Positions 1 to 64,000 of a stretch of 64,000 nucleotides of DNA are shown here, piece by piece. Below the pieces are notes generated by a model that made no database searches, was not told where the DNA came from, and saw nothing but the letters and a program-made list of their open reading frames with translations. Made by a program: the position numbers and the translations under genes. Origin of the DNA: Roseibium sediminicola (lineage in GTDB: Bacteria > Pseudomonadota > Alphaproteobacteria > Rhizobiales > Stappiaceae); assembly GCF_023156505.1 (NCBI RefSeq), contig NZ_JALNMJ010000008.1:1-64000 (forward strand). The letters are read 5' to 3'. Numbering within the stretch: position 1 is the first letter of the stretch; every line of letters starts with the position of its first letter.

Positions 1-124
1 ACCGGCAGACGCCGGATCAGGCCTACTTCAACGCGCTGACGCCGATGATGGCGGCGGCATAATCCAGGCGGAAATCCACTTAGCAAACGCCCTGAACTGT
101 TCAGACAAACCGAGCCACCTCTGA
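1..124 (+). mobile_element. Right end of an IS3-like insertion sequence (partial)
   Basis: The first 62 bases read as the last 19 codons of a protein ending RQTPDQAYFNALTPMMAAA, then TAA. A TPDQAYF-type motif close to the C terminus is typical of IS3-family OrfB transposases. The next ~60 bases have no gene and should be the terminal region of the element. The luciferase-like frame that follows is open only from about base 125, just after an in-frame TGA at 122-124, which places the IS boundary near there. The rest of the element and its left end lie outside the window. IS3 membership is inferred from a short motif. Confidence 0.55.
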
Positions 125-601
125 CTGCCCTATGCCTTTGCTTCTCATTTCGCACCGCAAATGCTTGAAGAAGCCCTAGCGATCTATCGGCAGACCTTCC
201 GTCCCTCTCCCTGGCTTGACGCACCCCATGCGATGGTCGCAGCCGGCGTCTGTGCCGCCGAGACGGATGAAGAGGCGGCCTTCCTGCGTTCCTCGCAGAT
301 CCTGGCTTTCGCGCGCCTTCGCAGCGGCACCCCCGGCAAGCTTCCATTGCCGGTCAAGGATCTGTCCCGGGAGATCCCGGATCAGGTTTTGGCACAGGTC
401 AATCTGGCGCTGTCTTTTTCCGCAACAGGTTCGCCGCAAACCGTCAAGCGCAAACTCGGCGAGATCATTGAGAAACACCGGCCGGACGAGTTGATGGTGA
501 CTGGCATGATCCACGATCATTCCGCCCGCATAAAGTCTTTCGAGATTGTCGCGAAGGTGCTTGCGGGTTTCGTCGAACCGGATCTGGAGGTGCCAGCCTA
601 G
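125..601 (+). pseudogene. Luciferase-like (LLM class) flavin monooxygenase, 5'-truncated
   Basis: Only the C-terminal ~158 codons remain. Translation upstream of the ATG at 161 is still meaningful (LPYAFASHFAPQ before MLEEALAIYRQTF), and this is a conserved stretch in LLM-class flavin-dependent oxidoreductases, which are normally about 330 residues. Reading is open from about base 125 and is cut by the end of the IS-like element, so the flavin-binding N-terminal half of the barrel is missing. The ATG at 161 is therefore an internal methionine, not a true start. The TAG stop at 599-601 is part of the CTAG that begins the downstream repeat. A functional enzyme is unlikely. Confidence 0.75.
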
Positions 602-764
602 TGTGGTTGATTTGAAATTCGCCTCATTGTTGCAGCAACCATCGAAGCGAATTTCAAATTCGAAAACCACACTAGAAACATACGCTTGCTAGTCACCCTT
701 TTGAATCTGAAGTTCGTTCCGAGTGTGCCGGGAAATAAGACGAACTTCAGATTCGGGTGACTAG
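598..764. repeat. 167-bp paired-hairpin dispersed repeat, copy 1
   Basis: Two consecutive long inverted repeats: hairpin A at 598-675 (78 bp) and hairpin B at 689-764 (76 bp), separated by 13 bases. Each hairpin starts and ends with CTAG. In A the arms CTAGTGTGGTT and AACCACACTAG plus TTTGAAATTCGC/GCGAATTTCAAA pair around a ~24-base loop with a small internal bulge. In B the arms CTAGTCACCC plus GAATCTGAAGTTCGT pair with ACGAACTTCAGATTC plus GGGTGACTAG around a ~22-base loop. A second copy of equal length is at 18800-18966. The left CTAG supplies the stop codon of the truncated monooxygenase. Nothing coding is seen in it or in the ~80 bases that follow. Confidence 0.92.
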
Positions 765-846
765 CGCTTCTGCCACTTAGTCGGAATGGAACGGTGCGGG
801 TCAACGGTGAACCGACCCGGCCATCTGTAGATCGCAGACCGTCTGT

Positions 847-1230
847 CTAGCACCGGCACCCGGGTACGTCGAACGCCGGGGTTGGACATATCAGTTCCTG
901 CCTCGGAAAACCCATTCTGGCCGAATTGAACTCCGCGAAAAATCCGCCATTTGCCCAACACCATTTTCCGTCGCCCAAGACGCTGCTTGTGGCGTCGCAG
1001 GATCGGCCCAAATAGAGCGTTTCCCGCTCCCTGGTAATTTGCGAGGCAGCACCCGCCTCGCGGAACCGCGTTACCGGATACTGGGAGCGCAGGACATAGC
1101 CCGACTTGTTGCAGGACAGCGACCAGCTGTGATTGTCACTGACATAGCCGAAGTCTTCTGCGGCAGCGGCCCCGTGGAGGAGTGCGAGGATGGCGCCGGA
1201 CAGCGCAAAGACAATAGCTTTAACGGACAT
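847..1230 (-). CDS. Small secreted cysteine-containing protein, unknown function
   Basis: A 127-residue protein starting at an ATG. The N terminus is a typical Sec signal peptide (MSVKAIVFALSGAILALL... with probable cleavage after AAAA, before EDFGY). The mature part of ~103 residues has five cysteines and many aromatic residues, consistent with a small disulfide-bonded periplasmic protein. I do not recognise a family. It stands alone between the copy-1 repeat and the ScfR regulator gene, on the same strand as the latter but 116 bases downstream of its stop. A weak AAGG lies about 10 bases upstream of the start. Confidence 0.6.
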   Translation of the reverse strand: MSVKAIVFALSGAILALLHGAAAAEDFGYVSDNHSWSLSCNKSGYVLRSQYPVTRFREAGAASQITRERETLYLGRSCDATSSVLGDGKWCWANGGFFAEFNSARMGFPRQELICPTPAFDVPGCRC

Positions 1231-1346
1231 TTTGAAACCTTGAGGCCGTCAGCAATCAGCGGATATATTATAGGATGCCACACGGTTGGATGCGGCCGAA
1301 GCATGTGGACAGTTTAGGCCTGATCCCTCCCGATTGTCAGCCCCCG

Positions 1347-2786
1347 TCAATCCGCCGCCTTGACCTGATAAGGCACGATGCCGCGGCGGCCGGTGTCGAT
1401 CACCGGTTCCTTGTCGAGAGCCGGGAAGGCGCGCTGGTCGCAATCGTCGCGGGGACAGATGCGGCAATTGACGCCAATCGGTTCCGGCGACGCTATTTCC
1501 TCGACCGCCAGGCCGTCGGCATAGACGACGGCATCTGCATATTTGACCTCGCAGCCGATCCCAAGCGCGTAACGGCGCTCACCGCTTCGATATTCCGGTT
1601 GATGTTTGGTGATGCTGGTCGCCACGCAGAGATAGCGCACGCCGTCGGGCATCTGAGCAATCTGCGAGGTGAACTTGTTGGAATTCTGTTCAAAGGCCTG
1701 ATGCACGTTCCAGCGCGGGCAGGAGCCGCCGAAGCGGGCGAACTGAAACCGGGTGGCGCTGTGGCGTTTGACGACATTGCCGGCCCGGTCAATCTTGACG
1801 AAATAGAACGGCAGGCCCATGGCGCCGGGGCGCTGCAGCGTCGACAGGCGGTGGCAAACGGTTTCGATGCTGGCGTCCAGCCGGTTGGAGAGCAGCTGGA
1901 TGTCATGCCGGCAGGCGGCGGCCGCTTTCAGGAAATCGTCATAGGGCAGGATCAGCGCGCCGGAAAAATAGTTCCTGAGCGCCAGCCGGGCGATGCCTTC
2001 GGCGGACTTGGTCTTGAACCGGGCCCGTTCCACAACATCGGAAATCAGGTCGCGGACGCAGAGTTCGGCGATCACGGAGCCGAGCAGGAAGCTCTTGGTC
2101 GATTGCGGCACGGCGCTGTAGAGGGAGATGGTGCGCGCATAATCGTCCTGCCGGATCAGCGTGCCTTCATATTCCGGGAACTGGGTCACCTTCAGGCCGA
2201 ACCGGTCGCCAAGCCAGCCTGTCAACGCGTCGAATTTGGAGGCGGCCCGGCTCAGGCCGATGTCCAGGGCCAGTTTTTCGGCGGCCCGGTCAAGCGGGTC
2301 GACGTAATTGTCCGTGTAGTGGAAAAAATCCCGAACCTCGTCATAGGCGGATTGTTTTGGGGTGTGGCCATCCTCGTCGGAGGCCCCCTGTTGCACCAGA
2401 TCGTCCGCGATTGCGGCCCGGTCATGATAGGTGCGCAGAGCGCCGTAGAGATCCATGATCGCCTGAGTGACGGCGGGGGCCCGCGTGACCAGCTCATGGA
2501 TTTCCTGACGGCCGACGGACGCGCTGTGGAACTGGGTGTCGGTAAAGATTTCCTGCAAATCCTGAACAACCCGGTCGAGATCGTTTTTCTCGAAGGCCGA
2601 CAGATCGACGCCGAAGATCCGGTTGATCGTCAGGAGGACGGAGGCGGTGACCGGCCGGTTGTTGTTTTCGATCTGATTGACATAGGCCGTGGACAGTCCG
2701 ATTTTCTTGGCGAATTCCACCTGGGACAGGCCGAAATCAGCGCGAATCTGCCGCAAGGTGTGACCGGAAAAGAGTTTCTTGCTCAC
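1347..2786 (-). CDS. ScfR-family (short-chain fatty acyl-CoA) XRE transcriptional regulator
   Basis: A 479-residue protein with an N-terminal XRE helix-turn-helix (TLRQIRADFGLSQVEFAKKI, then STAYVNQIENNNRP), a long middle acyl-CoA-sensing region (IrrE/DUF2083-like) and the C-terminal cysteine motif CRICPRDDCDQRAFP. This is the layout of RamB/PrpR/MccR-type regulators, which control acetate, propionate or methylcitrate/glyoxylate genes. I chose the GTG at 2786 because GGAG precedes it by 9 bases and the protein then begins MSKKLFSGHTLRQIR, as relatives do. The upstream ATG at 2807 and TTG at 2825 have no ribosome site and lie beside or inside a palindrome. No metabolic target gene is adjacent. 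Confidence 0.87.
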   Translation of the reverse strand: MSKKLFSGHTLRQIRADFGLSQVEFAKKIGLSTAYVNQIENNNRPVTASVLLTINRIFGVDLSAFEKNDLDRVVQDLQEIFTDTQFHSASVGRQEIHELVTRAPAVTQAIMDLYGALRTYHDRAAIADDLVQQGASDEDGHTPKQSAYDEVRDFFHYTDNYVDPLDRAAEKLALDIGLSRAASKFDALTGWLGDRFGLKVTQFPEYEGTLIRQDDYARTISLYSAVPQSTKSFLLGSVIAELCVRDLISDVVERARFKTKSAEGIARLALRNYFSGALILPYDDFLKAAAACRHDIQLLSNRLDASIETVCHRLSTLQRPGAMGLPFYFVKIDRAGNVVKRHSATRFQFARFGGSCPRWNVHQAFEQNSNKFTSQIAQMPDGVRYLCVATSITKHQPEYRSGERRYALGIGCEVKYADAVVYADGLAVEEIASPEPIGVNCRICPRDDCDQRAFPALDKEPVIDTGRRGIVPYQVKAAD

Positions 2787-2807
2787 GCTGGTATTCTCCG
2801 AAATCAT

Positions 2808-2826
2808 ATTGCAAATATTTTGCAAT
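2808..2826. promoter_or_regulatory. Candidate ScfR autoregulatory operator
   Basis: ATTGCAAATATTTTGCAAT is a 19-bp near-perfect palindrome (TTGCAAA...TTTGCAA arms), 21 bases upstream of the GTG chosen for the ScfR gene. The half-site TTTGCAAA/TTGCAAA is the core recognised by RamB/PrpR-type members of this family. A looser AT-rich dyad-like stretch continues to about 2850. Autoregulation is inferred. Confidence 0.6.
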
Positions 2827-3005
2827 ATGCAGTATGCATTTTAACATTTTACAATAGCCGGATAATGATGAAAAGTCCTGCCTGCATCCTGCGGGCGGAG
2901 GACCCGCAAGATGCACTCCGTTTCAAGATCGATCGGCCGAGGTTTCCCGGATGGGAGTAATCGACTGCTGATCCGGATTTGACTGAAACCCCGAGGAGCA
3001 CAGCC

Positions 3006-3308
3006 ATGACTGCCCATTTTGCCCTTCAAAATAGCCCTGTTCACGACGGCATGACGACGCGTCCGACAAACGGCATCCGCTGGCCGCTCAACCTGACCGA
3101 CCTGGTTACGCCGCGCCAGCTGGAAATCCTTCTGAAGCTGTGTGAGGGCAAGGTGAACAAGCAGATCGCTTACGAACTCGATGTCTCGATCGCCACGGTC
3201 AAGGCGCATATCCGCAACGCGATCACGCGTCTCGGCGCCAAAAACAGAACCAACGCTGTTGCCATTGTCGCGGCCAACAGCGCGATCTTCCAGAACGCAG
3301 CCGGCTGA
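3006..3308 (+). CDS. Small LuxR-type HTH transcriptional regulator
   Basis: A 100-residue protein that is little more than a GerE/LuxR DNA-binding domain: LVTPRQLEILLKLCEGKVNKQIAYEL (about residues 40-65) and VSIATVKAHIRNAITRLGAKNRTNAV (about 68-93). There is no receiver or autoinducer domain in the ~35-residue N-terminal part. The start is the ATG at 3006 with AGGAG 8 bases upstream; an in-frame TTG at 2979 lacks a site. It is divergent from the ScfR gene across ~220 bases. Stand-alone HTH_LuxR proteins are common in Hyphomicrobiales, but their targets cannot be read from sequence. Confidence 0.8.
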   Translation: MTAHFALQNSPVHDGMTTRPTNGIRWPLNLTDLVTPRQLEILLKLCEGKVNKQIAYELDVSIATVKAHIRNAITRLGAKNRTNAVAIVAANSAIFQNAAG

Positions 3309-3424
3309 CCGGTCGCCGGTTCAGCCAATCCGTGCACACTGGCCCCATCGCCCACGCGCTAGAAACCCAAAAGGGACGCGCATAAATCCCGAGCAGCGAT
3401 AAGCTCTAAGGGATTCTTCCCGTT

Positions 3425-4369
3425 TCAGGTGACGGCGCTGCGCTTGATCATCGCGTTGCGCACCGCCGCGACTTCCTGGGACAGGAAATCGCAGAAATCC
3501 TTGGCGACGATCGATATCGGCCGATGGGTCGGTGTCAGAATCGACAGGCTGTTCTGAACGCGCGGCCGGAACGGCCGGAACACGATCATCGGCGGCCCCA
3601 GACCGCTACGTCCTTTCTCCTGAGCATTATAGGCCGTGATCATGTCGCAGATCAGCGCACACAATCCGGCTTCGACAAAACGCAGACCAGGTGATGCGGT
3701 CTGCAGTTCGAAGCGCTGGTTGAAGCCGACGCCTGCATCGCGAAACCGCGCCAGCGTCTGCTTGTGGCTGCGGTGTTCGGAATGCAGCAGGGCCAGCGGG
3801 TAGCCGTCCAGTTCGGCAGGAGTGATCACTTCCTTGGAGGCGAGCGGATCGGTCGCCGGTATGGCACACATGCATTCCAGGTCGAAATCCACCTGGTCGA
3901 AGGAATTGCGGGCTCGAGGGGTCTCGGCAAAGCCGATGTCGAATTGCTGCGCGGCAATCAGTTCCTCGATCTCCGCCGATGTCCGGCTGGCGAGAGCGAC
4001 CTTGACGCTTGGCTTGTCGGCCAGAAAGCGCGACAGGCTGTTGGGCAGGAAATCGGCGGTGGCTTCCGGAATGCCGGCCACGCGCAGCTGGCCGTGTTCC
4101 CGGTTGGCAAGGCCGCGCAGGGTGCGCTTGGAAATCTCGAGCCGCTTCAGGATCGCTTCGGCTTCTTCCAGAAAGAATTCCGCTTCCGGGGTCGGCACAA
4201 GCCGGCCCTGTTCGCGCACGAACAGTTTCAGTTCGAGTTCCGTTTCCAGGCCGGCGATGGTGGAGCTGACTGCGGGTTGCGTTCTGCCAAGCGTTCGGGC
4301 GGCTTCCGAGATCGAGCCGCTGCGCATGACCTCACGAAAGGTCGCCAATTGCCGAATTGACAGATTCAT
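3425..4369 (-). CDS. LysR-family transcriptional regulator
   Basis: A 314-residue protein with the classical N-terminal winged HTH (LSIRQLATFREVMRSGSISE, AARTLGRTQPAVSSTIAGLE) and a LysR substrate-binding domain from about residue 90. It lies downstream of and on the same strand as the creatininase-family gene, 241 bases from it, so it may be separately promoted. The ligand is unknown. There is no divergent partner gene as in a typical LysR arrangement; the nearest opposite-strand gene is the small HTH_LuxR gene, which converges on it. Confidence 0.88.
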   Translation of the reverse strand: MNLSIRQLATFREVMRSGSISEAARTLGRTQPAVSSTIAGLETELELKLFVREQGRLVPTPEAEFFLEEAEAILKRLEISKRTLRGLANREHGQLRVAGIPEATADFLPNSLSRFLADKPSVKVALASRTSAEIEELIAAQQFDIGFAETPRARNSFDQVDFDLECMCAIPATDPLASKEVITPAELDGYPLALLHSEHRSHKQTLARFRDAGVGFNQRFELQTASPGLRFVEAGLCALICDMITAYNAQEKGRSGLGPPMIVFRPFRPRVQNSLSILTPTHRPISIVAKDFCDFLSQEVAAVRNAMIKRSAVT

Positions 4370-4610
4370 GTGATCGCGCGGCCCGCCCCTCCCAGACGTT
4401 GAATTGAATAATGTGTCGCCTATTCAGGTAAAGGTCAACACTCGGCTCCGTGAACTCTTCTTAAGGAAATCGAGTTTTGTGTATCGTCGGTTTTTACTAG
4501 AGTTGGTGTAATTAAAGATGGAAAAATCATTTTGAAGTGCTTCCGCAGCCGTAAGCGGAAGCTGTGATATTGGCGAAGACTTGGCCAGTTTCGCTGATTG
4601 GATTCCACAC

Positions 4611-5417
4611 CTAGGCGCTGGAAGTTCCCAGCCGGGCAAGGTCGAACGCGTCGATATCCTGCAGAAGTTCAATGAAACCGCGCGCCGCGTGATCCAGAGA
4701 CAAACGCCCTTTTTCCGCCGTCGCGCGGGCGGCATTGCCAAGGGCGCCCGCCGGATTGAGGTCTTCGGACATCCAGCCATATTGTGCCTTGCCGTGGCCG
4801 CGCAGGTGTTTGAATTCCGCCAGGTAGCGCTGCTGCTCCGACGGAAAATCCGTGGCCAGTTCCATGCGCACGAGGTCGGGGCGCAGATGCAGCATCAGGG
4901 AGGTTTCTATGTCGCCGCCATGGATGCCGTAGGCGAATTCTTCCGGTGGATAAAGCCCGTCCGGCTGGCCGAAGCGCAGCCAGTTGGTGGCCGTGACGAA
5001 CAGGCCGTGCCGGACCCTGAGTTCCCTGGCGACGATGTCGAGAATGGGTACATTGCCGCCATGGGAATTGATCAGGACAAGCTTGCGGATACCGGCCCGG
5101 GCGACGCAGTCGCCGATCTCCAGCCAGGCCCGCGTGACCGTTTCCCAGGTGAGGGTCAGCGTGCCGGGATAGGACAGGTGCTCATCCGATTTGCCGACCG
5201 CCTGGACCGGCAGGAAGGTTGCCGGCAGGTCCGGCGGCAGCAATTCAAGAACCCGCCGGATCTGGCCCTCCGCAATGGTGGTGTCCGTGGAGACGGGCAG
5301 ATGCGGACCGTGCTGTTCGATCGCCGCCACGGGCAGGACCGCGATCCAGCCGTCACGGCCGTCAGCCTGAAAATCGAGCGTGGTCATGTCTTGCCAGATG
5401 CGGCGGGGCAGCGTCAT
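4611..5417 (-). CDS. Creatininase-family metal-dependent amidohydrolase
   Basis: A 268-residue protein of the creatininase/creatinine amidohydrolase fold. Metal-ligand motifs are visible: EQHGPHLPVSTDT near the N terminus, INSHGGN in the middle and HGGDIETS. Family members open cyclic amides (creatinine) or act in riboflavin/F420-like and mycofactocin pathways, so the substrate here is not determined. The ATG at 5417 gives a start (MTLPRRIWQDMTTLDF) matching family length; a longer frame to 5516 adds 33 low-complexity residues without homology. The ribosome site is weak. The gene is divergent from the SprA-like gene. Confidence 0.82.
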   Translation of the reverse strand: MTLPRRIWQDMTTLDFQADGRDGWIAVLPVAAIEQHGPHLPVSTDTTIAEGQIRRVLELLPPDLPATFLPVQAVGKSDEHLSYPGTLTLTWETVTRAWLEIGDCVARAGIRKLVLINSHGGNVPILDIVARELRVRHGLFVTATNWLRFGQPDGLYPPEEFAYGIHGGDIETSLMLHLRPDLVRMELATDFPSEQQRYLAEFKHLRGHGKAQYGWMSEDLNPAGALGNAARATAEKGRLSLDHAARGFIELLQDIDAFDLARLGTSSA

Positions 5418-5585
5418 GTCGATCCGTTTGTTGCATTCACCGTCCGACTTCAGTTGCACAAAGCATGCGGACGGGCAAGGGCAGCCGGTCGAAAAGGCGG
5501 AAATCCGCGCGATCACGAGGAAATGATGCGCATTTCTTAACCCGCGTTAGGACTTTGCTGACTCCCTTGAGGGACAATTCGGGTC

Positions 5586-6539
5586 ATGATCGGTGCGCTT
5601 TTGTCCAACGCGCCGGCGAACCTCTTGAAGAGCAATGGTGTCGCCGGTGTTTCGGAACCTGCCACGGGAGATGATGCTCCCGGACGGGAGCAGCTTGCTG
5701 CGCGCGACAGTCTGGCCAGCTCCAGGGCCGTGACCGTACGCGCCGGCAGCGCACCGCCCCTGACCCCCGAAGCCGTGGTCGCGCTGCAGCAGGCTGAAGG
5801 TTCCGGCGATTCAGCCGGCCGGGCCGGCGAAGCGACCGTAACGGAAGATGAAGGCGACACTGTCCAGACCCCTGTCAACGCGGCCGAGGACGAGGCCGCT
5901 GCCGAGGAGGGACAGGCGGCCGCCGGTCAGGAGAAAGAGGAAGGGGATTCCGATGGAGACGGCCTTGACGAGGCCGAGGAAAAGCAGGTCCAGGAGCTGA
6001 AGCAGCGGGACCAGGAAGTGCGGGCGCATGAGCAGGCCCATGCCCGTGTTGGCGGCGCCTATGCCGGTGCCCCCAGCTATACTTTCCAGCAGGGGCCGGA
6101 CGGCAAGCGTTATGCCGTTGGCGGCGAGGTGCAGATCGACACTGCGGCCGAACGCACGCCGGAAGCCACCATCCGCAAGATGCAGATTGTCATCCGCGCG
6201 GCCACCGCGCCGGCCGAACCGTCCTCCCAGGACCTGAAGGTCGCGCAGCAGGCCCGCTCGCAGCTTGCGGACGCCCAGGCCGAGCTGCGGGCGCAGCAGG
6301 CCGAGGAACTGAGCGGCGGTGACGGCGAGGACGGCGCGCCGGGTGCCGAGGCCACTGGCCCCGACGGCGGAGCGCCGGAGGAGAACGGTCCTGCCGGCAC
6401 GGGGGCGTCCGATGCCGGCGCCGGCCGGAACGGGGAAGACGAACAGCGGTCCGAACGCGCGGCGGCGATTTCCGCCTACCAGTCGGCCTCCCAGCGTGCG
6501 TCGGACAACCGTTCGTCCAGCGGCGCAGTTTACGCTTGA
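5586..6539 (+). CDS. SprA-related putative metalloprotease (HEQAH motif)
   Basis: A 317-residue protein. The central core (about residues 135-215: VRAHEQAHARVGGAYAG, then YTFQQGPDGKRYAVGGEV and a conserved helical segment) matches the SprA-related family (Pfam DUF, putative metallopeptidase); HEQAH at 148-152 is an HExxH-like zinc-binding motif. It is preceded by an acidic stretch with DSDGDGLDE (121-129), resembling a calcium-binding loop. Both ends are low-complexity, rich in Ala, Gly, Glu and Pro. No signal peptide is obvious. The substrate is unknown and proteolysis has not been shown for most members. Confidence 0.7.
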   Translation: MIGALLSNAPANLLKSNGVAGVSEPATGDDAPGREQLAARDSLASSRAVTVRAGSAPPLTPEAVVALQQAEGSGDSAGRAGEATVTEDEGDTVQTPVNAAEDEAAAEEGQAAAGQEKEEGDSDGDGLDEAEEKQVQELKQRDQEVRAHEQAHARVGGAYAGAPSYTFQQGPDGKRYAVGGEVQIDTAAERTPEATIRKMQIVIRAATAPAEPSSQDLKVAQQARSQLADAQAELRAQQAEELSGGDGEDGAPGAEATGPDGGAPEENGPAGTGASDAGAGRNGEDEQRSERAAAISAYQSASQRASDNRSSSGAVYA

Positions 6540-6685
6540 CCCGGCTTGTGAACGAGTTGCTTCCCGCCGCCAAACGTTGAACCTTTCAAAGACAGCTGCC
6601 GTTTAAATGCCGCGGTGCTTGTGTCCCGGCCGGAGGCATGAGAAGAAGGCGTTCCCCTTCCTCCGCTTTCCAAGCAGTTCGATCC

Positions 6686-7843
6686 ATGTCAGATGCTCTC
6701 AAGCACCACGCTTCCGCGGCGCGCCGGGTTGTTTCGGCCATCTTCTTCATGTGCGGCACCTTTATCGGCATGTGGGCCTCGCGGATCCCGCATGTGAAGG
6801 AGGCGACCGGACTGGACGAGAGCGGTTTCGGCCTGTTGCTGCTGGTGATGGCCTGCGGTGCCTTTGTCGCGTTTCCCCTGACCGGCATGCTGATAGACCG
6901 GATGGGGGCCGCGCCGATGACAAAGATCCTGGCAAGCGCCAATGTGATCGCTTTTCTGCTGGTCGGGCTGGCGCCTTCGGTGCCGATCCTGACACTGGCG
7001 CTGTTTTTCGCCGGCTTCACCTTCGGCGCCCTGGACATTTCCATGAACGGCTGGGGAGCGGAAGTGGAAACCGCCTATGGAAAGCCGATCATGTCGTCCT
7101 ATCACGGGCTGTTCAGCCTCGGCGCGGGCGCCGCTGCGCTCGTTGGTGGCCTCGCCATCGAACTCGGTCTCAGCGTTGCGGTTCATTTTGCCCTGTGGAG
7201 CGCTGTCGTGGCGCCGCTCCTGATCTGGTTCTGGCGGCAGGTCTGGCCGGAGGAGCGCGCGCCGGCGGGGGAGGACAAGGCGCCGTTGTTCGCCTTGCCG
7301 AAAGGCGGGCTCATCCTGGTCGGGCTGATGGCGCTGGTGGCCGCACTCGGCGAAGGCGCGATGACCGATTGGGCGGCGCTCTACCAGATCGAGGATCTTG
7401 GCTATTCGGAATCGCTGGCGCCAACCGCCTTCACCGTCTTTTCAATCGCCATGGTGATCATGCGTCTGGCCGGCGACCGGGTCATTGCCCGCTTCGGCCC
7501 GGTCCTGGTGGCGCGGATGAGCGGCTTTGTCGCGCTGTTCGGTTGCGGTCTGCTGGTTTCGGGGCTGAACATCTGGACGGTGTGGGCGGGCAGTTTTGTC
7601 ATGGGGCTCGGCTATGCGGTGCTGTTTCCGCTAGCCATGTCGCGGGCGGCAGGCGATCCGCACATGTCGAAGGGTTCTGCCCTGGCCGCCGTTGCCACGC
7701 TCGGCTATGGCGCCTTCCTGTTCGGTCCGCCGCTGCTCGGGTTTGTCGGCGATCTTTTGTCGCTTCGGGCGTCCTTTGCTACCGTCGCGCTCCTGACGCT
7801 GGCGATCCCGCTCCTGGCCGGCGCACTCAGGGTCCGGGCCTGA
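6686..7843 (+). CDS. MFS transporter, YbjJ-like
   Basis: A 385-residue major facilitator with about 12 hydrophobic segments. Features of the YbjJ/fucose-permease-like branch include GTFIGMWASRIPHVKE at the first helix, LTGMLIDRMGA between helices 2 and 3, and ISMNGWGAEVETAYGKPIMSSYHGLFSLG in the middle of the first half. The ATG at 6686 (MSDALKHHASAARR) is preferred over the ATG at 6638, whose GGAGG lies only one base upstream; neither has an ideal ribosome site. The substrate is unknown. It is followed after 58 bases by the ABC ATPase gene on the same strand. Confidence 0.82.
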   Translation: MSDALKHHASAARRVVSAIFFMCGTFIGMWASRIPHVKEATGLDESGFGLLLLVMACGAFVAFPLTGMLIDRMGAAPMTKILASANVIAFLLVGLAPSVPILTLALFFAGFTFGALDISMNGWGAEVETAYGKPIMSSYHGLFSLGAGAAALVGGLAIELGLSVAVHFALWSAVVAPLLIWFWRQVWPEERAPAGEDKAPLFALPKGGLILVGLMALVAALGEGAMTDWAALYQIEDLGYSESLAPTAFTVFSIAMVIMRLAGDRVIARFGPVLVARMSGFVALFGCGLLVSGLNIWTVWAGSFVMGLGYAVLFPLAMSRAAGDPHMSKGSALAAVATLGYGAFLFGPPLLGFVGDLLSLRASFATVALLTLAIPLLAGALRVRA

Positions 7844-7901
7844 TGTCAGGGAAACGACAGGGCATGGGCATGCACACACCACTGGGACAGGACACAAACT
7901 G

Positions 7902-8690
7902 ATGTCGGCCAACGCAACGTCGCCTGTGACCGTCTCGCTGAAACATGTCCGCAAGGTTTTCGAGAACGGCACCACGGCGCTGGAGAATTTCTCGCTCGAC
8001 GTGCGGCAAGGCGAATTCGTCTCGCTGCTGGGGCCCTCGGGCTGCGGCAAGTCCAGTGCGCTTCGGATCATCGCTGGCCTGTCGGAGCCGAGTTCCGGCA
8101 CGGTCGACTGGCCGATGGCGGACGCGGCCGGCCTCCAGCACGAACTTGGCTTCGTCTTCCAGGAGCCGACCCTGATGCCCTGGGCGAGCGTCTTCAGCAA
8201 TGTCTGGCTGCCCCTGCGGGCGAAGGGGGTTTCCAAATCGGCCGCTTGTGACCGGGTGATGGAATCGCTTGCCACCGTCGGGCTTGAGGACTTTGCCGGC
8301 CACCGGCCACAGGAACTGTCCGGAGGCATGAAGATGCGGGTGTCGATTGCCCGGGCATTGATCACCCGGCCCAAAGTGCTGCTGATGGACGAACCGTTTG
8401 CCGCGCTTGACGAAATCACCCGCTTCAAACTCAATAACGACCTCTTGCAGCTGCAGGAGCGTTTCGGCTGGACGATCCTGTTCGTGACCCACTCGGTGTT
8501 TGAATCGGTGTATCTGTCCAGTCGTGTGGTCGTGATGGCCGCCCGGCCCGGACGTGTGATCCAGGACCTTGCCATCGAGGCGCCCCGGCCACGGCAGGAC
8601 GGCTTCCGGACCTCGCCCTATTACAGCGCGCGTTGCCGCGACGTGTCGGCCGCGCTGGAGAGCGCCATGGTGCCCATGGACGGGATGTAG
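7902..8690 (+). CDS. ABC transporter ATPase, NitT/TauT (SsuB) type, orphan
   Basis: A 262-residue ATP-binding subunit with Walker A GPSGCGKSS, Q-loop FQEPTLMPW, signature LSGGMKMRVSIARAL, Walker B VLLMDEPFAALDE and switch histidine FVTHSV. The sequence style matches nitrate/sulfonate/thiamine-precursor ATPases (SsuB/TauB/ThiZ). No permease or binding protein is adjacent: an MFS gene lies upstream and a MarR regulator downstream. It must therefore work with subunits encoded elsewhere, or be a remnant of a system. Confidence 0.87.
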   Translation: MSANATSPVTVSLKHVRKVFENGTTALENFSLDVRQGEFVSLLGPSGCGKSSALRIIAGLSEPSSGTVDWPMADAAGLQHELGFVFQEPTLMPWASVFSNVWLPLRAKGVSKSAACDRVMESLATVGLEDFAGHRPQELSGGMKMRVSIARALITRPKVLLMDEPFAALDEITRFKLNNDLLQLQERFGWTILFVTHSVFESVYLSSRVVVMAARPGRVIQDLAIEAPRPRQDGFRTSPYYSARCRDVSAALESAMVPMDGM

Positions 8691-8772
8691 ACGACAGCAA
8701 GGAGGCAGCAGCCGGAATTCCTTCGAGGTCTGTCCGTTTTCGTCCTGCCGCTTAGCGGGCTAACTGGAGCCA

Positions 8773-8785
8773 AGTTGTCATAACT
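8773..8785. promoter_or_regulatory. Candidate MarR operator
   Basis: AGTTGTCATAACT is an imperfect 13-bp dyad (AGTT...AACT), about 115 bases upstream of the MarR gene, with a further TAACTG copy at 8761-8766. Position and size suit a MarR-type autoregulatory site, but the dyad is short and could be chance. Confidence 0.25.
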
Positions 8786-8900
8786 GCAAGGTTTTCAAAA
8801 GAAGCACCGGCAGTGTCATTCGTCGGTTAAATACTCCCGCTAGGGTTCCGCGCGTCGCAGGTAAACGTGATTCGGGTTGATTGAGGACGAGGATGTGTCG

Positions 8901-9425
8901 ATGGCTTTCAACTACAAGAAAAGCATAACGTTTCGACTGGTTCAGGCCGCGAAAGCGCAGCGGGCCCGGTCCGGCTCGCATCTGATGCGGATCGGGCTGC
9001 ATCCGGGCCAGGAACTGGTGCTGAAAGTGCTCGCGGATACAGATGGCCGCACTATGAGCCAGCTGGCCCTGGCACTCGGCGTTCAGCCGCCCACCGTCAC
9101 CAAGATGGTCACCCGCCTGTCCAGTCAGGGCTATGTCCGCCGCCAGGTGTCCGATTCCGACGGCCGTCTTGCCCGGGTCTATCTGACCGACGTCGGCCGC
9201 GAACTTGTCCTGTCCGTCGACAAGGCCTGGAAACGGCTCGAGCGCGAAGCCATGTCCGGCCTCGACGACAAGGACCGCAAGAAGCTGCGCAAGTTGCTGC
9301 GTCAGGTGGAGAAGAACCTGTCGATCTCCATCGACGACGATCCCGAGCACGAAGCCGACCTCGATACCGACGACGACAAGGCCGAAGAGGACAGCAAGAA
9401 GTCCAAGGAGCTGTCGGCGGCCTGA
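8901..9425 (+). CDS. MarR-family transcriptional regulator with acidic tail
   Basis: A 174-residue winged-helix protein: helices around GLHPGQELVLKVLADTDG, recognition region ALGVQPPTVTKMVTRLSSQG and wing VRRQVSDSDGRLARVYLT. The C-terminal ~35 residues are unusually acidic and charged (DDDPEHEADLDTDDDKAEED). The ATG at 8901 has GAGG 8 bases upstream; the in-frame TTG at 8877 does not. It resembles the LdtR-like MarR group of Hyphomicrobiales, known to control an L,D-transpeptidase and osmotic tolerance in Liberibacter. That link is tentative, though an L,D-transpeptidase gene lies 4.5 kb away. Confidence 0.85.
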   Translation: MAFNYKKSITFRLVQAAKAQRARSGSHLMRIGLHPGQELVLKVLADTDGRTMSQLALALGVQPPTVTKMVTRLSSQGYVRRQVSDSDGRLARVYLTDVGRELVLSVDKAWKRLEREAMSGLDDKDRKKLRKLLRQVEKNLSISIDDDPEHEADLDTDDDKAEEDSKKSKELSAA

Positions 9426-9543
9426 TCCCGGCTGCACCGTTCAGAAGCGGTTCTCCGCAAAACATTACAAATTGCTCATTTGAATTCTTTTTGAGCCAAA
9501 CCCATCTCTCCGCGAGATCCGAAGACACGCGGAGAGACTGGAA

Positions 9544-9783
9544 ATGGCAACACAGACCCAATCGATCAACGAGAATCGGGGCGCCCGCCGTGCCGCTGAG
9601 TTGCGCCGCCGGTTCGCACATGTCTCGAACACCTCCTTCGGCCGGCCGTCTTTCGGCTTGCGCCCGGCACCGGCGGGCCGCTCCCATGGCTTCAACCGGT
9701 CGCGCCGCGCCCAGTTGCAGGAGTTTCTCGGCTGGAGCATGCTGGCGGCCGTGGTCATGTTCATCGGGTTTCTGATTTTCTGA
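9544..9783 (+). CDS. Small single-span membrane protein
   Basis: A 79-residue protein: a basic, Arg-rich N-terminal part (residues 14-58) followed by one hydrophobic helix at the extreme C terminus (FLGWSMLAAVVMFIGFLIF), giving a tail-anchored layout. A GGAGAG ribosome site lies about 8 bases upstream of the ATG. It sits between the MarR gene and a convergent LysR gene. I know of no function. The ribosome site, base composition and helix support a real gene. Confidence 0.55.
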   Translation: MATQTQSINENRGARRAAELRRRFAHVSNTSFGRPSFGLRPAPAGRSHGFNRSRRAQLQEFLGWSMLAAVVMFIGFLIF

Positions 9784-9811
9784 TCGGGCCGCGTTTGCTG
9801 CCTGGACGGCA

Positions 9812-10699
9812 TCAGCCTTTTCGGAATTCCGACTGCAGGGCCTCAAGCAACGCGCGCACCCGCCGGACGTGCGACCTGCCCTTGGGAAACACCACCTGCA
9901 GACCGACCGCGGGCGGTTCGAAGTCCCTCAGGAGAGGTATAAGACGGCCGCTGGCCAGATCGCCGACAATATCCCACTCGGATTTGCGGGCAATGCCGCG
10001 GCCTTCCAGACACCAGGTGCGCACGAGCCCGCCGTCATTGGCGGTCCGCCGGCCGGTTACGGCATAGCGCCTGACGGTGCCGTCAACACGGAAGGGCCAG
10101 AACCGGTCGGTGTCCTCGCCGAACCGCATCAGCAGACAGTCATGCGCGGCCAGATCGTCCGGATGCTCCGGCGCGCCATATCGGTCAAGATAGCCGGGGG
10201 AAGCGCAGAGAATGCGGGCATTGTCGGCAAGCTTGCGCACGATCAGGGACGAATCCTTCAGATCGCCATATCGGATCGCAAGGTCAAAGCCCGCAGCGGC
10301 GATGTCGGCATAGCCGTCGCTCAGATGCAGGTCGACCGTGACATCAGGATGATCATCCAGGAAAGTGTCGAGCGCGGCGCGCAGGCGGGCGCGCCCGAGA
10401 TCGAGTGGCGCGGACAGGCGAATGGGGCCCGCGATGCTGTCGACGCCCCGTTTCAGGCGATCCTCCAGAACCTGACTGTCGGCGACAAGGCGACGTGCGC
10501 CATCAAGCAGATCCCGACCTTCCTCGGTCAGGCTGATGGCCCTTGTGCTGCGGTTGAAAAGCCGGACTCCATAGTGTCCTTCCAGCGCGGCCAGCCGTTC
10601 GGACGTTGTCGCGGGCGATAATCCCAGCTCGCGCCCGGCCGCCGCGATGCCGCCCTTGTCTGCAATGCGCAGAAACAGCTTGAGATTTTCCAGGAGCAT
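9812..10699 (-). CDS. LysR-family regulator, divergent from old yellow enzyme gene
   Basis: A 295-residue protein with N-terminal HTH (LKLFLRIADKGGIAAAGREL, GLSPATTSERLAALE) and a CrgA/AaeR-like LysR substrate domain (DGYADIAAAGFDLAIRYG, with ARILCASPGYLDRYG). It is transcribed away from the alkene reductase gene, with a 15-bp perfect palindrome directly before its start codon. LysR genes beside nemA-like reductases usually control them in response to electrophiles or quinones, so that is the expected role here. Confidence 0.9.
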   Translation of the reverse strand: MLLENLKLFLRIADKGGIAAAGRELGLSPATTSERLAALEGHYGVRLFNRSTRAISLTEEGRDLLDGARRLVADSQVLEDRLKRGVDSIAGPIRLSAPLDLGRARLRAALDTFLDDHPDVTVDLHLSDGYADIAAAGFDLAIRYGDLKDSSLIVRKLADNARILCASPGYLDRYGAPEHPDDLAAHDCLLMRFGEDTDRFWPFRVDGTVRRYAVTGRRTANDGGLVRTWCLEGRGIARKSEWDIVGDLASGRLIPLLRDFEPPAVGLQVVFPKGRSHVRRVRALLEALQSEFRKG

Positions 10700-10701
10700 T
10701 A

Positions 10702-10716
10702 TTCGGAATTTCCGAA
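10702..10716. promoter_or_regulatory. Perfect palindrome upstream of lysR (candidate operator)
   Basis: TTCGGAATTTCCGAA is a 15-bp perfect inverted repeat two bases upstream of the LysR start codon, within the 127-base region shared with the divergent reductase gene. A degenerate TTTCTGGAAA follows at 10721. The site overlaps the region where a ribosome site for lysR would lie, as expected for autorepression. Confidence 0.5.
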
Positions 10717-10826
10717 GTTGGTTTCTGGAAATGTCTCAATAATCTGCCTGAGGCGCAAGCTCTATCTGTTTCGTCGACAGTAAGGCGCGCTGGTCGCGAT
10801 GCTCTTCCACGATGACAGAGGCAAAA

Positions 10827-11918
10827 ATGACCGATCTTTTCGACACATATTCCCTTGGCCCGCTCAATCTGCCGTCGCGCATCGTGATGGCACCAATGAC
10901 GCGTTCGCGCAGCACGCAGCCGGGCAATGTTCCCAATGGCATGATGGCCGACTATTACGCCCAGCGGGCAAGCGCCGGCCTGATCGTCAGCGAAGCGACG
11001 CAGATCTCGCAACAGGGCCAGGGCTACAGTTTCACGCCCGGCGTCCATGCGCCTGACCAGATCGCCGGCTGGCGCAAGGTGACCGATGCCGTTCACGGCG
11101 CGGGGGGGCGCATCTTTCTGCAGCTGTGGCATGTCGGCCGGATGAGCCATCCGGACTTTCATGGCGGGAACCTGCCCGTTGCTCCGTCGGCCCTGGCGCC
11201 GGATGCCGCGATTTGGATGGTGGATCCGGAAACCAACGAGGGCGGCATGGTGGCATGCCCGGTGCCGCGGGAGCTCGAGACCGGTGAAATCGCCGGCATC
11301 GTTGCAGACTACCGGCGCGCCGCCGAGAACGCCAAAGAGGCGGGTTTTGACGGCGGCGAGATCCATGCTGCCAACGGTTACCTGATCGATGAATTCCTGC
11401 GTGCCTCTTCCAACAGGCGAAGCGACCGCTATGGTGGCGGCGCCGTCAACCGGGTGCGTTTTGCGCTCGAGGTCTGCGAAGCAGTGGCGAGTGTCCTCGG
11501 CGCCGATAGGACCGGTATCCGGTTCTCGCCGTACATCACCCAACGCGGCATGGACGATCCGGACGCGCCCGGCACGATCCTCTCCCTGACACGGGAACTG
11601 GACCGGATGGGCCTGGGCTATGTTCACCTGGCGGAGGCCGATTGGGACGACGCGCCGGAGACGCCGGAGAGCTTCCGGGCCGCGCTGCGCGACGCCTGTT
11701 CGGGGACCGTGATAGTCGCGGGTGGCTATACGAAGGAAAAAGCGGGCCGCATTCTTGAAAAGGGCTATGCCGACCTCGTTGCCTTCGGCCGGCCATTCAT
11801 CGCCAATCCGGATTTACCGCACCGCCTGGCCAACGGGGTGCCGCTCGCCGCGTTCGACGGCGGCACGCTTTTCGGCGGCTCTGCCGAGGGCTATACGACC
11901 TATCCGGTGGCGGCATGA
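10827..11918 (+). CDS. nemA: Alkene reductase, old yellow enzyme family (NemA-like)
   Basis: A 363-residue FMN-dependent TIM-barrel oxidoreductase that reduces activated C=C bonds (N-ethylmaleimide, enones, nitrate esters) with NAD(P)H. Visible features are IVMAPMTRSRS (FMN-binding N terminus), LQLWHVGRMSHPDF, EIHAANGYLIDEFLR (HxxN substrate-anion motif) followed by NRRSDRYGG, and the phosphate-binding region VAGGYTKEKA with VAFGRPFIANPDLP. The start at 10827 has AGAGG 5 bases upstream; an ATG at 10812 is in frame but less favourable. It overlaps the cupin gene by 4 bases (ATGA), so the two are coupled. Confidence 0.9.
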   Translation: MTDLFDTYSLGPLNLPSRIVMAPMTRSRSTQPGNVPNGMMADYYAQRASAGLIVSEATQISQQGQGYSFTPGVHAPDQIAGWRKVTDAVHGAGGRIFLQLWHVGRMSHPDFHGGNLPVAPSALAPDAAIWMVDPETNEGGMVACPVPRELETGEIAGIVADYRRAAENAKEAGFDGGEIHAANGYLIDEFLRASSNRRSDRYGGGAVNRVRFALEVCEAVASVLGADRTGIRFSPYITQRGMDDPDAPGTILSLTRELDRMGLGYVHLAEADWDDAPETPESFRAALRDACSGTVIVAGGYTKEKAGRILEKGYADLVAFGRPFIANPDLPHRLANGVPLAAFDGGTLFGGSAEGYTTYPVAA

Positions 11919-12283
11919 TTGAACCACTCACCGAGTCGGAGATTGAAGCGGCGGGAGACCGGATCGGCAGCGAACTGGTCTCCGAGGCGCAAGGCGTCAG
12001 GATCTGGCACTTGCGCCTCGCGCCGGGCGAAACGCTACCGGCTCATCGCCATGACCGCCCGTATTTCTGGACCGTCCTGACGGATGGCCGGGCCCGGTCG
12101 CGCGACGGGGACGGCGGCATTCGGGAGGTCAGTTATCAGGCTGGCGAGACCCGGCATTTCCCCGACCTGTCGCCCGCCAAGGCCTTCGTGCATGACCTCA
12201 GCAATATCGGTGAGACAGACCTGGTGTTTGTGACCATCGAATTCCGGGACAGAACGACCGGGCATCAGACCAGGAACGGATAA
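11915..12283 (+). CDS. Small cupin-domain protein
   Basis: A 122-residue single-domain cupin: LRLAPGETLPAHRHDRPYFWTVL (first motif, with the HRH metal-ligand pair) and YQAGETRHFPDLSPAKAFVHDLSN (second motif). It starts within the stop of the reductase gene and is probably translated from the same mRNA. It may protect against, sense or further convert the reductase substrate, but no reaction can be assigned. Its last 19 bases overlap the 3' end of the convergent ogt gene. Confidence 0.75.
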   Translation: MIEPLTESEIEAAGDRIGSELVSEAQGVRIWHLRLAPGETLPAHRHDRPYFWTVLTDGRARSRDGDGGIREVSYQAGETRHFPDLSPAKAFVHDLSNIGETDLVFVTIEFRDRTTGHQTRNG

Positions 12284-12720
12284 CCGCCTTCCAGTTTCAG
12301 AAGCGCGATCTTGGTTTCCGTGCCGCCGTCGCCGGAATAGCCGCCAAGGCCGTTGGCCGACAGGATGCGGTGGCAGGGAATGACGATCGGGATCGGGTTG
12401 GCGCCGCAGGCCTGGCCGATCGGCTGTCCATACGTGTCCAGCTCTTTCGCCAGGTCGCCATAGGTGCGGGTCTGGCCATAGGGGATCGCCAGCATCGCCT
12501 TGAACACGGCCTGGTGCAGCTCGCCGCCCTTTGGCGCCAGCGGCAGATCGAACTCTTTCAGGTCTCCGGCCAAATAGGCCTCGATCTGTCGGGTGGCTTC
12601 GTCGAGCAAAGGTGTTTTGTCTTGGCTTGGCGGCCCGTTCCATTGTATCTGGGTGATCGCGCTGTCACGTTCGGTAATCGACAGGCGCCCCAGCCAGGTT
12701 TGAAGAGTTGCTACAGGCAT
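12265..12720 (-). CDS. ogt: Methylated-DNA--protein-cysteine methyltransferase
   Basis: A 151-residue suicide repair protein that removes O6-alkyl groups from guanine. The active site PCHRILSANGLGGYSG contains the acceptor cysteine; the upstream helix-turn-helix TRTYGDLAKELDTYGQPIGQACGANP binds DNA. The ATG at 12720 is preceded by GGGGA; a longer frame to 12783 adds 21 residues without homology. The gene is convergent with the cupin gene and overlaps it at the 3' end by 19 bases. No Ada-like N-terminal regulator domain is present. Confidence 0.92.
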   Translation of the reverse strand: MPVATLQTWLGRLSITERDSAITQIQWNGPPSQDKTPLLDEATRQIEAYLAGDLKEFDLPLAPKGGELHQAVFKAMLAIPYGQTRTYGDLAKELDTYGQPIGQACGANPIPIVIPCHRILSANGLGGYSGDGGTETKIALLKLEGGYPFLV

Positions 12721-12847
12721 GCCGGTCCCCCGCTTGTCTTTCACCTGAGGTAATGGCTGGCCGTTCCAATCGCAACAGGCCAATCCCGCGGGATCGACCT
12801 GTCTCTGTCCGGCATCTGCGGATAAGCAAGCAAAAGGCCTGATCCCG

Positions 12848-13753
12848 ATGGCGGGTGATACTCAGAAACAGCCTGGCGGCGGTGTGCCCGCCGCTGCCGC
12901 TCCGATTGCGGGCATCGGCCTGATTGTTCTGGCATGTCTCAGTTTTTCGGTTCTGGACGCGACTGCAAAATACCTGTCCGCTAGTCTTCCGACACTCCAG
13001 ATTGTCTGGATCCGCTTTGTCAGCCACGTGTTTCTGTCGCTGGTTCTGTTTCAGGTCTGGAAAAAGCCGTCCCTTTTGACAACCAAGCGGCCCGTGTTGC
13101 AGATCGTGCGGGCCTGCTGCCTGCTCGGCACGACAATCTGCAATTTCATGGCCGTCCGGTATCTGCAGCTCGCCGAAACCATGGCGATCATGTTTGCCGG
13201 CCCCTTTGTCATCACCGCGCTCGCCGGGCCGCTGCTCGGGGAATGGGCCGGCATGCGCCGTTGGGCCGCGATCATCGTCGGGTTCATCGGTGTTCTTGTG
13301 GTCACCCAGCCGGGGATCGGCGGCATGCACTGGGCGGCGATCTACTCCGTCGCGGCGATGACGTTTTATGCGCTTTATGCGTTGCTGACCCGGATGCTGA
13401 CGGCAACCGACAGTTCCGCCGGACTGCTGATCATCTCCGGGATCGTCGCCGCGGTGGCCATGGCGCCCGCAGGCCTGACCGTATGGCAGACCCCGCCGGA
13501 CGCCTGGACCTGGATGCTGCTGCTCTCCACCGGCGTCTTTGGCGCGGGCGGCCATTTCCTGTTCATCATGGCCCACCGGATCGCACCGGCGCCTGTCCTC
13601 GCGCCCTTCATCTATATCCAGATCGTCTGGATGATCGCGCTCGGCTATCTGATTTTCGCCGACGTGCCGACCCTCACGACAGTGTTGGGCGCGGCGATCG
13701 TGGTGGCCTCGGGGCTCTATATCCTTTACCGGGAACGGGTGAAGGGCATCTGA
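12848..13753 (+). CDS. DMT-family (EamA) transporter
   Basis: A 301-residue inner-membrane protein with ten hydrophobic segments arranged as two EamA repeats (first ~residues 22-155, second ~163-297). Characteristic stretches are SFSVLDATAKYLS at helix 1, LQLAETMAIMFAGPFVITAL between helices 3 and 4, and MAHRIAPAPVLAPFIYIQIVW in the second repeat. Members export or import metabolites; no substrate can be assigned. The gene is divergent from ogt with a short intergenic region, and appears monocistronic. Confidence 0.87.
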   Translation: MAGDTQKQPGGGVPAAAAPIAGIGLIVLACLSFSVLDATAKYLSASLPTLQIVWIRFVSHVFLSLVLFQVWKKPSLLTTKRPVLQIVRACCLLGTTICNFMAVRYLQLAETMAIMFAGPFVITALAGPLLGEWAGMRRWAAIIVGFIGVLVVTQPGIGGMHWAAIYSVAAMTFYALYALLTRMLTATDSSAGLLIISGIVAAVAMAPAGLTVWQTPPDAWTWMLLLSTGVFGAGGHFLFIMAHRIAPAPVLAPFIYIQIVWMIALGYLIFADVPTLTTVLGAAIVVASGLYILYRERVKGI

Positions 13754-13827
13754 GCCGCGCGATCCGACCCCATTCCGTTCAGCAGGGCGGTTGACGGGTT
13801 TGCCGTCTTCCCATCTTAATACCCCTT

Positions 13828-13843
13828 TGGCGGTCTACCGCCA
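13828..13843. promoter_or_regulatory. Palindrome upstream of the L,D-transpeptidase gene
   Basis: TGGCGGTCTACCGCCA has two perfect 7-bp arms and a 2-base centre, too tight for an RNA hairpin loop but suited to a dimeric DNA-binding protein. It is 50 bases upstream of the transpeptidase start. A tandem GTCTGAGGGG motif follows at 13863-13886, just before the start codon. Confidence 0.35.
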
Positions 13844-13893
13844 GTCAGCAAGGTCACCAATCTGTCTGAGGGGCCTGTCTGAGGGGGGATGGC

Positions 13894-14538
13894 ATGGAAC
13901 TGAACCGACGAATGTTTCTCGGTGGCGCGGCAGCCGTCGCAGGCACGCTCGCCCTGCCGCATGTGGCCCGGGCCAATGCCGCGGCCAATGCCTATTTCAA
14001 CGGCTACCAGCCTGATGGCGGCTTTCAGTACCGCCGGACCAATTTCAAACGCATCGATCCGGTCTGGCACCGCCAGATGGTCAAGTATTTCAGCGACGAG
14101 CCGCCCGGAACCGTTGTTGTGGATACCAACAACCACTTTCTCTACTGGGTCTGGGAAAACAATACGGCGCTTCGATATGGCGTCGGTGTTGGCCGGGAAG
14201 GCTTCCAGTGGTTCGGCCGTGCGCGGATCGATCGTAAGGCCATGTGGCCGCGCTGGGTGCCGCCGCCCGAGATGTTGCAGCGTCAACCTGACCTGCCTCG
14301 TCTGGTCGAGGGCGGAGCAGCCAACAATCCGCTCGGACCGCGGGCCTTGTATCTTTATCGGGACGGGCGGGATCTCGGCTATCGGCTGCATTCGACCCTG
14401 GAACCCTGGAGCATCGGGCACGACGTCTCGAGCGGCTGCATCCGCATGTTCCCGGAAGACGTGATCGATCTCTATCAGCGTTGTCCGAAAGGCACCGGGG
14501 TATTGGTGCTGGAGCACTTGGGGGCGAATGCCGGCTGA
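13894..14538 (+). CDS. L,D-transpeptidase (YkuD domain)
   Basis: A 214-residue exported enzyme forming 3-3 peptidoglycan cross-links or attaching proteins to peptidoglycan. The N terminus MELNRRMFLGGAAAVAGTLALPHVARA is a signal of Tat-like form (NRRMFLGG). The YkuD domain spans about residues 65-205; the catalytic motif is HDVSSGCIRM with His176 and Cys182. The ATG follows a GGGGGGA ribosome site. An OmpA-type peptidoglycan-binding lipoprotein gene follows after 33 bases, so the pair probably acts in cell-wall maintenance. Confidence 0.9.
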   Translation: MELNRRMFLGGAAAVAGTLALPHVARANAAANAYFNGYQPDGGFQYRRTNFKRIDPVWHRQMVKYFSDEPPGTVVVDTNNHFLYWVWENNTALRYGVGVGREGFQWFGRARIDRKAMWPRWVPPPEMLQRQPDLPRLVEGGAANNPLGPRALYLYRDGRDLGYRLHSTLEPWSIGHDVSSGCIRMFPEDVIDLYQRCPKGTGVLVLEHLGANAG

Positions 14539-14571
14539 GGCCGGCCTTCAGGAAAACAACAACAAAGGACC

Positions 14572-15117
14572 GTGGGGGCTTCCTTGGATAATCGTTTCGG
14601 CCGCTTTGGCCAGGGCGCGGCAATTGCGCTCTTCATCGGGTTTGCACTGGCCGGGTGCAACAGCTCCGGCATCTCGTCGCCGAATGTCACCAACGCGCCT
14701 GCGGCCGGGTTCGGCACCATTTCGCCCGGCTCGGAAGAAGAGTTCATCATCAACGTTGGCCGGCGCGTCTATTTCGAAAAAGGCTCGGCGGTGATTACCG
14801 ACGAAGCCACGATCACCATCGAGAACCAGGCGCGCTGGCTGAAAAACAACAGGAAGTGGCTGGTCAAGATCCAGGGGCACGCGGATGACCCGGGCAGCGA
14901 GGCCGCCCAGAAGACCCTGTCGACGCAGCGGGCGAATGCGGTCATGGCGGCGCTGGTCAAACTCGGCGTCAATCCGAAGCGCATGTGGGTCAAAGGCTAT
15001 GGCGTGGAAAGGCCGGTCACCGATTGCGAAGAGGTGACGTGCCAGTCTCAGAACCGCAGGGTGGTTGTCAACCTGAGAGAGGAATTCGACGAATCCGCAC
15101 CTCAGGCGAAGCGGTAA
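14572..15117 (+). CDS. OmpA-domain (Pal-like) outer-membrane lipoprotein
   Basis: A 181-residue protein with a lipoprotein signal ending in the lipobox FALAGC and an OmpA/Pal peptidoglycan-binding domain from about residue 60: VYFEKGSAVITDEA, IQGHADDPGS, LSTQRANAVMAALVKLGV and SQNRRVVVNL. It resembles Pal but is not next to tolB, so it is more likely a second OmpA-like lipoprotein. The start is GTG at 14572 with AAGGA upstream; a TTG at 14584 is an alternative. It is in the same transcription unit as the L,D-transpeptidase. Confidence 0.85.
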   Translation: MGASLDNRFGRFGQGAAIALFIGFALAGCNSSGISSPNVTNAPAAGFGTISPGSEEEFIINVGRRVYFEKGSAVITDEATITIENQARWLKNNRKWLVKIQGHADDPGSEAAQKTLSTQRANAVMAALVKLGVNPKRMWVKGYGVERPVTDCEEVTCQSQNRRVVVNLREEFDESAPQAKR

Positions 15118-15153
15118 CCGTTGATCGCCAATCGTCACAAAACTTGAAAAACC

Positions 15154-15182
15154 TGTTTACCGCGGTGGCCGGGGGCTATAAC
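15154..15182 (+). promoter_or_regulatory. Candidate promoter/operator of the LacI-family gene
   Basis: TGTTTA (15154-15159) and TATAAC (15177-15182) are spaced 17 bases apart and resemble -35/-10 boxes. The palindrome ACCGCGGT (15159-15166), with a central CG as in many LacI-family operators, overlaps the -35 edge; a related CCGCGGTTACC lies near 15200 in the opposite sense. This fits autoregulation but is unproven. Confidence 0.35.
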
Positions 15183-15221
15183 GGTTCCTCCCATCGCCGC
15201 CGCGGTTACCGAGAAAAATGA

Positions 15222-16313
15222 ATGTCTGAAGACAACGGATCCAAGCCTGCCATGCCGGACCTTCCACCCAAACCCGGCAAGCGGCTGACGCTTGGACATA
15301 TCGCCGACCAGCTGGGCATCTCAACGGCGACAGTGTCGCTGGCGCTCAGGGACAGCCCGCTGGTTGCCGAGGAGACCCGGGAGAAGGTCAAGCAGACCGC
15401 CCAGGAAATCGGCTATATCTACAACCGCTCCGCGGCCTCCCTGCGCACCGCGCGCAGCCAGATTGTCGGCGTCGCGGTGCATGACATTCTCAATCCCTAT
15501 TTCGCCGAAGTGTTTTCCGCGCTGGAAGACGTTCTGGAGGAGCAGGGGCAGATGATCTTCATCAGCAACCACCGGGACGACGTCAAGCGCCAGCGTGCCT
15601 TCGTGAACACGCTGCTGCAGCACCGTGCGGACGGGCTGATCCTGTGTCCGTCTGTCGGCACGTCCGCGGAAGAGATCAACCGCCTGGTGGACCAGGGCAT
15701 TCCGGTCACGCTGGTCGCGCGTGAAGTGCCCGGCGTCTGGGCGCCCTGCGTGCGCGGTGACGATATGAGCGGTACCTACCAGATGACCAAGCACCTGATC
15801 CAGCAGGGCCACAAGGACATCGCCATGGTCGGCGGCCGCCGGGACAGTTCGACCGGACGTTTTCGCAACGCGGGCTGGCGCAAGGCGCTGGAAGATGCCG
15901 GCATGAACCCTGACGACCAGCTCGATCTGCCGGAGCTGATGACCCAGGCCGACGGCCGGGCCGCCGTTCCGAAAATCCTGGAGGCCAAGAAACGGCCGAC
16001 GGCAATTGTCGCCTTCAACGATCTGGTCGCGCTCGGGTTGATGACCACGTTCCGCCGTGCCGGGATCGAACCGGGACCGGACATTGCCATCACCGGCTAT
16101 GACGACATCGACGGAGCCGATGCGCGCACGCCCGCACTGACCACCGTCTCCGCCCAGCCGGACAAGATCGGACGGTTGGCGGCTCTGACGCTTCTGCGCC
16201 AGATCGCCGGTGACCGGGTGCCGAACACACCGATCGTGATCGAGCCGGAGGCGCGCATCCGGGAAAGTTCGCCACCGCCGGGCGTGCGCCTTGCGCCAAA
16301 ACTCGCTGATTAG
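15222..16313 (+). CDS. LacI-family transcriptional regulator
   Basis: A 363-residue repressor: LacI HTH at about residues 22-75 (LTLGHIADQLGISTATVSLALR, hinge region NRSAASLRTARS) and a periplasmic-binding-like sensor (IVGVAVHDILNPYFAEVFSALE; VAFNDLVALGLMTTF; ITGYDDIDGADARTPALTTV). It carries a 20-residue N-terminal extension before the HTH. No sugar catabolic gene is adjacent, so the regulon is elsewhere. The gene ends before a strong bidirectional terminator shared with the convergent BCCT gene. Confidence 0.9.
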   Translation: MSEDNGSKPAMPDLPPKPGKRLTLGHIADQLGISTATVSLALRDSPLVAEETREKVKQTAQEIGYIYNRSAASLRTARSQIVGVAVHDILNPYFAEVFSALEDVLEEQGQMIFISNHRDDVKRQRAFVNTLLQHRADGLILCPSVGTSAEEINRLVDQGIPVTLVAREVPGVWAPCVRGDDMSGTYQMTKHLIQQGHKDIAMVGGRRDSSTGRFRNAGWRKALEDAGMNPDDQLDLPELMTQADGRAAVPKILEAKKRPTAIVAFNDLVALGLMTTFRRAGIEPGPDIAITGYDDIDGADARTPALTTVSAQPDKIGRLAALTLLRQIAGDRVPNTPIVIEPEARIRESSPPPGVRLAPKLAD

Positions 16314-16334
16314 CCTTATCCGGCATCACAGATG

Positions 16335-16370
16335 AAGAACGGGCGGCCACCGGCCGCCCGTTCTTGTTTT
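16335..16370. terminator. Bidirectional rho-independent terminator
   Basis: A 14-bp perfect stem, AAGAACGGGCGGCC / GGCCGCCCGTTCTT (16335-16348 and 16352-16365), with a 3-base loop, followed by GTTTT. It lies between the convergent LacI-family and BCCT genes. Confidence 0.9.
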
Positions 16371-16388
16371 CCGAGGTGTTGATCCGCG

Positions 16389-18029
16389 TCACCGCGGCTC
16401 GTCCATGAGGCCCTTGATGATGGTGTAGCAGGAAAGAAGCAGCACGATGGTGAACGGGAAGCCCGTCGAAACCGCCATGGCCTGCAGCGCGCCAAGCCCA
16501 CCGCCGAGCAGCAGGGCGATGGCGACCAGTCCCTCGAAGGTGCACCAGAACACGCGCTGGGACACCGGCGCGTCAACCTTGCCGCCCGCAGTGATCGTGT
16601 CGATCACCAGGGAGCCGGAATCCGACGAGGTGACGAAGAACACGATCACCAGGATGATGGCGATGAAAGAGGTGATCGACGCCATGGGCAGATCGGCGAG
16701 CATGCCGAACAGCGACAGTTCCGGGCTGTAGCTGGCGATCACATATTGATGCACCTGGCTGTCGGCACCCTTGGCCAGAACCTGCTCGATGGCGGTGCCG
16801 CCAAAGGCCGTCATCCAGATAACCGAGACGATGGTCGGGATGATCAGCACGCAGACCACGAACTCGCGCACGGTGCGGCCGCGGCTGACCCGGGCAATGA
16901 ACATGCCCACAAACGGCGACCAGGAGATCCACCAGGCCCAGTAGAACGATGTCCAGCCCTGGCGGAATCCGTCATCTTCCCGGCCGAAGGGCATCGACAG
17001 AGGAACGATATCCCGGGCATAGGCGCTGAGGTTGGAGACGAAGTCAGACGCCAGCTGTGCCGTCGGGCCGGCAAAGATGACGAAGACCAGCAGCAGCGCC
17101 GCGATCAGCATGTTGATTTCGGACAGAACCTTGACGCCGCCATCGAGGCCGCGCAGCACCGAGATCAGCGCAATCGCGGTGATGCCGATGATCAGAACGA
17201 TCTGGGCGGTGTTGCCGACGGGGATGCCGAAGACGAAGTTGAGGCCTGCATTGGCCTGCTGGGCGCCGAAGCCGAGCGACGTTGCCAGTCCGAAAAGGGT
17301 GGCGAACACGGCAAGGATGTCGACGATGTGGCCCGGCCAGCCCCAGGTGCGTTCGCCGAAGATCGGATAGAACACCGAGCGCATCGTCAGCGGCAGCCCT
17401 TTGTTGAAGGAGAACAGCGCCAGCGCCAGCGCCACAACGGCATAGATCGCCCAGGGGTGCAGGCCCCAGTGGAAGATCGTGGCCGCCATGCCCACCGCTT
17501 TCGCGGCGGCGACATTTTCCGGGATCAGATTGCCTTCGGCGTCGAACGGTTTTGGAACGCCGATCGGTTCGGAAAAGGCCATGTGATAGACCGGCTCAAG
17601 AACGCCGAAGAACATCAGGCCGATGCCCATGCCGGCGGCGAACAGCATCGCGAACCAGCCGAAATAGGTGTAGTCCGGATCGGCATCCTTGCCGCCGATA
17701 CGGACATTGCCGAGCGGCGTCACGATCAGGGCCAGGCAGACCAGAACGAAGATGTTTCCGGAGATGATGAAGAACCAGTCGAGATTTGATGTCAGCCACT
17801 TGCGCATGGCGTCGAAGACAGGGCCGACCTCCGTCTGAAAGGCAAGGGTCAAGAAGACGAAGGCGACGATGGCCAGTCCCGAGACCAGGAAGACAGGGTT
17901 GTGGATGTCGAGACTGAAGGGACCGACGCTGGTTTCGATATTGTCCTGGCCGATCTCGTATTCGGTGTCGATGATGTTGGCATCCCCTTCAGGATCCGGG
18001 ATGCCCTGGTTGCTTGTGCTGTCGCTCAT
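16389..18029 (-). CDS. BCCT-family (betaine/carnitine/choline) transporter
   Basis: A 546-residue inner-membrane symporter for quaternary ammonium or related compatible solutes, with about 12 helices. Typical segments: FGVLEPVYH near helix 3, WGLHPWAIYAVVALALALFS, and the BCCT signature region WWISWSPFVGMFIARVSRGR. The start ATG at 18029 has AAGGA 7 bases upstream; the 26 residues of the longer frame lie over the Usp-BCCT gap. The upstream universal stress protein gene, 25 bases away on the same strand, forms an operon with it. The exact solute is not determined. Confidence 0.9.
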   Translation of the reverse strand: MSDSTSNQGIPDPEGDANIIDTEYEIGQDNIETSVGPFSLDIHNPVFLVSGLAIVAFVFLTLAFQTEVGPVFDAMRKWLTSNLDWFFIISGNIFVLVCLALIVTPLGNVRIGGKDADPDYTYFGWFAMLFAAGMGIGLMFFGVLEPVYHMAFSEPIGVPKPFDAEGNLIPENVAAAKAVGMAATIFHWGLHPWAIYAVVALALALFSFNKGLPLTMRSVFYPIFGERTWGWPGHIVDILAVFATLFGLATSLGFGAQQANAGLNFVFGIPVGNTAQIVLIIGITAIALISVLRGLDGGVKVLSEINMLIAALLLVFVIFAGPTAQLASDFVSNLSAYARDIVPLSMPFGREDDGFRQGWTSFYWAWWISWSPFVGMFIARVSRGRTVREFVVCVLIIPTIVSVIWMTAFGGTAIEQVLAKGADSQVHQYVIASYSPELSLFGMLADLPMASITSFIAIILVIVFFVTSSDSGSLVIDTITAGGKVDAPVSQRVFWCTFEGLVAIALLLGGGLGALQAMAVSTGFPFTIVLLLSCYTIIKGLMDEPR

Positions 18030-18054
18030 GGCGCGTTCCTTGTGTTCGCGATGA

Positions 18055-18468
18055 TTATCTGACGAGGAAGACCGAGACATCCGCATGGCTTGCGAGACGT
18101 CCGCCATTGGACGGCCAGAGATGATCCGCGATGTTGGGAATGTGCGTCTGCATGACCACCAGATCCGCGCCGGTCTCGTGAACGGCCTTCAGAAGCCCGT
18201 CGTCGAGGTCGATGGACGGATCGTGGGTGAAGACGGCGTGGCCCGAGGCCTGCATACCGAGTTTCGAGCCCTGTTCGGCGGCGAAGGCATCAAGTTTTTT
18301 CCGGAATTCATCCGGCGTGTGTGCCAGGGGACTCGGTGCGGCAGTTGTCACGGCGGCAAAAACCACCGGGATATTGTCCTGCTTCGCCAGATAAGCGCCT
18401 GTCGAAACAGCCTTTTCCAGCTTATCCGCATGACTTAGGTCAATTGGAATGAGTATTTTTTTGAACAA
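18055..18468 (-). CDS. Universal stress protein (UspA family), linked to the BCCT transporter
   Basis: A 137-residue single Usp domain: MFKKILIPIDLSHADKLEKA at the N terminus, ADLVVMQTHIPNIADHLWPSNGGRLASHADVSVFLVR at the C terminus, with a G-(x)n-S/T-like ATP-binding region around NGGRLASHADVSV. The start is TTG at 18468 with GGAGGG 5 bases upstream; extending to 18510 adds residues that include the ribosome site itself. It is first gene of an operon with the BCCT transporter. In Halomonas the Usp protein TeaD modulates the ectoine transporter TeaABC, so a regulatory role on this transporter is plausible. Confidence 0.85.
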   Translation of the reverse strand: MFKKILIPIDLSHADKLEKAVSTGAYLAKQDNIPVVFAAVTTAAPSPLAHTPDEFRKKLDAFAAEQGSKLGMQASGHAVFTHDPSIDLDDGLLKAVHETGADLVVMQTHIPNIADHLWPSNGGRLASHADVSVFLVR

Positions 18469-18799
18469 ATGTCCCTCCCAGGTCTGTTTCGGCAAGAAAT
18501 GACAAGTCAAGCCGGTGAGGTGATCCTGCGGAGAGTTCGCTATTTTAGTTTTGTTTTATGTTCCGATTATTGAAATCACTCCGCCCGACTAACGGTACTG
18601 TTGCATGGAGGGGCGCTTGCGTCAAAAGAACGGCAATATGGTGCTGTCAGGCGACACATGCGCCTGTCAGCACTCGGAATTGAGCTTTGGCTCGGGGTGT
18701 TTGGGGCTATGGGGACTTGGGATTTGGCCTTGATCCGTGCCAAACCCCTTCGGGACGCGACGGATTTCGGTCCCGGGAGCGTCGGAATGTCCTTGGGGG
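18469..18799. other. Intergenic region between usp and copy 2 of the repeat
   Basis: 331 bases without a supportable gene. The left part, near 18540-18590, is AT-rich (TTTTAGTTTTGTTTTATG) and is where the usp-BCCT promoter is expected. A plus-strand frame from 18601 runs straight on into the repeat at 18800 and uses the repeat as its C terminus, so I do not call it. Confidence 0.5.
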
Positions 18800-18966
18800 C
18801 TAGTGTTGTGAATTTGAAATTCGCCTCATTGTTGCAGCGACCATCGAAGCGAATTTCAAATTCGAAAACCACACTAGAAACATATGCTTGCTAGTCACCC
18901 TTTGGAATCTGAAGCTCGTTCCGAGTGTGCCGGGAAATAAGACGAACTTCAGATTCGGGTGACTAG
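18800..18966. repeat. 167-bp paired-hairpin dispersed repeat, copy 2
   Basis: Same length, order and orientation as copy 1: hairpin A at 18800-18877, 13-base spacer, hairpin B at 18891-18966, each bounded by CTAG. It differs from copy 1 at only a handful of positions, mostly near the start of the left arm of A (TGTTGTGAA instead of TGTGGTTGA), in the A loop and in the left arm of B. The right-hand CTAG (18963-18966) provides the TAG stop of the minus-strand diguanylate cyclase gene. Confidence 0.92.
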
Positions 18967-21131
18967 AGAGCCACAGCCCTCTCAGGCTCCCCCACAAAGG
19001 CAACGCACTTGTTGCGGCCCGTGGATTTGGCTTCGTAAAGGGCCGTGTCCGCCTTCTGCATCAGCGTGGAGAACTCGACATCCTCACGGGCGGCGGCAGC
19101 GAGACCCATGCTGCACGTGACCGTCTGATCGACTTGAGCCAGCTGGCATTCCTCGATGATCTTGAGGCGCAGCCGCTCGCAGACAAGCATGGCGTCGTCC
19201 ATGTTGGTGTTGTGAAGGATCATGCAGAATTCCTCGCCGCCGACACGGCCGAAGACATCGACCGCGCGCAGGGCGCCGCCGACGACATCGGAAAACAGCT
19301 TGAGAACCTCATCGCCGGTGGCGTGACCATGCAGGTCGTTGATCTGCTTGAACTTGTCGATGTCCATCATCACAGCGGTGAAGGGGCGCTTGGTCCGGCG
19401 GAAGCGCTGTACTTCCGTGTTGGCACGTTCCAGGAAGGCACGGCGGTTGAGAATCTGGGTGAGGTCGTCGATGCTGGCGACCCGCTCCAGATTGATCTTG
19501 GCATCCATCAGGGCCTGGTGGTCGCGCTGGCGGGCGATTTCGTGCCCGACCCAGTCGGCGAACTGGCGTACGATCTGGATGTCCGACGGCGTGAAGGCAC
19601 GCTTGCGCGAGTCCGGTCCGCTGAAATTGATGGTTCCGTGAACCTCGCCGTCGACCAGCAGCGGCGCGCCGATATAGCTTTCCAGCTTGAAGATCTCGTA
19701 GCAGGGGTGCTTCACGAATTCCGAGTTTTCGGCGCTCGAGGTTGCAAGCGGCTCGTTGGACTTAAGTGTCAAGACACAATAGGTGTCCTCCAGCGGGAAG
19801 GACGTGCCGGGCACGAGTTCGCCCGCGGGGCTGTGCGCGTGGGTGATGGTATAGTGGTCGTCAATCACGTGGCTGATGATGCCAAATGGCAGATCGAAAT
19901 GCTCCGTGCCCAGACGCAGGATTTCGGCGATCTTGTCCTCGTGGCCAAGTTCGCGCGTCGACGTGATCTGATAAAGCTCGGCGAGCGTGCGTTCCGTCTT
20001 CTTGCGGTCGGTGTTGTCCGAGATCAGCACGACAATACCTTCGACTGAGCCGTCCTCGGAAAGGCGCGGATTGCAGTTCATCAGACACTCACGATGAACG
20101 CCGTCGGGAAAATGAAAACTGACTTCCGAGGATACTTTTTTACCTTTCGAGGCCTTTTCGAAGATGGCCCTTACGTTTTCGCGTTCTTTCCACGGCAGGC
20201 GGTCGCGCAGACGGGTGCCGACGAGATTCTCGGGTGCGTCAGCAAACCATTCGCAGCCGGTCTTATTTATGAATACGCAGTACCCGTCCGGATCGACCTC
20301 CGTGATGCTGGCGTCAATGTTGTCTGCCATGAGATGGACATTGCGGTAGGCGTTCTCGGCCTGGGCGCGGGCTTGCTTTAGTTCGGTGATGTCGGCGCGA
20401 ATGCCGGCGATACCACCGTTTCTCGTTCGTCTTTCAGAAACCCGCAGCCAGCGGCCATCGGCAAGATTCTGCTCGAGGACCGCACCGTCCGCTGCATGGT
20501 GGCGGTTCAGTCGGTCGGCGAGCCATTCCTCGTCTGTTTGACCGTCTGTGTCATACTGGTTTCTGTTCAGACCGAAACGCAGGATATCCTCGAACCTGTT
20601 GCCCGGAAACATCGCTGGCGCGGAGTGTGCGTAAATCTCGCGATATTGATCGTTGCAGATGATAAGCCGGTCTTCGCTGTCATACAGCGCAAAGCCTTCG
20701 GTGATGGCTTCAAGCGCGTCTTCCAGCGTGAGCGCGATATCGCTGAGCTTGGATTCCAGCGCTTTCCGCTCGGCCTGGTCGCGGGCAATGAAAAGGAGAC
20801 CGCTCAACTTGTGCTCGGTGTCGAACAATGGCGCGCTGACAACCTCGACGGAGGCGGTCTCTCCGTTGCCAAGCATCAACTCCAGATCATAGGCTCTGCG
20901 GTGGCGTTGATCTGAAGGCGACTTGTAAAGCTCGCCCATATTTTCGAATTGCGTGGGGTCGGTAAAAAAACGTTCGGTGGTCGAGCCGACAAGCTCGTCG
21001 CGACTGGCGCGCAGGAGCTCTTCCATGGCCTTGTTGACGAAGGTGATCGTTCGCTCGGAATTGGTGACAAGCACACATTCGTTGAGGTCGCCGAACGATT
21101 GTTCAAGATCCAGGGTTATGCATTCAGCCAT
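18963..21131 (-). CDS. PAS-GAF diguanylate cyclase (GGDEF)
   Basis: A 722-residue cytoplasmic sensor. The order is PAS (about 10-125), PAS (about 140-260, FALYDSEDRLIICNDQYREIY), PAS (about 270-385, DGYCVFINKTGCEWFAD), GAF (about 400-550, with ESYIGAPLLVDGEVHGTINF) and GGDEF (about 565-715). The active site is GRVGGEEF and an RAVD inhibitory I-site lies 5 residues before it, so c-di-GMP synthesis with product inhibition is expected. There is no EAL domain. The ATG at 21131 follows GGGGA; ATG 21137 and GTG 21149 are alternatives. The TAG stop lies in the CTAG at the end of repeat copy 2. Confidence 0.92.
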   Translation of the reverse strand: MAECITLDLEQSFGDLNECVLVTNSERTITFVNKAMEELLRASRDELVGSTTERFFTDPTQFENMGELYKSPSDQRHRRAYDLELMLGNGETASVEVVSAPLFDTEHKLSGLLFIARDQAERKALESKLSDIALTLEDALEAITEGFALYDSEDRLIICNDQYREIYAHSAPAMFPGNRFEDILRFGLNRNQYDTDGQTDEEWLADRLNRHHAADGAVLEQNLADGRWLRVSERRTRNGGIAGIRADITELKQARAQAENAYRNVHLMADNIDASITEVDPDGYCVFINKTGCEWFADAPENLVGTRLRDRLPWKERENVRAIFEKASKGKKVSSEVSFHFPDGVHRECLMNCNPRLSEDGSVEGIVVLISDNTDRKKTERTLAELYQITSTRELGHEDKIAEILRLGTEHFDLPFGIISHVIDDHYTITHAHSPAGELVPGTSFPLEDTYCVLTLKSNEPLATSSAENSEFVKHPCYEIFKLESYIGAPLLVDGEVHGTINFSGPDSRKRAFTPSDIQIVRQFADWVGHEIARQRDHQALMDAKINLERVASIDDLTQILNRRAFLERANTEVQRFRRTKRPFTAVMMDIDKFKQINDLHGHATGDEVLKLFSDVVGGALRAVDVFGRVGGEEFCMILHNTNMDDAMLVCERLRLKIIEECQLAQVDQTVTCSMGLAAAAREDVEFSTLMQKADTALYEAKSTGRNKCVAFVGEPERAVAL

Positions 21132-21283
21132 TTCCATCCCCGCAGTCACGCCTTTGATCGAGCATCGGATATATTCAAGACAATAAAAGTTTAATAAAAG
21201 GGATACGTAACGGAAGAAACAGGGCGGGAAGCGTCTTTGATCTGATTTTATCTGTCATTGTAATCGTAAATATTACGTAGGGT

Positions 21284-22465
21284 TCATGTCTTGGGGTTTT
21301 CATCAAGAAAATCACCGATGCGCTTGAGGGCTTCTTCAATGTTTTTCGTCGAATTTGCATAGGACAATCTGATGTATCCCTCGCCCAGGACGCCAAAGTC
21401 CGGCCCGCCGATTGTCGCAACACCCGCCTCTTCCAGAAGAGCGGATGCGAGTTCTTTGGATTTCCAGCCGGTGGCCTTGATGTTCGGATAAGCGTAAAAC
21501 GCTCCGAGCGGTGTCCGGCAGCCGACGCCGTCGATGGCGTTGAGGCCGTCGACCGTGACCTGGCGGCGGCCGTCAAACTCACGGACCATGTCCTGAACGG
21601 CTGTCTGCGGCCCGGTGAGTGCGGCAAGGGCACCGTATTGCGCCGGCGCGTTGACGCAGGACCAGGCGTTGACGCCCAGCTTGCGGGCCTTGTCGATCAG
21701 GCTGTCCGGCCACAATGAAAAGCCCATGCGCCAGCCGGTCATGGCGTAGGTCTTTGACCAGCCGTCGAGCAGGATCAGCCTGTCCCTGATGGCTTCGAAG
21801 GTCAGAAGGGAGACGTGCTCTATGCCATCATAGGTCATCTGCGAATAGATTTCGTCGGAGAGGATCGCGACGTCTGGATGGCGCTCAAGCCCCTGGACCA
21901 GCTTTTCGATCTCGGCACGCGGTGTCACACCGCCGGTCGGGTTGGCGGGGGAATTCAGGATCAAAAGCCGGGTTCTGTCAGTGATCAGCGAAAGCGTTTC
22001 TTCGGCCGAAAAGGCAAAGTCGTTCTCCTCGCGGATCGGCACCGGCACGGGAAGGGCGCCGGTGAACTCGATCATCGAGCGATAGATCGGAAATCCCGGG
22101 TCCGGATACAGGATGTCGACGCCCGGTTCGCCGAACATCAGGATCGCCAGGAACATGGTGACCTTGCCGCCCGGAACGATCAGGACATTGTCCGGGTCGG
22201 TTGCGACCCCGTGCCGTGTGTGCAGATCCGCGCTGACCGCCTCGCGCAAGGGCGCGATACCGGTGGCGGGGGTGTAGCCGTGATGGCCGTCCCTGAGCGC
22301 CTTGACCGCCGCCTCGACAATATGTTCCGGGGTTTTGAAATCCGGCTGGCCGATGCCAAGATTGATAATGTCACGGCCCTTTGCCGCGAGTTCCGTTGCC
22401 CGCGCCAGGACAGCGAAGGCGTTTTCCTCGCCGATCCGGTCAAATCCGGCAATCGTGTGCAGCAT
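21284..22465 (-). CDS. Class I/II PLP-dependent aminotransferase
   Basis: A 393-residue aminotransferase of the aspartate aminotransferase superfamily. Visible are [31 protein letters not shown], the PANPTGG loop, [12 protein letters not shown] and the PLP lysine motif [16 protein letters not shown]; a C-terminal arginine anchor follows in [11 protein letters not shown]. The substrate class (aromatic, aspartate or branched-chain) cannot be fixed from this. The start ATG has CAGGAG upstream. It is divergent from the CobW gene, with 210 bases between. Confidence 0.9.
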
Positions 22466-22675
22466 GCGGCTCTCCTGCGATGTCTCAAACAGTTTGAAGG
22501 TAAAGCTTGCGCGAAGCTTTTGGAAAGGCGTTCAAGCCGTCTAATGGTTCGCTGGCATGCAAAGCCGGGAAATTTTCCGGCGGCTCTCCCATTGCGCCAT
22601 CGATATGCTTATATTCGCGCCCAAGAGGCCTGCCAGGCAGGCCAGCAAACCACCCTCACGCCAGGAAGTTGCGCA

Positions 22676-23758
22676 ATGACTGCGACCCAGGACGCGCCGG
22701 CCCAGATCCCCGTTACCGTTTTGACGGGTTATCTCGGAGCCGGAAAAACCACTCTTCTCAACCGGATCCTGACCGAAAACCACGGCCAGCGCTATGCGGT
22801 GATCGTCAATGAATTCGGCGAAGTCGGCATCGACAACGATCTTCTGGTCGAATCGGACGAAGAAATCTTCGAGATGAACAATGGCTGCATCTGCTGCACG
22901 GTGCGCGGCGACCTGATCCGCACCGTCCAGAATTTGATGAAGCGCAAGAACGCCTTCGACGCCATCATCGTGGAGACCACCGGTGTGGCGGATCCGGCGC
23001 CGGTCGCCCAGACCTTTTTCATGGATGACGACGTCCGTGCCTCGGCCAAGCTCGACGCCGTCGTCGCTGTCGTCGACGCGCGCCATGTGCTGCAGCGCCT
23101 GGAAGACACCGAGGAAGCCGAGGACCAGGTGGCTTTTGCCGATGTCATCCTGATCAACAAGACCGACCTGGTCAGCGTGGAAGAACTCGCCACCGTCGAA
23201 GCGCGGATCAAGGCGATCAACCCCTATGCCGTGCTTCACCGCAGCGAGCGCTGCGGTGTCGACATCGCCAAGGTGCTCGACCGAGGCGCCTTCGATCTCG
23301 ACCGGATCCTGTCGCTCGACCCGCATTTCCTGGAACATGGCCATCATGAGCAAGAATGCGGTCCGGACTGCGACCATGATCATCACCACCACGATCATGA
23401 CCACGGCCACGATCACCACCATCATCACGGGCACGGGCATCATCACCACGAAGAAGATCCGCATTCGGTGAAGAGCATCTCGCTGAGGGCCGGCGATCTC
23501 AACCCGGACATGTTCTTTCCCTGGATCAACCAGGTCACACAGATCCAGGGACCGAACATCCTGCGCATGAAAGGCATACTGGCTTTCAAGGACGACCCGC
23601 AGCGTTATGTGATCCAGGGCGTGCACATGATCGTCGAAGGCGATCATCAGCGTGACTGGAAGGCGGACGAGCCGCGCGAAAGCCGCCTCGTCTTCATCGG
23701 CCGCGATCTCAACTGGGATGTGCTGAAAGACAGTTTCCAGGCCTGCGCCGCGCAATAG
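22676..23758 (+). CDS. CobW/COG0523 metal-chaperone GTPase with His-rich loop
   Basis: A 360-residue G3E GTPase. N-terminal Walker [12 protein letters not shown] (about residues 18-28), CxCC metal motif in [13 protein letters not shown] (about 69-73), INKTDL guanine-binding motif, then a very His-rich linker (about residues 219-263) and a C-terminal CobW_C domain. Such proteins deliver or manage Zn (some Co); the His-rich loop and CxCC motif bind metal. The ATG at 22676 has AGGAAG 7 bases upstream, which rules out the far longer upstream frame. It is followed by a WD40 gene after 12 bases. Confidence 0.92.
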
Positions 23759-23770
23759 GGATCGACCGCC

Positions 23771-24748
23771 TTGCCGACAATTGCACCTATCGACGTGGAC
23801 GGCTTCGTCGTCCGCGCCGGCTTCTTGAAAGACAGCGCCTGGTTTGCCACGGGAGAGGGCGAGATCGCCTTTTCCGGGACGGGAGAAACCCGGTGCCGGC
23901 CGCACAAGGCGGGATTGCTCGCTGCGGAATGCACGCATGACGCGACCGGCCTGATCACCTCCGGGGACGATGGCTGCATCTACAGGACTGCGGGAGACGG
24001 ATCTTCCGTACTTGTGGCGGAACGGCCGCGCAAGTGGATCGACCTGATCGCGGCGGGCCCGTCCGGCGCCGTGGCCTTTGCCAGCGGCCGCACCGCCTGG
24101 GTGCGGCTCGGCGACGGCCGCGAGAAGGAATTCGCCCATGAGCGCGCCGTTGGCGGGCTTGCCTTCGCGCCCAAGGGCATGCGCCTGGCGGTTTCCCGCT
24201 ATGACGGCGCGACACTGTGGTGGGCGGGCACCGACGGCGCGCCTGTGGACCTCAGATGGAAGGGCGCCCATCTCGGCGTCAGTTTTTCGCCCGACGGCAA
24301 ATATCTTGTCACGTCCATGCAGGAAAATGCCCTGCATGGTTGGCGGCTTTCCGATAGCCAGGACATGCGCATGACCGGATATCCGGCCAAGGTAAAGTCC
24401 TTCAGCTGGTCGCAAAAGGGCAAGTATCTGGCGACGTCCGGAGCGAATGCCGCCATCCTGTGGCCGTTCTTCGGCAAGACCGGTCCGATGGGCCAGACGC
24501 CGCTGCAACTGGGCACGCGCGGAGACAATCTGGTCAGCGCGGTTGCCTGCCATCCGCAGGAGGAGGTGGTTGCGGTCGGTTATCAGGATGGCATGATCCT
24601 GATGTGCCGGTTTGCCGACAATGCCGAGGTCCTGCTCCGGCGGCCCGGCCAGGGGCCGGTGTCGAGCATGGACTGGGACATGGCGGGCGACCGCCTTGTG
24701 TTTGGCACCGAGGCGGGCGAAGCCGGAATTGTCAGTCTCAGGGACTGA
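23771..24748 (+). CDS. WD40-repeat beta-propeller protein
   Basis: A 325-residue protein made of about seven degenerate WD40-like repeats, for example LLAAECTHDATGLITSGDDGCI, VGGLAFAPKGMRLAVSRYDG, LGVSFSPDGKYLVTSMQEN, VKSFSWSQKGKYLATSGAN and VAVGYQDGMILMCRF. There is no signal peptide, so it is cytosolic. The start is TTG at 23771, 12 bases after cobW, which indicates an operon. The cobW-WD40 pair is a recurrent neighbourhood in Hyphomicrobiales as far as I know; the WD40 protein may be a partner of the GTPase, but its role is unknown. Confidence 0.82.
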   Translation: MPTIAPIDVDGFVVRAGFLKDSAWFATGEGEIAFSGTGETRCRPHKAGLLAAECTHDATGLITSGDDGCIYRTAGDGSSVLVAERPRKWIDLIAAGPSGAVAFASGRTAWVRLGDGREKEFAHERAVGGLAFAPKGMRLAVSRYDGATLWWAGTDGAPVDLRWKGAHLGVSFSPDGKYLVTSMQENALHGWRLSDSQDMRMTGYPAKVKSFSWSQKGKYLATSGANAAILWPFFGKTGPMGQTPLQLGTRGDNLVSAVACHPQEEVVAVGYQDGMILMCRFADNAEVLLRRPGQGPVSSMDWDMAGDRLVFGTEAGEAGIVSLRD

Positions 24749-24773
24749 GTAAAGGGGACGGGAGGAGGGGCGT

Positions 24774-25274
24774 TTGGCGCGGGTGTTGATGCTGATCGTC
24801 ATGCTGATGAGCGGAACGGCCACTTCCCAGTTGCCGGAATTTTCCCAGCAATACCGCCAGCGCCTGGGCGGGGCCATTGACGCGCTGGAGGAGATCCTGG
24901 CGGATTTCAACAGGGACGCGGCGGCGCACGGTCTGAGTTCCGCCGAGGCGATCGCGCGCCAGAAGGCCTCCGAGGACCCTTTCATCCAGGCGCGGGGCAA
25001 CAGCATGATCAATGCCGAAATCCGGTTGAGCCGGCTGAAGCAGCAGCAGAGCGAGCTGGAAACCGCCGGGCCGGTTCAGCGGCTGATGATCTTTGCGCGC
25101 GGCTTCGATCCGCAGTTGGCCCAGGCCACGGCCGAAGATTACGAACCTGCTGTGCCGGTGACAGCGACGGGCTTTGCCGCGGCCGGCATCGGTGCGCTGG
25201 CCGGGCTCCTGGTGATGCGCATCCTGGTCGCCATCGGTCGTCTGGGGCGCAGACGCAAGCCGCGCAACCCGTGA
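24774..25274 (+). CDS. DUF2937-family membrane protein
   Basis: A 166-residue protein: a hydrophobic N-terminal segment, then SQLPEFSQQYRQRLGGAIDALEEILADF, the hallmark of DUF2937, a helical charged middle, and a C-terminal transmembrane helix (about 128-155) followed by a basic tail. The start is TTG at 24774 within a GGAGGAGGGG ribosome site context; GTG at 24783 is an alternative. It is 25 bases after the WD40 gene on the same strand and probably cotranscribed. Function is unknown. Confidence 0.75.
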   Translation: MARVLMLIVMLMSGTATSQLPEFSQQYRQRLGGAIDALEEILADFNRDAAAHGLSSAEAIARQKASEDPFIQARGNSMINAEIRLSRLKQQQSELETAGPVQRLMIFARGFDPQLAQATAEDYEPAVPVTATGFAAAGIGALAGLLVMRILVAIGRLGRRRKPRNP

Positions 25275-25373
25275 GCCGCCCAAACCGTGAGCCATGGTCG
25301 CCGAAGGTCTTTGACGGTCGCGCGAAAAGTACGCTAAGCAAACGTCTCCAAAGTGGTCAGGGAAGGAAGCCGA

Positions 25374-26270
25374 ATGGATGCGATTACGCGGATGCGCTGC
25401 TTCATTCAAGTTGTCGATTCAAACGGATTTTCCGCGGCTGCCAGGGAAATGGGCCGCTCCAAGGCGCTGGTCTCAAAATATGTCGGCGAGCTTGAAGATG
25501 AACTGGGTGTCCGGCTGTTGAACCGGACCACCCGCCAGGTGTCGCTGACCGAAGTCGGCGAGGCCTATTACAAGGAAGCGGTCGAGATCCTGCAGCGGAT
25601 CGACGACCTTCAGGCCTCCGTTCAATCCTCGCATCAGGAAGTCCGCGGCAGGTTGCGGGTGTCCGCGCCCCGCTCCATGGGCGATGATCTGCTCAACCAG
25701 GCGATGATGCATTTTCTGGTCAGATATCCGGAAATCAACCTGGATCTCCGGCTGGAGGACCGGTTTGTGGACCTGGTCGAGGAAGGTTTCGATCTGGCGG
25801 TTCGCGTGACGCAGCTGGATGATTCCAGCCTGATCGCGCGCAAGATCGCACCGTTCCGGACGGTGGTCTGCGCCAGCCCCGCGGCAATCGAGCGTTTTGG
25901 CGCGCCCGGCGTGCCCCAGGACCTTGCCACCCGTCCCTGCATCATCGACACGAACTACCGCTACAAGCAGAACTGGGCCTTTTACGACAAGGGCGAGCGG
26001 CAGTCGGTGGCCGTGAAGGGGCCGCTGGAAGTCAACAGCGCCGCCGCCGCCCGCGAGGCTGCCTTGTGCGATCTTGGGTTTCTCAGGACGCCGCTGTTCT
26101 TTGTCTCCGAAGACATAGGCAGCGGCCGGCTGGTGACGCTTCTGGAAGAGTATGAAGAGCCGATGCGCGGGATATACGCGGTCTATCCCCATCGACGCCA
26201 CCTGAGCGCCAAGGTGCGGGCCTTTGTCGACTTCCTGGTGGAGTGGTATGCGGACAAACCCAAGTGCTGA
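25374..26270 (+). CDS. LysR-family transcriptional regulator
   Basis: A 298-residue regulator with HTH (MDAITRMRCFIQVVDSNGFS, AAAREMGRSKALVSKYVGEL) and LysR substrate-binding domain (FVDLVEEGFDLAVRVTQL; IARKIAPFRTVVCASPAAIE). It belongs to the DsdC/CrgA-like group with a short linker. The ATG at 25374 is preceded by AGGAAG. It is downstream of DUF2937 and has no divergent target, so its regulon cannot be read from position. Confidence 0.88.
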   Translation: MDAITRMRCFIQVVDSNGFSAAAREMGRSKALVSKYVGELEDELGVRLLNRTTRQVSLTEVGEAYYKEAVEILQRIDDLQASVQSSHQEVRGRLRVSAPRSMGDDLLNQAMMHFLVRYPEINLDLRLEDRFVDLVEEGFDLAVRVTQLDDSSLIARKIAPFRTVVCASPAAIERFGAPGVPQDLATRPCIIDTNYRYKQNWAFYDKGERQSVAVKGPLEVNSAAAAREAALCDLGFLRTPLFFVSEDIGSGRLVTLLEEYEEPMRGIYAVYPHRRHLSAKVRAFVDFLVEWYADKPKC

Positions 26271-26410
26271 CGGCCCCGCCGTGAGCATTCCTTTGCTCTC
26301 AGGGCGGCTCGCATGTTTTTGCGATGTTGAAAAGCACACCGGCTGCCATATCCAGGCAGGCACGTGACGGCGGGGCGTACCGGGAGTAGGCGCCAAGTCC
26401 GTGGTTATAC

Positions 26411-26426
26411 TTAGATCGTTCTAGAA
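26411..26426. promoter_or_regulatory. Candidate TetR operator
   Basis: TTAGATCGTTCTAGAA contains the dyad TAGA-TCGT-TCTA (26412-26423), similar in shape to many TetR-family operators, about 60 bases upstream of the TetR gene. It is followed by an AT-rich stretch (AATATTTTTT) that could hold the -10 region. Confidence 0.4.
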
Positions 26427-26486
26427 TATTTTTTCCAGGCGAAGGTAAAACTTGAAAATTGTCTCGGCAACACCCACAGTCAAAAC

Positions 26487-27026
26487 ATGAATGACGCTCA
26501 GGAACAAATTGCGGCTCGTCTTGAGCAGGTGTTCTGGAGCCGGGGGTTCGCGGAGCCGAGTGTGCCCGAACTCAGGGCCGGTGTCGGCGTCAGCATGCGC
26601 ACGCTCTACCGTCATTTCCCCTCCCGGGAAGCCATGGTGCTGGGCGCGTTGGAACACCGCCACCGCCGCTACCTGACATATGTGCGTGAAGGCGTTCGCG
26701 AGCCCGGGCTGGCGGCCGCCGAACAGCTTTTCGACAAGCTGGGTGGCTGGATGCGCATGACCGAGGGCAAGGAATGTCTGTTTCGTCAGGCACTGGCGGC
26801 CAATCCGGACAGCGGCGACATCGAGGCGATGGTCAAGCGCCACAAGGGCGAGCTGCTGCGTTTTTTCGGCGAACTTGCCGGCAAGGACCAGTTCGCGACC
26901 CAGCTATACCTGCTTCATGAGGGCGTGACCGCCTGCTATGCTGAAATGGGCGAGACTGCGGTCGAGGACGCCAAGCTGCTGGTGCGCCAGATGTTCAAAT
27001 CCGCGAACGAGCGGCAGCTCTCCTGA
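26487..27026 (+). CDS. TetR-family transcriptional regulator
   Basis: A 179-residue repressor with N-terminal HTH (IAARLEQVFWSRGFAEPSVPEL, VGVSMRTLYRHFPSREAMVLGAL) and an all-helical ligand domain containing one cysteine in EGKECLFRQALAANPDSGDIEAMV. A dyad resembling a TetR operator lies ~60 bases upstream, consistent with autoregulation. The gene ends before a bidirectional terminator shared with the convergent dehydrogenase gene. No obvious target is adjacent. Confidence 0.87.
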   Translation: MNDAQEQIAARLEQVFWSRGFAEPSVPELRAGVGVSMRTLYRHFPSREAMVLGALEHRHRRYLTYVREGVREPGLAAAEQLFDKLGGWMRMTEGKECLFRQALAANPDSGDIEAMVKRHKGELLRFFGELAGKDQFATQLYLLHEGVTACYAEMGETAVEDAKLLVRQMFKSANERQLS

Positions 27027-27046
27027 AAATTTCTCTCAGCAACAAA

Positions 27047-27071
27047 AAAACGGCGGTTTGACCGCCGTTTT
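27047..27071. terminator. Bidirectional rho-independent terminator
   Basis: An 11-bp stem AAAACGGCGGT / ACCGCCGTTTT (27047-27057 and 27061-27071) with a TTG loop. A/T tracts on both sides serve the convergent TetR and dehydrogenase genes. Confidence 0.92.
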
Positions 27072-27095
27072 CTGTTTCGGCTCTTGAGGGATGCG

Positions 27096-28169
27096 TCAGG
27101 CGGCCTTGGCCTTGGCCAGCCGCTCTTCCGCCATGGTGTCGGCGACCTGTTCCGGCGTGGTCTCTTCTTTTGCGGCCCGCTCAAAGATGGTGGTCAGGGT
27201 GTCGCCGATGGCAAAGGTCTTTTGGCGCACCAGGTTGTCGCCGCCTTCGGGCGTTGCCAGCGCAATGGAGATCACGCCGCCTGCGTTGATCGCATAATCG
27301 GGTGCGTAAAGAATGCCGCGCTTGCGCAGGGCGATACCGTCCGCCGGGGTTTCCAGCTGGTTGTTGGCGGCTCCTGCGACGATCTTGGCCTGGATGTGCG
27401 GAACGGTCCGGGCGTTCAGGCCGGCACCGAGCGCGCAGGGCACGAAGATGTCCGCGTCGACCATATGGGCTTCGCCCGGATCGACGGCCGTGGCGCCAAA
27501 GGTTTCGATCGCCTTCAAGACGGCCGGGGCATGAATGTCGGAGACAATCAGCCTGGCGCCGGCGGCGTGCAACTGGCGGGCAACGTCGTAGCCGACATGG
27601 CCGAGACCCTGGACGGAGACTGTCTTGCCGTCGAGATCGCTGCTGCCGAATACATGTTTGGCCGAGGCCTTGATGCCTTCGAAGACGCCGAGCGCGGTGT
27701 AGGGGGAGGGGTCACCGAGGCCAGTGGCACTGGTGCCGCGCACATGATCGGTGTGGCGGGCGACCGTTTCCATGTCGTCCGGAGAAACGCCGACATCTTC
27801 CGCGGTGATATAGGTGCCGGACAGGCGCTCGACATGCCGGCCGAAGGCTTCCATCAGGGCCGGGGTCTTGTCCTTGCGTGGATCCGCGATGATCACCGCC
27901 TTGCCGCCGCCGAGATCGAGACCGGCCAGGGAATTCTTGTAGGTCATGCCGCGGGACAGGCGCAGGGCGTCGGTCAGGGCGTCGGCCGGCTTCTCATAGG
28001 GCCAGACACGGCAACCGCCGAGGGCCGGGCCCAGGGTGGTGTCGTGGACGGCAATGATCGCGCGCAAACCGGTGTCCGTGTCCTGAACGAAAACCACGTC
28101 TTCATGGCCGTTCATTTCCGGATGGTCGAAAACCGCGCTGTGATAAACAGATGTGTGCAAGGCGTTCAT
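27096..28169 (-). CDS. Leucine/Glu/Phe/Val-type amino-acid dehydrogenase
   Basis: A 357-residue NAD-dependent oxidative deaminase of the ELFV family. It has the glycine-rich catalytic lysine region GGGKAVIIADPR preceded by MTYKNSLAGLDLG, the Rossmann motif VQGLGHVGYDVARQL and the C-terminal AGAANNQL and DYAINAGGVI motifs. Length fits leucine dehydrogenase rather than glutamate dehydrogenase (~420-450). It converts branched-chain amino acids to 2-oxoacids with ammonium release. The upstream 245 bases to the DUF1007 gene hold its promoter; a small inverted pair (GTTCCT...AGGAAC) is present near 28270. Confidence 0.85.
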   Translation of the reverse strand: MNALHTSVYHSAVFDHPEMNGHEDVVFVQDTDTGLRAIIAVHDTTLGPALGGCRVWPYEKPADALTDALRLSRGMTYKNSLAGLDLGGGKAVIIADPRKDKTPALMEAFGRHVERLSGTYITAEDVGVSPDDMETVARHTDHVRGTSATGLGDPSPYTALGVFEGIKASAKHVFGSSDLDGKTVSVQGLGHVGYDVARQLHAAGARLIVSDIHAPAVLKAIETFGATAVDPGEAHMVDADIFVPCALGAGLNARTVPHIQAKIVAGAANNQLETPADGIALRKRGILYAPDYAINAGGVISIALATPEGGDNLVRQKTFAIGDTLTTIFERAAKEETTPEQVADTMAEERLAKAKAA

Positions 28170-28381
28170 AGCTGGCTCAGTAAGGTGGTTGTTGTTGTGA
28201 ATATTTTACGCCGAGATCCGGGAATAATGTCTTTATTCTCCTCATTTCCCGTCATACCTAGGCTGAAATGTTCCTGAATCAGCTGAAAGGAACGAAAATC
28301 ATTCCCTCGAGATTTTGCGCCGCGAAACACGGCCTGTCATCTTCCTGCCGTCTTCTCTGGCCATGGCTTGCCGAACGTGCC

Positions 28382-28398
28382 ATGTAAACATATTACAT
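28382..28398. promoter_or_regulatory. Candidate Zur-like operator before DUF1007-NicO
   Basis: ATGTAAACATATTACAT is a 17-bp dyad with perfect 6-bp arms (ATGTAA / TTACAT), 17 bases before the TTG start. Its geometry and about 10 of 14 informative bases match the TGTTATA-N-TATAACA type box bound by alphaproteobacterial Zur. The gene product's metal-related domains agree, but the match is imperfect. Confidence 0.4.
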
Positions 28399-28414
28399 TT
28401 CCAATCGAAGAGCG

Positions 28415-30328
28415 TTGATCGTGCGGTTCCAAATTGCTCCGTTGAACTGGTTCTGTCTGAAACTGGGTCGCAGATTGGTTCTGGGCCTTGCTGTCCTGCT
28501 GGCCACTGTGGCCGGGCTTGCGGCGCATCCGCATGTCTTTGTCGAGGCGCGCTCGAAGCTGGTGTTCGACGATGCCGGCGACGCCGTCGCAGTCCGCCAT
28601 GTTTTCCGGTTCGACGATGCCTTCACGGCCTTTGCCATTCAGGGTTTCGACAAAAACAATGACGGGGTCTATTCGCGCGAAGAGTTGAGCGAATTGGCTG
28701 AGGTCAATATCGAGAGCATGGCCGATTTCGGCTATTTCACCTTCGGCGACAACACCAGGATCGAACTCGATTTCAAGGCGCCGACGGATTATTGGCTCGA
28801 AGTGGCCACGGTGCCGCTGAAAGACTATTGGGCGATGAAGCCGGAAGACTTCGAAGCCATGCGGGAAGACGTCGACATGAACGGCGGTTCCATGCCGGAA
28901 ACGGTGGATCTGCTCGAGCTGCATTTCACCTTGCCGCTCAAGGACGCCAGCGACGCCGACCAGCCGATCACGCTTGATGTCTATGACCCGACCTATTACG
29001 TCGATTTCCGCTTCGGTCAGGAAGCGGACGCCGTCGGCACCGTAAACGCGCCTGGGACCTGCAGGGTCACACGCAATGAGCCGCCGCCGCTCGATGATGC
29101 CACGGCCTATGCGCTTTCCCAGATCGGTCCGGACCAGCGCGACCTGCCGCCGGAGCTGCAGTCAGCGGCCGCGACCCAGATCAACCAGATGATCGTGACC
29201 TGCGCCGCCACCGCGGCGCCTGCGGGCGCAGCACCGAAAACGACGGCTGCCGAGGCAATCGCGGCGGCGACGTCCGATCCCGAGGCCCCCGGAATGTCAA
29301 ACGCCGAACAGAAAAGAGCGGACGATGTCACCGCCGCCGTTCAACAGGATCTCGTCGTTATCGACGGCGTGAACCAGCCGGCGGTGCAGGTCGGGTTCCT
29401 TGATGAGGTTTTCGGCACGATCGCCGCCAAGCAGAAGGACTTCTACCAGGCGCTGGTCGCCAGTCTGAGAACGTTCCGGAGCAACCCGAATGCCGGATGG
29501 CTGCTGATGGGCCTGTCCTTTGCCTACGGCGTTTTCCATGCGGCGGGGCCGGGTCACGGCAAGGCGATCATTACGTCCTACGTGGTCGCGAACAATGAAA
29601 CGCTGCGCAAGGGCATTGTTCTGTCCTTCGCCTCCGCCTTCGCGCAGGCGGTGACCGCCATCGTTCTGGTGGGTGGGCTCGCGGTGGTGTTCAACCTGAC
29701 CAGCATCGCCATCCAGGACACAGCACTCTGGTTCGAGATCGGATCTTATGTGCTGATCACGGCCCTTGGCGGTTGGCTGCTGTGGCAGAAAGCGGCACGA
29801 CCGCTGTTGTCCAGCTTCGCCGGAAGCGCCGCCAACGAGGGCCTGGCGTTCGCCGGTGCCGGCCATGGTCATTCTCACGGCCACCATCACCACCATGATC
29901 ACAGTCATGGGCATCACCATCATGACCATGAAATCGGACCGGATGGGGTCTGTTCGACCTGCGGTCACGCGCATGCGCCGACACCGGACATGATCCAGGG
30001 CAAGATCACCCTGGCCCGGGCCGCATCCATCATTCTGGCGGTCGGGCTGCGTCCCTGCACCGGCGCACTCGTGGTTCTGGTCTTTGCCCTGTCCCAGGGC
30101 ATGATCGCGGCCGGCATCGCCTCGACGCTTGCCATGGCCGTCGGCACGGGCATCACGGTGTCGCTGCTGGCCGGACTTGCCGTCGGTGCCAAGGACCTTT
30201 CTGTCCGGCTCTTCGGAGAAGGCAGCCCGATGGCCAACCGCATTCACAGGACCATCGAAATCGTCGGGGCGGCCGTGGTGTTCCTACTCGGACTGACGCT
30301 GCTGATCGCGGCGGTCGGCTGGGGCTGA
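28415..30328 (+). CDS. DUF1007 - NicO fusion, probable metal (Ni/Co/Zn) transporter
   Basis: A 637-residue two-part protein. After a signal-like hydrophobic segment (LGLAVLLATVAGLAAHPHVFVEA) comes a periplasmic DUF1007 domain (about 25-225) with an EF-hand-like DKNNDGVYSREEL. An Ala/Pro-rich linker (about 225-320) leads to a NicO/RcnA-type membrane domain (about 345-637) with AYGVFHAAGPGHGKAIITSYV and VGLRPCTGALVVLVFALSQG. A His-rich cytosolic loop is at about 480-507. In many genomes these are two adjacent genes; here they are one frame. The start is TTG at 28415 or GTG at 28421. A Zur-like dyad lies just upstream. Confidence 0.87.
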   Translation: MIVRFQIAPLNWFCLKLGRRLVLGLAVLLATVAGLAAHPHVFVEARSKLVFDDAGDAVAVRHVFRFDDAFTAFAIQGFDKNNDGVYSREELSELAEVNIESMADFGYFTFGDNTRIELDFKAPTDYWLEVATVPLKDYWAMKPEDFEAMREDVDMNGGSMPETVDLLELHFTLPLKDASDADQPITLDVYDPTYYVDFRFGQEADAVGTVNAPGTCRVTRNEPPPLDDATAYALSQIGPDQRDLPPELQSAAATQINQMIVTCAATAAPAGAAPKTTAAEAIAAATSDPEAPGMSNAEQKRADDVTAAVQQDLVVIDGVNQPAVQVGFLDEVFGTIAAKQKDFYQALVASLRTFRSNPNAGWLLMGLSFAYGVFHAAGPGHGKAIITSYVVANNETLRKGIVLSFASAFAQAVTAIVLVGGLAVVFNLTSIAIQDTALWFEIGSYVLITALGGWLLWQKAARPLLSSFAGSAANEGLAFAGAGHGHSHGHHHHHDHSHGHHHHDHEIGPDGVCSTCGHAHAPTPDMIQGKITLARAASIILAVGLRPCTGALVVLVFALSQGMIAAGIASTLAMAVGTGITVSLLAGLAVGAKDLSVRLFGEGSPMANRIHRTIEIVGAAVVFLLGLTLLIAAVGWG

Positions 30329-30335
30329 AGACGAA

Positions 30336-31094
30336 TTACAGCCCGAGCCGCTTGACCCGGTAGGCGCGCACGGCGTCGCCAAACGCTTCAAACAGTCTCT
30401 TCGACGGCCCATCGGTCATGACCCAATATTCCGGGTGCCATTGGGTGGCGAGCACATAGCCGGCGCTGTCGCGAATGGACGCGGCCTCAATGGTGCCGTC
30501 TTCCGCGACCGCCTCGGCTGTCAATGCGTTGCCAAGCACGCCAACGGCCTGCCGGTGCAGGGAATTGACCTCAAACGGTTCCTCGCCGAGCACGGCTGCG
30601 AGGCAGCCGCCGCTGCTCACTTCCACCGGATGGGCAATGCGGAAGCGCTCGTCCTGCTGGTCGGAGGTCGGCGCGCGGTGGTCGTTCCGGCCCTCCAGGT
30701 CCTGGATTTCCGTATGAAGCGTTCCGCCCAGGGCGACATTCAGCTCCTGCATGCCCCGGCAGATGGCAAACACCGGAATGCCGCGTTCGACAGCGCGTTT
30801 CAGCAGAGGAAGCGTCGTGCTGTCGCGGGCAGGATCGTAGGGACCGTTTTCTTCCGTCGGTGCTTCGCCATAGAGCTCCGGATTGACATTGGAACGGGAT
30901 CCCGTCGCCAGAACGCCGTCGACTTGATCCAACGCAGCGTCCAGATCCAGGTCGGCGCCGAGGGACGGCAGGATCATTGGAATGGCGTCCGAGCCTTTCA
31001 CGACGGCCTGCAGATAGGTCGAGGTGGCGGCATGCCAGTTATAGCCCTCGATGGATTTCACATCGGCGGTTACCAGGACGAGCGGTTTGGTCAT
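30336..31094 (-). CDS. Gamma-glutamyl-GABA hydrolase-like peptidase C26
   Basis: A 252-residue class I glutamine amidotransferase-like hydrolase. The nucleophile elbow is FAICRGMQELNVALGG (catalytic Cys), and the His-Glu pair is in TQWHPEYW; the N-terminal VLATGSRSNVNPELYGE is typical of PuuD/peptidase C26. Members hydrolyse gamma-glutamyl-GABA in putrescine degradation or other gamma-glutamyl compounds. The ATG at 31094 (MTKPLVLVTADVKS) fits the family; the longer frame to 31214 does not. It is convergent with DUF1007-NicO, the stops only ~8 bases apart. Confidence 0.87.
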   Translation of the reverse strand: MTKPLVLVTADVKSIEGYNWHAATSTYLQAVVKGSDAIPMILPSLGADLDLDAALDQVDGVLATGSRSNVNPELYGEAPTEENGPYDPARDSTTLPLLKRAVERGIPVFAICRGMQELNVALGGTLHTEIQDLEGRNDHRAPTSDQQDERFRIAHPVEVSSGGCLAAVLGEEPFEVNSLHRQAVGVLGNALTAEAVAEDGTIEAASIRDSAGYVLATQWHPEYWVMTDGPSKRLFEAFGDAVRAYRVKRLGL

Positions 31095-31164
31095 TTGGAA
31101 GCCTGCGGAGAAGTGAGAATCAGGTCTCGAAATTAGAATGTGATCACAAAATAGAGGGCTTTTG

Positions 31165-31833
31165 TCAGTCCAGCAATCCCAGATCCTGCGCGACCTTGTA
31201 AAGTTGGGCGGCATTCTTGTTGCCGACCTTTTCGCGCAGGTTCAGACGGTGGGATTCCACCGTGCGCACGGAGATGCCGAGCTCCTTGGCGACTTCCTTG
31301 TTGGGCTGGCCCTTGGCGATCGCTGTCAGGACCTGGCGTTCCCGGTCCGTCAGGCCGTAAGGGTCCTCCACCGGCGCGGAGGTGCCGGAGCCGACCAGGG
31401 TGGGGCCGACGGCGGAAGAAAAATAATAGCCGCCATTGGCGACGCTGGTGATCGCGGTGATCATTTCCGCCGCGGATATGTCCTTCAGGATGTAGCCGCG
31501 CGCACCGGCCTGGACAACGCCGCGCACATATTCCGGATTGTCATAGACGGACAGGATCAGGACGGCGACCTGCGGCAGCGTCTTGCGGATCTGGGTGGCC
31601 GCTTCCAGGCCGTTCATCACCGGCATGGAGACATCCATCAGGAGCACGTCCGGCCGCAGTTCCTCGGCCAGCGCCAGAGCGTCGCGTCCGTTGGTCGCTT
31701 CGCCGACGACTTCCAGCTCCGGCACCTTGCGCAATCTGGCGCGTATGCCGTCACGCACCAGCTCATGGTCGTCGGCAAGAAGCACCCTGATGGGTCTGGT
31801 GAAGGATCTGGGGGAAGGTGAATGCACTGTCAT
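31165..31833 (-). CDS. NarL/LuxR-type response regulator
   Basis: A 222-residue two-component regulator: receiver domain (about 15-130) with acidic pocket ADDHE and phospho-acceptor Asp67 in LLMDVSMPVMNG, then a GerE HTH (about 155-215: LTDRERQVLTAIAKGQPNKEVAKEL, ISVRTVESHRLNLREKVG). It starts 7 bases after the stop of the sensor kinase gene, so both come from one mRNA. Because the TRAP transporter operon is divergent from the kinase, it is the likely target. The final gene of the unit, it is followed by the C26 hydrolase gene. Confidence 0.92.
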   Translation of the reverse strand: MTVHSPSPRSFTRPIRVLLADDHELVRDGIRARLRKVPELEVVGEATNGRDALALAEELRPDVLLMDVSMPVMNGLEAATQIRKTLPQVAVLILSVYDNPEYVRGVVQAGARGYILKDISAAEMITAITSVANGGYYFSSAVGPTLVGSGTSAPVEDPYGLTDRERQVLTAIAKGQPNKEVAKELGISVRTVESHRLNLREKVGNKNAAQLYKVAQDLGLLD

Positions 31834-31840
31834 AAACCCA

Positions 31841-33202
31841 TCATGCCGCTTTTGCGGCCAGATTGTCGAGCGGCATCTGGACCCGGATCTTGGTGCCACC
31901 GGCTGCGCGCCGGCTCAGGGTCAGTTTACCACCGTAGGTCTCGATCCGCTCGCGCATGTTGCGGAAGCCGAGACCGGTGGATTTGGGCATCGGCCGCGGC
32001 AGGCCGACGCCATTGTCTTCCACGCACAGAACCAGATGCTGCAGGCCGACCTTGAGGCTGATGGTGACCTCGCTGGCATGCGCGTGCCTTGCGACATTGG
32101 TCATGCATTCCTGAACCACGCGATAAAGCGCGGTCTTGGCCCCTTCCGACAGGCGGCTGTGGCACTGTTCGGCGGTCACATTGACGATGATGCCCGACTG
32201 GCTCTGAAATTCCTTGCCAAGGCTGCCGAGGGCGGCGGCAAGGCCCATGTCGTCGAGAACACTGGGCCTGAGGTCGCGCGAGATCCGCCGGACTTCGGCG
32301 ATGGTGCCGTCCAGGGTTTTCAGGCATTTGGCGGCCTGGGCCTGCAGATCTGGTTCGCGGTTGGCCTCGCTGTGGATCAGTTCGACGCCATATCGGACCG
32401 AGACAAGCAGCTGCGAGATGCTGTCGTGCAGTTCGGTCGAGACCCGTTTGCGCTCCTGTTCCTGGACCTGGAAAATCCGGTTGGTCAGTTCCTTCAGCTT
32501 GCTGTCGGCGAAACGCTGCTCGGAAAAGCGCACACCTGCAATCAGCGTTCCCGCGATGATGATCGCGGCAAGTGTGATCATGAAGATCACGAACAGCGTC
32601 TGGCGGATCGAGCGGGCGAAGTCGGCGCGAATGGCGGCGACCTCGCGGGCGATGTCGTCGGTGTAAAGGCCGGTGCCGAGCATCCAGTCCCACTTGTCGA
32701 GCAGAATGGCGTAGCCGAGCTTCTCCTCGATCGTGCCGGTGGAGGGCTTGTGCCAGACATATTGGTGGAAGCCGCCGCCGTCCTTGGCCGCAGCGATCAG
32801 GTTGCGGATGACATGGTCGCCATTGTCGTCCTGCAGGTCCCACCAGTTGCCGCCGACAAGATGGGGCAGCTTGGGGTGGACGATGTTGGTACCGTCCAGC
32901 GTGTAGACGAAGAAATAGCCGTCATAGTCGAAGGTCAGGTTCTGCAGGATTTCCTTGACTTCCTGTTGCGCGGCTTCCCGGCCGTTGGGCTCTTCCTTGT
33001 AGATCTGTTCGATCGAAGTCAGGGCCAGACTGACATAGTTTCGGATTTCCTGGCGTTTCGCCGACAGGATGCGCTGTTCCACTTCCCTTGTCTGGGCGTT
33101 GATCAGCTCCCTCGACTGGTAATAGGTGGCGCCGCCGATCAGCAGCGACACCGCGACCAATGGCAGGATCGTGATGAGCAGCAATTTTGTCTTGAACGTC
33201 AC
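31841..33202 (-). CDS. Cache-domain sensor histidine kinase (HisKA_3 type)
   Basis: A 453-residue membrane kinase. TM1 (about 5-27), a periplasmic single Cache domain (about 35-200, containing DYDGYFFVYTLDGTNIVHP and WDWMLGTGLYTDDI), TM2 (about 203-226), then HisKA_3 dimerisation with ERKRVSTELHDSISQLLVSV (His259) and HATPase with VVQECMTNVARHAHA and VEDNGVGL. I chose GTG at 33202 (MTFKTKLLLITI; AGAGGG 8 bases upstream); ATG at 33244 lacks a ribosome site. sCache domains of this kind sense small carboxylates, which agrees with the divergent TRAP transporter for such compounds. Confidence 0.9.
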   Translation of the reverse strand: MTFKTKLLLITILPLVAVSLLIGGATYYQSRELINAQTREVEQRILSAKRQEIRNYVSLALTSIEQIYKEEPNGREAAQQEVKEILQNLTFDYDGYFFVYTLDGTNIVHPKLPHLVGGNWWDLQDDNGDHVIRNLIAAAKDGGGFHQYVWHKPSTGTIEEKLGYAILLDKWDWMLGTGLYTDDIAREVAAIRADFARSIRQTLFVIFMITLAAIIIAGTLIAGVRFSEQRFADSKLKELTNRIFQVQEQERKRVSTELHDSISQLLVSVRYGVELIHSEANREPDLQAQAAKCLKTLDGTIAEVRRISRDLRPSVLDDMGLAAALGSLGKEFQSQSGIIVNVTAEQCHSRLSEGAKTALYRVVQECMTNVARHAHASEVTISLKVGLQHLVLCVEDNGVGLPRPMPKSTGLGFRNMRERIETYGGKLTLSRRAAGGTKIRVQMPLDNLAAKAA

Positions 33203-33259
33203 CAAATTCGCCCTCTTGTTGCGCGAGGCAATGCCGCACCGCATTTCTGTTGCGTCAGT

Positions 33260-33277
33260 CTCGGTAGTATTACTGAG
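33260..33277. promoter_or_regulatory. Dyad between kinase gene and TRAP operon (candidate regulator site)
   Basis: CTCGGTAGTATTACTGAG is an 18-bp imperfect dyad (CTC-GTA-TA-TAC-GAG matching) in the region shared by the divergent kinase and TRAP operons. NarL-type regulators bind paired heptamers of similar size. It is a natural candidate for the adjacent response regulator. Confidence 0.45.
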
Positions 33278-33390
33278 AAGCTGCGCAGAACCACGAATAG
33301 CGCTGAGCCCCTTGGGTCAACTAGACATACGCCGAGATCGGTGCAAGTGTGTACCCGGTCCGCTATCGGGTCCGATTAGGGAGGAAACTA

Positions 33391-34491
33391 ATGGATCGTC
33401 GTTCGTTTATCAAAAAGGCTGGTATTGGCGCCGGTGGTATCGCTGCTGGCTCTGCCCTGGCTGCTCCGGCTATTGCCCAGGGTGTGAAGGACATGGTGAT
33501 CGTGTCCACCTGGCCGCGGGACTTCCCGGGTCTGGGTATTCCTGCGCAGCGTCTTGCCGCCCGCATCGCCGAGCTGACCCAAGGCCGTCTCAACGTTCAG
33601 TACTTCGCCGCCGGCGAACGCGTTGGCGCCTTTGACTCCTTCGACGAAGTCGCTTCCGGTAACGCTCAGGCTTATATCGGTGCTGACTACTACTGGAAAG
33701 GCAAGCATCCGGGTTGGGCAGCCTTCACCGCAGTGCCGTTCGGCCTGACCGCAACTGAAATGGACGCCTGGATCAAGTTCGGCGGCGGCCAGGAGCTGTG
33801 GGACGAACTGGCTGGCGAATTCGGCCTGAAGAACGTTGCCATGGGCAACACCGGTGTCCAGATGGGCGGCTGGTTCAACAAGGAAATCGAAACCGCTGAC
33901 GACCTGAAGGGTCTGAAGATGCGTATTCCGGGTCAGGGCGGCGACGTCATGGCGAAACTCGGCGCGTCTCCGGTGTCCCTGCCGGGCGGCCAGATCTACG
34001 AAAACCTCGTTTCCGGCGCCATCGATGCTACCGAGTGGGTTGGTCCGTTCAACGACTACTTCATGAAGTTCTACGAGGCCGCGAAGTACTACTACTTCCC
34101 GGGCATGCACGAGCCGGGCGCCATGCTCGCGATGGGCATGAACAAGGCTTTCTGGGACGGTCTCGACAAGGTCGACCAGCAGATCATCATCGCCGCCTGC
34201 GCGGAAGAGAACTCCAACACCATGGCGGAAACCAACGCCAACAACGGTGCCTACCTCAACCGCCTGATCAACGAGCACGGCGTCGAGCTGCGTGAGTTCT
34301 CCGACGAGATCTATGACAGCTTCGGTGAAGCCGCTCAGGAAGTTCTGGAAGAAGCGATGGACCATTCCCCGCTCTCCAAGAAGATCTTCGAAAGCTTCAT
34401 TCAGGCGCGCCAGGAAATCGGCAGCTACATGGCGATCTCCGACATTGCCTACAGCAACAAGCGCAACCGCGTTCTGGGCATTCCGTCCTAA
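33391..34491 (+). CDS. TRAP transporter substrate-binding protein (2-oxoacid/monocarboxylate type)
   Basis: A 366-residue DctP-type periplasmic receptor with a Tat-like signal peptide (MDRRSFIKKAGIGAGGIAAG, cleavage probably after AAPAIAQ). The region GGQIYENLVSGAIDATEWVGPFND and YYYFPGMHEPGAM match the TakP-like branch, which binds pyruvate, 2-oxobutyrate and similar 2-oxoacids, or lactate. The conserved arginine in MRIPGQGGDVMAKLG should bind the carboxylate. A GAGGAAA ribosome site precedes the ATG. It is the first gene of the DctP-Q-M operon, followed by a stem-loop. Confidence 0.92.
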   Translation: MDRRSFIKKAGIGAGGIAAGSALAAPAIAQGVKDMVIVSTWPRDFPGLGIPAQRLAARIAELTQGRLNVQYFAAGERVGAFDSFDEVASGNAQAYIGADYYWKGKHPGWAAFTAVPFGLTATEMDAWIKFGGGQELWDELAGEFGLKNVAMGNTGVQMGGWFNKEIETADDLKGLKMRIPGQGGDVMAKLGASPVSLPGGQIYENLVSGAIDATEWVGPFNDYFMKFYEAAKYYYFPGMHEPGAMLAMGMNKAFWDGLDKVDQQIIIAACAEENSNTMAETNANNGAYLNRLINEHGVELREFSDEIYDSFGEAAQEVLEEAMDHSPLSKKIFESFIQARQEIGSYMAISDIAYSNKRNRVLGIPS

Positions 34492-34507
34492 CAGCGGTCT
34501 GGGGGAC

Positions 34508-34535
34508 AAAGGGACGGGAGCAATCCCGTCCCTCT
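34508..34535 (+). terminator. Stem-loop after the TRAP binding-protein gene
   Basis: GGGACGGGA / TCCCGTCCC stem (34511-34519 and 34524-34532) closed by a GCAA tetraloop, flanked by AAA and TCTTT. It lies between the dctP-like and dctQ-like genes. It probably acts as a partial terminator or mRNA stabiliser, keeping binding-protein levels above those of the membrane subunits. Confidence 0.65.
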
Positions 34536-34567
34536 TTGCTTCGACAAGATAAAAAGGCACAGCCACG

Positions 34568-35602
34568 ATGACGGCCTTGGACGCGGTTCAAGACGGCTCG
34601 CCTGCCATGAATTCCGGTGATGCCCATGCTCCCGGCGGCTCCCGCAAATTCCGCCTGTTCGGCTGGATCATCCTTGCGGTCATGGCAGCGTATCTGCTCA
34701 ACAACTACCTGACATATTGGCAAGATCTTCCAGGGATCGACCCAATCTTCGGCAAGCCCGCCAACGGATCCCTGCCGATCCTGTGGTCCTGGCTGCAGAT
34801 GGCGCTCTACGCGGCACTGGTCCTGTGGGCCGTCGCCTATGTGCTGCGAACGGACAGGACGCTGCGCGAGGACAGCGAGCGGATCAGCAACATCAATGCC
34901 TTCTTGATCCGCGCCGCCTTCTTCGCGGTGCTGATTGTCGGCCTGGTGGACAGCGCGATCTCGTTTCTGCGAATCGAAGGATTTCTGCCGGATATCGTCG
35001 GCGCGCAACTGGCCGAGGATCTGGGCAAGTCGAGATTCCGCGGCGCCTATGTGCACATGCCGCTGATCGGCCTGTCGGTCGTCATCGCCGCCTTCACGCG
35101 CACGCTCGGATTTACCTGGCTGGCGCTGCTGGTCGTTGGCGCGGAGCTGCTGATCGTGATCGGCCGGTTTGTCTTTTCCTATGAACAGGCTTTCCTCGCG
35201 GACCTCGTCCGTTTCTGGTACGCCGCCCTGTTCCTGTTTGCCAGCGCCTATACCCTTCTGGAGGAAGGGCATGTACGGGTCGACGTCTTCTATGCCGGCA
35301 TGTCGGCGAAGACCAAGGGCTATGTCAACGCCATCGGATCGGTGGTCCTCGGCATGAGCCTTTGTACGGTCATTCTCGTCATCGGCATGGGCGGCAAACA
35401 GAACATCATCAACAGCCCGATCCTGACCTATGAGGTCACGCAGGCCGGCTTCGGTCTTTACGTGAAATATCTGATGGCAGGGTTCCTGGGCGTGTTCGCC
35501 GTTTCCATGCTGATCCAGTTCGTGTCGTATTTCCTGGACGCGGTCGCCGATATTCGCGGCGAACCGGGCGGCCGGGATCATGACAGCCACACTGTTCAAT
35601 AG
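34568..35602 (+). CDS. TRAP transporter small permease (DctQ), long form
   Basis: A 344-residue membrane protein, about twice the usual DctQ length (~160-200). After a ~30-residue cytosolic lead come helices near 30-45, 75-95, 115-135, 160-180 and 185-205, then the DctQ-like part (RFWYAALFLFASAYTLLEEGHVRVDVFYAGMS with further helices). The RVDVFY-like segment is the family hallmark. The N-terminal half adds extra helices, as found in TakQ-like proteins with long DctM partners. It is between the binding-protein gene and dctM, 21 bases before the latter. Confidence 0.85.
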   Translation: MTALDAVQDGSPAMNSGDAHAPGGSRKFRLFGWIILAVMAAYLLNNYLTYWQDLPGIDPIFGKPANGSLPILWSWLQMALYAALVLWAVAYVLRTDRTLREDSERISNINAFLIRAAFFAVLIVGLVDSAISFLRIEGFLPDIVGAQLAEDLGKSRFRGAYVHMPLIGLSVVIAAFTRTLGFTWLALLVVGAELLIVIGRFVFSYEQAFLADLVRFWYAALFLFASAYTLLEEGHVRVDVFYAGMSAKTKGYVNAIGSVVLGMSLCTVILVIGMGGKQNIINSPILTYEVTQAGFGLYVKYLMAGFLGVFAVSMLIQFVSYFLDAVADIRGEPGGRDHDSHTVQ

Positions 35603-35623
35603 AGCCTGACGAGACCAACGGAC

Positions 35624-38290
<2,667 letters not shown>

Positions 38291-38312
38291 TCCGGGAAAA
38301 CAAGCAATCGGC

Positions 38313-38339
38313 AAACGGGGGGCAAAAGCCCCCCGTTTT
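38313..38339 (+). terminator. Rho-independent terminator of the TRAP operon
   Basis: AAACGGGGGGC / GCCCCCCGTTT stem (38313-38323 and 38328-38338) with an AAAA loop, then TTTTGTTTTT. It lies 23 bases after the dctM stop. Confidence 0.93.
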
Positions 38340-38412
38340 GTTTTTGGCTGACGGTCGGCATATGCTGATCCCGGATAGAACTGAAGAGACGTTGCGACGT
38401 GCAGAGAAGCAA

Positions 38413-38811
38413 ATGAGACGAACCGGAAGCTGTTTGTGCGGTCAAGCGACTTTCTCGGCAGAGGCGCGGCCGCGCCTGCAGGCCTGTCACTGCGCGATGT
38501 GCCGGAAATGGGTTGGCGGTCCGTTCATGGCGGTACCGTGTGACCATGCGGAATTCCAGGGGCCGGTCAAACGCTATCAGTCATCTGAAGGCTTCGAGCG
38601 CGGCTTTTGCGGCAACTGCGGATCCAGCCTCTATTTCCATCCCAAGGGCAGCGGCTTGCACGGCATCCCGCTCGGCCTGTTCGACGATCAGACCGGACTG
38701 CCGTTTCTGACCGAATTTTTCATAGACCAGAAGCCGGACTGCTATGCCTTCGCCAACGACACCAATCAGATGACCGGCGCGGAGTTCATGGAAACTTTCA
38801 GAAAGCGCTGA
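38413..38811 (+). CDS. GFA-family (glutathione-dependent formaldehyde-activating-like) zinc protein
   Basis: A 132-residue single-domain GFA/CENP-V-type protein. Zinc-binding cysteines are visible in GSCLCGQ, CHCAMCRKWVGGPF and RGFCGNCGSSLYF. The ATG at 38413 (MRRTGSCLCG) has GAGAAG upstream. Most members are not true formaldehyde-activating enzymes, so no specific reaction is claimed. It lies between the TRAP terminator and the convergent response-regulator gene. Confidence 0.87.
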   Translation: MRRTGSCLCGQATFSAEARPRLQACHCAMCRKWVGGPFMAVPCDHAEFQGPVKRYQSSEGFERGFCGNCGSSLYFHPKGSGLHGIPLGLFDDQTGLPFLTEFFIDQKPDCYAFANDTNQMTGAEFMETFRKR

Positions 38812-38826
38812 AGCACATGAGCGACG

Positions 38827-39552
38827 TCATCCGCTCCAGCTGACGCCGGTCGCGAACATGTAACCCGAGCCATAGATGGTGCGAATGACTTCCGGTTCGC
38901 CCTTGCGGGTGAGCTTCTTTCGCAGGCGAGAGACGCGTACGTCGATAGACCGGTCGAGGCTTTCGTCCCGGCCGCCATGTTCCAGGAGATAGTCGCGGGT
39001 CAGAACACGCTTAGGCGCGCGCAAAAGGGCTTCCAGGAGCGTGGCTTCACCGGTCGAGAGAAACGTCTCCTCGCCTTCTGGCGAGGTCAGGCAGTGGGAC
39101 GACGGCTGGTAGGTCCAGCCCTCAAACCGGGCAAGGTCCTCACGCGCTTGCACCGGAGCCTGCTCGGAGGCGCGGCGCAGGATGGAGCGGATGCGGGCAA
39201 CAACCTCGCGCGGATCGAACGGCTTGACCACATAGTCGTCGGCGCCCAGTTCCAGCCCCATGACCCGGTCCGTGGAATGGCCACGCGCCGACAGCACGAT
39301 GATGGGTACGGAAGACCGGCGCCGGATTTCATTGATGAGCGCCATGCCTTCCATGTCGGGCAGGCCGAGATCGACAATGCAGGCGTCGGGTGTTTCAAGC
39401 TCCAGCGCCGTCAGCATTTGCCGGGCCGTTGAAAACACCTTGCCCTCCATGTCGAATTGCAGCATGGCGTCCAGCAGCAGGTTACCGATCTCCGGCTCGT
39501 CGTCGACGATGAAAACCTTGCGTCTCGGGGATGGGACTGCATGTGTCTGCAA
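38827..39552 (-). CDS. OmpR/PhoB-type response regulator
   Basis: A 241-residue regulator: receiver domain (about 12-125) with FIVDDEPE and Asp61 in CIVDLGLPDMEGM, then a winged-helix domain (about 145-235: LSTGEATLLEALLRAPKRVLTRDYLL; SIDVRVSRLRKKL; RTIYGSGYMF). The start is TTG at 39552 with TAGGAA 5 bases upstream, and the gene begins 6 bases after the stop of the hybrid kinase gene, so the two form an operon and probably a phosphorelay. Confidence 0.9.
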   Translation of the reverse strand: MQTHAVPSPRRKVFIVDDEPEIGNLLLDAMLQFDMEGKVFSTARQMLTALELETPDACIVDLGLPDMEGMALINEIRRRSSVPIIVLSARGHSTDRVMGLELGADDYVVKPFDPREVVARIRSILRRASEQAPVQAREDLARFEGWTYQPSSHCLTSPEGEETFLSTGEATLLEALLRAPKRVLTRDYLLEHGGRDESLDRSIDVRVSRLRKKLTRKGEPEVIRTIYGSGYMFATGVSWSG

Positions 39553-39558
39553 GGGTTC

Positions 39559-41520
39559 CTACCTGTCCTTCATGAGAATCTGCTGCAGCGTGTCCGCCAG
39601 TTGATCATCCGCGAAAGGCTTCGCCAAGACCGGAAATTCACAGGACCGGTCCTGGCCGGACAACGATGACCAGTCCGCGTATCCGGACATCAGCGCAATG
39701 CCCAGATCGCCGCGCTTGCCGCGGATTTCCCGCGCCAGCGCGAGCCCGTTGACCTGGCCCGGCATGATGATGTCGCTGATGACGCCGCGCAGCTCGGGGA
39801 GCTCCAGGGCCAGCGTGCGCGCATCCTCCGCGCTTTCCGCCAGAAGCACGCTGTAGCCGAGATTCTGCAATTGGTCCGTGACCGTGTTGGCGACATCCGG
39901 ATCATCCTCCACGAGGAGCAGCAACTCACCCTGGCCACGTTTCAACGTTGCCGCCTGTCCGGATTGCGTTGCCGGGGATTGCACGGCTTTGAGCCGGACC
40001 AGCGGCAGATAAAGCGTCAGCCAGGTGCCAACGCCAAGCGCGCTGCTGATCTGGATCGCGCCGCCGGACTGACGGATGAACCCATAGACCATTGAGAGGC
40101 CCAGCCCGCTACCCGTGCCGAAGCTCTTGGTGGTGAAGAACGGTTCGAAAACTTTCAGCTGGGTGTCGGCATCCATCCCGCTGCCGGTGTCGCCGACCGC
40201 GATCCGGGCGTAGGCGCCCGGCGCAATTCCGAGATCTTTTGCTTCCAGCTCGTCCAGGCGGGTTTCGTCCAGCGCGATTGTCAATGTGCCTCCGTCCGGC
40301 ATGGCATCGCGGGCGTTGAAGGCAAGGTTGATCAACGCGGTTTCCATCTGCGTCGGGTCGATGCGGGCGGCGATGGTCTCATCAGTACCGCGCACTGTCA
40401 GTTCGATGGAGGAAGGCAGGGACCCGTCCAGCAAGCGGCCGGCACTGGAAACGATCCCGGCGAGCGACACGGTCTGCGGATCGATGGCCTTGCCGCGGCT
40501 GAAGGCGAGCAGGCGCTGGATCAGGTCGGAACCGCGCTTGGTGGCTTCCAGCATCGGCGACAGCCTTGCGTCCAGGATTTCCTTGGACACCGGATCCTCC
40601 ATCCGGCCGAGGGTCAGAAGGTTGCCCATGAGGATGGCGAGCAGATTGTTGAAGTCATGGGCAAGACCGCCGGTCAGCTTGCCGACCGCGTCCATGCGCT
40701 GGGACTGAACCAGCGCAGCCTCGGCCTGTTTCTGGTCGGTGGCATCGAGCGACAGCACGAAGATGCCGAGCGTGCGACCGTCCTTGGTCATGTCCGGGAT
40801 AAGTGTCGAGCGCATATAGGCCAGCGTGCCGTCGGGCCGGGTGCGTTCATATTCGTAGCTGACGGCATTGCCCTCGAACGCCCGTTCGATATGGGGCGCG
40901 ATCTCCCTGAACAGGTCCTCGCCGACGACTTCCGGCGCGGGACGACCGGCGATCGAGGTCACGGACTGGCCGAACCAGTCGGCATAACGGCGGTTGGCGA
41001 AGCGGAACACCGGGCCAGGAGAGAGATAGGCGATCAGCGCGGGAATGTTGTCGGTCACCAGCCGCAGCCAGTCTTCCGACTGTTGCAGGGCGCGCGTACG
41101 CTCCTCGACCGTGCGCTCCAGCTTCTCCTGGCGGCGCCGGTCCTCCGTGACATCGGAATAGGTGGTCACGAAACCGCCCTGGGGCAGTGGCGTGCCGGAC
41201 ACGGCAATCACCTGGCCGTTCGGGCGGATTCGCTCGAAATAATGGGGCTCGAACAGCTTGGCGCGTGCCAGCCGGCGCTGGATCTTGCCCTCGATATCGC
41301 CGGGCCCGTATTCGCCGCGTTCGGCATTGACCCGCAGAAAGGCTTCCAGATGCGTGCCGCGCCGCGCCAGGGTCTGCGGAAAGTCGAGCATCTCCCAAAG
41401 GCCGCGGTTCCAGGCGACCAGCTTGAGGTCGGCATCGAACACCGAAAAGCCCTGATTGATGTGGTCGAGCGCCGCCTGCATCAGATCAAGCTGCGTCTTG
41501 AGCTGTTGTGTCTCCTCCAT
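39559..41520 (-). CDS. PAS-PAS hybrid histidine kinase with C-terminal receiver
   Basis: A 653-residue soluble kinase. Two PAS domains (about 15-125 with INQGFSVFDADLKLVAWN; about 150-265 with PVFRFANRRYADWFG), a HisKA domain (GGLAHDFNNLLAILMGN, His288), HATPase (NLAFNARDAMPDGG, GDTGSGM, FFTTKSFGTGSGLGLSMV) and a receiver domain at the C terminus (LLLVEDDPDVANTV, phospho-Asp in ISDIIMPG). No transmembrane helix, so a cytosolic signal is sensed. ATG at 41520 is preferred over TTG at 41538. It is followed by the OmpR-type regulator gene. Confidence 0.92.
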   Translation of the reverse strand: MEETQQLKTQLDLMQAALDHINQGFSVFDADLKLVAWNRGLWEMLDFPQTLARRGTHLEAFLRVNAERGEYGPGDIEGKIQRRLARAKLFEPHYFERIRPNGQVIAVSGTPLPQGGFVTTYSDVTEDRRRQEKLERTVEERTRALQQSEDWLRLVTDNIPALIAYLSPGPVFRFANRRYADWFGQSVTSIAGRPAPEVVGEDLFREIAPHIERAFEGNAVSYEYERTRPDGTLAYMRSTLIPDMTKDGRTLGIFVLSLDATDQKQAEAALVQSQRMDAVGKLTGGLAHDFNNLLAILMGNLLTLGRMEDPVSKEILDARLSPMLEATKRGSDLIQRLLAFSRGKAIDPQTVSLAGIVSSAGRLLDGSLPSSIELTVRGTDETIAARIDPTQMETALINLAFNARDAMPDGGTLTIALDETRLDELEAKDLGIAPGAYARIAVGDTGSGMDADTQLKVFEPFFTTKSFGTGSGLGLSMVYGFIRQSGGAIQISSALGVGTWLTLYLPLVRLKAVQSPATQSGQAATLKRGQGELLLLVEDDPDVANTVTDQLQNLGYSVLLAESAEDARTLALELPELRGVISDIIMPGQVNGLALAREIRGKRGDLGIALMSGYADWSSLSGQDRSCEFPVLAKPFADDQLADTLQQILMKDR

Positions 41521-41591
41521 GGCGGCAGAGTAGTTCAAAATCGTTTCGGACTGAACTGCAGAAGGTTAGTCCGAATGGAGGAGGTCCGCGG

Positions 41592-41894
41592 TCAGCTCAG
41601 CGATGCGGCGATTTCGTCCCAGACCCTTTGCGGATCGGTTCCAGCCGGAGATTTTCCCGCGCGCCGAAACCAGTAGGCCGCATTGCCCTGATCGCCCTCG
41701 ATCAGGTGGCACAGCGCATGCACCCAGTCATGGGCCGGCTCGCCTTCCGCCTCCTGGCAAATGCTGTGGGCCCTGTCCCAGTCCGAACCAAGATCAAGCC
41801 CGCCTTTCTTCAGCCACCACAGTGCCTTCAGCGGGGGCGAGAAGCTCTCGGGTGGAGCGACGGACGAGACATCCATCGGCAGCGTGTCTGGCAT
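41592..41894 (-). CDS. Small conserved protein of unknown function
   Basis: A 100-residue soluble protein with the conserved-looking core LKALWWLKKGGLDLGSDWDRAH, AEGEPAHDWVHALCHLIEGD and AAYWFRRAGK. I recall similar short proteins across Alphaproteobacteria, rich in Trp and His, with no known role. It sits just upstream of the hybrid kinase gene on the same strand, 71 bases apart, and might share its transcript. No signal peptide or membrane helix. Confidence 0.7.
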   Translation of the reverse strand: MPDTLPMDVSSVAPPESFSPPLKALWWLKKGGLDLGSDWDRAHSICQEAEGEPAHDWVHALCHLIEGDQGNAAYWFRRAGKSPAGTDPQRVWDEIAASLS

Positions 41895-42043
41895 GTTCTG
41901 TTCCTTTGCTCTTGGTCGTCCCGAAGGAAAAGATTTGCAACGCAGGTGGGGTGCCCCGTCAACACCGGCAAATGGGATTCTTGTTGTTTTTTCCAGCGTG
42001 GATTAATGCTTCCAGACGGATCTTAATCGGCTAACCTCAGAGA

Positions 42044-43078
42044 ATGCACAGGTCGGATCTCAAAAAAAGAAACCCAACGGTTCAGGACGTTGCCAAGGCT
42101 GCTCGTGTTTCAACGGCAACGGTCAGCCGCGCGCTGTCGAGCCCGGACCGGGTGTCGGAGGAGACCCGCAACAAGGTCGCCAGAGCCGTTGAGAAGACCG
42201 GTTACGTGCTCAATCACGCGGCGCGTAACCTGCGCCGCCGGGACACTGGCGCCATCGTTGCCCTGGTGCCCGACATCGGCAACTCGCATTTTTCCAACAT
42301 CCTGCAGGGCATCGAGACGGTCTGCGCGGAAGAGAACCTGAAGGTGCTGATCGCGGACACGCGCAAGCCGTCCATGGCGCGCTCGAACCTCAGCGATTTC
42401 TTCTCCCGCAACAATTGCGACGGCATCGTCATTCTGGACGGACACTTCTCGATTGCCGAGATCCGGGCGTCCAACCCGACCTTGCCGCCGATTGTCACCG
42501 CGGGAGAGTGGAGCGACACGCCCGATGTTCCGATTGCCGTCGTCAACAATCTGCACGGCGCCGAGCTGGCGGTCACGCATCTCCTCGACCTCGGACATCG
42601 GAATATCGGCCATGTCACCGGCCTTTTGACGCACAAGCCCGGGCGGGACCGGCGCGACGGTTTCCGGGCGACGCTGAAGGGAGCCAGTCTGGACGCTGAA
42701 GGTGCCTGGGTCTTCGAAGGCGACTACACGCTCCAGGCAGGCAGAAAGGCCGCCGTCGCATGGCTCGCCCTTGAGGACCGGCCGACCGCGGTGTTCTGCG
42801 CCAGTGACCGGTGCGCCTTCGGCTTCATCTCCGCATTGGACGAGGCCGGCCTGCGTGTGCCCCAGGATGTTTCGGTGGTCGGTTTCGACGACATCGACAT
42901 TGCCGCCCATTTCGTGCCGCCGCTGACCACGGTCCACCAGCCCCGCCGCGCGGTCGGCGAACAGGCTGCCAGGCTGCTGTTGAGCCTGCTCAAGGGCCAC
43001 CATCCGCCGGAAGCGGCAAGCGCTCAGCTGGAACCCTGGCTGGTGGTGCGCAAGAGCACGGCGTTGCTTCGAAACTGA
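42044..43078 (+). CDS. LacI-family transcriptional regulator
   Basis: A 344-residue regulator with the LacI HTH near residues 10-60 (TVQDVAKAARVSTATVSRALSS, GYVLNHAARNLRRRDTGAIV) and a periplasmic-binding-like sensor domain (VPDIGNSHFSNILQGIETV; FCASDRCAFGFISALDEAGL; VVGFDDIDIAAHFVPPLTTV). No sugar uptake or catabolic genes are adjacent, so its targets lie elsewhere. It is convergent with the VOC gene, with 4 bases between stops. Confidence 0.9.
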   Translation: MHRSDLKKRNPTVQDVAKAARVSTATVSRALSSPDRVSEETRNKVARAVEKTGYVLNHAARNLRRRDTGAIVALVPDIGNSHFSNILQGIETVCAEENLKVLIADTRKPSMARSNLSDFFSRNNCDGIVILDGHFSIAEIRASNPTLPPIVTAGEWSDTPDVPIAVVNNLHGAELAVTHLLDLGHRNIGHVTGLLTHKPGRDRRDGFRATLKGASLDAEGAWVFEGDYTLQAGRKAAVAWLALEDRPTAVFCASDRCAFGFISALDEAGLRVPQDVSVVGFDDIDIAAHFVPPLTTVHQPRRAVGEQAARLLLSLLKGHHPPEAASAQLEPWLVVRKSTALLRN

Positions 43079-43082
43079 GGTT

Positions 43083-43478
43083 TCAGTCCGGCGTTCCCGT
43101 TGGTTTTTCCAGCCGCCAGGGTGGAAACCGTCGGTCAGGCCCGGCGTGAAACAGGCAGAGCCTGTTGCCCGAAGGGTCGGTGAAACGGGCTTCCTTCCAG
43201 CGCCAGTTTTCTTCCGTTGGCGGCGTGTCGAAGGTCACGCCATTCTCGACCAGCTCGCGGTAGCTCCGGTCGACATCCTCGACTTCGAAATAGAGCATTA
43301 CGCCCGGAGCAACCGGCTGCTCGCTCTTATGCAGCGACAGCGTGCTGGAGCCGGACGGCAGTTCGAACCGTGCGTAGCGGCCTTCGCTCAGAACGATCAG
43401 ACGCAGGCCAAGGCGCTTGTAAAAATCCACCGATGCGTCGAAATCCATTGCCTCGAGTGTGACCTGGTTCAAATCCAT
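43083..43478 (-). CDS. VOC (glyoxalase/bleomycin-resistance) fold protein
   Basis: A 131-residue two-module VOC protein (MDLNQVTLEAMDFDASVDFYKRLG, and DVDRSYRELVENGVTF with FTDPSGNRLCLFHAG). The Glu of the C-terminal half and His/Gln of the N-terminal half usually bind a divalent metal, but ligands cannot be fixed here. The ATG at 43478 has GGAG 6 bases upstream; the longer frame to 43508 lacks a site. Function unknown. It is the last GC-rich gene before the AT-rich island. Confidence 0.82.
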   Translation of the reverse strand: MDLNQVTLEAMDFDASVDFYKRLGLRLIVLSEGRYARFELPSGSSTLSLHKSEQPVAPGVMLYFEVEDVDRSYRELVENGVTFDTPPTEENWRWKEARFTDPSGNRLCLFHAGPDRRFPPWRLEKPTGTPD

Positions 43479-43622
43479 TTCCGTCTCCAAATGTCTGCAG
43501 AATCTCATGAGTTGAAAGGTGCGGCCTCAAGTTAAGGTGAGGTCAAGTGTGTTTTTCAGGCAATGGGAATTGCAATGGGTACTGAGCTATTTGTAGTTCT
43601 TGCTTCTGAAACTATTAAGGAG

Positions 43623-45383
43623 CTACAGCAAGTTCACTTTTTCAATCATCGCAGATAACTCAGATATTCTCTTTTTAAGGTCAAGAACATCAAGATAAGC
43701 AGGGCTCTCGCAAACTAGTTCTGCAACTTTTACCTTGTCAGCTTTCTTAAAAATTTTACAACCATCCTTATCTGCTTTGTTCCTTTCAAAATGAAATGAA
43801 TTGTCATACGGCCCAAACTGAGTAGGGCCTTTATAAAGTGTTGGGTGAGTTCTTTTTAAGGCATCATGTAAAACATCTGGATTAACGTAATTTTCTACCT
43901 CCCGGCCTTTAGTTATCCAGACCATGGAGTTTTCTTTTTTGTCTGAAAAATCTTTATTTATTCTATCAACCGCTGGTTTGAGTTTTGCTCTGGGAGAGTC
44001 TTTGTCACTGTCGAGAACAATGGCCATGTTCTGGTTTAGTAACTTTAGATCGATAAATTCTTTTATATTTTCTTTTGAAGTTATTTCGGCTCCTCCTAGA
44101 TGCTTAACCAGAGCTCCGCCATAAAACATTATTGTATAATGGATCCCTTCGACCAGATCCGAGTTCTGTGCGCTAAGCCAATGCCTAATATAAATCCTAT
44201 CTGACGGACCCTCGACCCAAACAACTGCGTTGGACTGAAGGATATCAGATGCTTTATATCCTAGATCATCGCAAATCTTTTTCTTATCACCACGGAAGAT
44301 TGACTGAGCAATTCTTGTCTGGTCGCCATCATTTTGCACGCGAAAGATTGATGCGTCGGGGGTGTCGATAAAAGAGGCTGAATGTGTTGCAATGAAGTAT
44401 TGATTCTTTGTGTTCTGTTTTAGATATCTAATAAGTTTTCTTTGTAGTATTGGGTGTAAGTGAATCTCAGGCTCTTCCATACATACAATCATATTGTCGT
44501 GAATCGTGCAGAATGACGCGATCAGTATTACTTCTTGAATGCCAGTGCCGAGTCGGAATAGGGGGAGAACTTTGTTATCGATGTGGACTAAAATATGATT
44601 TCGGTCGTGAGGGACTTCAATCACAGCGTCTGATTTGCCGGTAACTTCACTCACAAATTTATTGATTTTATCGAACAATATTCTGTCTTCGCGCCGGTCG
44701 TGGTCTGGGCTTTGCAATTGCGCCAGTTCATCAATTAGAGTTTTCCCTGTCCGGACTTCAAAGCCACGCGCACTTTCGCCTATATTGCGTTCAGCTGGAA
44801 TGTGAGCGACATCTGGAAAAGATAATTGTTGTATTTGTAGGAAAGAGTTAAGTGTTCTTTCGACCCATTGATCTGGATTTCCGCCTGAGCTGTAATTAGT
44901 TGTGTTTTGTAGAAGAAACTGCCATAAGCTAATATGTAGTAATTCTTTTACTTCTGGTGTGTTGATTTCTGTAGCGTATTGTAGTCCGTAGTTGCCTTTG
45001 GTTGGTCTGACCCAAATGAAGCCATTTCGGCTGATTTTTTTAGCAATTTCTTGGATTTTACTTATTCCGCCAATTCTAGACAAAGCATTTTGTTGAATTT
45101 TTGAATTTATTTCAGATACAAAGTGTTCCACTTCGATTCCTACAGACGCAGTCAGTTTACCAGTAATCTCCCCTCTAAATTCTTCTGCGGGTCCAAGAGG
45201 CTGATCTAATTTTGTGCTTTTTGAATAAGGCAATCTATCCCTGATGAAGCTAAGGATAGTTGATTTTCCGGCATTGTTTGCGCCAATAAATAGATTTATT
45301 CCTGAAAATGGACCTGCCATTTGCTCTTCTGCGCCAATTCCTCTGTAAAATTGTAACGCTATAGCTTTTAATTGATTGGGCAT
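43623..45383 (-). CDS. OLD-family ATPase / Toprim nuclease
   Basis: A 586-residue protein: N-terminal ABC-type ATPase with Walker A GANNAGKST (34-42), a signature-like LGTGIQEVILIAS (~278-290), Walker B MEEPEIHLHP (302-311) and ATHS (332-335), then a C-terminal Toprim domain with VEGPSDR (390-396) and DSDKDS (458-463). This is the architecture of overcoming-lysogenization-defect nucleases, many of which act in phage defence. Composition is AT-rich (23 of 60 bases G/C in 44881-44940), unlike the neighbours, indicating transfer. No GajB/UvrD-like helicase or reverse transcriptase is adjacent, so it appears to be a stand-alone (class 1) OLD. Confidence 0.87.
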   Translation of the reverse strand: MPNQLKAIALQFYRGIGAEEQMAGPFSGINLFIGANNAGKSTILSFIRDRLPYSKSTKLDQPLGPAEEFRGEITGKLTASVGIEVEHFVSEINSKIQQNALSRIGGISKIQEIAKKISRNGFIWVRPTKGNYGLQYATEINTPEVKELLHISLWQFLLQNTTNYSSGGNPDQWVERTLNSFLQIQQLSFPDVAHIPAERNIGESARGFEVRTGKTLIDELAQLQSPDHDRREDRILFDKINKFVSEVTGKSDAVIEVPHDRNHILVHIDNKVLPLFRLGTGIQEVILIASFCTIHDNMIVCMEEPEIHLHPILQRKLIRYLKQNTKNQYFIATHSASFIDTPDASIFRVQNDGDQTRIAQSIFRGDKKKICDDLGYKASDILQSNAVVWVEGPSDRIYIRHWLSAQNSDLVEGIHYTIMFYGGALVKHLGGAEITSKENIKEFIDLKLLNQNMAIVLDSDKDSPRAKLKPAVDRINKDFSDKKENSMVWITKGREVENYVNPDVLHDALKRTHPTLYKGPTQFGPYDNSFHFERNKADKDGCKIFKKADKVKVAELVCESPAYLDVLDLKKRISELSAMIEKVNLL

Positions 45384-45406
45384 GAAAACTCTCTAGGGTT
45401 GAGCAG

Positions 45407-45436
45407 CCAAATTGGTGCGAACTAATTTGGTTTTTT
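45407..45436 (+). terminator. Plus-strand intrinsic terminator upstream of the OLD gene
   Basis: CCAAATTGGT / ACTAATTTGG (45407-45416 and 45421-45430) pair over 10 positions, one a G-T wobble, closed by a GCGA tetraloop and followed by TTTTTT (45431-45436). On the minus strand the same stem would lie in the 5' leader of the OLD mRNA, 24 bases before its ATG. No plus-strand gene is seen to end here. Confidence 0.7.
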
Positions 45437-45794
45437 AGAGTGATTTGTCGATTTCTTGAAATGTATAATAGAAAATGCAGTTGCATCTAGCCGGCGTGTT
45501 GATCGATGCCGACTGAGTGCGGCTGGAACAATCGCCTCTAAGTTGCTCAAGCTGGCGTGAAAATTGACGAAATCAACAAGCCCTTCGCACCTGCAGCGCA
45601 ATTGAAACATTTCGACATGATTGAAACATATTGCTGCAAACGCGGCGTCCTAGCCTGATTTTAACGGGTTGGGACAGCCTGCCGGTTCGCCTTTAACAAT
45701 TTACGGGTTGAAGGTTGGTCCGGCAGAGCGTTTCATAGCCTTCAGGGAACGATCCCGGACAACCGGGGCGCCTTCTAAAGGGAAGAAACATCAT
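45437..45794. promoter_or_regulatory. Regulatory region between OLD gene and acyl-CoA synthetase operon, with tandem ATTGAAACAT
   Basis: 358 bases without a gene. The left part is AT-rich and should carry the OLD promoter (TATTAT-like on the minus strand near 45465). ATTGAAACAT occurs twice, at 45601-45610 and 45620-45629, a 19-base periodicity that suits a dimer binding two adjacent turns of the helix. The GC-rich leader of the synthetase operon follows, with AGGGAAG before the ATG at 45795. Confidence 0.5.
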
Positions 45795-47780
45795 ATGGTA
45801 GGGTCGGCCAGCGCTTCACCGCGCGGGGAGAACACCTTTCCGAAGATCCTTTTGCGCAATGCGAAAGTCTTCGGTGACCGGACGGCGTTCCGGGAAAAGG
45901 ACTTCGGGATCTGGCAAAGCTGGACCTGGTCCGAGGTGTCGGAAGAAATCCGCGCATTTTCCATCGGACTGCAGTCGCTCGGCCTTTCGGCCGGTGACAA
46001 GATCGCGATTGTCGGTGCCAACCGGCCGCGGCTTTATTGGGCCATGGTCGCCGCCCAGGCGCTGGGCGCGGTGCCGGTGCCGGTCTATGCGGACAGCGTC
46101 GCGGAGGAAATGGTCTATGTGCTCGGCCATGCGGAAGTGACCTTCGCCATCGTCGAGGACCAGGAGCAGGTCGACAAGCTGCTCTCCATGTCCGACGAGG
46201 TGCCGTCGCTGAAACACATCATCTATGACGAGGTGCGCGGCCTCAGGGACTACGACCACACCCATCTGCACGACTATGCGTCGGTCCAGCAGACCGGCCG
46301 GGACAAGCTGGCCAAGTCGCCGGCGCTCGCCGGTGAATGGGAGAAGGGCTTTGCCGGCGGCAAGGGCTCGGACATTGCCGTGATGCTCTATACGTCCGGC
46401 ACCACCGGACGTCCCAAGGGCGTGATGCTGTCCTTCGACAATCTGGTCATCTCGGCGCGCAACGGCAACGCCTTCGATCATCTCGACGAGACCGAGGAAG
46501 TGCTCGCCTATCTGCCGATGGCCTGGATCGGCGACCATGTGTTCTCGCTCGCCCAGGCCTTCACGGCGGCCTATTGCGTCAATTGCCCGGAAAGCATGGA
46601 CACGATCGATGTCGACCGGCGCGAGATCGCACCGTCCTATTTCTTCGCGCCGCCGCGCGTTTTTGAAAACATGCTGACCATGATCATGGTGCGCATGGAG
46701 GATGCCGGCAAAACCAAGCGCAAGATGTTCGACTACTTCATGGGTGTCGCCAACAAGGTCGGCGAAAAGATCCTGAACGGCGAACAGGTCGGCCTGAAAG
46801 ACCGGCTGCTTTACAGCCTTGGCGAATTCCTGGTCTACGGGCCGCTGAAGAACCGCATGGGCCTGACCCGCATGAAGGTCGGCTACACGGCCGGCGAGGC
46901 GATCGGTCCGGAGATCTTCCGCTTCTACCGCTCCCTCGGGCTGAACCTGAAGCAGCTCTACGGCCAGACCGAAGCCAGCGTCTATATCACCCTGCAGCCC
47001 GACGGCGAGATCTTCGGCGATACGGTCGGCAAGCCGGCCCCGGATGTCGAACTGAAGATCGCCGAGAGCGGCGAGGTCATGTACCGCTCGCCGGGCGTCT
47101 TTGTCGGCTATTTCAAGAACGACGAGGCCACCGCCAGCACCAAGACGCCGGATGGCTGGGTGCATACGGGCGATGCCGGCATCATCGCCGAGAACGGTCA
47201 CCTGAAGATCATCGACCGGGCCAAGGATGTCGGCAAACTTAATGACGGGTCCCTGTTTGCGCCGAAATACATCGAGAACAAGCTCAAGTTCTTCCCGAAC
47301 ATCAAGGAAGCGGTCGCCTTTGGTCACGAACGGGACATGGTGGCGGTGTTCATCAACATCGACTTGACCGCCGTCGGCTCGTGGGCGGAGCGCAACAATG
47401 TCAACTACGCCTCCTACCAGGAACTCGCCGCGCATCCGGACGTCTATGGCATGATCGAAAGCCATGTCGACCAGGTGAACAGGGACCTGGCGCAGGAGCC
47501 GATGATGGCCGGCGCGCAGATCAAGCGCTTCCTGATCCTGCACAAGGAACTGGACGCCGATGACGGTGAGCTGACCCGGACGCAGAAGGTGCGTCGCAGC
47601 TTTATCGCCGAACGGTATGAACCGCTGATCGACGCGCTCTATGACGGCTCGACCTCCAAGCATGTGCGCACGGAAGTGACCTACGAGGACGGCCGCAAGG
47701 GCGCGATCGAGGCAACTGTCGAAATCCGGGACATGACCACTTACGACGCCGGCAAGGGCATGCAGGAGGCCGCCGAATGA
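45795..47780 (+). CDS. Long-chain acyl-CoA synthetase-like AMP-binding protein
   Basis: A 661-residue ANL-superfamily ligase that forms acyl-CoA through an acyl-adenylate. The P-loop YTSGTTGRPKGVM, the core QLYGQTEASVYITL, GWVHTGDAGIIAENG and DRAKDVGKLNDGSLFAPKYIEN motifs are present. The C-terminal K-containing loop departs from the short-chain type and fits the LC-FACS-like branch. The ATG at 45795 has AGGGAAG upstream. It overlaps livG-like by 4 bases, so the synthetase is translated with the ABC importer, and it probably activates the imported acid. Confidence 0.87.
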   Translation: MVGSASASPRGENTFPKILLRNAKVFGDRTAFREKDFGIWQSWTWSEVSEEIRAFSIGLQSLGLSAGDKIAIVGANRPRLYWAMVAAQALGAVPVPVYADSVAEEMVYVLGHAEVTFAIVEDQEQVDKLLSMSDEVPSLKHIIYDEVRGLRDYDHTHLHDYASVQQTGRDKLAKSPALAGEWEKGFAGGKGSDIAVMLYTSGTTGRPKGVMLSFDNLVISARNGNAFDHLDETEEVLAYLPMAWIGDHVFSLAQAFTAAYCVNCPESMDTIDVDRREIAPSYFFAPPRVFENMLTMIMVRMEDAGKTKRKMFDYFMGVANKVGEKILNGEQVGLKDRLLYSLGEFLVYGPLKNRMGLTRMKVGYTAGEAIGPEIFRFYRSLGLNLKQLYGQTEASVYITLQPDGEIFGDTVGKPAPDVELKIAESGEVMYRSPGVFVGYFKNDEATASTKTPDGWVHTGDAGIIAENGHLKIIDRAKDVGKLNDGSLFAPKYIENKLKFFPNIKEAVAFGHERDMVAVFINIDLTAVGSWAERNNVNYASYQELAAHPDVYGMIESHVDQVNRDLAQEPMMAGAQIKRFLILHKELDADDGELTRTQKVRRSFIAERYEPLIDALYDGSTSKHVRTEVTYEDGRKGAIEATVEIRDMTTYDAGKGMQEAAE

Positions 47781-48604
47781 ATGCCATTGTAAAGGAAAAG
47801 GCGGTGGCTCCGGAGCCGGCTGCCGAGACCGCCAAGCGTGAGGTCCTGCTCAAGGTCGACAATGTCTCGCTGTCCTTCGGCGGCGTGAAAGCGATCACGG
47901 ACATCTCCTTCGACATCCAGAAGGGCGAGATCCGGGCGATCATCGGGCCGAACGGTGCCGGCAAGACCTCGATGCTGAATGTCATCAACGGCTTCTACCA
48001 TCCGCAGGAAGGCACCATCACCTGGCAGGGCAAGGTCCGCCGCAAGATGAAGCCCTACGAGGCCGCCAGCAACGGCATCGCCCGTACCTTCCAGAACGTG
48101 GCGCTGTTCAAGGGCATGACCACGCTCGACAACATCATGTCCGGTCGCTCCCTGAAGATGCACAGGAACTTCTTCTGGCAGCTCCTGTGGCACGGCCCGG
48201 CGGCGAACGAGGAGATCGAACATCGCAAGAAGGTCGAGGAGATCATCGATTTCCTCGAAATCCAGGCGATCCGCAAGACGCCGGTCGGCAAGCTACCCTA
48301 CGGCCTGCAGAAGCGCGTGGAGCTTGGACGGGCCCTGGCGATGGAGCCGGATCTGCTGCTGCTCGACGAGCCGATGGCGGGCATGAACCTGGAAGAAAAA
48401 GAAGACATGAGCCGGTTCATTGTCGATGTGAACCAGGAGTTCGGCACGACGATCGCTCTCATCGAGCATGACATGGGCGTCGTGATGGATCTCTCCGATC
48501 GCGTGGTCGTGCTCGACTACGGCAAGAAGATCGCCGATGGCCCGCCGGAAGAGGTGCAAGCCAACCAGGACGTCATCGATGCCTATCTCGGCGTGAGCCA
48601 CTAA
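47777..48604 (+). CDS. livG: Branched-chain-type ABC transporter ATPase (LivG-like)
   Basis: A 275-residue ATP-binding subunit with Walker A GPNGAGKTS, Q-loop ARTFQNVALFKGMTTLDN, signature LPYGLQKRVELGRALAMEPDLLLLDEPMAGMN and switch His in IEHDMGVVMDLSDRVVVLDYG. The start ATG overlaps the synthetase stop (ATGA). Liv-type importers of this operon form also carry aromatic or fatty acids rather than branched-chain amino acids, as suggested by the flanking CoA ligases. Confidence 0.92.
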   Translation: MNAIVKEKAVAPEPAAETAKREVLLKVDNVSLSFGGVKAITDISFDIQKGEIRAIIGPNGAGKTSMLNVINGFYHPQEGTITWQGKVRRKMKPYEAASNGIARTFQNVALFKGMTTLDNIMSGRSLKMHRNFFWQLLWHGPAANEEIEHRKKVEEIIDFLEIQAIRKTPVGKLPYGLQKRVELGRALAMEPDLLLLDEPMAGMNLEEKEDMSRFIVDVNQEFGTTIALIEHDMGVVMDLSDRVVVLDYGKKIADGPPEEVQANQDVIDAYLGVSH

Positions 48605-48620
48605 CGGGGGGATTAAAACA

Positions 48621-49574
48621 ATGCTCTACGACATTTTCATCGATCCCTTCGTGCAGATGTACGACATGCCGGATTTCTTCCTGCAGGTTCTGTGGGAAGG
48701 TTTCGTCGCCGGGATTCTGTATGCGCTGATCGCGCTCGGTTTCGTGCTGATCTTCAAGGCGTCCGGCGTCTTCAACTTTGCCCAGGGCATCATGGTGGTG
48801 TTCGCCGGCCTGACTCTGGTGGGCCTCAATGAAAACGGGGTGCCCGCCTATCTGGCCCTGATCCTGACGATCGGCGTGATGGGCGTGCTTGCTTACGGCG
48901 TGGAACGGGTGGTGATGCGGCCGCTGGTCAACCAGCCCGACATCATCCTGCTGATGGCGACCATCGGCCTGACATATTTCCTGGTCGGCTTCGGTGAATT
49001 CGTCTTCGGCGGCGAGCCGAAACAGATGATCACCGAGCAGCTCGGGCTGCCGACGGGCTCGACCGCCTTCGAAATCGGCGAGCGCGGCCTCGTCATCCTG
49101 CAGCATATCGACATTGCCGCGGCGGTGATCGCGGTGCTGATGGTCGCGGCCCTCGGCATCTTCTTCAACAAGACCCGCATCGGCCGGGCGCTGCGCGCGG
49201 TGGCCGACGACCACCAGGCGGCGCTGTCGGTCGGCATTTCGCTCAACCAGATCTGGGCGATCGTCTGGTTCGCCGCCGGTCTGGTGGCGCTGGCAACGGG
49301 GATCATGTGGGGCGCGCGTTCGGACGTTTCCTTCGCACTGGAAATCGTCGCCTTCAAGGCTCTGCCGGTGCTGATCCTGGGCGGCTTCACCTCGATCCCG
49401 GGCGCAATTGTCGGCGGGCTGATCATCGGCTTCGGCGAGAAGATCGGCGAGCTCTACTGGGGTGGCCTGGTCGGCGGCGGCATCGAAAGCTGGCTGGCCT
49501 ATATCATCGCGCTGGTCTTCCTGCTGTTCCGGCCGCAGGGCCTCTTCGGCGAACGCATCATCGAGCGGATTTAA
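48621..49574 (+). CDS. livH: Branched-chain-type ABC permease (LivH-like)
   Basis: A 317-residue membrane subunit, about eight helices, with the LivH hallmarks ALIALGFVLIFKASGVFNFAQG, a middle RIGRALRAVADDHQAALSVGI (EAA-like coupling segment for the ATPase) and LGGFTSIPGAIVGGLIIGFGEKIGE. GGGGGGA precedes the ATG. Gap of 16 bases after livG. Confidence 0.92.
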   Translation: MLYDIFIDPFVQMYDMPDFFLQVLWEGFVAGILYALIALGFVLIFKASGVFNFAQGIMVVFAGLTLVGLNENGVPAYLALILTIGVMGVLAYGVERVVMRPLVNQPDIILLMATIGLTYFLVGFGEFVFGGEPKQMITEQLGLPTGSTAFEIGERGLVILQHIDIAAAVIAVLMVAALGIFFNKTRIGRALRAVADDHQAALSVGISLNQIWAIVWFAAGLVALATGIMWGARSDVSFALEIVAFKALPVLILGGFTSIPGAIVGGLIIGFGEKIGELYWGGLVGGGIESWLAYIIALVFLLFRPQGLFGERIIERI

Positions 49575-49591
49575 GGGTAGGGCTTTAGCAC

Positions 49592-50668
49592 ATGTTTTAT
49601 CGCGAAGCTGGCCAGTTCAAGACGAGCTACAAGGCGGATCAGGCGCTCATGCCGATCCTCCAGGACCGGGTTGGTCTGGCCGTTATCCTGATCATTGCCT
49701 TTGCCGTCATTCCGGCCACTGCCAATGACTTCTTCCTGACCTCGATCATGATCCCGTTCCTCGTGTTCTCGCTGGCGGCGATCGGGCTCAACATCCTGAC
49801 CGGGTTCTGCGGTCAGCTGTCTTTGGGAACCGGGGCCTTCATGGGCGTCGGCGCCTATGCGGCCTACAAGCTGACCTCGATCTTTCCCGATGCCAATGTC
49901 ATCGTGATGGTGCTGTTGTCCGGCGTGTTCTCTGCCGCGATCGGGGCCGTCTTCGGTCTGCCGAGCCTCCGGATCAAGGGGCTCTACCTGGCCGTGACCA
50001 CGCTGGCGGCACAGTTCTTTCTCGAGTGGTGCTTTATCCGCATTCCGTGGCTCTACAACTACAACGCCTCGGGCGCCATTGAAGTGCCGCATCGTGAGGT
50101 CTTCGGCATCGTCGCTTCCGGCGCGGAAGCGACCCCGCTCGCCCGCTACTTCATCGTGCTTGGCATCACCGTCTTCATCGCGCTGTTGATGGCCAACGTG
50201 CTGCGCGGCCGCATCGGCCGGTCCTGGATGATGATCCGCGACATGGACATCGCCGCGGAGCTGATGGGTATCCGCCCGCTCCGGACCAAGCTGATGGCCT
50301 TCGCCGTGTCGTCCTATATCTGCGGCGTGGCCGGCGCGATGATGGTGTTCTTCTGGCTGAACGCGGCCGAGCCGTCGTCCTATTCGATCCGGCTGTCCTT
50401 CCAGATCCTGTTCATGGTGATCCTGGGCGGTCTGGGCAGCCTCAGCGGTGCCTTCATGGGCGCGGCCTTCATCTGGATCCTGCCGGTCATCCTGAAATTC
50501 GTGCCGGGTCTGATGGGCATAGATCTCGCCGCGGAAACCATCGAGCACGCCACCTTCATGATCGTCGGCGCGCTGATCATTTTCTTCCTGATCGTCGAAC
50601 CGCACGGCTTTGCCCGACTGTGGGCGATCGCGAAGCAGAAGCTCAGGGTCTGGCCGTTCCCCTACTAG
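49592..50668 (+). CDS. livM: Branched-chain-type ABC permease (LivM-like)
   Basis: A 358-residue membrane subunit with about ten helices: LAAIGLNILTGFCGQLSLGTGAFMGVGAYA (LivM signature), LRIKGLYLAVTTLAAQFFLEW, the coupling segment GRSWMMIRDMDIAAELMGIRPLRTKLMAFAVSSY and LGGLGSLSGAFMGAAF. It begins 17 bases after livH with an AGGGTAGGG ribosome site. Confidence 0.92.
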   Translation: MFYREAGQFKTSYKADQALMPILQDRVGLAVILIIAFAVIPATANDFFLTSIMIPFLVFSLAAIGLNILTGFCGQLSLGTGAFMGVGAYAAYKLTSIFPDANVIVMVLLSGVFSAAIGAVFGLPSLRIKGLYLAVTTLAAQFFLEWCFIRIPWLYNYNASGAIEVPHREVFGIVASGAEATPLARYFIVLGITVFIALLMANVLRGRIGRSWMMIRDMDIAAELMGIRPLRTKLMAFAVSSYICGVAGAMMVFFWLNAAEPSSYSIRLSFQILFMVILGGLGSLSGAFMGAAFIWILPVILKFVPGLMGIDLAAETIEHATFMIVGALIIFFLIVEPHGFARLWAIAKQKLRVWPFPY

Positions 50669-50776
50669 GGGGCTGCCAGCCTTTTCGCCCGCCATCCGGA
50701 TTAGGACCGATCCGGTGAGGAATGGCGCAACCGGTCTGGCGGTGTCGGATTGCCCGGCCCGCATGGGAGGAAAAAC

Positions 50777-52108
50777 ATGAGGAACTTCAAGCAACTTGCG
50801 CTGGGAACCGCCGTTGCCCTCGGGGTCGGTCTCACCGGCGCCATGACGACAGCGGTTCAGGCCCAGGACGCCAACTATGTGCCGCTGCTGACCTACCGCA
50901 CCGGGCCTTATGCCGGTTCCGGTATCCACATCGCCAACGGCATGCACGACTACCTGAAAATGCTCAACGAGCGCGACGGTGGCATTGGCGGCGTCAAGCT
51001 GGTCACCGAGGAATGCGAAACCGGTTACAACGCCCAGAAAGGCGTCGAGTGCTACGAAGCCACCAAGGGCAAGGGCGCGCTGGTCTATAACCCGTATTCC
51101 ACAGGTATCACCCTGCAGCTGATCCCGAAGGCCGGCGTCGACAAGATCCCGGTTCTGTCCATGGGCTACGGCCTGTCGGCTGCAGCCGACGGCAAGACCT
51201 TTCCGTGGATCTTCAACGTGCCGGACACTTACTGGGACGGCGCTTCGGTCGTCATCAAGTATATCGGTGAGCAGGAAGGCGGCCTGGAAAACCTGAAGGG
51301 CAAGAAGATCGGCTATATCTTCCTGGATGCCGGTTACGGCCGTGAGCCGATTCCGCTTCTGGAACAGCTGTCTGAAAAATACGGCTTCGAGCTGCTGCAG
51401 TACCCGGTGCCGGGCGCTGAAATGCAGAACCAGTCGTCGCAGTGGCTGAATGTACGCCGCGACCGTCCCGACTACATGGTCATGTGGGGCTGGGGCGCCA
51501 TGAACCCGACAGCTATCAAGGAAGCGGTCAAGATCCGCTTCCCGATGGACAAGTTCATCGGTGTCTGGTGGTCCGCAGGCGATGACGACGCGGCTGCCGG
51601 TGGCGAAGGCGCCAAGGGCTACAAGGCGATGAACTTCTCCGGCGTCGGCAGCGACTTCCCGGCTCTCGACGACATCAAGAAGCATGTCATCGATGCGGGT
51701 CTGTCCTCGACGGACGCGGAAACCATCGGCGGTACCCTTTATAACCGCGGTGTCCTGAACTCCGTGATCATCGCCGAAGGCATCCGCACCGCGCAGGAGC
51801 TGACCGGCAAGAAGGTCATCACCGGCGAAGACATGCGTCTCGGCCTGGAAGCGCTCAATCTTGACGAAGCTCGCTTGGCGGAGCTTGGCCTGAAGGGCTT
51901 TGCGCATCCGATGAAGGTCACCTGCGACGACCATGCCGGCAGCCACCCGGTCTTCATCCAGGAATGGGACGGCAAGAAGTGGCGCCAGGCCTCCGGCTGG
52001 ATCGAGCCGATGACCGATCTGGTCCGTCCGCTGCTGGAAGCCGCAGCTGCTGAATACGCCGAGAAGAACGCGCCGTGGCCGGCGCGCACCGAACCCTGCC
52101 CGAACTAA
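50777..52108 (+). CDS. Branched-chain-type ABC substrate-binding protein (LivK-like)
   Basis: A 443-residue periplasmic receptor with a Sec signal (LALGTAVALGVGLTGAMTT, cleavage near AVQAQD). The Leu/Ile/Val-binding fold is evident (LTYRTGPYAGSGIHIANGMHDYLKMLNERDGGIGGVKL; IPVLSMGYGLSAAADGKTFPWIFNVPDT; IGYIFLDAGYGREPIPLLEQL; DYMVMWGWGAMNPTAIKEAV). It is larger than E. coli LivK (~370), like aromatic-acid-binding relatives. GGGAGG precedes the ATG. A GC-rich stem-loop follows it. Confidence 0.9.
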   Translation: MRNFKQLALGTAVALGVGLTGAMTTAVQAQDANYVPLLTYRTGPYAGSGIHIANGMHDYLKMLNERDGGIGGVKLVTEECETGYNAQKGVECYEATKGKGALVYNPYSTGITLQLIPKAGVDKIPVLSMGYGLSAAADGKTFPWIFNVPDTYWDGASVVIKYIGEQEGGLENLKGKKIGYIFLDAGYGREPIPLLEQLSEKYGFELLQYPVPGAEMQNQSSQWLNVRRDRPDYMVMWGWGAMNPTAIKEAVKIRFPMDKFIGVWWSAGDDDAAAGGEGAKGYKAMNFSGVGSDFPALDDIKKHVIDAGLSSTDAETIGGTLYNRGVLNSVIIAEGIRTAQELTGKKVITGEDMRLGLEALNLDEARLAELGLKGFAHPMKVTCDDHAGSHPVFIQEWDGKKWRQASGWIEPMTDLVRPLLEAAAAEYAEKNAPWPARTEPCPN

Positions 52109-52120
52109 GAAGGCAGTCTG

Positions 52121-52148
52121 CCCCGCCGCGCGCCCTTGTGCGGCGGGG
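52121..52148 (+). terminator. Stem-loop after the Liv binding-protein gene
   Basis: CCCCGCCGC / GCGGCGGGG (52121-52129 and 52140-52148) with a 10-base loop, 12 bases after the livK-like stop and before livF-like. There is no T-tract, so it probably stabilises the upstream mRNA or causes partial termination rather than full termination. Confidence 0.5.
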
Positions 52149-52167
52149 TCTCTCAGGAGAGGACGGA

Positions 52168-53022
52168 ATGGCACTTTTGGATGTAGAACAGCCCGGTTCG
52201 GCACCCGCCACGGATACGGCGGAAACGATCCTGTCGGTGAACAATATCGAGGTCATTTACGACCACGTGATCCTGGTCCTGAAGGGCGTGTCGCTGACCG
52301 TGCCCAAGGGCGGCATTGTGGCCCTTTTGGGCGCGAATGGCGCCGGCAAGACCACGACGCTGAAGGCGGTCTCCAATCTGCTGGGGGCAGAGCGCGGCGA
52401 AGTCACCAAGGGCAAGATCCTGTTCGACAACGAGGAAGTTCAGGCACTGTCGCCGAACGACCTCGTGCGGCGCGGCTGCATCCAGGTGATGGAGGGCCGG
52501 CACTGTTTCGGCCATCTGTCGATCGAAGAGAATTTGCTGACCGGCGCCTATACCCGCAAGGACGGGCATGGCGCGGTCAAGGCCGACCTTGAGATGGTCT
52601 ATGAATATTTCCCGCGCCTGCGCGAGCGGCGCCAGAGCCAGGCGGGCTACACGTCGGGCGGCGAGCAGCAGATGTGCGCGATCGGCCGCGCCCTGATGAG
52701 CCGGCCGAAGATGATCCTCCTGGACGAACCAAGCATGGGGCTCGCGCCGCAGCTGGTGGAAGAGATCTTCGAGATCGTGCGCCAGCTCAATCAGAACGAG
52801 GGTGTGTCCTTCCTGCTGGCGGAGCAGAACACCAACGTGGCGCTGAAATACGCCACCTATGGCTACATTCTTGAATCCGGGCGCATCGTGCTCGATGGCG
52901 ACGCCAAGGCGCTGCGTGAAAACGAGGACGTCAAGGAATTCTACCTGGGCGTCGGCGGCGAGGGCCGCCGCTCGTTCCGGAACGTGAAACACTACAAACG
53001 AAGGAAGCGCTGGCTGGCCTGA
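52168..53022 (+). CDS. livF: Branched-chain-type ABC transporter ATPase (LivF-like)
   Basis: A 284-residue ATPase: Walker A GANGAGKTTTLKAVSNL, signature YTSGGEQQMCAIGRALM, Walker B MILLDEPSMGLAPQLVEEIFEIV and switch region LLAEQNTNVALKYATYGYILESG, the last typical of LivF. It carries a ~20-residue N-terminal lead and a C-terminal basic tail, so it is somewhat longer than common LivF (~235). AGGAGAGGACGGA precedes the ATG. Confidence 0.92.
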   Translation: MALLDVEQPGSAPATDTAETILSVNNIEVIYDHVILVLKGVSLTVPKGGIVALLGANGAGKTTTLKAVSNLLGAERGEVTKGKILFDNEEVQALSPNDLVRRGCIQVMEGRHCFGHLSIEENLLTGAYTRKDGHGAVKADLEMVYEYFPRLRERRQSQAGYTSGGEQQMCAIGRALMSRPKMILLDEPSMGLAPQLVEEIFEIVRQLNQNEGVSFLLAEQNTNVALKYATYGYILESGRIVLDGDAKALRENEDVKEFYLGVGGEGRRSFRNVKHYKRRKRWLA

Positions 53023-53062
53023 CCGGGGTCTAACCCCAAGGCCTCATAACGCGGAGACGACC

Positions 53063-54301
53063 ATGAGCGACACGCAGTTTGACGCGCGCGAGCGGCAGGA
53101 CCCCGCTCAGCGCGAACAGGATCTTTTTGCCAAATTGCCCGGCCTGATCGCCCATGCGGTCGAAAGGGCACCGGGCTGGGCGGCGCATTTTGAAGGGCAG
53201 GATCCCGGCGCGATCACGAGCCGGCAGGCTCTGGCGGGGATGCCTCTGTTGAGAAAATCCGACCTGATGGAAAAGCAGCGGGCCCACCCGCCTTTTGGCG
53301 GCTTTCTGGCCGGCGAATTGACGGGCGCAGCGCGGGTGTTCATGTCGCCCGGCCCGATCTGGGAGCCGCAGGCGCCGGGGCTCGATCCCTGGAATGGCGC
53401 GCGCAGCCTGTTCGCCGCGGGCCTGCGCAAGGGCGATATCGTCCTCAACGCCTTTTCCTATCATCTGACGCCGGGCGGGTTCATTCTGGATCAGGGCGCG
53501 ATCGCGCTCGGCTGCACCGTGTTTCCGGCGGGCGTCGGCAACACCGACACCCAGGTGGAAGCGATCGAGGTGCTGAAGCCGACCGCCTTTGTCGGCACGC
53601 CCGACTATCTCAAGGTCCTCCTGGACCGCGGCCGGGAACAGGGGAAAGATGTTTCCTCCATCAAGAAAGCCCTTGTTTCCGGCGGCGCTCTTTTCCCGTC
53701 GCTCAGGCAGGAATATGAGGACCAGGGCATCACCGTCGGCCAGTGCTATGCGACCGCCGATCTCGGCGTCATCGCCTATGAGACCGAGGCCCGCGAAGGC
53801 ATGGTGGTCAACGAGGACTATATCGTAGAGATCGTGCGGCCGGGTACCGGCGAACCGGTGGCCGAAGGCGAGGTCGGCGAGCTGGTGGTCACCAATTTCA
53901 ACAGCCTCTATCCGTTGATCCGCTTTGCCACCGGCGATCTCTCCAGGATCGTTCCGGGCCAATCGGCCTGCGGGCGCACCAACATGCGCCTTGCCGGCTG
54001 GATGGGCCGGGCCGACCAACGCACCAAGGTCAAGGGCATGTTCGTCGATCCGGCGCAGATCGCCCAGATCGTGGCAGCGCATCCGGAAGTCAAAAAGGCC
54101 CGTCTCGCGGTCAGCCGCCAGGGCGAAGCCGATGCGATGACGCTGACCGTGGAAACCGAGGCTCTCGGCAACGGCCTCTCCGACCGGGTTGCGGAAACCC
54201 TGCGCGAGGTGACCCGGCTGAAGGGGGATGTGCAGCTGGTCCCGCCGGGAGGGCTGCCCAATGACGGCAAGGTCATTTCGGACGAGCGGGAATACGGTTG
54301 A
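53063..54301 (+). CDS. PaaK-like (phenylacetate-CoA ligase family) CoA ligase
   Basis: A 412-residue ANL enzyme of the phenylacetate-CoA ligase branch: VLNAFSYHLTPGGFILDQGAIALGCTVFPAGVGNTDTQ, PTAFVGTPDYLKVLL, ALVSGGALFPSLRQEYED, GQCYATADLGVIAYE, and C-terminal RADQRTKVKGMFVDPAQIAQIV. It lacks a standard YxSGTTGxPK loop, as PaaK-type enzymes have a divergent phosphate-binding loop. Substrate unknown (aromatic or cyclic acid likely). It is last in the synthetase-LivGHMKF operon. Confidence 0.82.
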   Translation: MSDTQFDARERQDPAQREQDLFAKLPGLIAHAVERAPGWAAHFEGQDPGAITSRQALAGMPLLRKSDLMEKQRAHPPFGGFLAGELTGAARVFMSPGPIWEPQAPGLDPWNGARSLFAAGLRKGDIVLNAFSYHLTPGGFILDQGAIALGCTVFPAGVGNTDTQVEAIEVLKPTAFVGTPDYLKVLLDRGREQGKDVSSIKKALVSGGALFPSLRQEYEDQGITVGQCYATADLGVIAYETEAREGMVVNEDYIVEIVRPGTGEPVAEGEVGELVVTNFNSLYPLIRFATGDLSRIVPGQSACGRTNMRLAGWMGRADQRTKVKGMFVDPAQIAQIVAAHPEVKKARLAVSRQGEADAMTLTVETEALGNGLSDRVAETLREVTRLKGDVQLVPPGGLPNDGKVISDEREYG

Positions 54302-54548
54302 GCATGCTCTGACCTCCTCTTGAGGCGTCGTGTAAGCGGCGCCTCGAAGCATGAGCCACGTGCCGAGCCCCCCTCGAGACGCGAGTAAGTTGGCCTCCCC
54401 CCTGGCTGAGGTCTTGTTTGGCATCTGCTGGTTCCAACATGATCCAGCACGATTGAGGCGCGTATGACAATTGCCGCATTGGCCAGCGGCTCCGCATGGC
54501 CTATGTAAGGCGGAAGTCAAGAAACGCGCTCAAGGAATTGCCCAGCAC

Positions 54549-55628
54549 ATGACCGTTCAACCGTCCACCCCCGTGACCGCGACCCAGGAAGCCGATTTCC
54601 GGAAACTGCAGCTGCCGAGCGACCATCCGTCGGTCAAAGCCGGCAAGGTGGGGGTTCTGCTGGTCAATCTGGGCACGCCGGACGCGACGGATTACTGGCC
54701 GATGCGCCGGTATCTGCGCGAGTTCCTGTCCGACAAGCGCGTGATCGAGTGGCCGCGGGCGATCTGGTATCCGATCCTTTACGGTATTGTGCTGATGACC
54801 CGTCCGGGCAAGTCCGGCAAGGCCTACGACGAAATCTGGAACCACGAGAAAAACGAGTCGCCGCTCAGGACCATTACGCGCAGCCAGTCGGACAAGCTCG
54901 CTGAGATGATGGGCGACAGCGACGGCAAGCTGATGGTCGACTGGGCGATGCGCTACGGCCAGCCGTCGATCCCGGACAAGCTCAAGACCCTGAAAGAAGC
55001 GGGTTGCGACCGCATTCTGGTGTTCCCGCTCTACCCGCAATATGCGGCATCGACAACGGCGACGGTGAACGATGTCGTCTGCAGGACGCTGCTCAAGATG
55101 CGCTGGCAGCCGGCGATCCGCACGGTGCCGCCCTATCACGACGATCCGGTCTATGTGACCGCGCTGGCGAAATCCGTCGAGCAGCATCTGGCCACGCTCG
55201 ATTTCGAGCCGGATGTGGTGCTGACTTCCTATCACGGCATTCCGCAATCCTATTTCCGCCGCGGAGACCCCTATCACTGCCACTGCATGAAGACGACACG
55301 GCTGATGCGGGATGTGCTGGGCTGGAGCAAGGAGAAGCTCCGGGTGACGTTCCAGTCCCGTTTCGGTCCGGAGGAATGGTTGCAACCCTATACGGACAAG
55401 ACCGTGGAACAACTCGCCAGGGACGGCGTCAAGAATGTCGCGGTGATGAACCCGGGCTTTGTCGCAGATTGCCTGGAGACGCTGGAGGAAATCGCCGGTG
55501 AGGCGGCCGAGATCTTCGAGGAACATGGCGGCGAGAATTTCAGCCACATTCCTTGCCTCAACGACAGCGATCTGGGCATGGAGGTCATTGCCCATGTGGT
55601 CCGGCGGGAGCTTGGCGGCTGGGTCTGA
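54549..55628 (+). CDS. hemH: Ferrochelatase
   Basis: A 359-residue enzyme inserting Fe(II) into protoporphyrin IX. Family features are KVGVLLVNLGTPDATDYWPMRRYLREFLSD, FPLYPQYAASTT, TSYHGIPQSYFRRGDPYHCHC (conserved His and Cys), TFQSRFGPEEWLQPYTDKT and VMNPGFVADCLETLEEI. The ATG at 54549 has AAGGA 13 bases upstream; a longer frame to 54471 lacks homology. Separate transcription from the upstream operon is likely, since 247 bases intervene and hold a GAGGCG...CGCCTC hairpin near 54322 without a T-tract. Confidence 0.93.
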   Translation: MTVQPSTPVTATQEADFRKLQLPSDHPSVKAGKVGVLLVNLGTPDATDYWPMRRYLREFLSDKRVIEWPRAIWYPILYGIVLMTRPGKSGKAYDEIWNHEKNESPLRTITRSQSDKLAEMMGDSDGKLMVDWAMRYGQPSIPDKLKTLKEAGCDRILVFPLYPQYAASTTATVNDVVCRTLLKMRWQPAIRTVPPYHDDPVYVTALAKSVEQHLATLDFEPDVVLTSYHGIPQSYFRRGDPYHCHCMKTTRLMRDVLGWSKEKLRVTFQSRFGPEEWLQPYTDKTVEQLARDGVKNVAVMNPGFVADCLETLEEIAGEAAEIFEEHGGENFSHIPCLNDSDLGMEVIAHVVRRELGGWV

Positions 55629-55833
55629 GACACGGCTTCCCGCGTTTCCACCTCGTAAATTCCGACAATAATTCCTATATCAATAGGGCCGTTTCAGACT
55701 GAGTCCGTGGCTGATTTGGGTCACAGGCAGTGCTGCGGTGTGTGTATTTACATTCCCGGTCAATTGCGCTGGAACGGGGCCACAATTCAGAGCATAGTGG
55801 CCGCTCGATTCAAAAGAATTACGGGAGACGTTC

Positions 55834-56823
55834 ATGCCTATAGCGGGATTGGATATTGTCCTGATCGGCCTTGTGGTGCTGGTCATCCTGATCTTCTTCG
55901 CCGGGGTGAAGACCGTCCCGCAAGGGTACAATTACACGATCGAGCGGTTCGGCAAGTACCGCAAGACCCTGACGCCGGGCCTCAATTTCATCATTCCCTT
56001 CATCGACCGCGTTGGCCACAAGCTGAACATGATGGAGCAGGTGCTCGACGTTCCGACCCAGGAAGTGATCACCCGCGACAACGCCACCGTCAGTGCCGAC
56101 GGTGTGACCTTCTACCAGGTGCTGGATGCGGCGCGGGCGGCCTATGAGGTGCTCGGCCTGCAGAACGCGATCCTGAACCTCACCATGACCAATATCCGCT
56201 CGGTGATGGGCTCGATGGACCTCGACAATCTCCTGTCCAACCGCGACGAGATAAACGCCAAGATCCTGCGTGTGGTCGACGCGGCAGCCGAGCCCTGGGG
56301 CATCAAGATCACCCGCATCGAGATCAAGGACATCAATCCGCCCCGGGATCTGGTTGACGCCATGGCGCGGCAGATGAAGGCGGAACGCGAGAAGCGCGCC
56401 TATATTCTGGAAGCGGAAGGCAAGCGTCAGTCGGAAATCCTGAAGGCCGAAGGCGAAAAGCAGTCGCTCATCCTGGAAGCCGAAGGCCGGCGAGAATCCG
56501 CTTTCCGGGACGCAGAGGCGCGCGAGCGCGAGGCGGAAGCCGAAGCCAAGGCGACCCAGATGGTCAGTGACGCCATCGCCGCCGGCAACGTTCAGGCGAT
56601 CAACTATTTCGTCGCCAACAAATATGTCGAGGCCTTCAAGGAACTGGCAAACTCGCGCAATCAGAAAACCCTGATCCTGCCGATGGAAGCCACCTCGCTG
56701 CTTGGCGCGCTTTCGGGCATTGGCGAGATCGCCAAGGAAGCCTTCGGCGATGACAAGGGCGGTTCACGGACATCTTCCGGCATTCCGAACACCGGTCCGG
56801 GCGAGGGAGGGCCTGAACGGTGA
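55834..56823 (+). CDS. SPFH/Band 7 stomatin-like membrane protein (QmcA type)
   Basis: A 329-residue protein: one N-terminal transmembrane helix (about 6-24), SPFH domain ([52 protein letters not shown]), and a long charged helical tail ([28 protein letters not shown], repeated EAEG units) that forms oligomeric cages. A Gly/Ser/Pro tail ends it. GGGAG precedes the ATG. The nfeD-like gene overlaps its stop, the standard pair for membrane quality control. Confidence 0.92.
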
Positions 56824-57275
56824 GCCTGATTGAAAGCACGATTGAGGCGCTCGGGCCCTGGAGCTGGTTTGTTCTCGGGCTCATTCTCCTGGGGCTGGAG
56901 ATCCTGGCACCTGGAACCATCTTTCTGTGGTTCGGCCTGTCCGCGTTGGTGGTCGGCCTTGTCTCGCTGGTCTTCGATTTTGCCTGGCAGATCGATGTCA
57001 GCCTGTTTCTGGTGCTGTCGCTGGCCAGTCTGCTGATTGGCCGCCGCCTGATGCAGCGCCTGGCGTCCGAAAAAGGCGATCCGGGTCTCAATCAACGCGG
57101 TAGCCGATATGTCGGCCGTGAATTCACGCTCGCCGCCCCGCTCAGCGAAGGCGCAGGAAATCTCTCGATCGATGACACGATCTGGCGCATCACCGGCCCG
57201 GACCTCCCCGCTGGCACCAAGGTGCGGGTGGAGTCCATTGACGGTGCGCGGCTGGTGGTCAGAGCGGCTGAGTGA
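56820..57275 (+). CDS. NfeD-family membrane protein (short form)
   Basis: A 151-residue protein: two to three transmembrane helices (about 12-70: [31 protein letters not shown], then [12 protein letters not shown]) and a C-terminal OB-like domain ([47 protein letters not shown]). The start is GTG at 56820, overlapping the SPFH stop by 4 bases (GTGA). The serine-protease domain of long NfeD proteins is absent. It pairs with the SPFH protein. Confidence 0.9.
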
Positions 57276-57285
57276 GGCTCCACAT

Positions 57286-58140
57286 CTAGGGCTTGTGGCC
57301 CAAGGGCAGCGGAGGCGCCTCGGCCTTGAGCAGGATACCGACGCGGCGGTTGGCGGCCAGATAGGGGTCGTTCGGAAACAGCGGCTCGGTGTCCGCCTTG
57401 CCGACAACGGCAAAGATCTGGTCGTCCGGCACACCATATTCGGCGAGGATCTGCCGAGCGATGTTGGCCCGCTCGCTTGACAGGTCCCAGCCGGTGTAGT
57501 CGGGATTGGCAGACAGCTGGCCCGCGGTTGTGTGGCCGGTGATCTCGATGCGGTTGGGCATCTGTGCGAGCACAGGTGCCATCTTGGCGATCAGGCGGCG
57601 CGTTGTTTCATAAGGATATTTTGATCCTTCCCGAAACATCGACCGGCCATCCTGGTCGACCAGCATGATGTTGAGACCCTCGTCGTTCTCCTCCAGGATG
57701 ATGTTGCTTGAGATCTCGGTGATTTCCGGCATCTCCTGCCAGGCCTGACGCAGGGACGCCGCGGCGGTCGCAAACTGGCGCGGCTTTTCAATGTCGGCTT
57801 CCAGCGTGTCATGGGTGTTGGCTTCCGGCCCCTGTTTGCGCCGCTTCTCATGGCGCTCCTGGGAAAAATCGGAATCCATTTCCTGCTCGACCTGGCTGAT
57901 ATCCTTCATGTAGTCGCGGATCGGAATGCCCTCGACTTCGATGATGCCGGTCTTGCGGGACGTGTCCTTGACGCCGAAGGCCTCGCGCATGGAACCGGCG
58001 ACCACCTGCAGCTTTTCCTTGTCCTGGATGGAGAAGGAGATGATCAGAACGAAGAAACACACGAGCAGGGACATCAGGTCGGCAAACGTCACCAGCCAGT
58101 CCGGGGCGCCGCCGCCTTGCGCTTTTTGTTTCTTGGCCAT
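57286..58140 (-). CDS. Flagellar stator protein MotB/PomB-like (OmpA domain)
   Basis: A 284-residue stator subunit: one transmembrane helix (about 18-40: WLVTFADLMSLLVCFFVLIISF) with the ion-binding Asp in TFADLM, a linker of ~100 residues and an OmpA-like peptidoglycan-binding domain (about 150-275: EITGHTTAG; DLSSERANIARQILAEYGV; AANRRVGILL). It is 31 bases downstream of the MotA/PomA-like gene and completes the ion channel that drives flagellar rotation. Confidence 0.88.
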   Translation of the reverse strand: MAKKQKAQGGGAPDWLVTFADLMSLLVCFFVLIISFSIQDKEKLQVVAGSMREAFGVKDTSRKTGIIEVEGIPIRDYMKDISQVEQEMDSDFSQERHEKRRKQGPEANTHDTLEADIEKPRQFATAAASLRQAWQEMPEITEISSNIILEENDEGLNIMLVDQDGRSMFREGSKYPYETTRRLIAKMAPVLAQMPNRIEITGHTTAGQLSANPDYTGWDLSSERANIARQILAEYGVPDDQIFAVVGKADTEPLFPNDPYLAANRRVGILLKAEAPPLPLGHKP

Positions 58141-58171
58141 GACATTCGTCCGCTTTGTTTAATTCTACTCG

Positions 58172-58939
58172 TTAGGCCGCGTCGGCCAGCTCAGCGCGCA
58201 TTTTTTCCGGCAGATAGGCGATCAGCATTTCCTTGATCAGGGCCGGGCTCTTGGATTCGCGGATCTGGCAAATGCCGTCGATGATCAGGGTCTGGTTGAG
58301 ATCGTCGACATCGAACTTGGCGTCCAGCTTGTCCACCAACGGCAGACACAGGATGTTTGACACCAGTGCGCCGTAAAGGGTCGTCAGCAGGGCGACAGCC
58401 ATGGACGGACCGATGGCGGCCGGGTCATCCATGTTGGCGAGCATCTGCACCAGACCGACCAGCGTCCCGATCATACCGAAGGCCGGAGCGGAATCACCCA
58501 GAGCCTTGAAGACGCGTCTCCCTTCCGACAGGCGCGACAGTTGCAGATCGCGCTCGCGCTCCATGGATTCCTTGATGAACTCCAGTTCGTAGCCGTCGGC
58601 GATGTATTGAACGCCCTTGGCGAGGTTCGGATCGGAGACATCGACATTCTCCAGGCCCAGAGGGCCGGACTTACGCACGATCTCACCCAGGTTGGTGATT
58701 TCCGAAATCAGGTCGCGCGGATTGGCGCCCTTGCCCGAGAGCGCGACCTTGAAGCCCGTGATAAAGGCGGTGATCATGTCGGAGAGCTGAAACCGGATAA
58801 GGGTGGCGGCGAGACCACCACCGAACACGATCAGAATCGACGGAATGTCGACAAACTGACCGAAGCTGCCGCCCAGAAAAATAGCGGTGATCACAACGCC
58901 GAATGCGCCGATGATGCCGATTAATGTCGCCAGATCCAT
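58172..58939 (-). CDS. Flagellar stator protein MotA/PomA-like
   Basis: A 255-residue four-helix membrane protein: MDLATLIGIIGAFGVVITAIFLGGS, SILIVFGGGLAATLIRF, then the long cytosolic loop with ANPRDLISEITNLGEIVRKSGPLGLENV, and APAFGMIGTLVGLVQML / ALLTTLYGALVSNILCLPLVDKLDAK. It is of the PomA-like branch by size and sequence, which often uses Na+; the ion is inferred. The start ATG at 58939 is favoured over GTG at 58948. Confidence 0.88.
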   Translation of the reverse strand: MDLATLIGIIGAFGVVITAIFLGGSFGQFVDIPSILIVFGGGLAATLIRFQLSDMITAFITGFKVALSGKGANPRDLISEITNLGEIVRKSGPLGLENVDVSDPNLAKGVQYIADGYELEFIKESMERERDLQLSRLSEGRRVFKALGDSAPAFGMIGTLVGLVQMLANMDDPAAIGPSMAVALLTTLYGALVSNILCLPLVDKLDAKFDVDDLNQTLIIDGICQIRESKSPALIKEMLIAYLPEKMRAELADAA

Positions 58940-59102
58940 TCTGTACACGCACCAAGGTCTGTGGCCATCGGGCCAAGGAAACTTTGGTGCAGTGTAAGAG
59001 GCTTATGGCTAATCAAATCCTAATGCCGGTTGGGTTCGGCGCCGGAAAGTAACGAATTTTCCTGTCGTGACGCAAAAGTGAGCGCATTTGGGAGCGCGAA
59101 TC

Positions 59103-60071
59103 TCAGGCCGCGCCGATCCGCAACAGGTCGTGGAGATGGACGATGCCGACCGGGCGGCCATCCTCGATGACGAAGACCGAGGTGATCGACAGGCTGTTGA
59201 CCAGTTCCAGGACGGATGCCGACAGCGTGTCCGGTGTAACGGTTTTCGGGGACCTGGTCATAATCTCGCCAGCGGTTTTGTCGAGAAGATTGGAGGACAC
59301 ATGGCGGCGCAAGTCACCGTCGGTGATGATGCCGATCAGCTGGTGCAACTCGTCGGTCACGCCGAGGACGCCGAAGCCGCGCTGGGTCATCAGCACGATG
59401 CCCTCGCTCATTGACGTGTTGGCGGAAACCAGCGGCATGCGCTCGCCGGAATGCATGATGTCCTTGGCGGATTTGAGGCTGGCTCCGAGACGTCCGCCCG
59501 GGTGGAACACCCGGAAGTCCTGGGCGGTAAAACCACGGCCTTCCAGAAGGGCAACCGCGAGGGCATCGCCGATGGCCAGCTGGATCAGGGCGGAGGTGGT
59601 CGGTGCAAGCCCATGCGGGCAGGCTTCGGCAACACTGGGCAGCTTCATCACGATGTCGGCAGCCCGGCCAAGCGTGCTGTCCTTGCGGGACGTGATCGCG
59701 ACAAGCGGCACCTTGAAACGGCGCGTATAACTGACGATCCCGGCAAGCTCCTGCGTCTCTCCGGACCAGGACAGAGCGAGCACGACGTCATTTTCGGTGA
59801 TCATGCCCAGATCGCCGTGGCTTGCCTCGCTGGCATGCACAAAAAAGGCGGGGGTTCCAGTGGACGCCAGGCTGGCGGCGATCTTGGTGCCGATATGGCC
59901 GCTCTTGCCGATCCCGGTCACAATCACACGGCCCGGGCTCTTCTGAATAAGCTCACAGGTCTGCTGAAACGGAGCAGCGAGCCCGTTTTTCAAGGCAGCG
60001 CGCACAGCGCTCAGACCGGCAATCTCTGTCTCGAGCGTGCGTTCGGCGGATACAAGACATTGAGATGTCAT
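59103..60071 (-). CDS. kdsD: Arabinose-5-phosphate isomerase (KdsD/KpsF type)
   Basis: A 322-residue SIS-CBS enzyme converting ribulose-5-phosphate to arabinose-5-phosphate for Kdo synthesis. SIS domain (about 25-180: GRVIVTGIGKSGHIGTKIAASLASTGTPAFFVHASEASHGDLGMI; LALSWSGETQEL; HGLAPTTS) then two CBS motifs (about 200-320). The ATG at 60071 has GAGGA 9 bases upstream and gives a family-typical start; the frame to 60116 has no ribosome site. Nearest neighbours are unrelated; the divergent outer-membrane protein gene shares the upstream region. Confidence 0.9.
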   Translation of the reverse strand: MTSQCLVSAERTLETEIAGLSAVRAALKNGLAAPFQQTCELIQKSPGRVIVTGIGKSGHIGTKIAASLASTGTPAFFVHASEASHGDLGMITENDVVLALSWSGETQELAGIVSYTRRFKVPLVAITSRKDSTLGRAADIVMKLPSVAEACPHGLAPTTSALIQLAIGDALAVALLEGRGFTAQDFRVFHPGGRLGASLKSAKDIMHSGERMPLVSANTSMSEGIVLMTQRGFGVLGVTDELHQLIGIITDGDLRRHVSSNLLDKTAGEIMTRSPKTVTPDTLSASVLELVNSLSITSVFVIEDGRPVGIVHLHDLLRIGAA

Positions 60072-60320
60072 GTCGAATTCGTCCTCGGTGGACAAGTCGG
60101 TAGGAGAGATTGCCATGGATTTAAAACTTTATTGTTCTTGATGGATCAGCTCTAGGCTAGACGGTCACCCGGATCAAGGACCCGTGATTGATTAAATCGA
60201 TTAGAACGCCTGACTTTATATAACACCGTGTAACCTATCAATTTGCGAAAAAGAAACGAAGCATTAACCAAGCTTGGTCAATTTGAAAGGGAACAAGACG
60301 TCGACTGGTTCCGGACTTTC

Positions 60321-61790
60321 ATGCTTCGCCTTCTACCCCTGTTGTTGAGTTTTGCCGTGTTGCAGACCGTTCCCGCGGCTGCGCAAACGGCTCTGGGCGA
60401 TTTGCGCGGCAGCAGCGATCCCGGATCTGTGACGCAGTCCGAGGAAGCGGCCGACGCGGCGGCAACTCCGACCGAAACCAATCCGACCCAAGCCAATGTC
60501 TTCTCCCTGCGCAGCACCCTCAATTCGGCCACCGCGGAAACCGGGTCGACCGGCCTTGGCACGAATGGGCGCGTGACGCCTGTCCGGCCGTTTTCCGACC
60601 GGATCGCCGCCGTTGACAGGGCGGTGCCGCTGGGCAGCAGCGGCATAGACGACAGCGTTTTCGGCGGTGACACGACTTTCGATGCCGCTGAAGGCATCCG
60701 CCTGGGCTCGTTCACGTTCACCCCTCAGGTGACGGTGTCCGGAGGTTACACCGACAACCGGTCGCAATCTTCTACCGGCACATCCGGCGGGCTGTACCGG
60801 ATTTCACCGGATCTGTCGCTGACGTCGGACTGGTCGCGGCATGAACTGGATCTGTCCCTGCGCGGGTCCTACACGGGCTATCCGGGTGACAGCAACGACA
60901 ATGAAGGCACAGTGTTCGCGGCAGGCAGCCTGCGCCTGGACGTAACGGAAGCGACCCGGGTTACAACCACCATCTCCTATTCCTATTCGCAGGAAGACGA
61001 TGGCAGTGCGGAATCCTCCGGCTCCGGTACGGATTACGATCAGGAATTTGCCGCAAGCGTCGCTGGGACGCGCGCGCTCGGCATCGTCGCCGCCACCGCG
61101 ACCGTCGGCGCGGATCGCAATGTCTACACTTCCGACGGCGGCGGTTCGCAGAGCGGCCGCGACAACACGCTCTATTCCGCCGGGCTGCGCCTCGGCGGCA
61201 ACACCGACAGCGTGTTCTCGCCCTTTGTCGAGGGGGCGCTGCTGCTCCGGCGTTACGATCAGACCTGCAGCGACAGCCTGTGCGAAAAACGCGATGCCAA
61301 TGGCTATGAGGTCAAGGGTGGCGTCACCATCGCCTCCGGCCCCAAGGTGACTGGCGAACTCGGCGCGGGTTGGCGGATCGAGGATATCGAGGACAATCGG
61401 CTGGATGCCCTGTCCGGCCTGGTCGTCGATGCCTCATTGGTCTGGTCGCCGAGCCGCCTGACGACTGTCACGGCAGGGCTTGGCACCAGTTTCGAGGCGA
61501 CCGACATTGACGGTGCAAGCGGATCGATTATCTATTCCGGTGACCTGAGGCTGGCCCATGGCTTCAGCGACCGGTTCGTCGCGGAAACGGGACTTGGCTA
61601 CAGCTACAGGACCTATGAAGGCGTGTCGATCGAGGAGCGGACCCTGACCGGTTTCGGCGGTGTCACCTTTGCTCTGACCCAGAACATCGCGGTGACGGCC
61701 GATTACACCCATCGACGCTTCGACAGTTCGCAGGATGGCAGCGATTATACCGAGAACGCGGTTGAAGCCGGGCTCAGATTCCGGCATTAA
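60321..61790 (+). CDS. Outer-membrane beta-barrel protein
   Basis: A 489-residue protein with a signal peptide (MLRLLPLLLSFAVLQTVPAAAQ) and an unstructured Ser/Thr/Ala-rich lead of ~100 residues. A barrel domain follows, with alternating aromatic/hydrophobic strands (SFTFTPQVTVSGGYTDN; LDLSLRGSYTGYP; TTISYSYS; AVEAGLRFRH at the C terminus, as in outer-membrane barrels). It resembles the BBP2-type barrel family associated with exopolysaccharide loci. The start is uncertain: ATG 60321 gives a clean signal peptide, while the TTG at 60243 adds 26 residues. Confidence 0.72.
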   Translation: MLRLLPLLLSFAVLQTVPAAAQTALGDLRGSSDPGSVTQSEEAADAAATPTETNPTQANVFSLRSTLNSATAETGSTGLGTNGRVTPVRPFSDRIAAVDRAVPLGSSGIDDSVFGGDTTFDAAEGIRLGSFTFTPQVTVSGGYTDNRSQSSTGTSGGLYRISPDLSLTSDWSRHELDLSLRGSYTGYPGDSNDNEGTVFAAGSLRLDVTEATRVTTTISYSYSQEDDGSAESSGSGTDYDQEFAASVAGTRALGIVAATATVGADRNVYTSDGGGSQSGRDNTLYSAGLRLGGNTDSVFSPFVEGALLLRRYDQTCSDSLCEKRDANGYEVKGGVTIASGPKVTGELGAGWRIEDIEDNRLDALSGLVVDASLVWSPSRLTTVTAGLGTSFEATDIDGASGSIIYSGDLRLAHGFSDRFVAETGLGYSYRTYEGVSIEERTLTGFGGVTFALTQNIAVTADYTHRRFDSSQDGSDYTENAVEAGLRFRH

Positions 61791-61866
61791 CTTTACGGTA
61801 ACCAAATCAAGACCATTCATGGGCGGGGGCAGAAGAGACACGGACCTGGGCGTCAAGGAGGCCCTG

Positions 61867-63153
61867 ATGCGAAGCTTTGAACGGCGGACTGCCGACGGAA
61901 TCATGTCGTTGCCCCGATTTGGAAATCAGATGAACAGTGTTTGCAGACGGTTGAAACCGGCGGTTCTCGGGACTGTGGCGGCGGCTGCCGTTCTGATCAC
62001 CGCCAGCCTGCCGGCCGAGGCCGACCCGGGCTTCGACAGGTTCGTGCGCGGCTTCTGGCCCAAGGCGCAGGCTGCGGGTGTCTCGGCGCAGACCTACAAT
62101 GCCGTTTTCACGGGGATGCAGCCGGATGACGACACGCTGCGGCTGATGAGCAAGCAGTCGGAATTTGTCAAACCGATCTGGGAATATCTCGACAGCGCCG
62201 TCTCCGACACCCGTGTCGAGAAAGGCCGGGAAATGCTGCGCGAATACGGGGCTGTGCTGCAGCAGATCGAGGCCCGCTACGGTGTCGACCGGGAGGCGGT
62301 GCTGGCCATCTGGGGCATGGAGACCAATTACGGCGGCTTCATGGGCAAGCACAACGTCATCCAGGCGCTGGCGACACTCGCCTATGCCGCGCCGCGCCGG
62401 AAAAGCTTCTGGGAAAAGGAACTGGTGACCGCGCTCGGCGTCGTCCAGGCCGGCCATGTGCGTTTTCAGGACATGGAAGGCTCCTGGGCCGGTGCCATGG
62501 GCCACACACAGTTCATGCCGTCCAGCTGGAAAGCCTATGCGGCGGATTATAACGGCGACGGCCGGCGCGACATCTGGACGTCCATTCCGGATGCGCTCGC
62601 CTCGACTGCCAACTATTTGAACAAACACGGCTGGCAAACCGGCAAGACCTGGGGCTACGAGGTCAAATTGCCGGCCGGGTTCGACTATCATCTGGCCGAT
62701 GGCGACAAGACACTGTCCCTGGGCGAGTGGGGCCGGTACGGTATCCGCCGGTCGAACGGCAAGGACTTCCCGCGCCCCTCTGACAATGCCATCCTGGTTC
62801 TGCCGGCCGGCGCCAGCGGACCTGCTTTCCTGATGCTGAAGAATTTCTACGTGATCAAGCGGTACAACAATGCCACCGCTTATGCCCTCGCGGTCGGTCA
62901 TCTCGCGGACCGTTTGATCGGTGGTGGCCCGCTCGAAGGCGACTGGTCACGCGAGCACCTGCCGCTCAGCCGCTCCGAGACGGCCGAAATGCAGGCGCTT
63001 TTGAACCGGCACGGTTTTTCGGTCGGCACCGCGGACGGCAAGATCGGCCCGGCGACCCGCCGGGGTATCCGCGCCTATCAGAAGTCCCGCGGCATGATCC
63101 CCGATGGCTATGCCTCCGTGGTTTTGCTGGCACGGCTGAAGCTGGACGGGTAA
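61867..63153 (+). CDS. Lytic murein transglycosylase (MltB-like, SLT_2 + PG-binding)
   Basis: A 428-residue exported enzyme cleaving peptidoglycan glycan strands. A signal-like segment (AVLGTVAAAAVLITASLPAEA, residues ~29-50) precedes the SLT_2 domain (about 55-350), with catalytic-region motifs VLAIWGMETNYGG (the Glu acid), GAMGHTQFMPSSW and DYNGDGRRDIWTS. A C-terminal peptidoglycan-binding domain (about 365-428: MQALLNRHGFSVGTADGKIGPATRRGIRAYQ) follows. ATG 61867 has AAGGAGG 5 bases upstream, which outweighs the earlier in-frame ATG. Confidence 0.9.
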   Translation: MRSFERRTADGIMSLPRFGNQMNSVCRRLKPAVLGTVAAAAVLITASLPAEADPGFDRFVRGFWPKAQAAGVSAQTYNAVFTGMQPDDDTLRLMSKQSEFVKPIWEYLDSAVSDTRVEKGREMLREYGAVLQQIEARYGVDREAVLAIWGMETNYGGFMGKHNVIQALATLAYAAPRRKSFWEKELVTALGVVQAGHVRFQDMEGSWAGAMGHTQFMPSSWKAYAADYNGDGRRDIWTSIPDALASTANYLNKHGWQTGKTWGYEVKLPAGFDYHLADGDKTLSLGEWGRYGIRRSNGKDFPRPSDNAILVLPAGASGPAFLMLKNFYVIKRYNNATAYALAVGHLADRLIGGGPLEGDWSREHLPLSRSETAEMQALLNRHGFSVGTADGKIGPATRRGIRAYQKSRGMIPDGYASVVLLARLKLDG

Positions 63154-63189
63154 GCTGACCTGGATACCGTTTTCGGTTGGGAGCTGTGA

Positions 63190-64000
63190 TTGCGCATCCA
63201 GAACAGACACACGGGTTTCCTGAGACCGGCGCTCTGGCGTTTGGCGCTCTCGGCGCTCCTGTGCCTCGCGCTGCTGTCTGAAGCAGCTGAGGAAAGTCTG
63301 GCGCAAACGGTTCCCGGCAAGGAAATCGTTGTTGCCCAGAACGGTCCGTTTCGCGGCTTCAACCCGTTTGCTCCCTTGCAACGGCTGTTCGGCGGTGGTG
63401 AGCGTCGCAATCCGAAACAACAGCAAACCCAACAACGCCCCCGGGTGAGCCGGCCGGCCGGCGCACCGCCCAAGTTCGAAAGCGTTCCAAAGGATCCCAA
63501 TGCCGGATTGATCGTTGTTGTCGGCGACCGTATGGCGCGCGGCGTTGCCGACGGTCTGAAATTCATGCTGTCGGAAAAGCCGCAGATCCGGGTCGAGCCC
63601 ATCACCGACGACAAGGCCGGCTTCACCGGTGAAACGACCGATTGGGCAACACAGGTCCTCTCCAAGATCCGGGGAGGCGATGTGAAGGCCGTTGTGGTGA
63701 TGATCGGGCAGAACGATCTGAGCAAGACATTTCCGGGCGAGCCACCGGTAGAGTTCATGACCGAGGATTGGCTGAACACCTATCGTGACAAGGTCGCGGC
63801 GCTGGTGCGCGTTGTCCGTCAGGAGAAAAAACCGCTGGTATGGGCGGGACTGCCGCCGACCAACAATGAGCTGGTCAACGCCGATTTCACCCAGCTGAAT
63901 TCGATCTTTCAAGGCGTTTCGGAAGACCGGCGCGTGCGCTATGTCGATATCTGGGACATCTTTCTGGCCGAGGACGGCACCTACTCGTCCTTCGGGCCGG
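63190..64000 (+). CDS. SGNH/GDSL-like DUF459 protein (partial, runs off the window)
   Basis: The first 270 residues are present. The start is TTG at 63190 with GGGAG 6 bases upstream. A hydrophobic signal-like segment (ALWRLALSALLCLALLS) is followed by a Gln/Arg/Pro-rich linker and the SGNH-like domain: LIVVVGDRMARGVADGLKF, VVVMIGQNDLSK and VWAGLPPTNN. The block GDRMA lies where the GDS nucleophile motif is expected but has Arg in place of Ser. It is exported or membrane-anchored. It follows the transglycosylase gene after 36 bases, so a cell-envelope role is likely. Confidence 0.85.
   Translation, partial: MRIQNRHTGFLRPALWRLALSALLCLALLSEAAEESLAQTVPGKEIVVAQNGPFRGFNPFAPLQRLFGGGERRNPKQQQTQQRPRVSRPAGAPPKFESVPKDPNAGLIVVVGDRMARGVADGLKFMLSEKPQIRVEPITDDKAGFTGETTDWATQVLSKIRGGDVKAVVVMIGQNDLSKTFPGEPPVEFMTEDWLNTYRDKVAALVRVVRQEKKPLVWAGLPPTNNELVNADFTQLNSIFQGVSEDRRVRYVDIWDIFLAEDGTYSSFGP

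Follow-up and report, generated by a model that had tools for sequence, protein, structure and literature searches.

The 167-bp two-hairpin element at 598-764 of the window (the whole stretch of 64,000 nucleotides of Roseibium sediminicola that was analysed) is, with a probability of roughly 0.8, a non-autonomous MITE of the IS630 / Tc1-mariner type, which a transposase would move. Its two-hairpin layout was filed as a new variant among IS630-type MITEs. The MITE reading, already suggested in the original prediction, holds because copies are dispersed, relatives show empty sites, and the right end matches the IS630 family. As in IS630-derived MITEs, the element was short, carried no transposase gene and was present in many copies.

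Layout and distribution of the element

Both copies in the window had the form CTAG-hairpin-CTAG, 13 bases, CTAG-hairpin-CTAG, with the following features:

598..764 (+): copy 1 of the two-hairpin element, 167 bp, with the IS630-like right end at 764
598-675: copy 1, first hairpin (HP1), 78 bp
598..622 (+): copy 1, HP1 outer arm, which is the left terminal repeat (CTAG, then TGTGGT...)
623..646 (+): copy 1, HP1 loop
647..675 (+): copy 1, HP1 inner arm with terminal CTAG and an unpaired 4-nt insert at 662-665
676..688 (+): copy 1, spacer of 13 nt, AAACATACGCTTG
689-764: copy 1, second hairpin (HP2), 76 bp
689..716 (+): copy 1, HP2 inner arm with an unpaired 4-nt insert at 699-702
717..740 (+): copy 1, HP2 loop
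741..764 (+): copy 1, HP2 outer arm, which is the right terminal repeat
18800..18966 (+): copy 2, layout as copy 1
18800..18877 (+): copy 2, HP1
18878..18890 (+): copy 2, spacer, AAACATATGCTTG
18891..18966 (+): copy 2, HP2

Copy 2 had 96% identity to copy 1 and the same 78/13/76 layout, and CTAG was seen at all eight hairpin ends of the two copies, both in agreement with the original prediction. The tetranucleotide had also been described as rare, and it occurred 31 times in the window against a mean of 69 in shuffles (at least 31 in 100 of 100 shuffles); 8 of the 31 fell inside the two copies. Read inward from either end, the element gave CTAG, T, GTGGT or CACCC, and then GAATYTGAARTTCG, which makes imperfect terminal inverted repeats. 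HP1 and HP2 were related to each other, and in each of them the outer repeat paired with an inner copy in which 4 nt were inserted between the end and the core. The four hairpins folded as single-stranded DNA with z from -4.9 to -10.5, and the two strands of copy 1 as RNA with z of -11.3 and -13.2; no shuffle folded equally well in either comparison.

Searching the draft assembly of the same genome (6.35 Mb, with the window as contig C61) with the 167-bp sequence gave 37 places, i.e., 35 beyond the two in the window; 36 were of 163-167 bp and one had 116 aligned bases. The two window copies are therefore not one segmental duplication, since their flanks differ and 35 further places exist, and the alternative of only two copies from such a duplication does not hold. 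Eight identical copies were found among the first 30 own copies fetched, and a tandem pair with a single common CTAG at C1:435705-436034.

By direct BLAST, the element was present in 24 of 45 genomes of the genus and in 33 of 87 genomes of the family, in three of its seven genera (own genome counted in each case). It was matched at the same coordinates in G008 (contig C2) and in the Roseibium algicola plasmid NZ_CP019631.1. Order-wide, 30 of 397 genomes had matches, and 10 of the 30 belonged to the family of the own genome. No more than two candidates were scored per genome, so that copy numbers are lower bounds. Some of the 20 out-of-family genomes matched at one end only. Twenty regions from 14 of these 20 genomes had, by eye, the complete two-hairpin layout in 19 cases, and the remaining one (L271) was half degenerate. 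Relatives of the L253 type were found in 13 plasmid records, four with at least 80% query cover (Ochrobactrum, two Martelella and Rhizobium) and the others as partial matches (Aminobacter, Agrobacterium and Allorhizobium). No match was found in the phage records searched with the element.

One-hairpin derivatives, with the left arm of HP1 joined to the right arm of HP2, occurred in G036 (L048-L052). They look as deletion between direct-repeat arms would give. Their existence implies that both hairpins may not be required.

Insertion sites and terminal repeats

Orthologous loci with and without the element, whose comparison the original prediction had proposed, showed precise empty sites in relatives, usually of one CTAG. 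The flanks of 16 own copies were joined at one CTAG and searched in the 45 genus genomes with six candidates scored for each genome, and 20 regions fetched from the best matches were aligned for six places. At L010, three of four relatives (G034, G023 and G003) had a single CTAG, the TAG of which was the stop codon of the same gene in all three, and G002 had TTAG. The empty site of L027 read CTAG in G023 and CTAT in G034. At L031, six relatives read TTAG (two), CTAG (one, with extra bases) or TCAG (three), and every version yielded a stop codon on the other strand. At L008, the element boundary lay at the stop of a gene, and this stop differed among three relatives. No CTAG was found at the corresponding site in relatives for L023 and L025. 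By eye, the joints at the six aligned places gave no sign that host sequence had been lost.

IS630 itself is said to insert at the TA in CTAG, a result of Tenzen and Ohtsubo from 1991. Passages of PMC2170065 state that its TA target is duplicated. The element likewise lay at TA with clean empty sites, and duplication of TA and of CTAG both fit. Among 36 rows of own copies, CTAG stood at the left end in 30 and at the right end in 34; one of the two misses at the right end (L035) was a coordinate artefact, and that copy really ends in CTAG.

Open frames of at least 120 codons stopped on the TAG of the element at 14 of 67 ends, compared with 10 of 144 control frames (one-sided p = 0.004), in a tally made by eye in which some frames are probably not genes and the counted L023 frame looks spurious. 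The TAG of copy 1 (599-601) was the stop codon of an open frame at 161-601 (146 aa, no Pfam match). A clear case was the right CTAG of copy 2 (18963-18966), which gave the TAG stop of a GGDEF/PAS gene (18963-21149, minus strand), and further clear cases were LeuD-like and aldehyde-dehydrogenase-like proteins, as judged from the look of their translations.

The right end, CTAG followed by TCACCCGAATCTGAAGTTCG, matched the 3' terminal repeat of the IS630 family. A shortened IS630 gene in G083 (NF033545, E = 1.7e-25, under the curated cut-off) was bordered by CTAG and TTACGTGAATCTAAAGTTCG, and its C-terminal part was used to fetch IS630 loci, of which the best 80 of 565, mostly from alphaproteobacteria, were compared. 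A core like GAATCTRAAGTTCG lay past the 3' end of the gene in all 80, with no substitution in 57, one in 18, two in 2 and three in 3. CTAG stood 10 bases ahead of the core in 72 of the 80 and CTAGTCA in 71; in two loci the contig end was too near to judge CTAG. When the same 80 windows were read backwards, the core appeared at up to two substitutions in none. The reverse complement of the HP2 outer arm, the 24-mer CTAGTCACCCGAATCTGAAGTTCG, was exact at the IS end in three of these best 80 of 565 loci (L188, L189 and L217). Ten IS630 elements were measured, nine of 1163-1188 bp and one (L217) of 936 bp.

A plasmid search with the right 32-mer gave 108 records. Among the 60 listed, 10 had an IS630 annotation under the match, 9 were copies of the element from Roseibium/Labrenzia, and the others had a different annotation or none. 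Among the annotated IS630 matches, those in Rhizobium jaguaris, Agrobacterium vitis and Sphingobium had 90-93.5% identity over 31 bases (R. jaguaris was checked). With the left 32-mer, 973 of 1031 plasmid records were from Klebsiella, those among the listed rows matching over 19 bases, and a weak match (E = 3) was found to an Azotobacter salinestris IS630 with the ends CTAGTGTGGTGAATCACAAGTTCGCTTCATTA and CTAGTGTGGTGAATCACAACTACTC, both starting CTAGTGTGGTGAATCACAA. The right end of the element matched the IS630 family, and the left end matched, more weakly, this one Azotobacter IS. The IS with the matching right end had a different left end (CTAG followed by TCACCTGGAACTG...), and no single IS matching both ends of the element was found among the IS630s compared. 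Within the best 80 of 565 loci, no two-hairpin element was found at E 0.1.

Outside the family, G448 had an element with a TGTCC right end together with an IS630 fragment whose reading frame ran to CTAGTGTCCTGATTCCGAAGTTCG (L286); at the other 13 of 14 out-of-family PF13358 loci, no element-like end was seen. Both the element and an IS630-type locus were present in G261 and G262, with ends lacking a visible match. For the right end of the TGGTTC lineage, no annotated IS630 was found among the 18 plasmid records listed. In the Rhizobium jaguaris plasmid (L287:534-1631) and in L286, the IS630 transposase frame had its stop in the TAG of the terminal CTAG, the target site thus completing the stop codon.

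Candidate enzymes and known systems

No match to PF13358 (IS630 DDE) was found in the own genome, a draft assembly, and it is possible that an IS630 lies on an unassembled piece. An autonomous partner in the same genome is common for IS630-derived MITEs, and is not obligatory. Among genomes with copies, PF13358 matched in 2 of 10 from the family; it also matched in 6 of 13 genomes of other families, some of the matches being fragments. Transposase profile searches of the own genome did not find the driver of its recent burst.

Mobilisation by an IS5/IS427-type transposase is very improbable. It would account for the element in a genome that has other CTAG-bounded MITEs and a CTAG-ended IS5-like element, some IS of that type having CTAG ends there; however, no similar end (up to 5 mismatches) was found at the own 9 PF01609 (IS4/IS5) and 24 PF00665 (rve) loci. 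The sole end match among 27 PF01609 loci of nine relatives (L161) proved to be the element itself, in a copy next to an IS, and G036 and G084 had copies but no match to PF01609.

The other CTAG-bounded repeats of the own genome were of several kinds. A second MITE, roughly 265 bp long and bounded by CTAG followed by GGTCAGGACCC, was found in L006:1236-1504, L007:1236-1504, L011, L035 and L038, and its copies adjoined the two-hairpin element at the CTAG of the latter; its GGGTCCTGACC occurred 34 times in the own genome, versus 10 for the pattern read backwards. A third MITE of about 280 bp, with ends GGGTCTGTGGACAATTAGG, was found in L002:1218-1504, L018, L021, L030 and L034. In L034 the two-hairpin element lay inside it, and in L002, L018 and L021 it was uninterrupted, with the site reading different there. 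A further repeat, again of some 265 bp but with the ends AGAGCGTTTCACGGTTAGAT, adjoined a two-hairpin copy at L036:1663-1934. The IS5-like element, at L045:1471-2272, was of 802 bp with ends of CTAG followed by GCCGTGTGGACG, and may be akin to whatever drives the 280-bp MITE.

Paired inverted palindromes with a tetranucleotide foot resemble BIMEs, and the original prediction had named REP-like elements. The partner of REPs is the Y1 transposase RAYT. Parts of PMC3733652 describe a REP as a palindrome of 20-40 bp tagged GTAG or CGTC. The element had CTAG instead, a unit of 163-170 bp rather than a single such palindrome, and an IS630-type right end, and PF01797 (Y1/RAYT) had no match in the own genome. 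This side of the prediction was not sustained, and the chance that the element is a REP/BIME mobilised by RAYT is close to negligible.

A search of mainly open papers found no title or abstract opening describing this two-hairpin family. RIME1 has two large palindromes, and RIMEs are of 108-109 bp. The element differs from RIMEs in size, and kinship is possible. RIME, the Sm-repeats and the A/B/C palindromes of Sinorhizobium/Rhizobium are, in sections of PMC2573895, intergenic rhizobial repeats of conserved secondary structure, which the element resembles, and are given there as of unknown function. RUP of Streptococcus pneumoniae, as presented in portions of PMC2229807, is a short intergenic MITE of 107 bp attributed to IS630-Spn1, and shares with the element its shortness, intergenic position, IS630-like terminal repeats and TA target; in contrast, the element has 163-170 bp, two separate hairpins, inner inserts, a kept spacer, an order-wide distribution and no partner IS found in its own genome. 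The IS630 family shares with the element CTAG boundaries and a right terminal repeat, with identity for as many as 24 bases, but codes for transposase and has a left end unlike that of the element. Correia/NEMIS, ERIC, YPAL and QMITE1/2 are also palindromic MITEs of bacteria, and some of them have an IHF site; the portions of PMC2229807 and PMC5896051 concerned describe none of them as two hairpins kept by covariation. According to the same portions, YPAL lacks TA ends and has duplications of 3-26 bp (PMC2229807), and QMITE1 is of about 400 bp with one terminal-repeat pair (PMC5896051), both unlike the element.

Conservation of the fold and proposed transposition

Pairing was examined in an alignment of 27 diverse elements, chosen by the author among those fetched, with a structure of 49 pairs. 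Near kin were left out (L069-L073, of L068; L075-L078 and L087, of L074; L080, L081 and L083, of L079; and L082, L084, L254, L256, L257, L263 and L265), as were young own copies other than the window pair, own L028-L030, L032, L034 and L035, the degenerate L271, and the shortened or one-hairpin L048-L067. Most row boundaries were set by a CTAG-seeking script, which favours intact ends. Of 1320 cells, 97.4% were paired. Changes on both sides occurred in 32 of the 49 pairs, in 147 cells, whereas shuffles gave 32.2 and slid controls no more than 23. These counts are not independent events because the rows share kinship. The feet covaried from TGTGG to TGGAG in HP1, and from TCACCC to TGTCC to TGGTTC in HP2, with partners changing too. 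A covariance model built from the alignment found an Ochrobactrum element that it had not been trained on, at 147 bits.

The insert of HP1 was of 3-4 nt and A-rich (3 nt in six rows), and that of HP2 of 4-5 nt (5 nt in one) and mostly T-rich, being absent in L037. An unlikely explanation, if one with an appreciable chance, is that the fold is unselected and that the pairing is maintained by arm-to-arm conversion alone (by template switching in palindromes). Loss of the insert in own copies L028, L029 and L032 (HP1) and L037 (HP2) is a correction to a perfect palindrome such as it predicts; yet both inserts were kept in 26 of the 27 chosen diverse members, though conversion should erase them.

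Spacers in the alignment were of 12-14 nt. The spacer of copy 1, AAACATACGCTTG, agreed at 7 of 9 fixed positions with the IHF consensus WATCAANNNNTTR, as printed in a part of PMC5896051. At least 7 of 9 positions agreed in 20 of the 27 rows and in 2% of composition-matched random 13-mers, a figure that is no probability, the 27 spacers being related. The likeness to an IHF site, as read from sequence, is thus one seen in elements that are related to each other.

The 27 young own copies had 32 mutation events, 18 in 98 stem sites and 14 in 69 others (p = 0.86), a number that gives the test little power, and no compensation was found among their 21 altered stem pairs. The prediction of a functional structure stood in part: covariation keeps the fold across the order, and no stem-specific constraint was seen in young own copies. 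A structured RNA or regulatory sequence that serves the host (as terminator, mRNA stabiliser or RNase III site) and spread secondarily would suit the strong fold of both strands, the covariation throughout the order and the several copies directly at gene ends. It is nevertheless improbable, as the presence and place of the element differ between species and mutation in the young copies was even, with 0 of 21 altered stem pairs compensated. Against it stands also that Rfam gave no family at gathering score in the window and, at a relaxed threshold in 8 loci, three weak miRNA-type hairpin matches, all below gathering score. Since inserted copies show no selection on the stems, whereas these are retained in the lineage that propagates, the fold would have its role in propagation, and it seems to serve the propagation of the element and not the host.

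For the preferred IS630-type MITE, an IS630-family transposase supplied in trans would bind the two outer arms and excise the element, which would then be joined to the TA inside a CTAG, with TA duplicated. The element would in that case begin with G and end with C, so that TAG would be rebuilt on both sides and insertion on a TAG stop would leave the gene intact. The inner arms may be copies of the terminal repeats that the insert, by separating end from core, has made unusable; only the outer ends would thus be cut, and the two hairpins would move as one. The spacer is a candidate site at which IHF or another DNA-bending protein might bring the ends of the short element together. Hairpins kept in the propagating lineage could, in the form of extruded DNA, help the element to transpose or, in the form of RNA, reduce the transcription that runs into its ends.

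A further reading takes the element as an order-wide transposable element family that inherits its fold rather than its sequence, with hairpins, marked-off inner repeats and bend site all required for transposition, e.g., in an extruded or single-stranded DNA form; this is tentative, and somewhat more doubtful than probable. It is at a similar level only conceivable that such an architecture was re-tuned to one IS630 transposase after another as the ends changed. No need for hairpin DNA is known in Tc1/mariner-type transposition.

An order-wide compensatory fold together with indifferent decay of young copies opens to test whether a DNA or RNA structure takes part in the transposition cycle. 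The element also shows CTAG-targeting insertion on stop codons with the gene left intact, and its family may explain unnamed repeats in Rhizobiales genomes.
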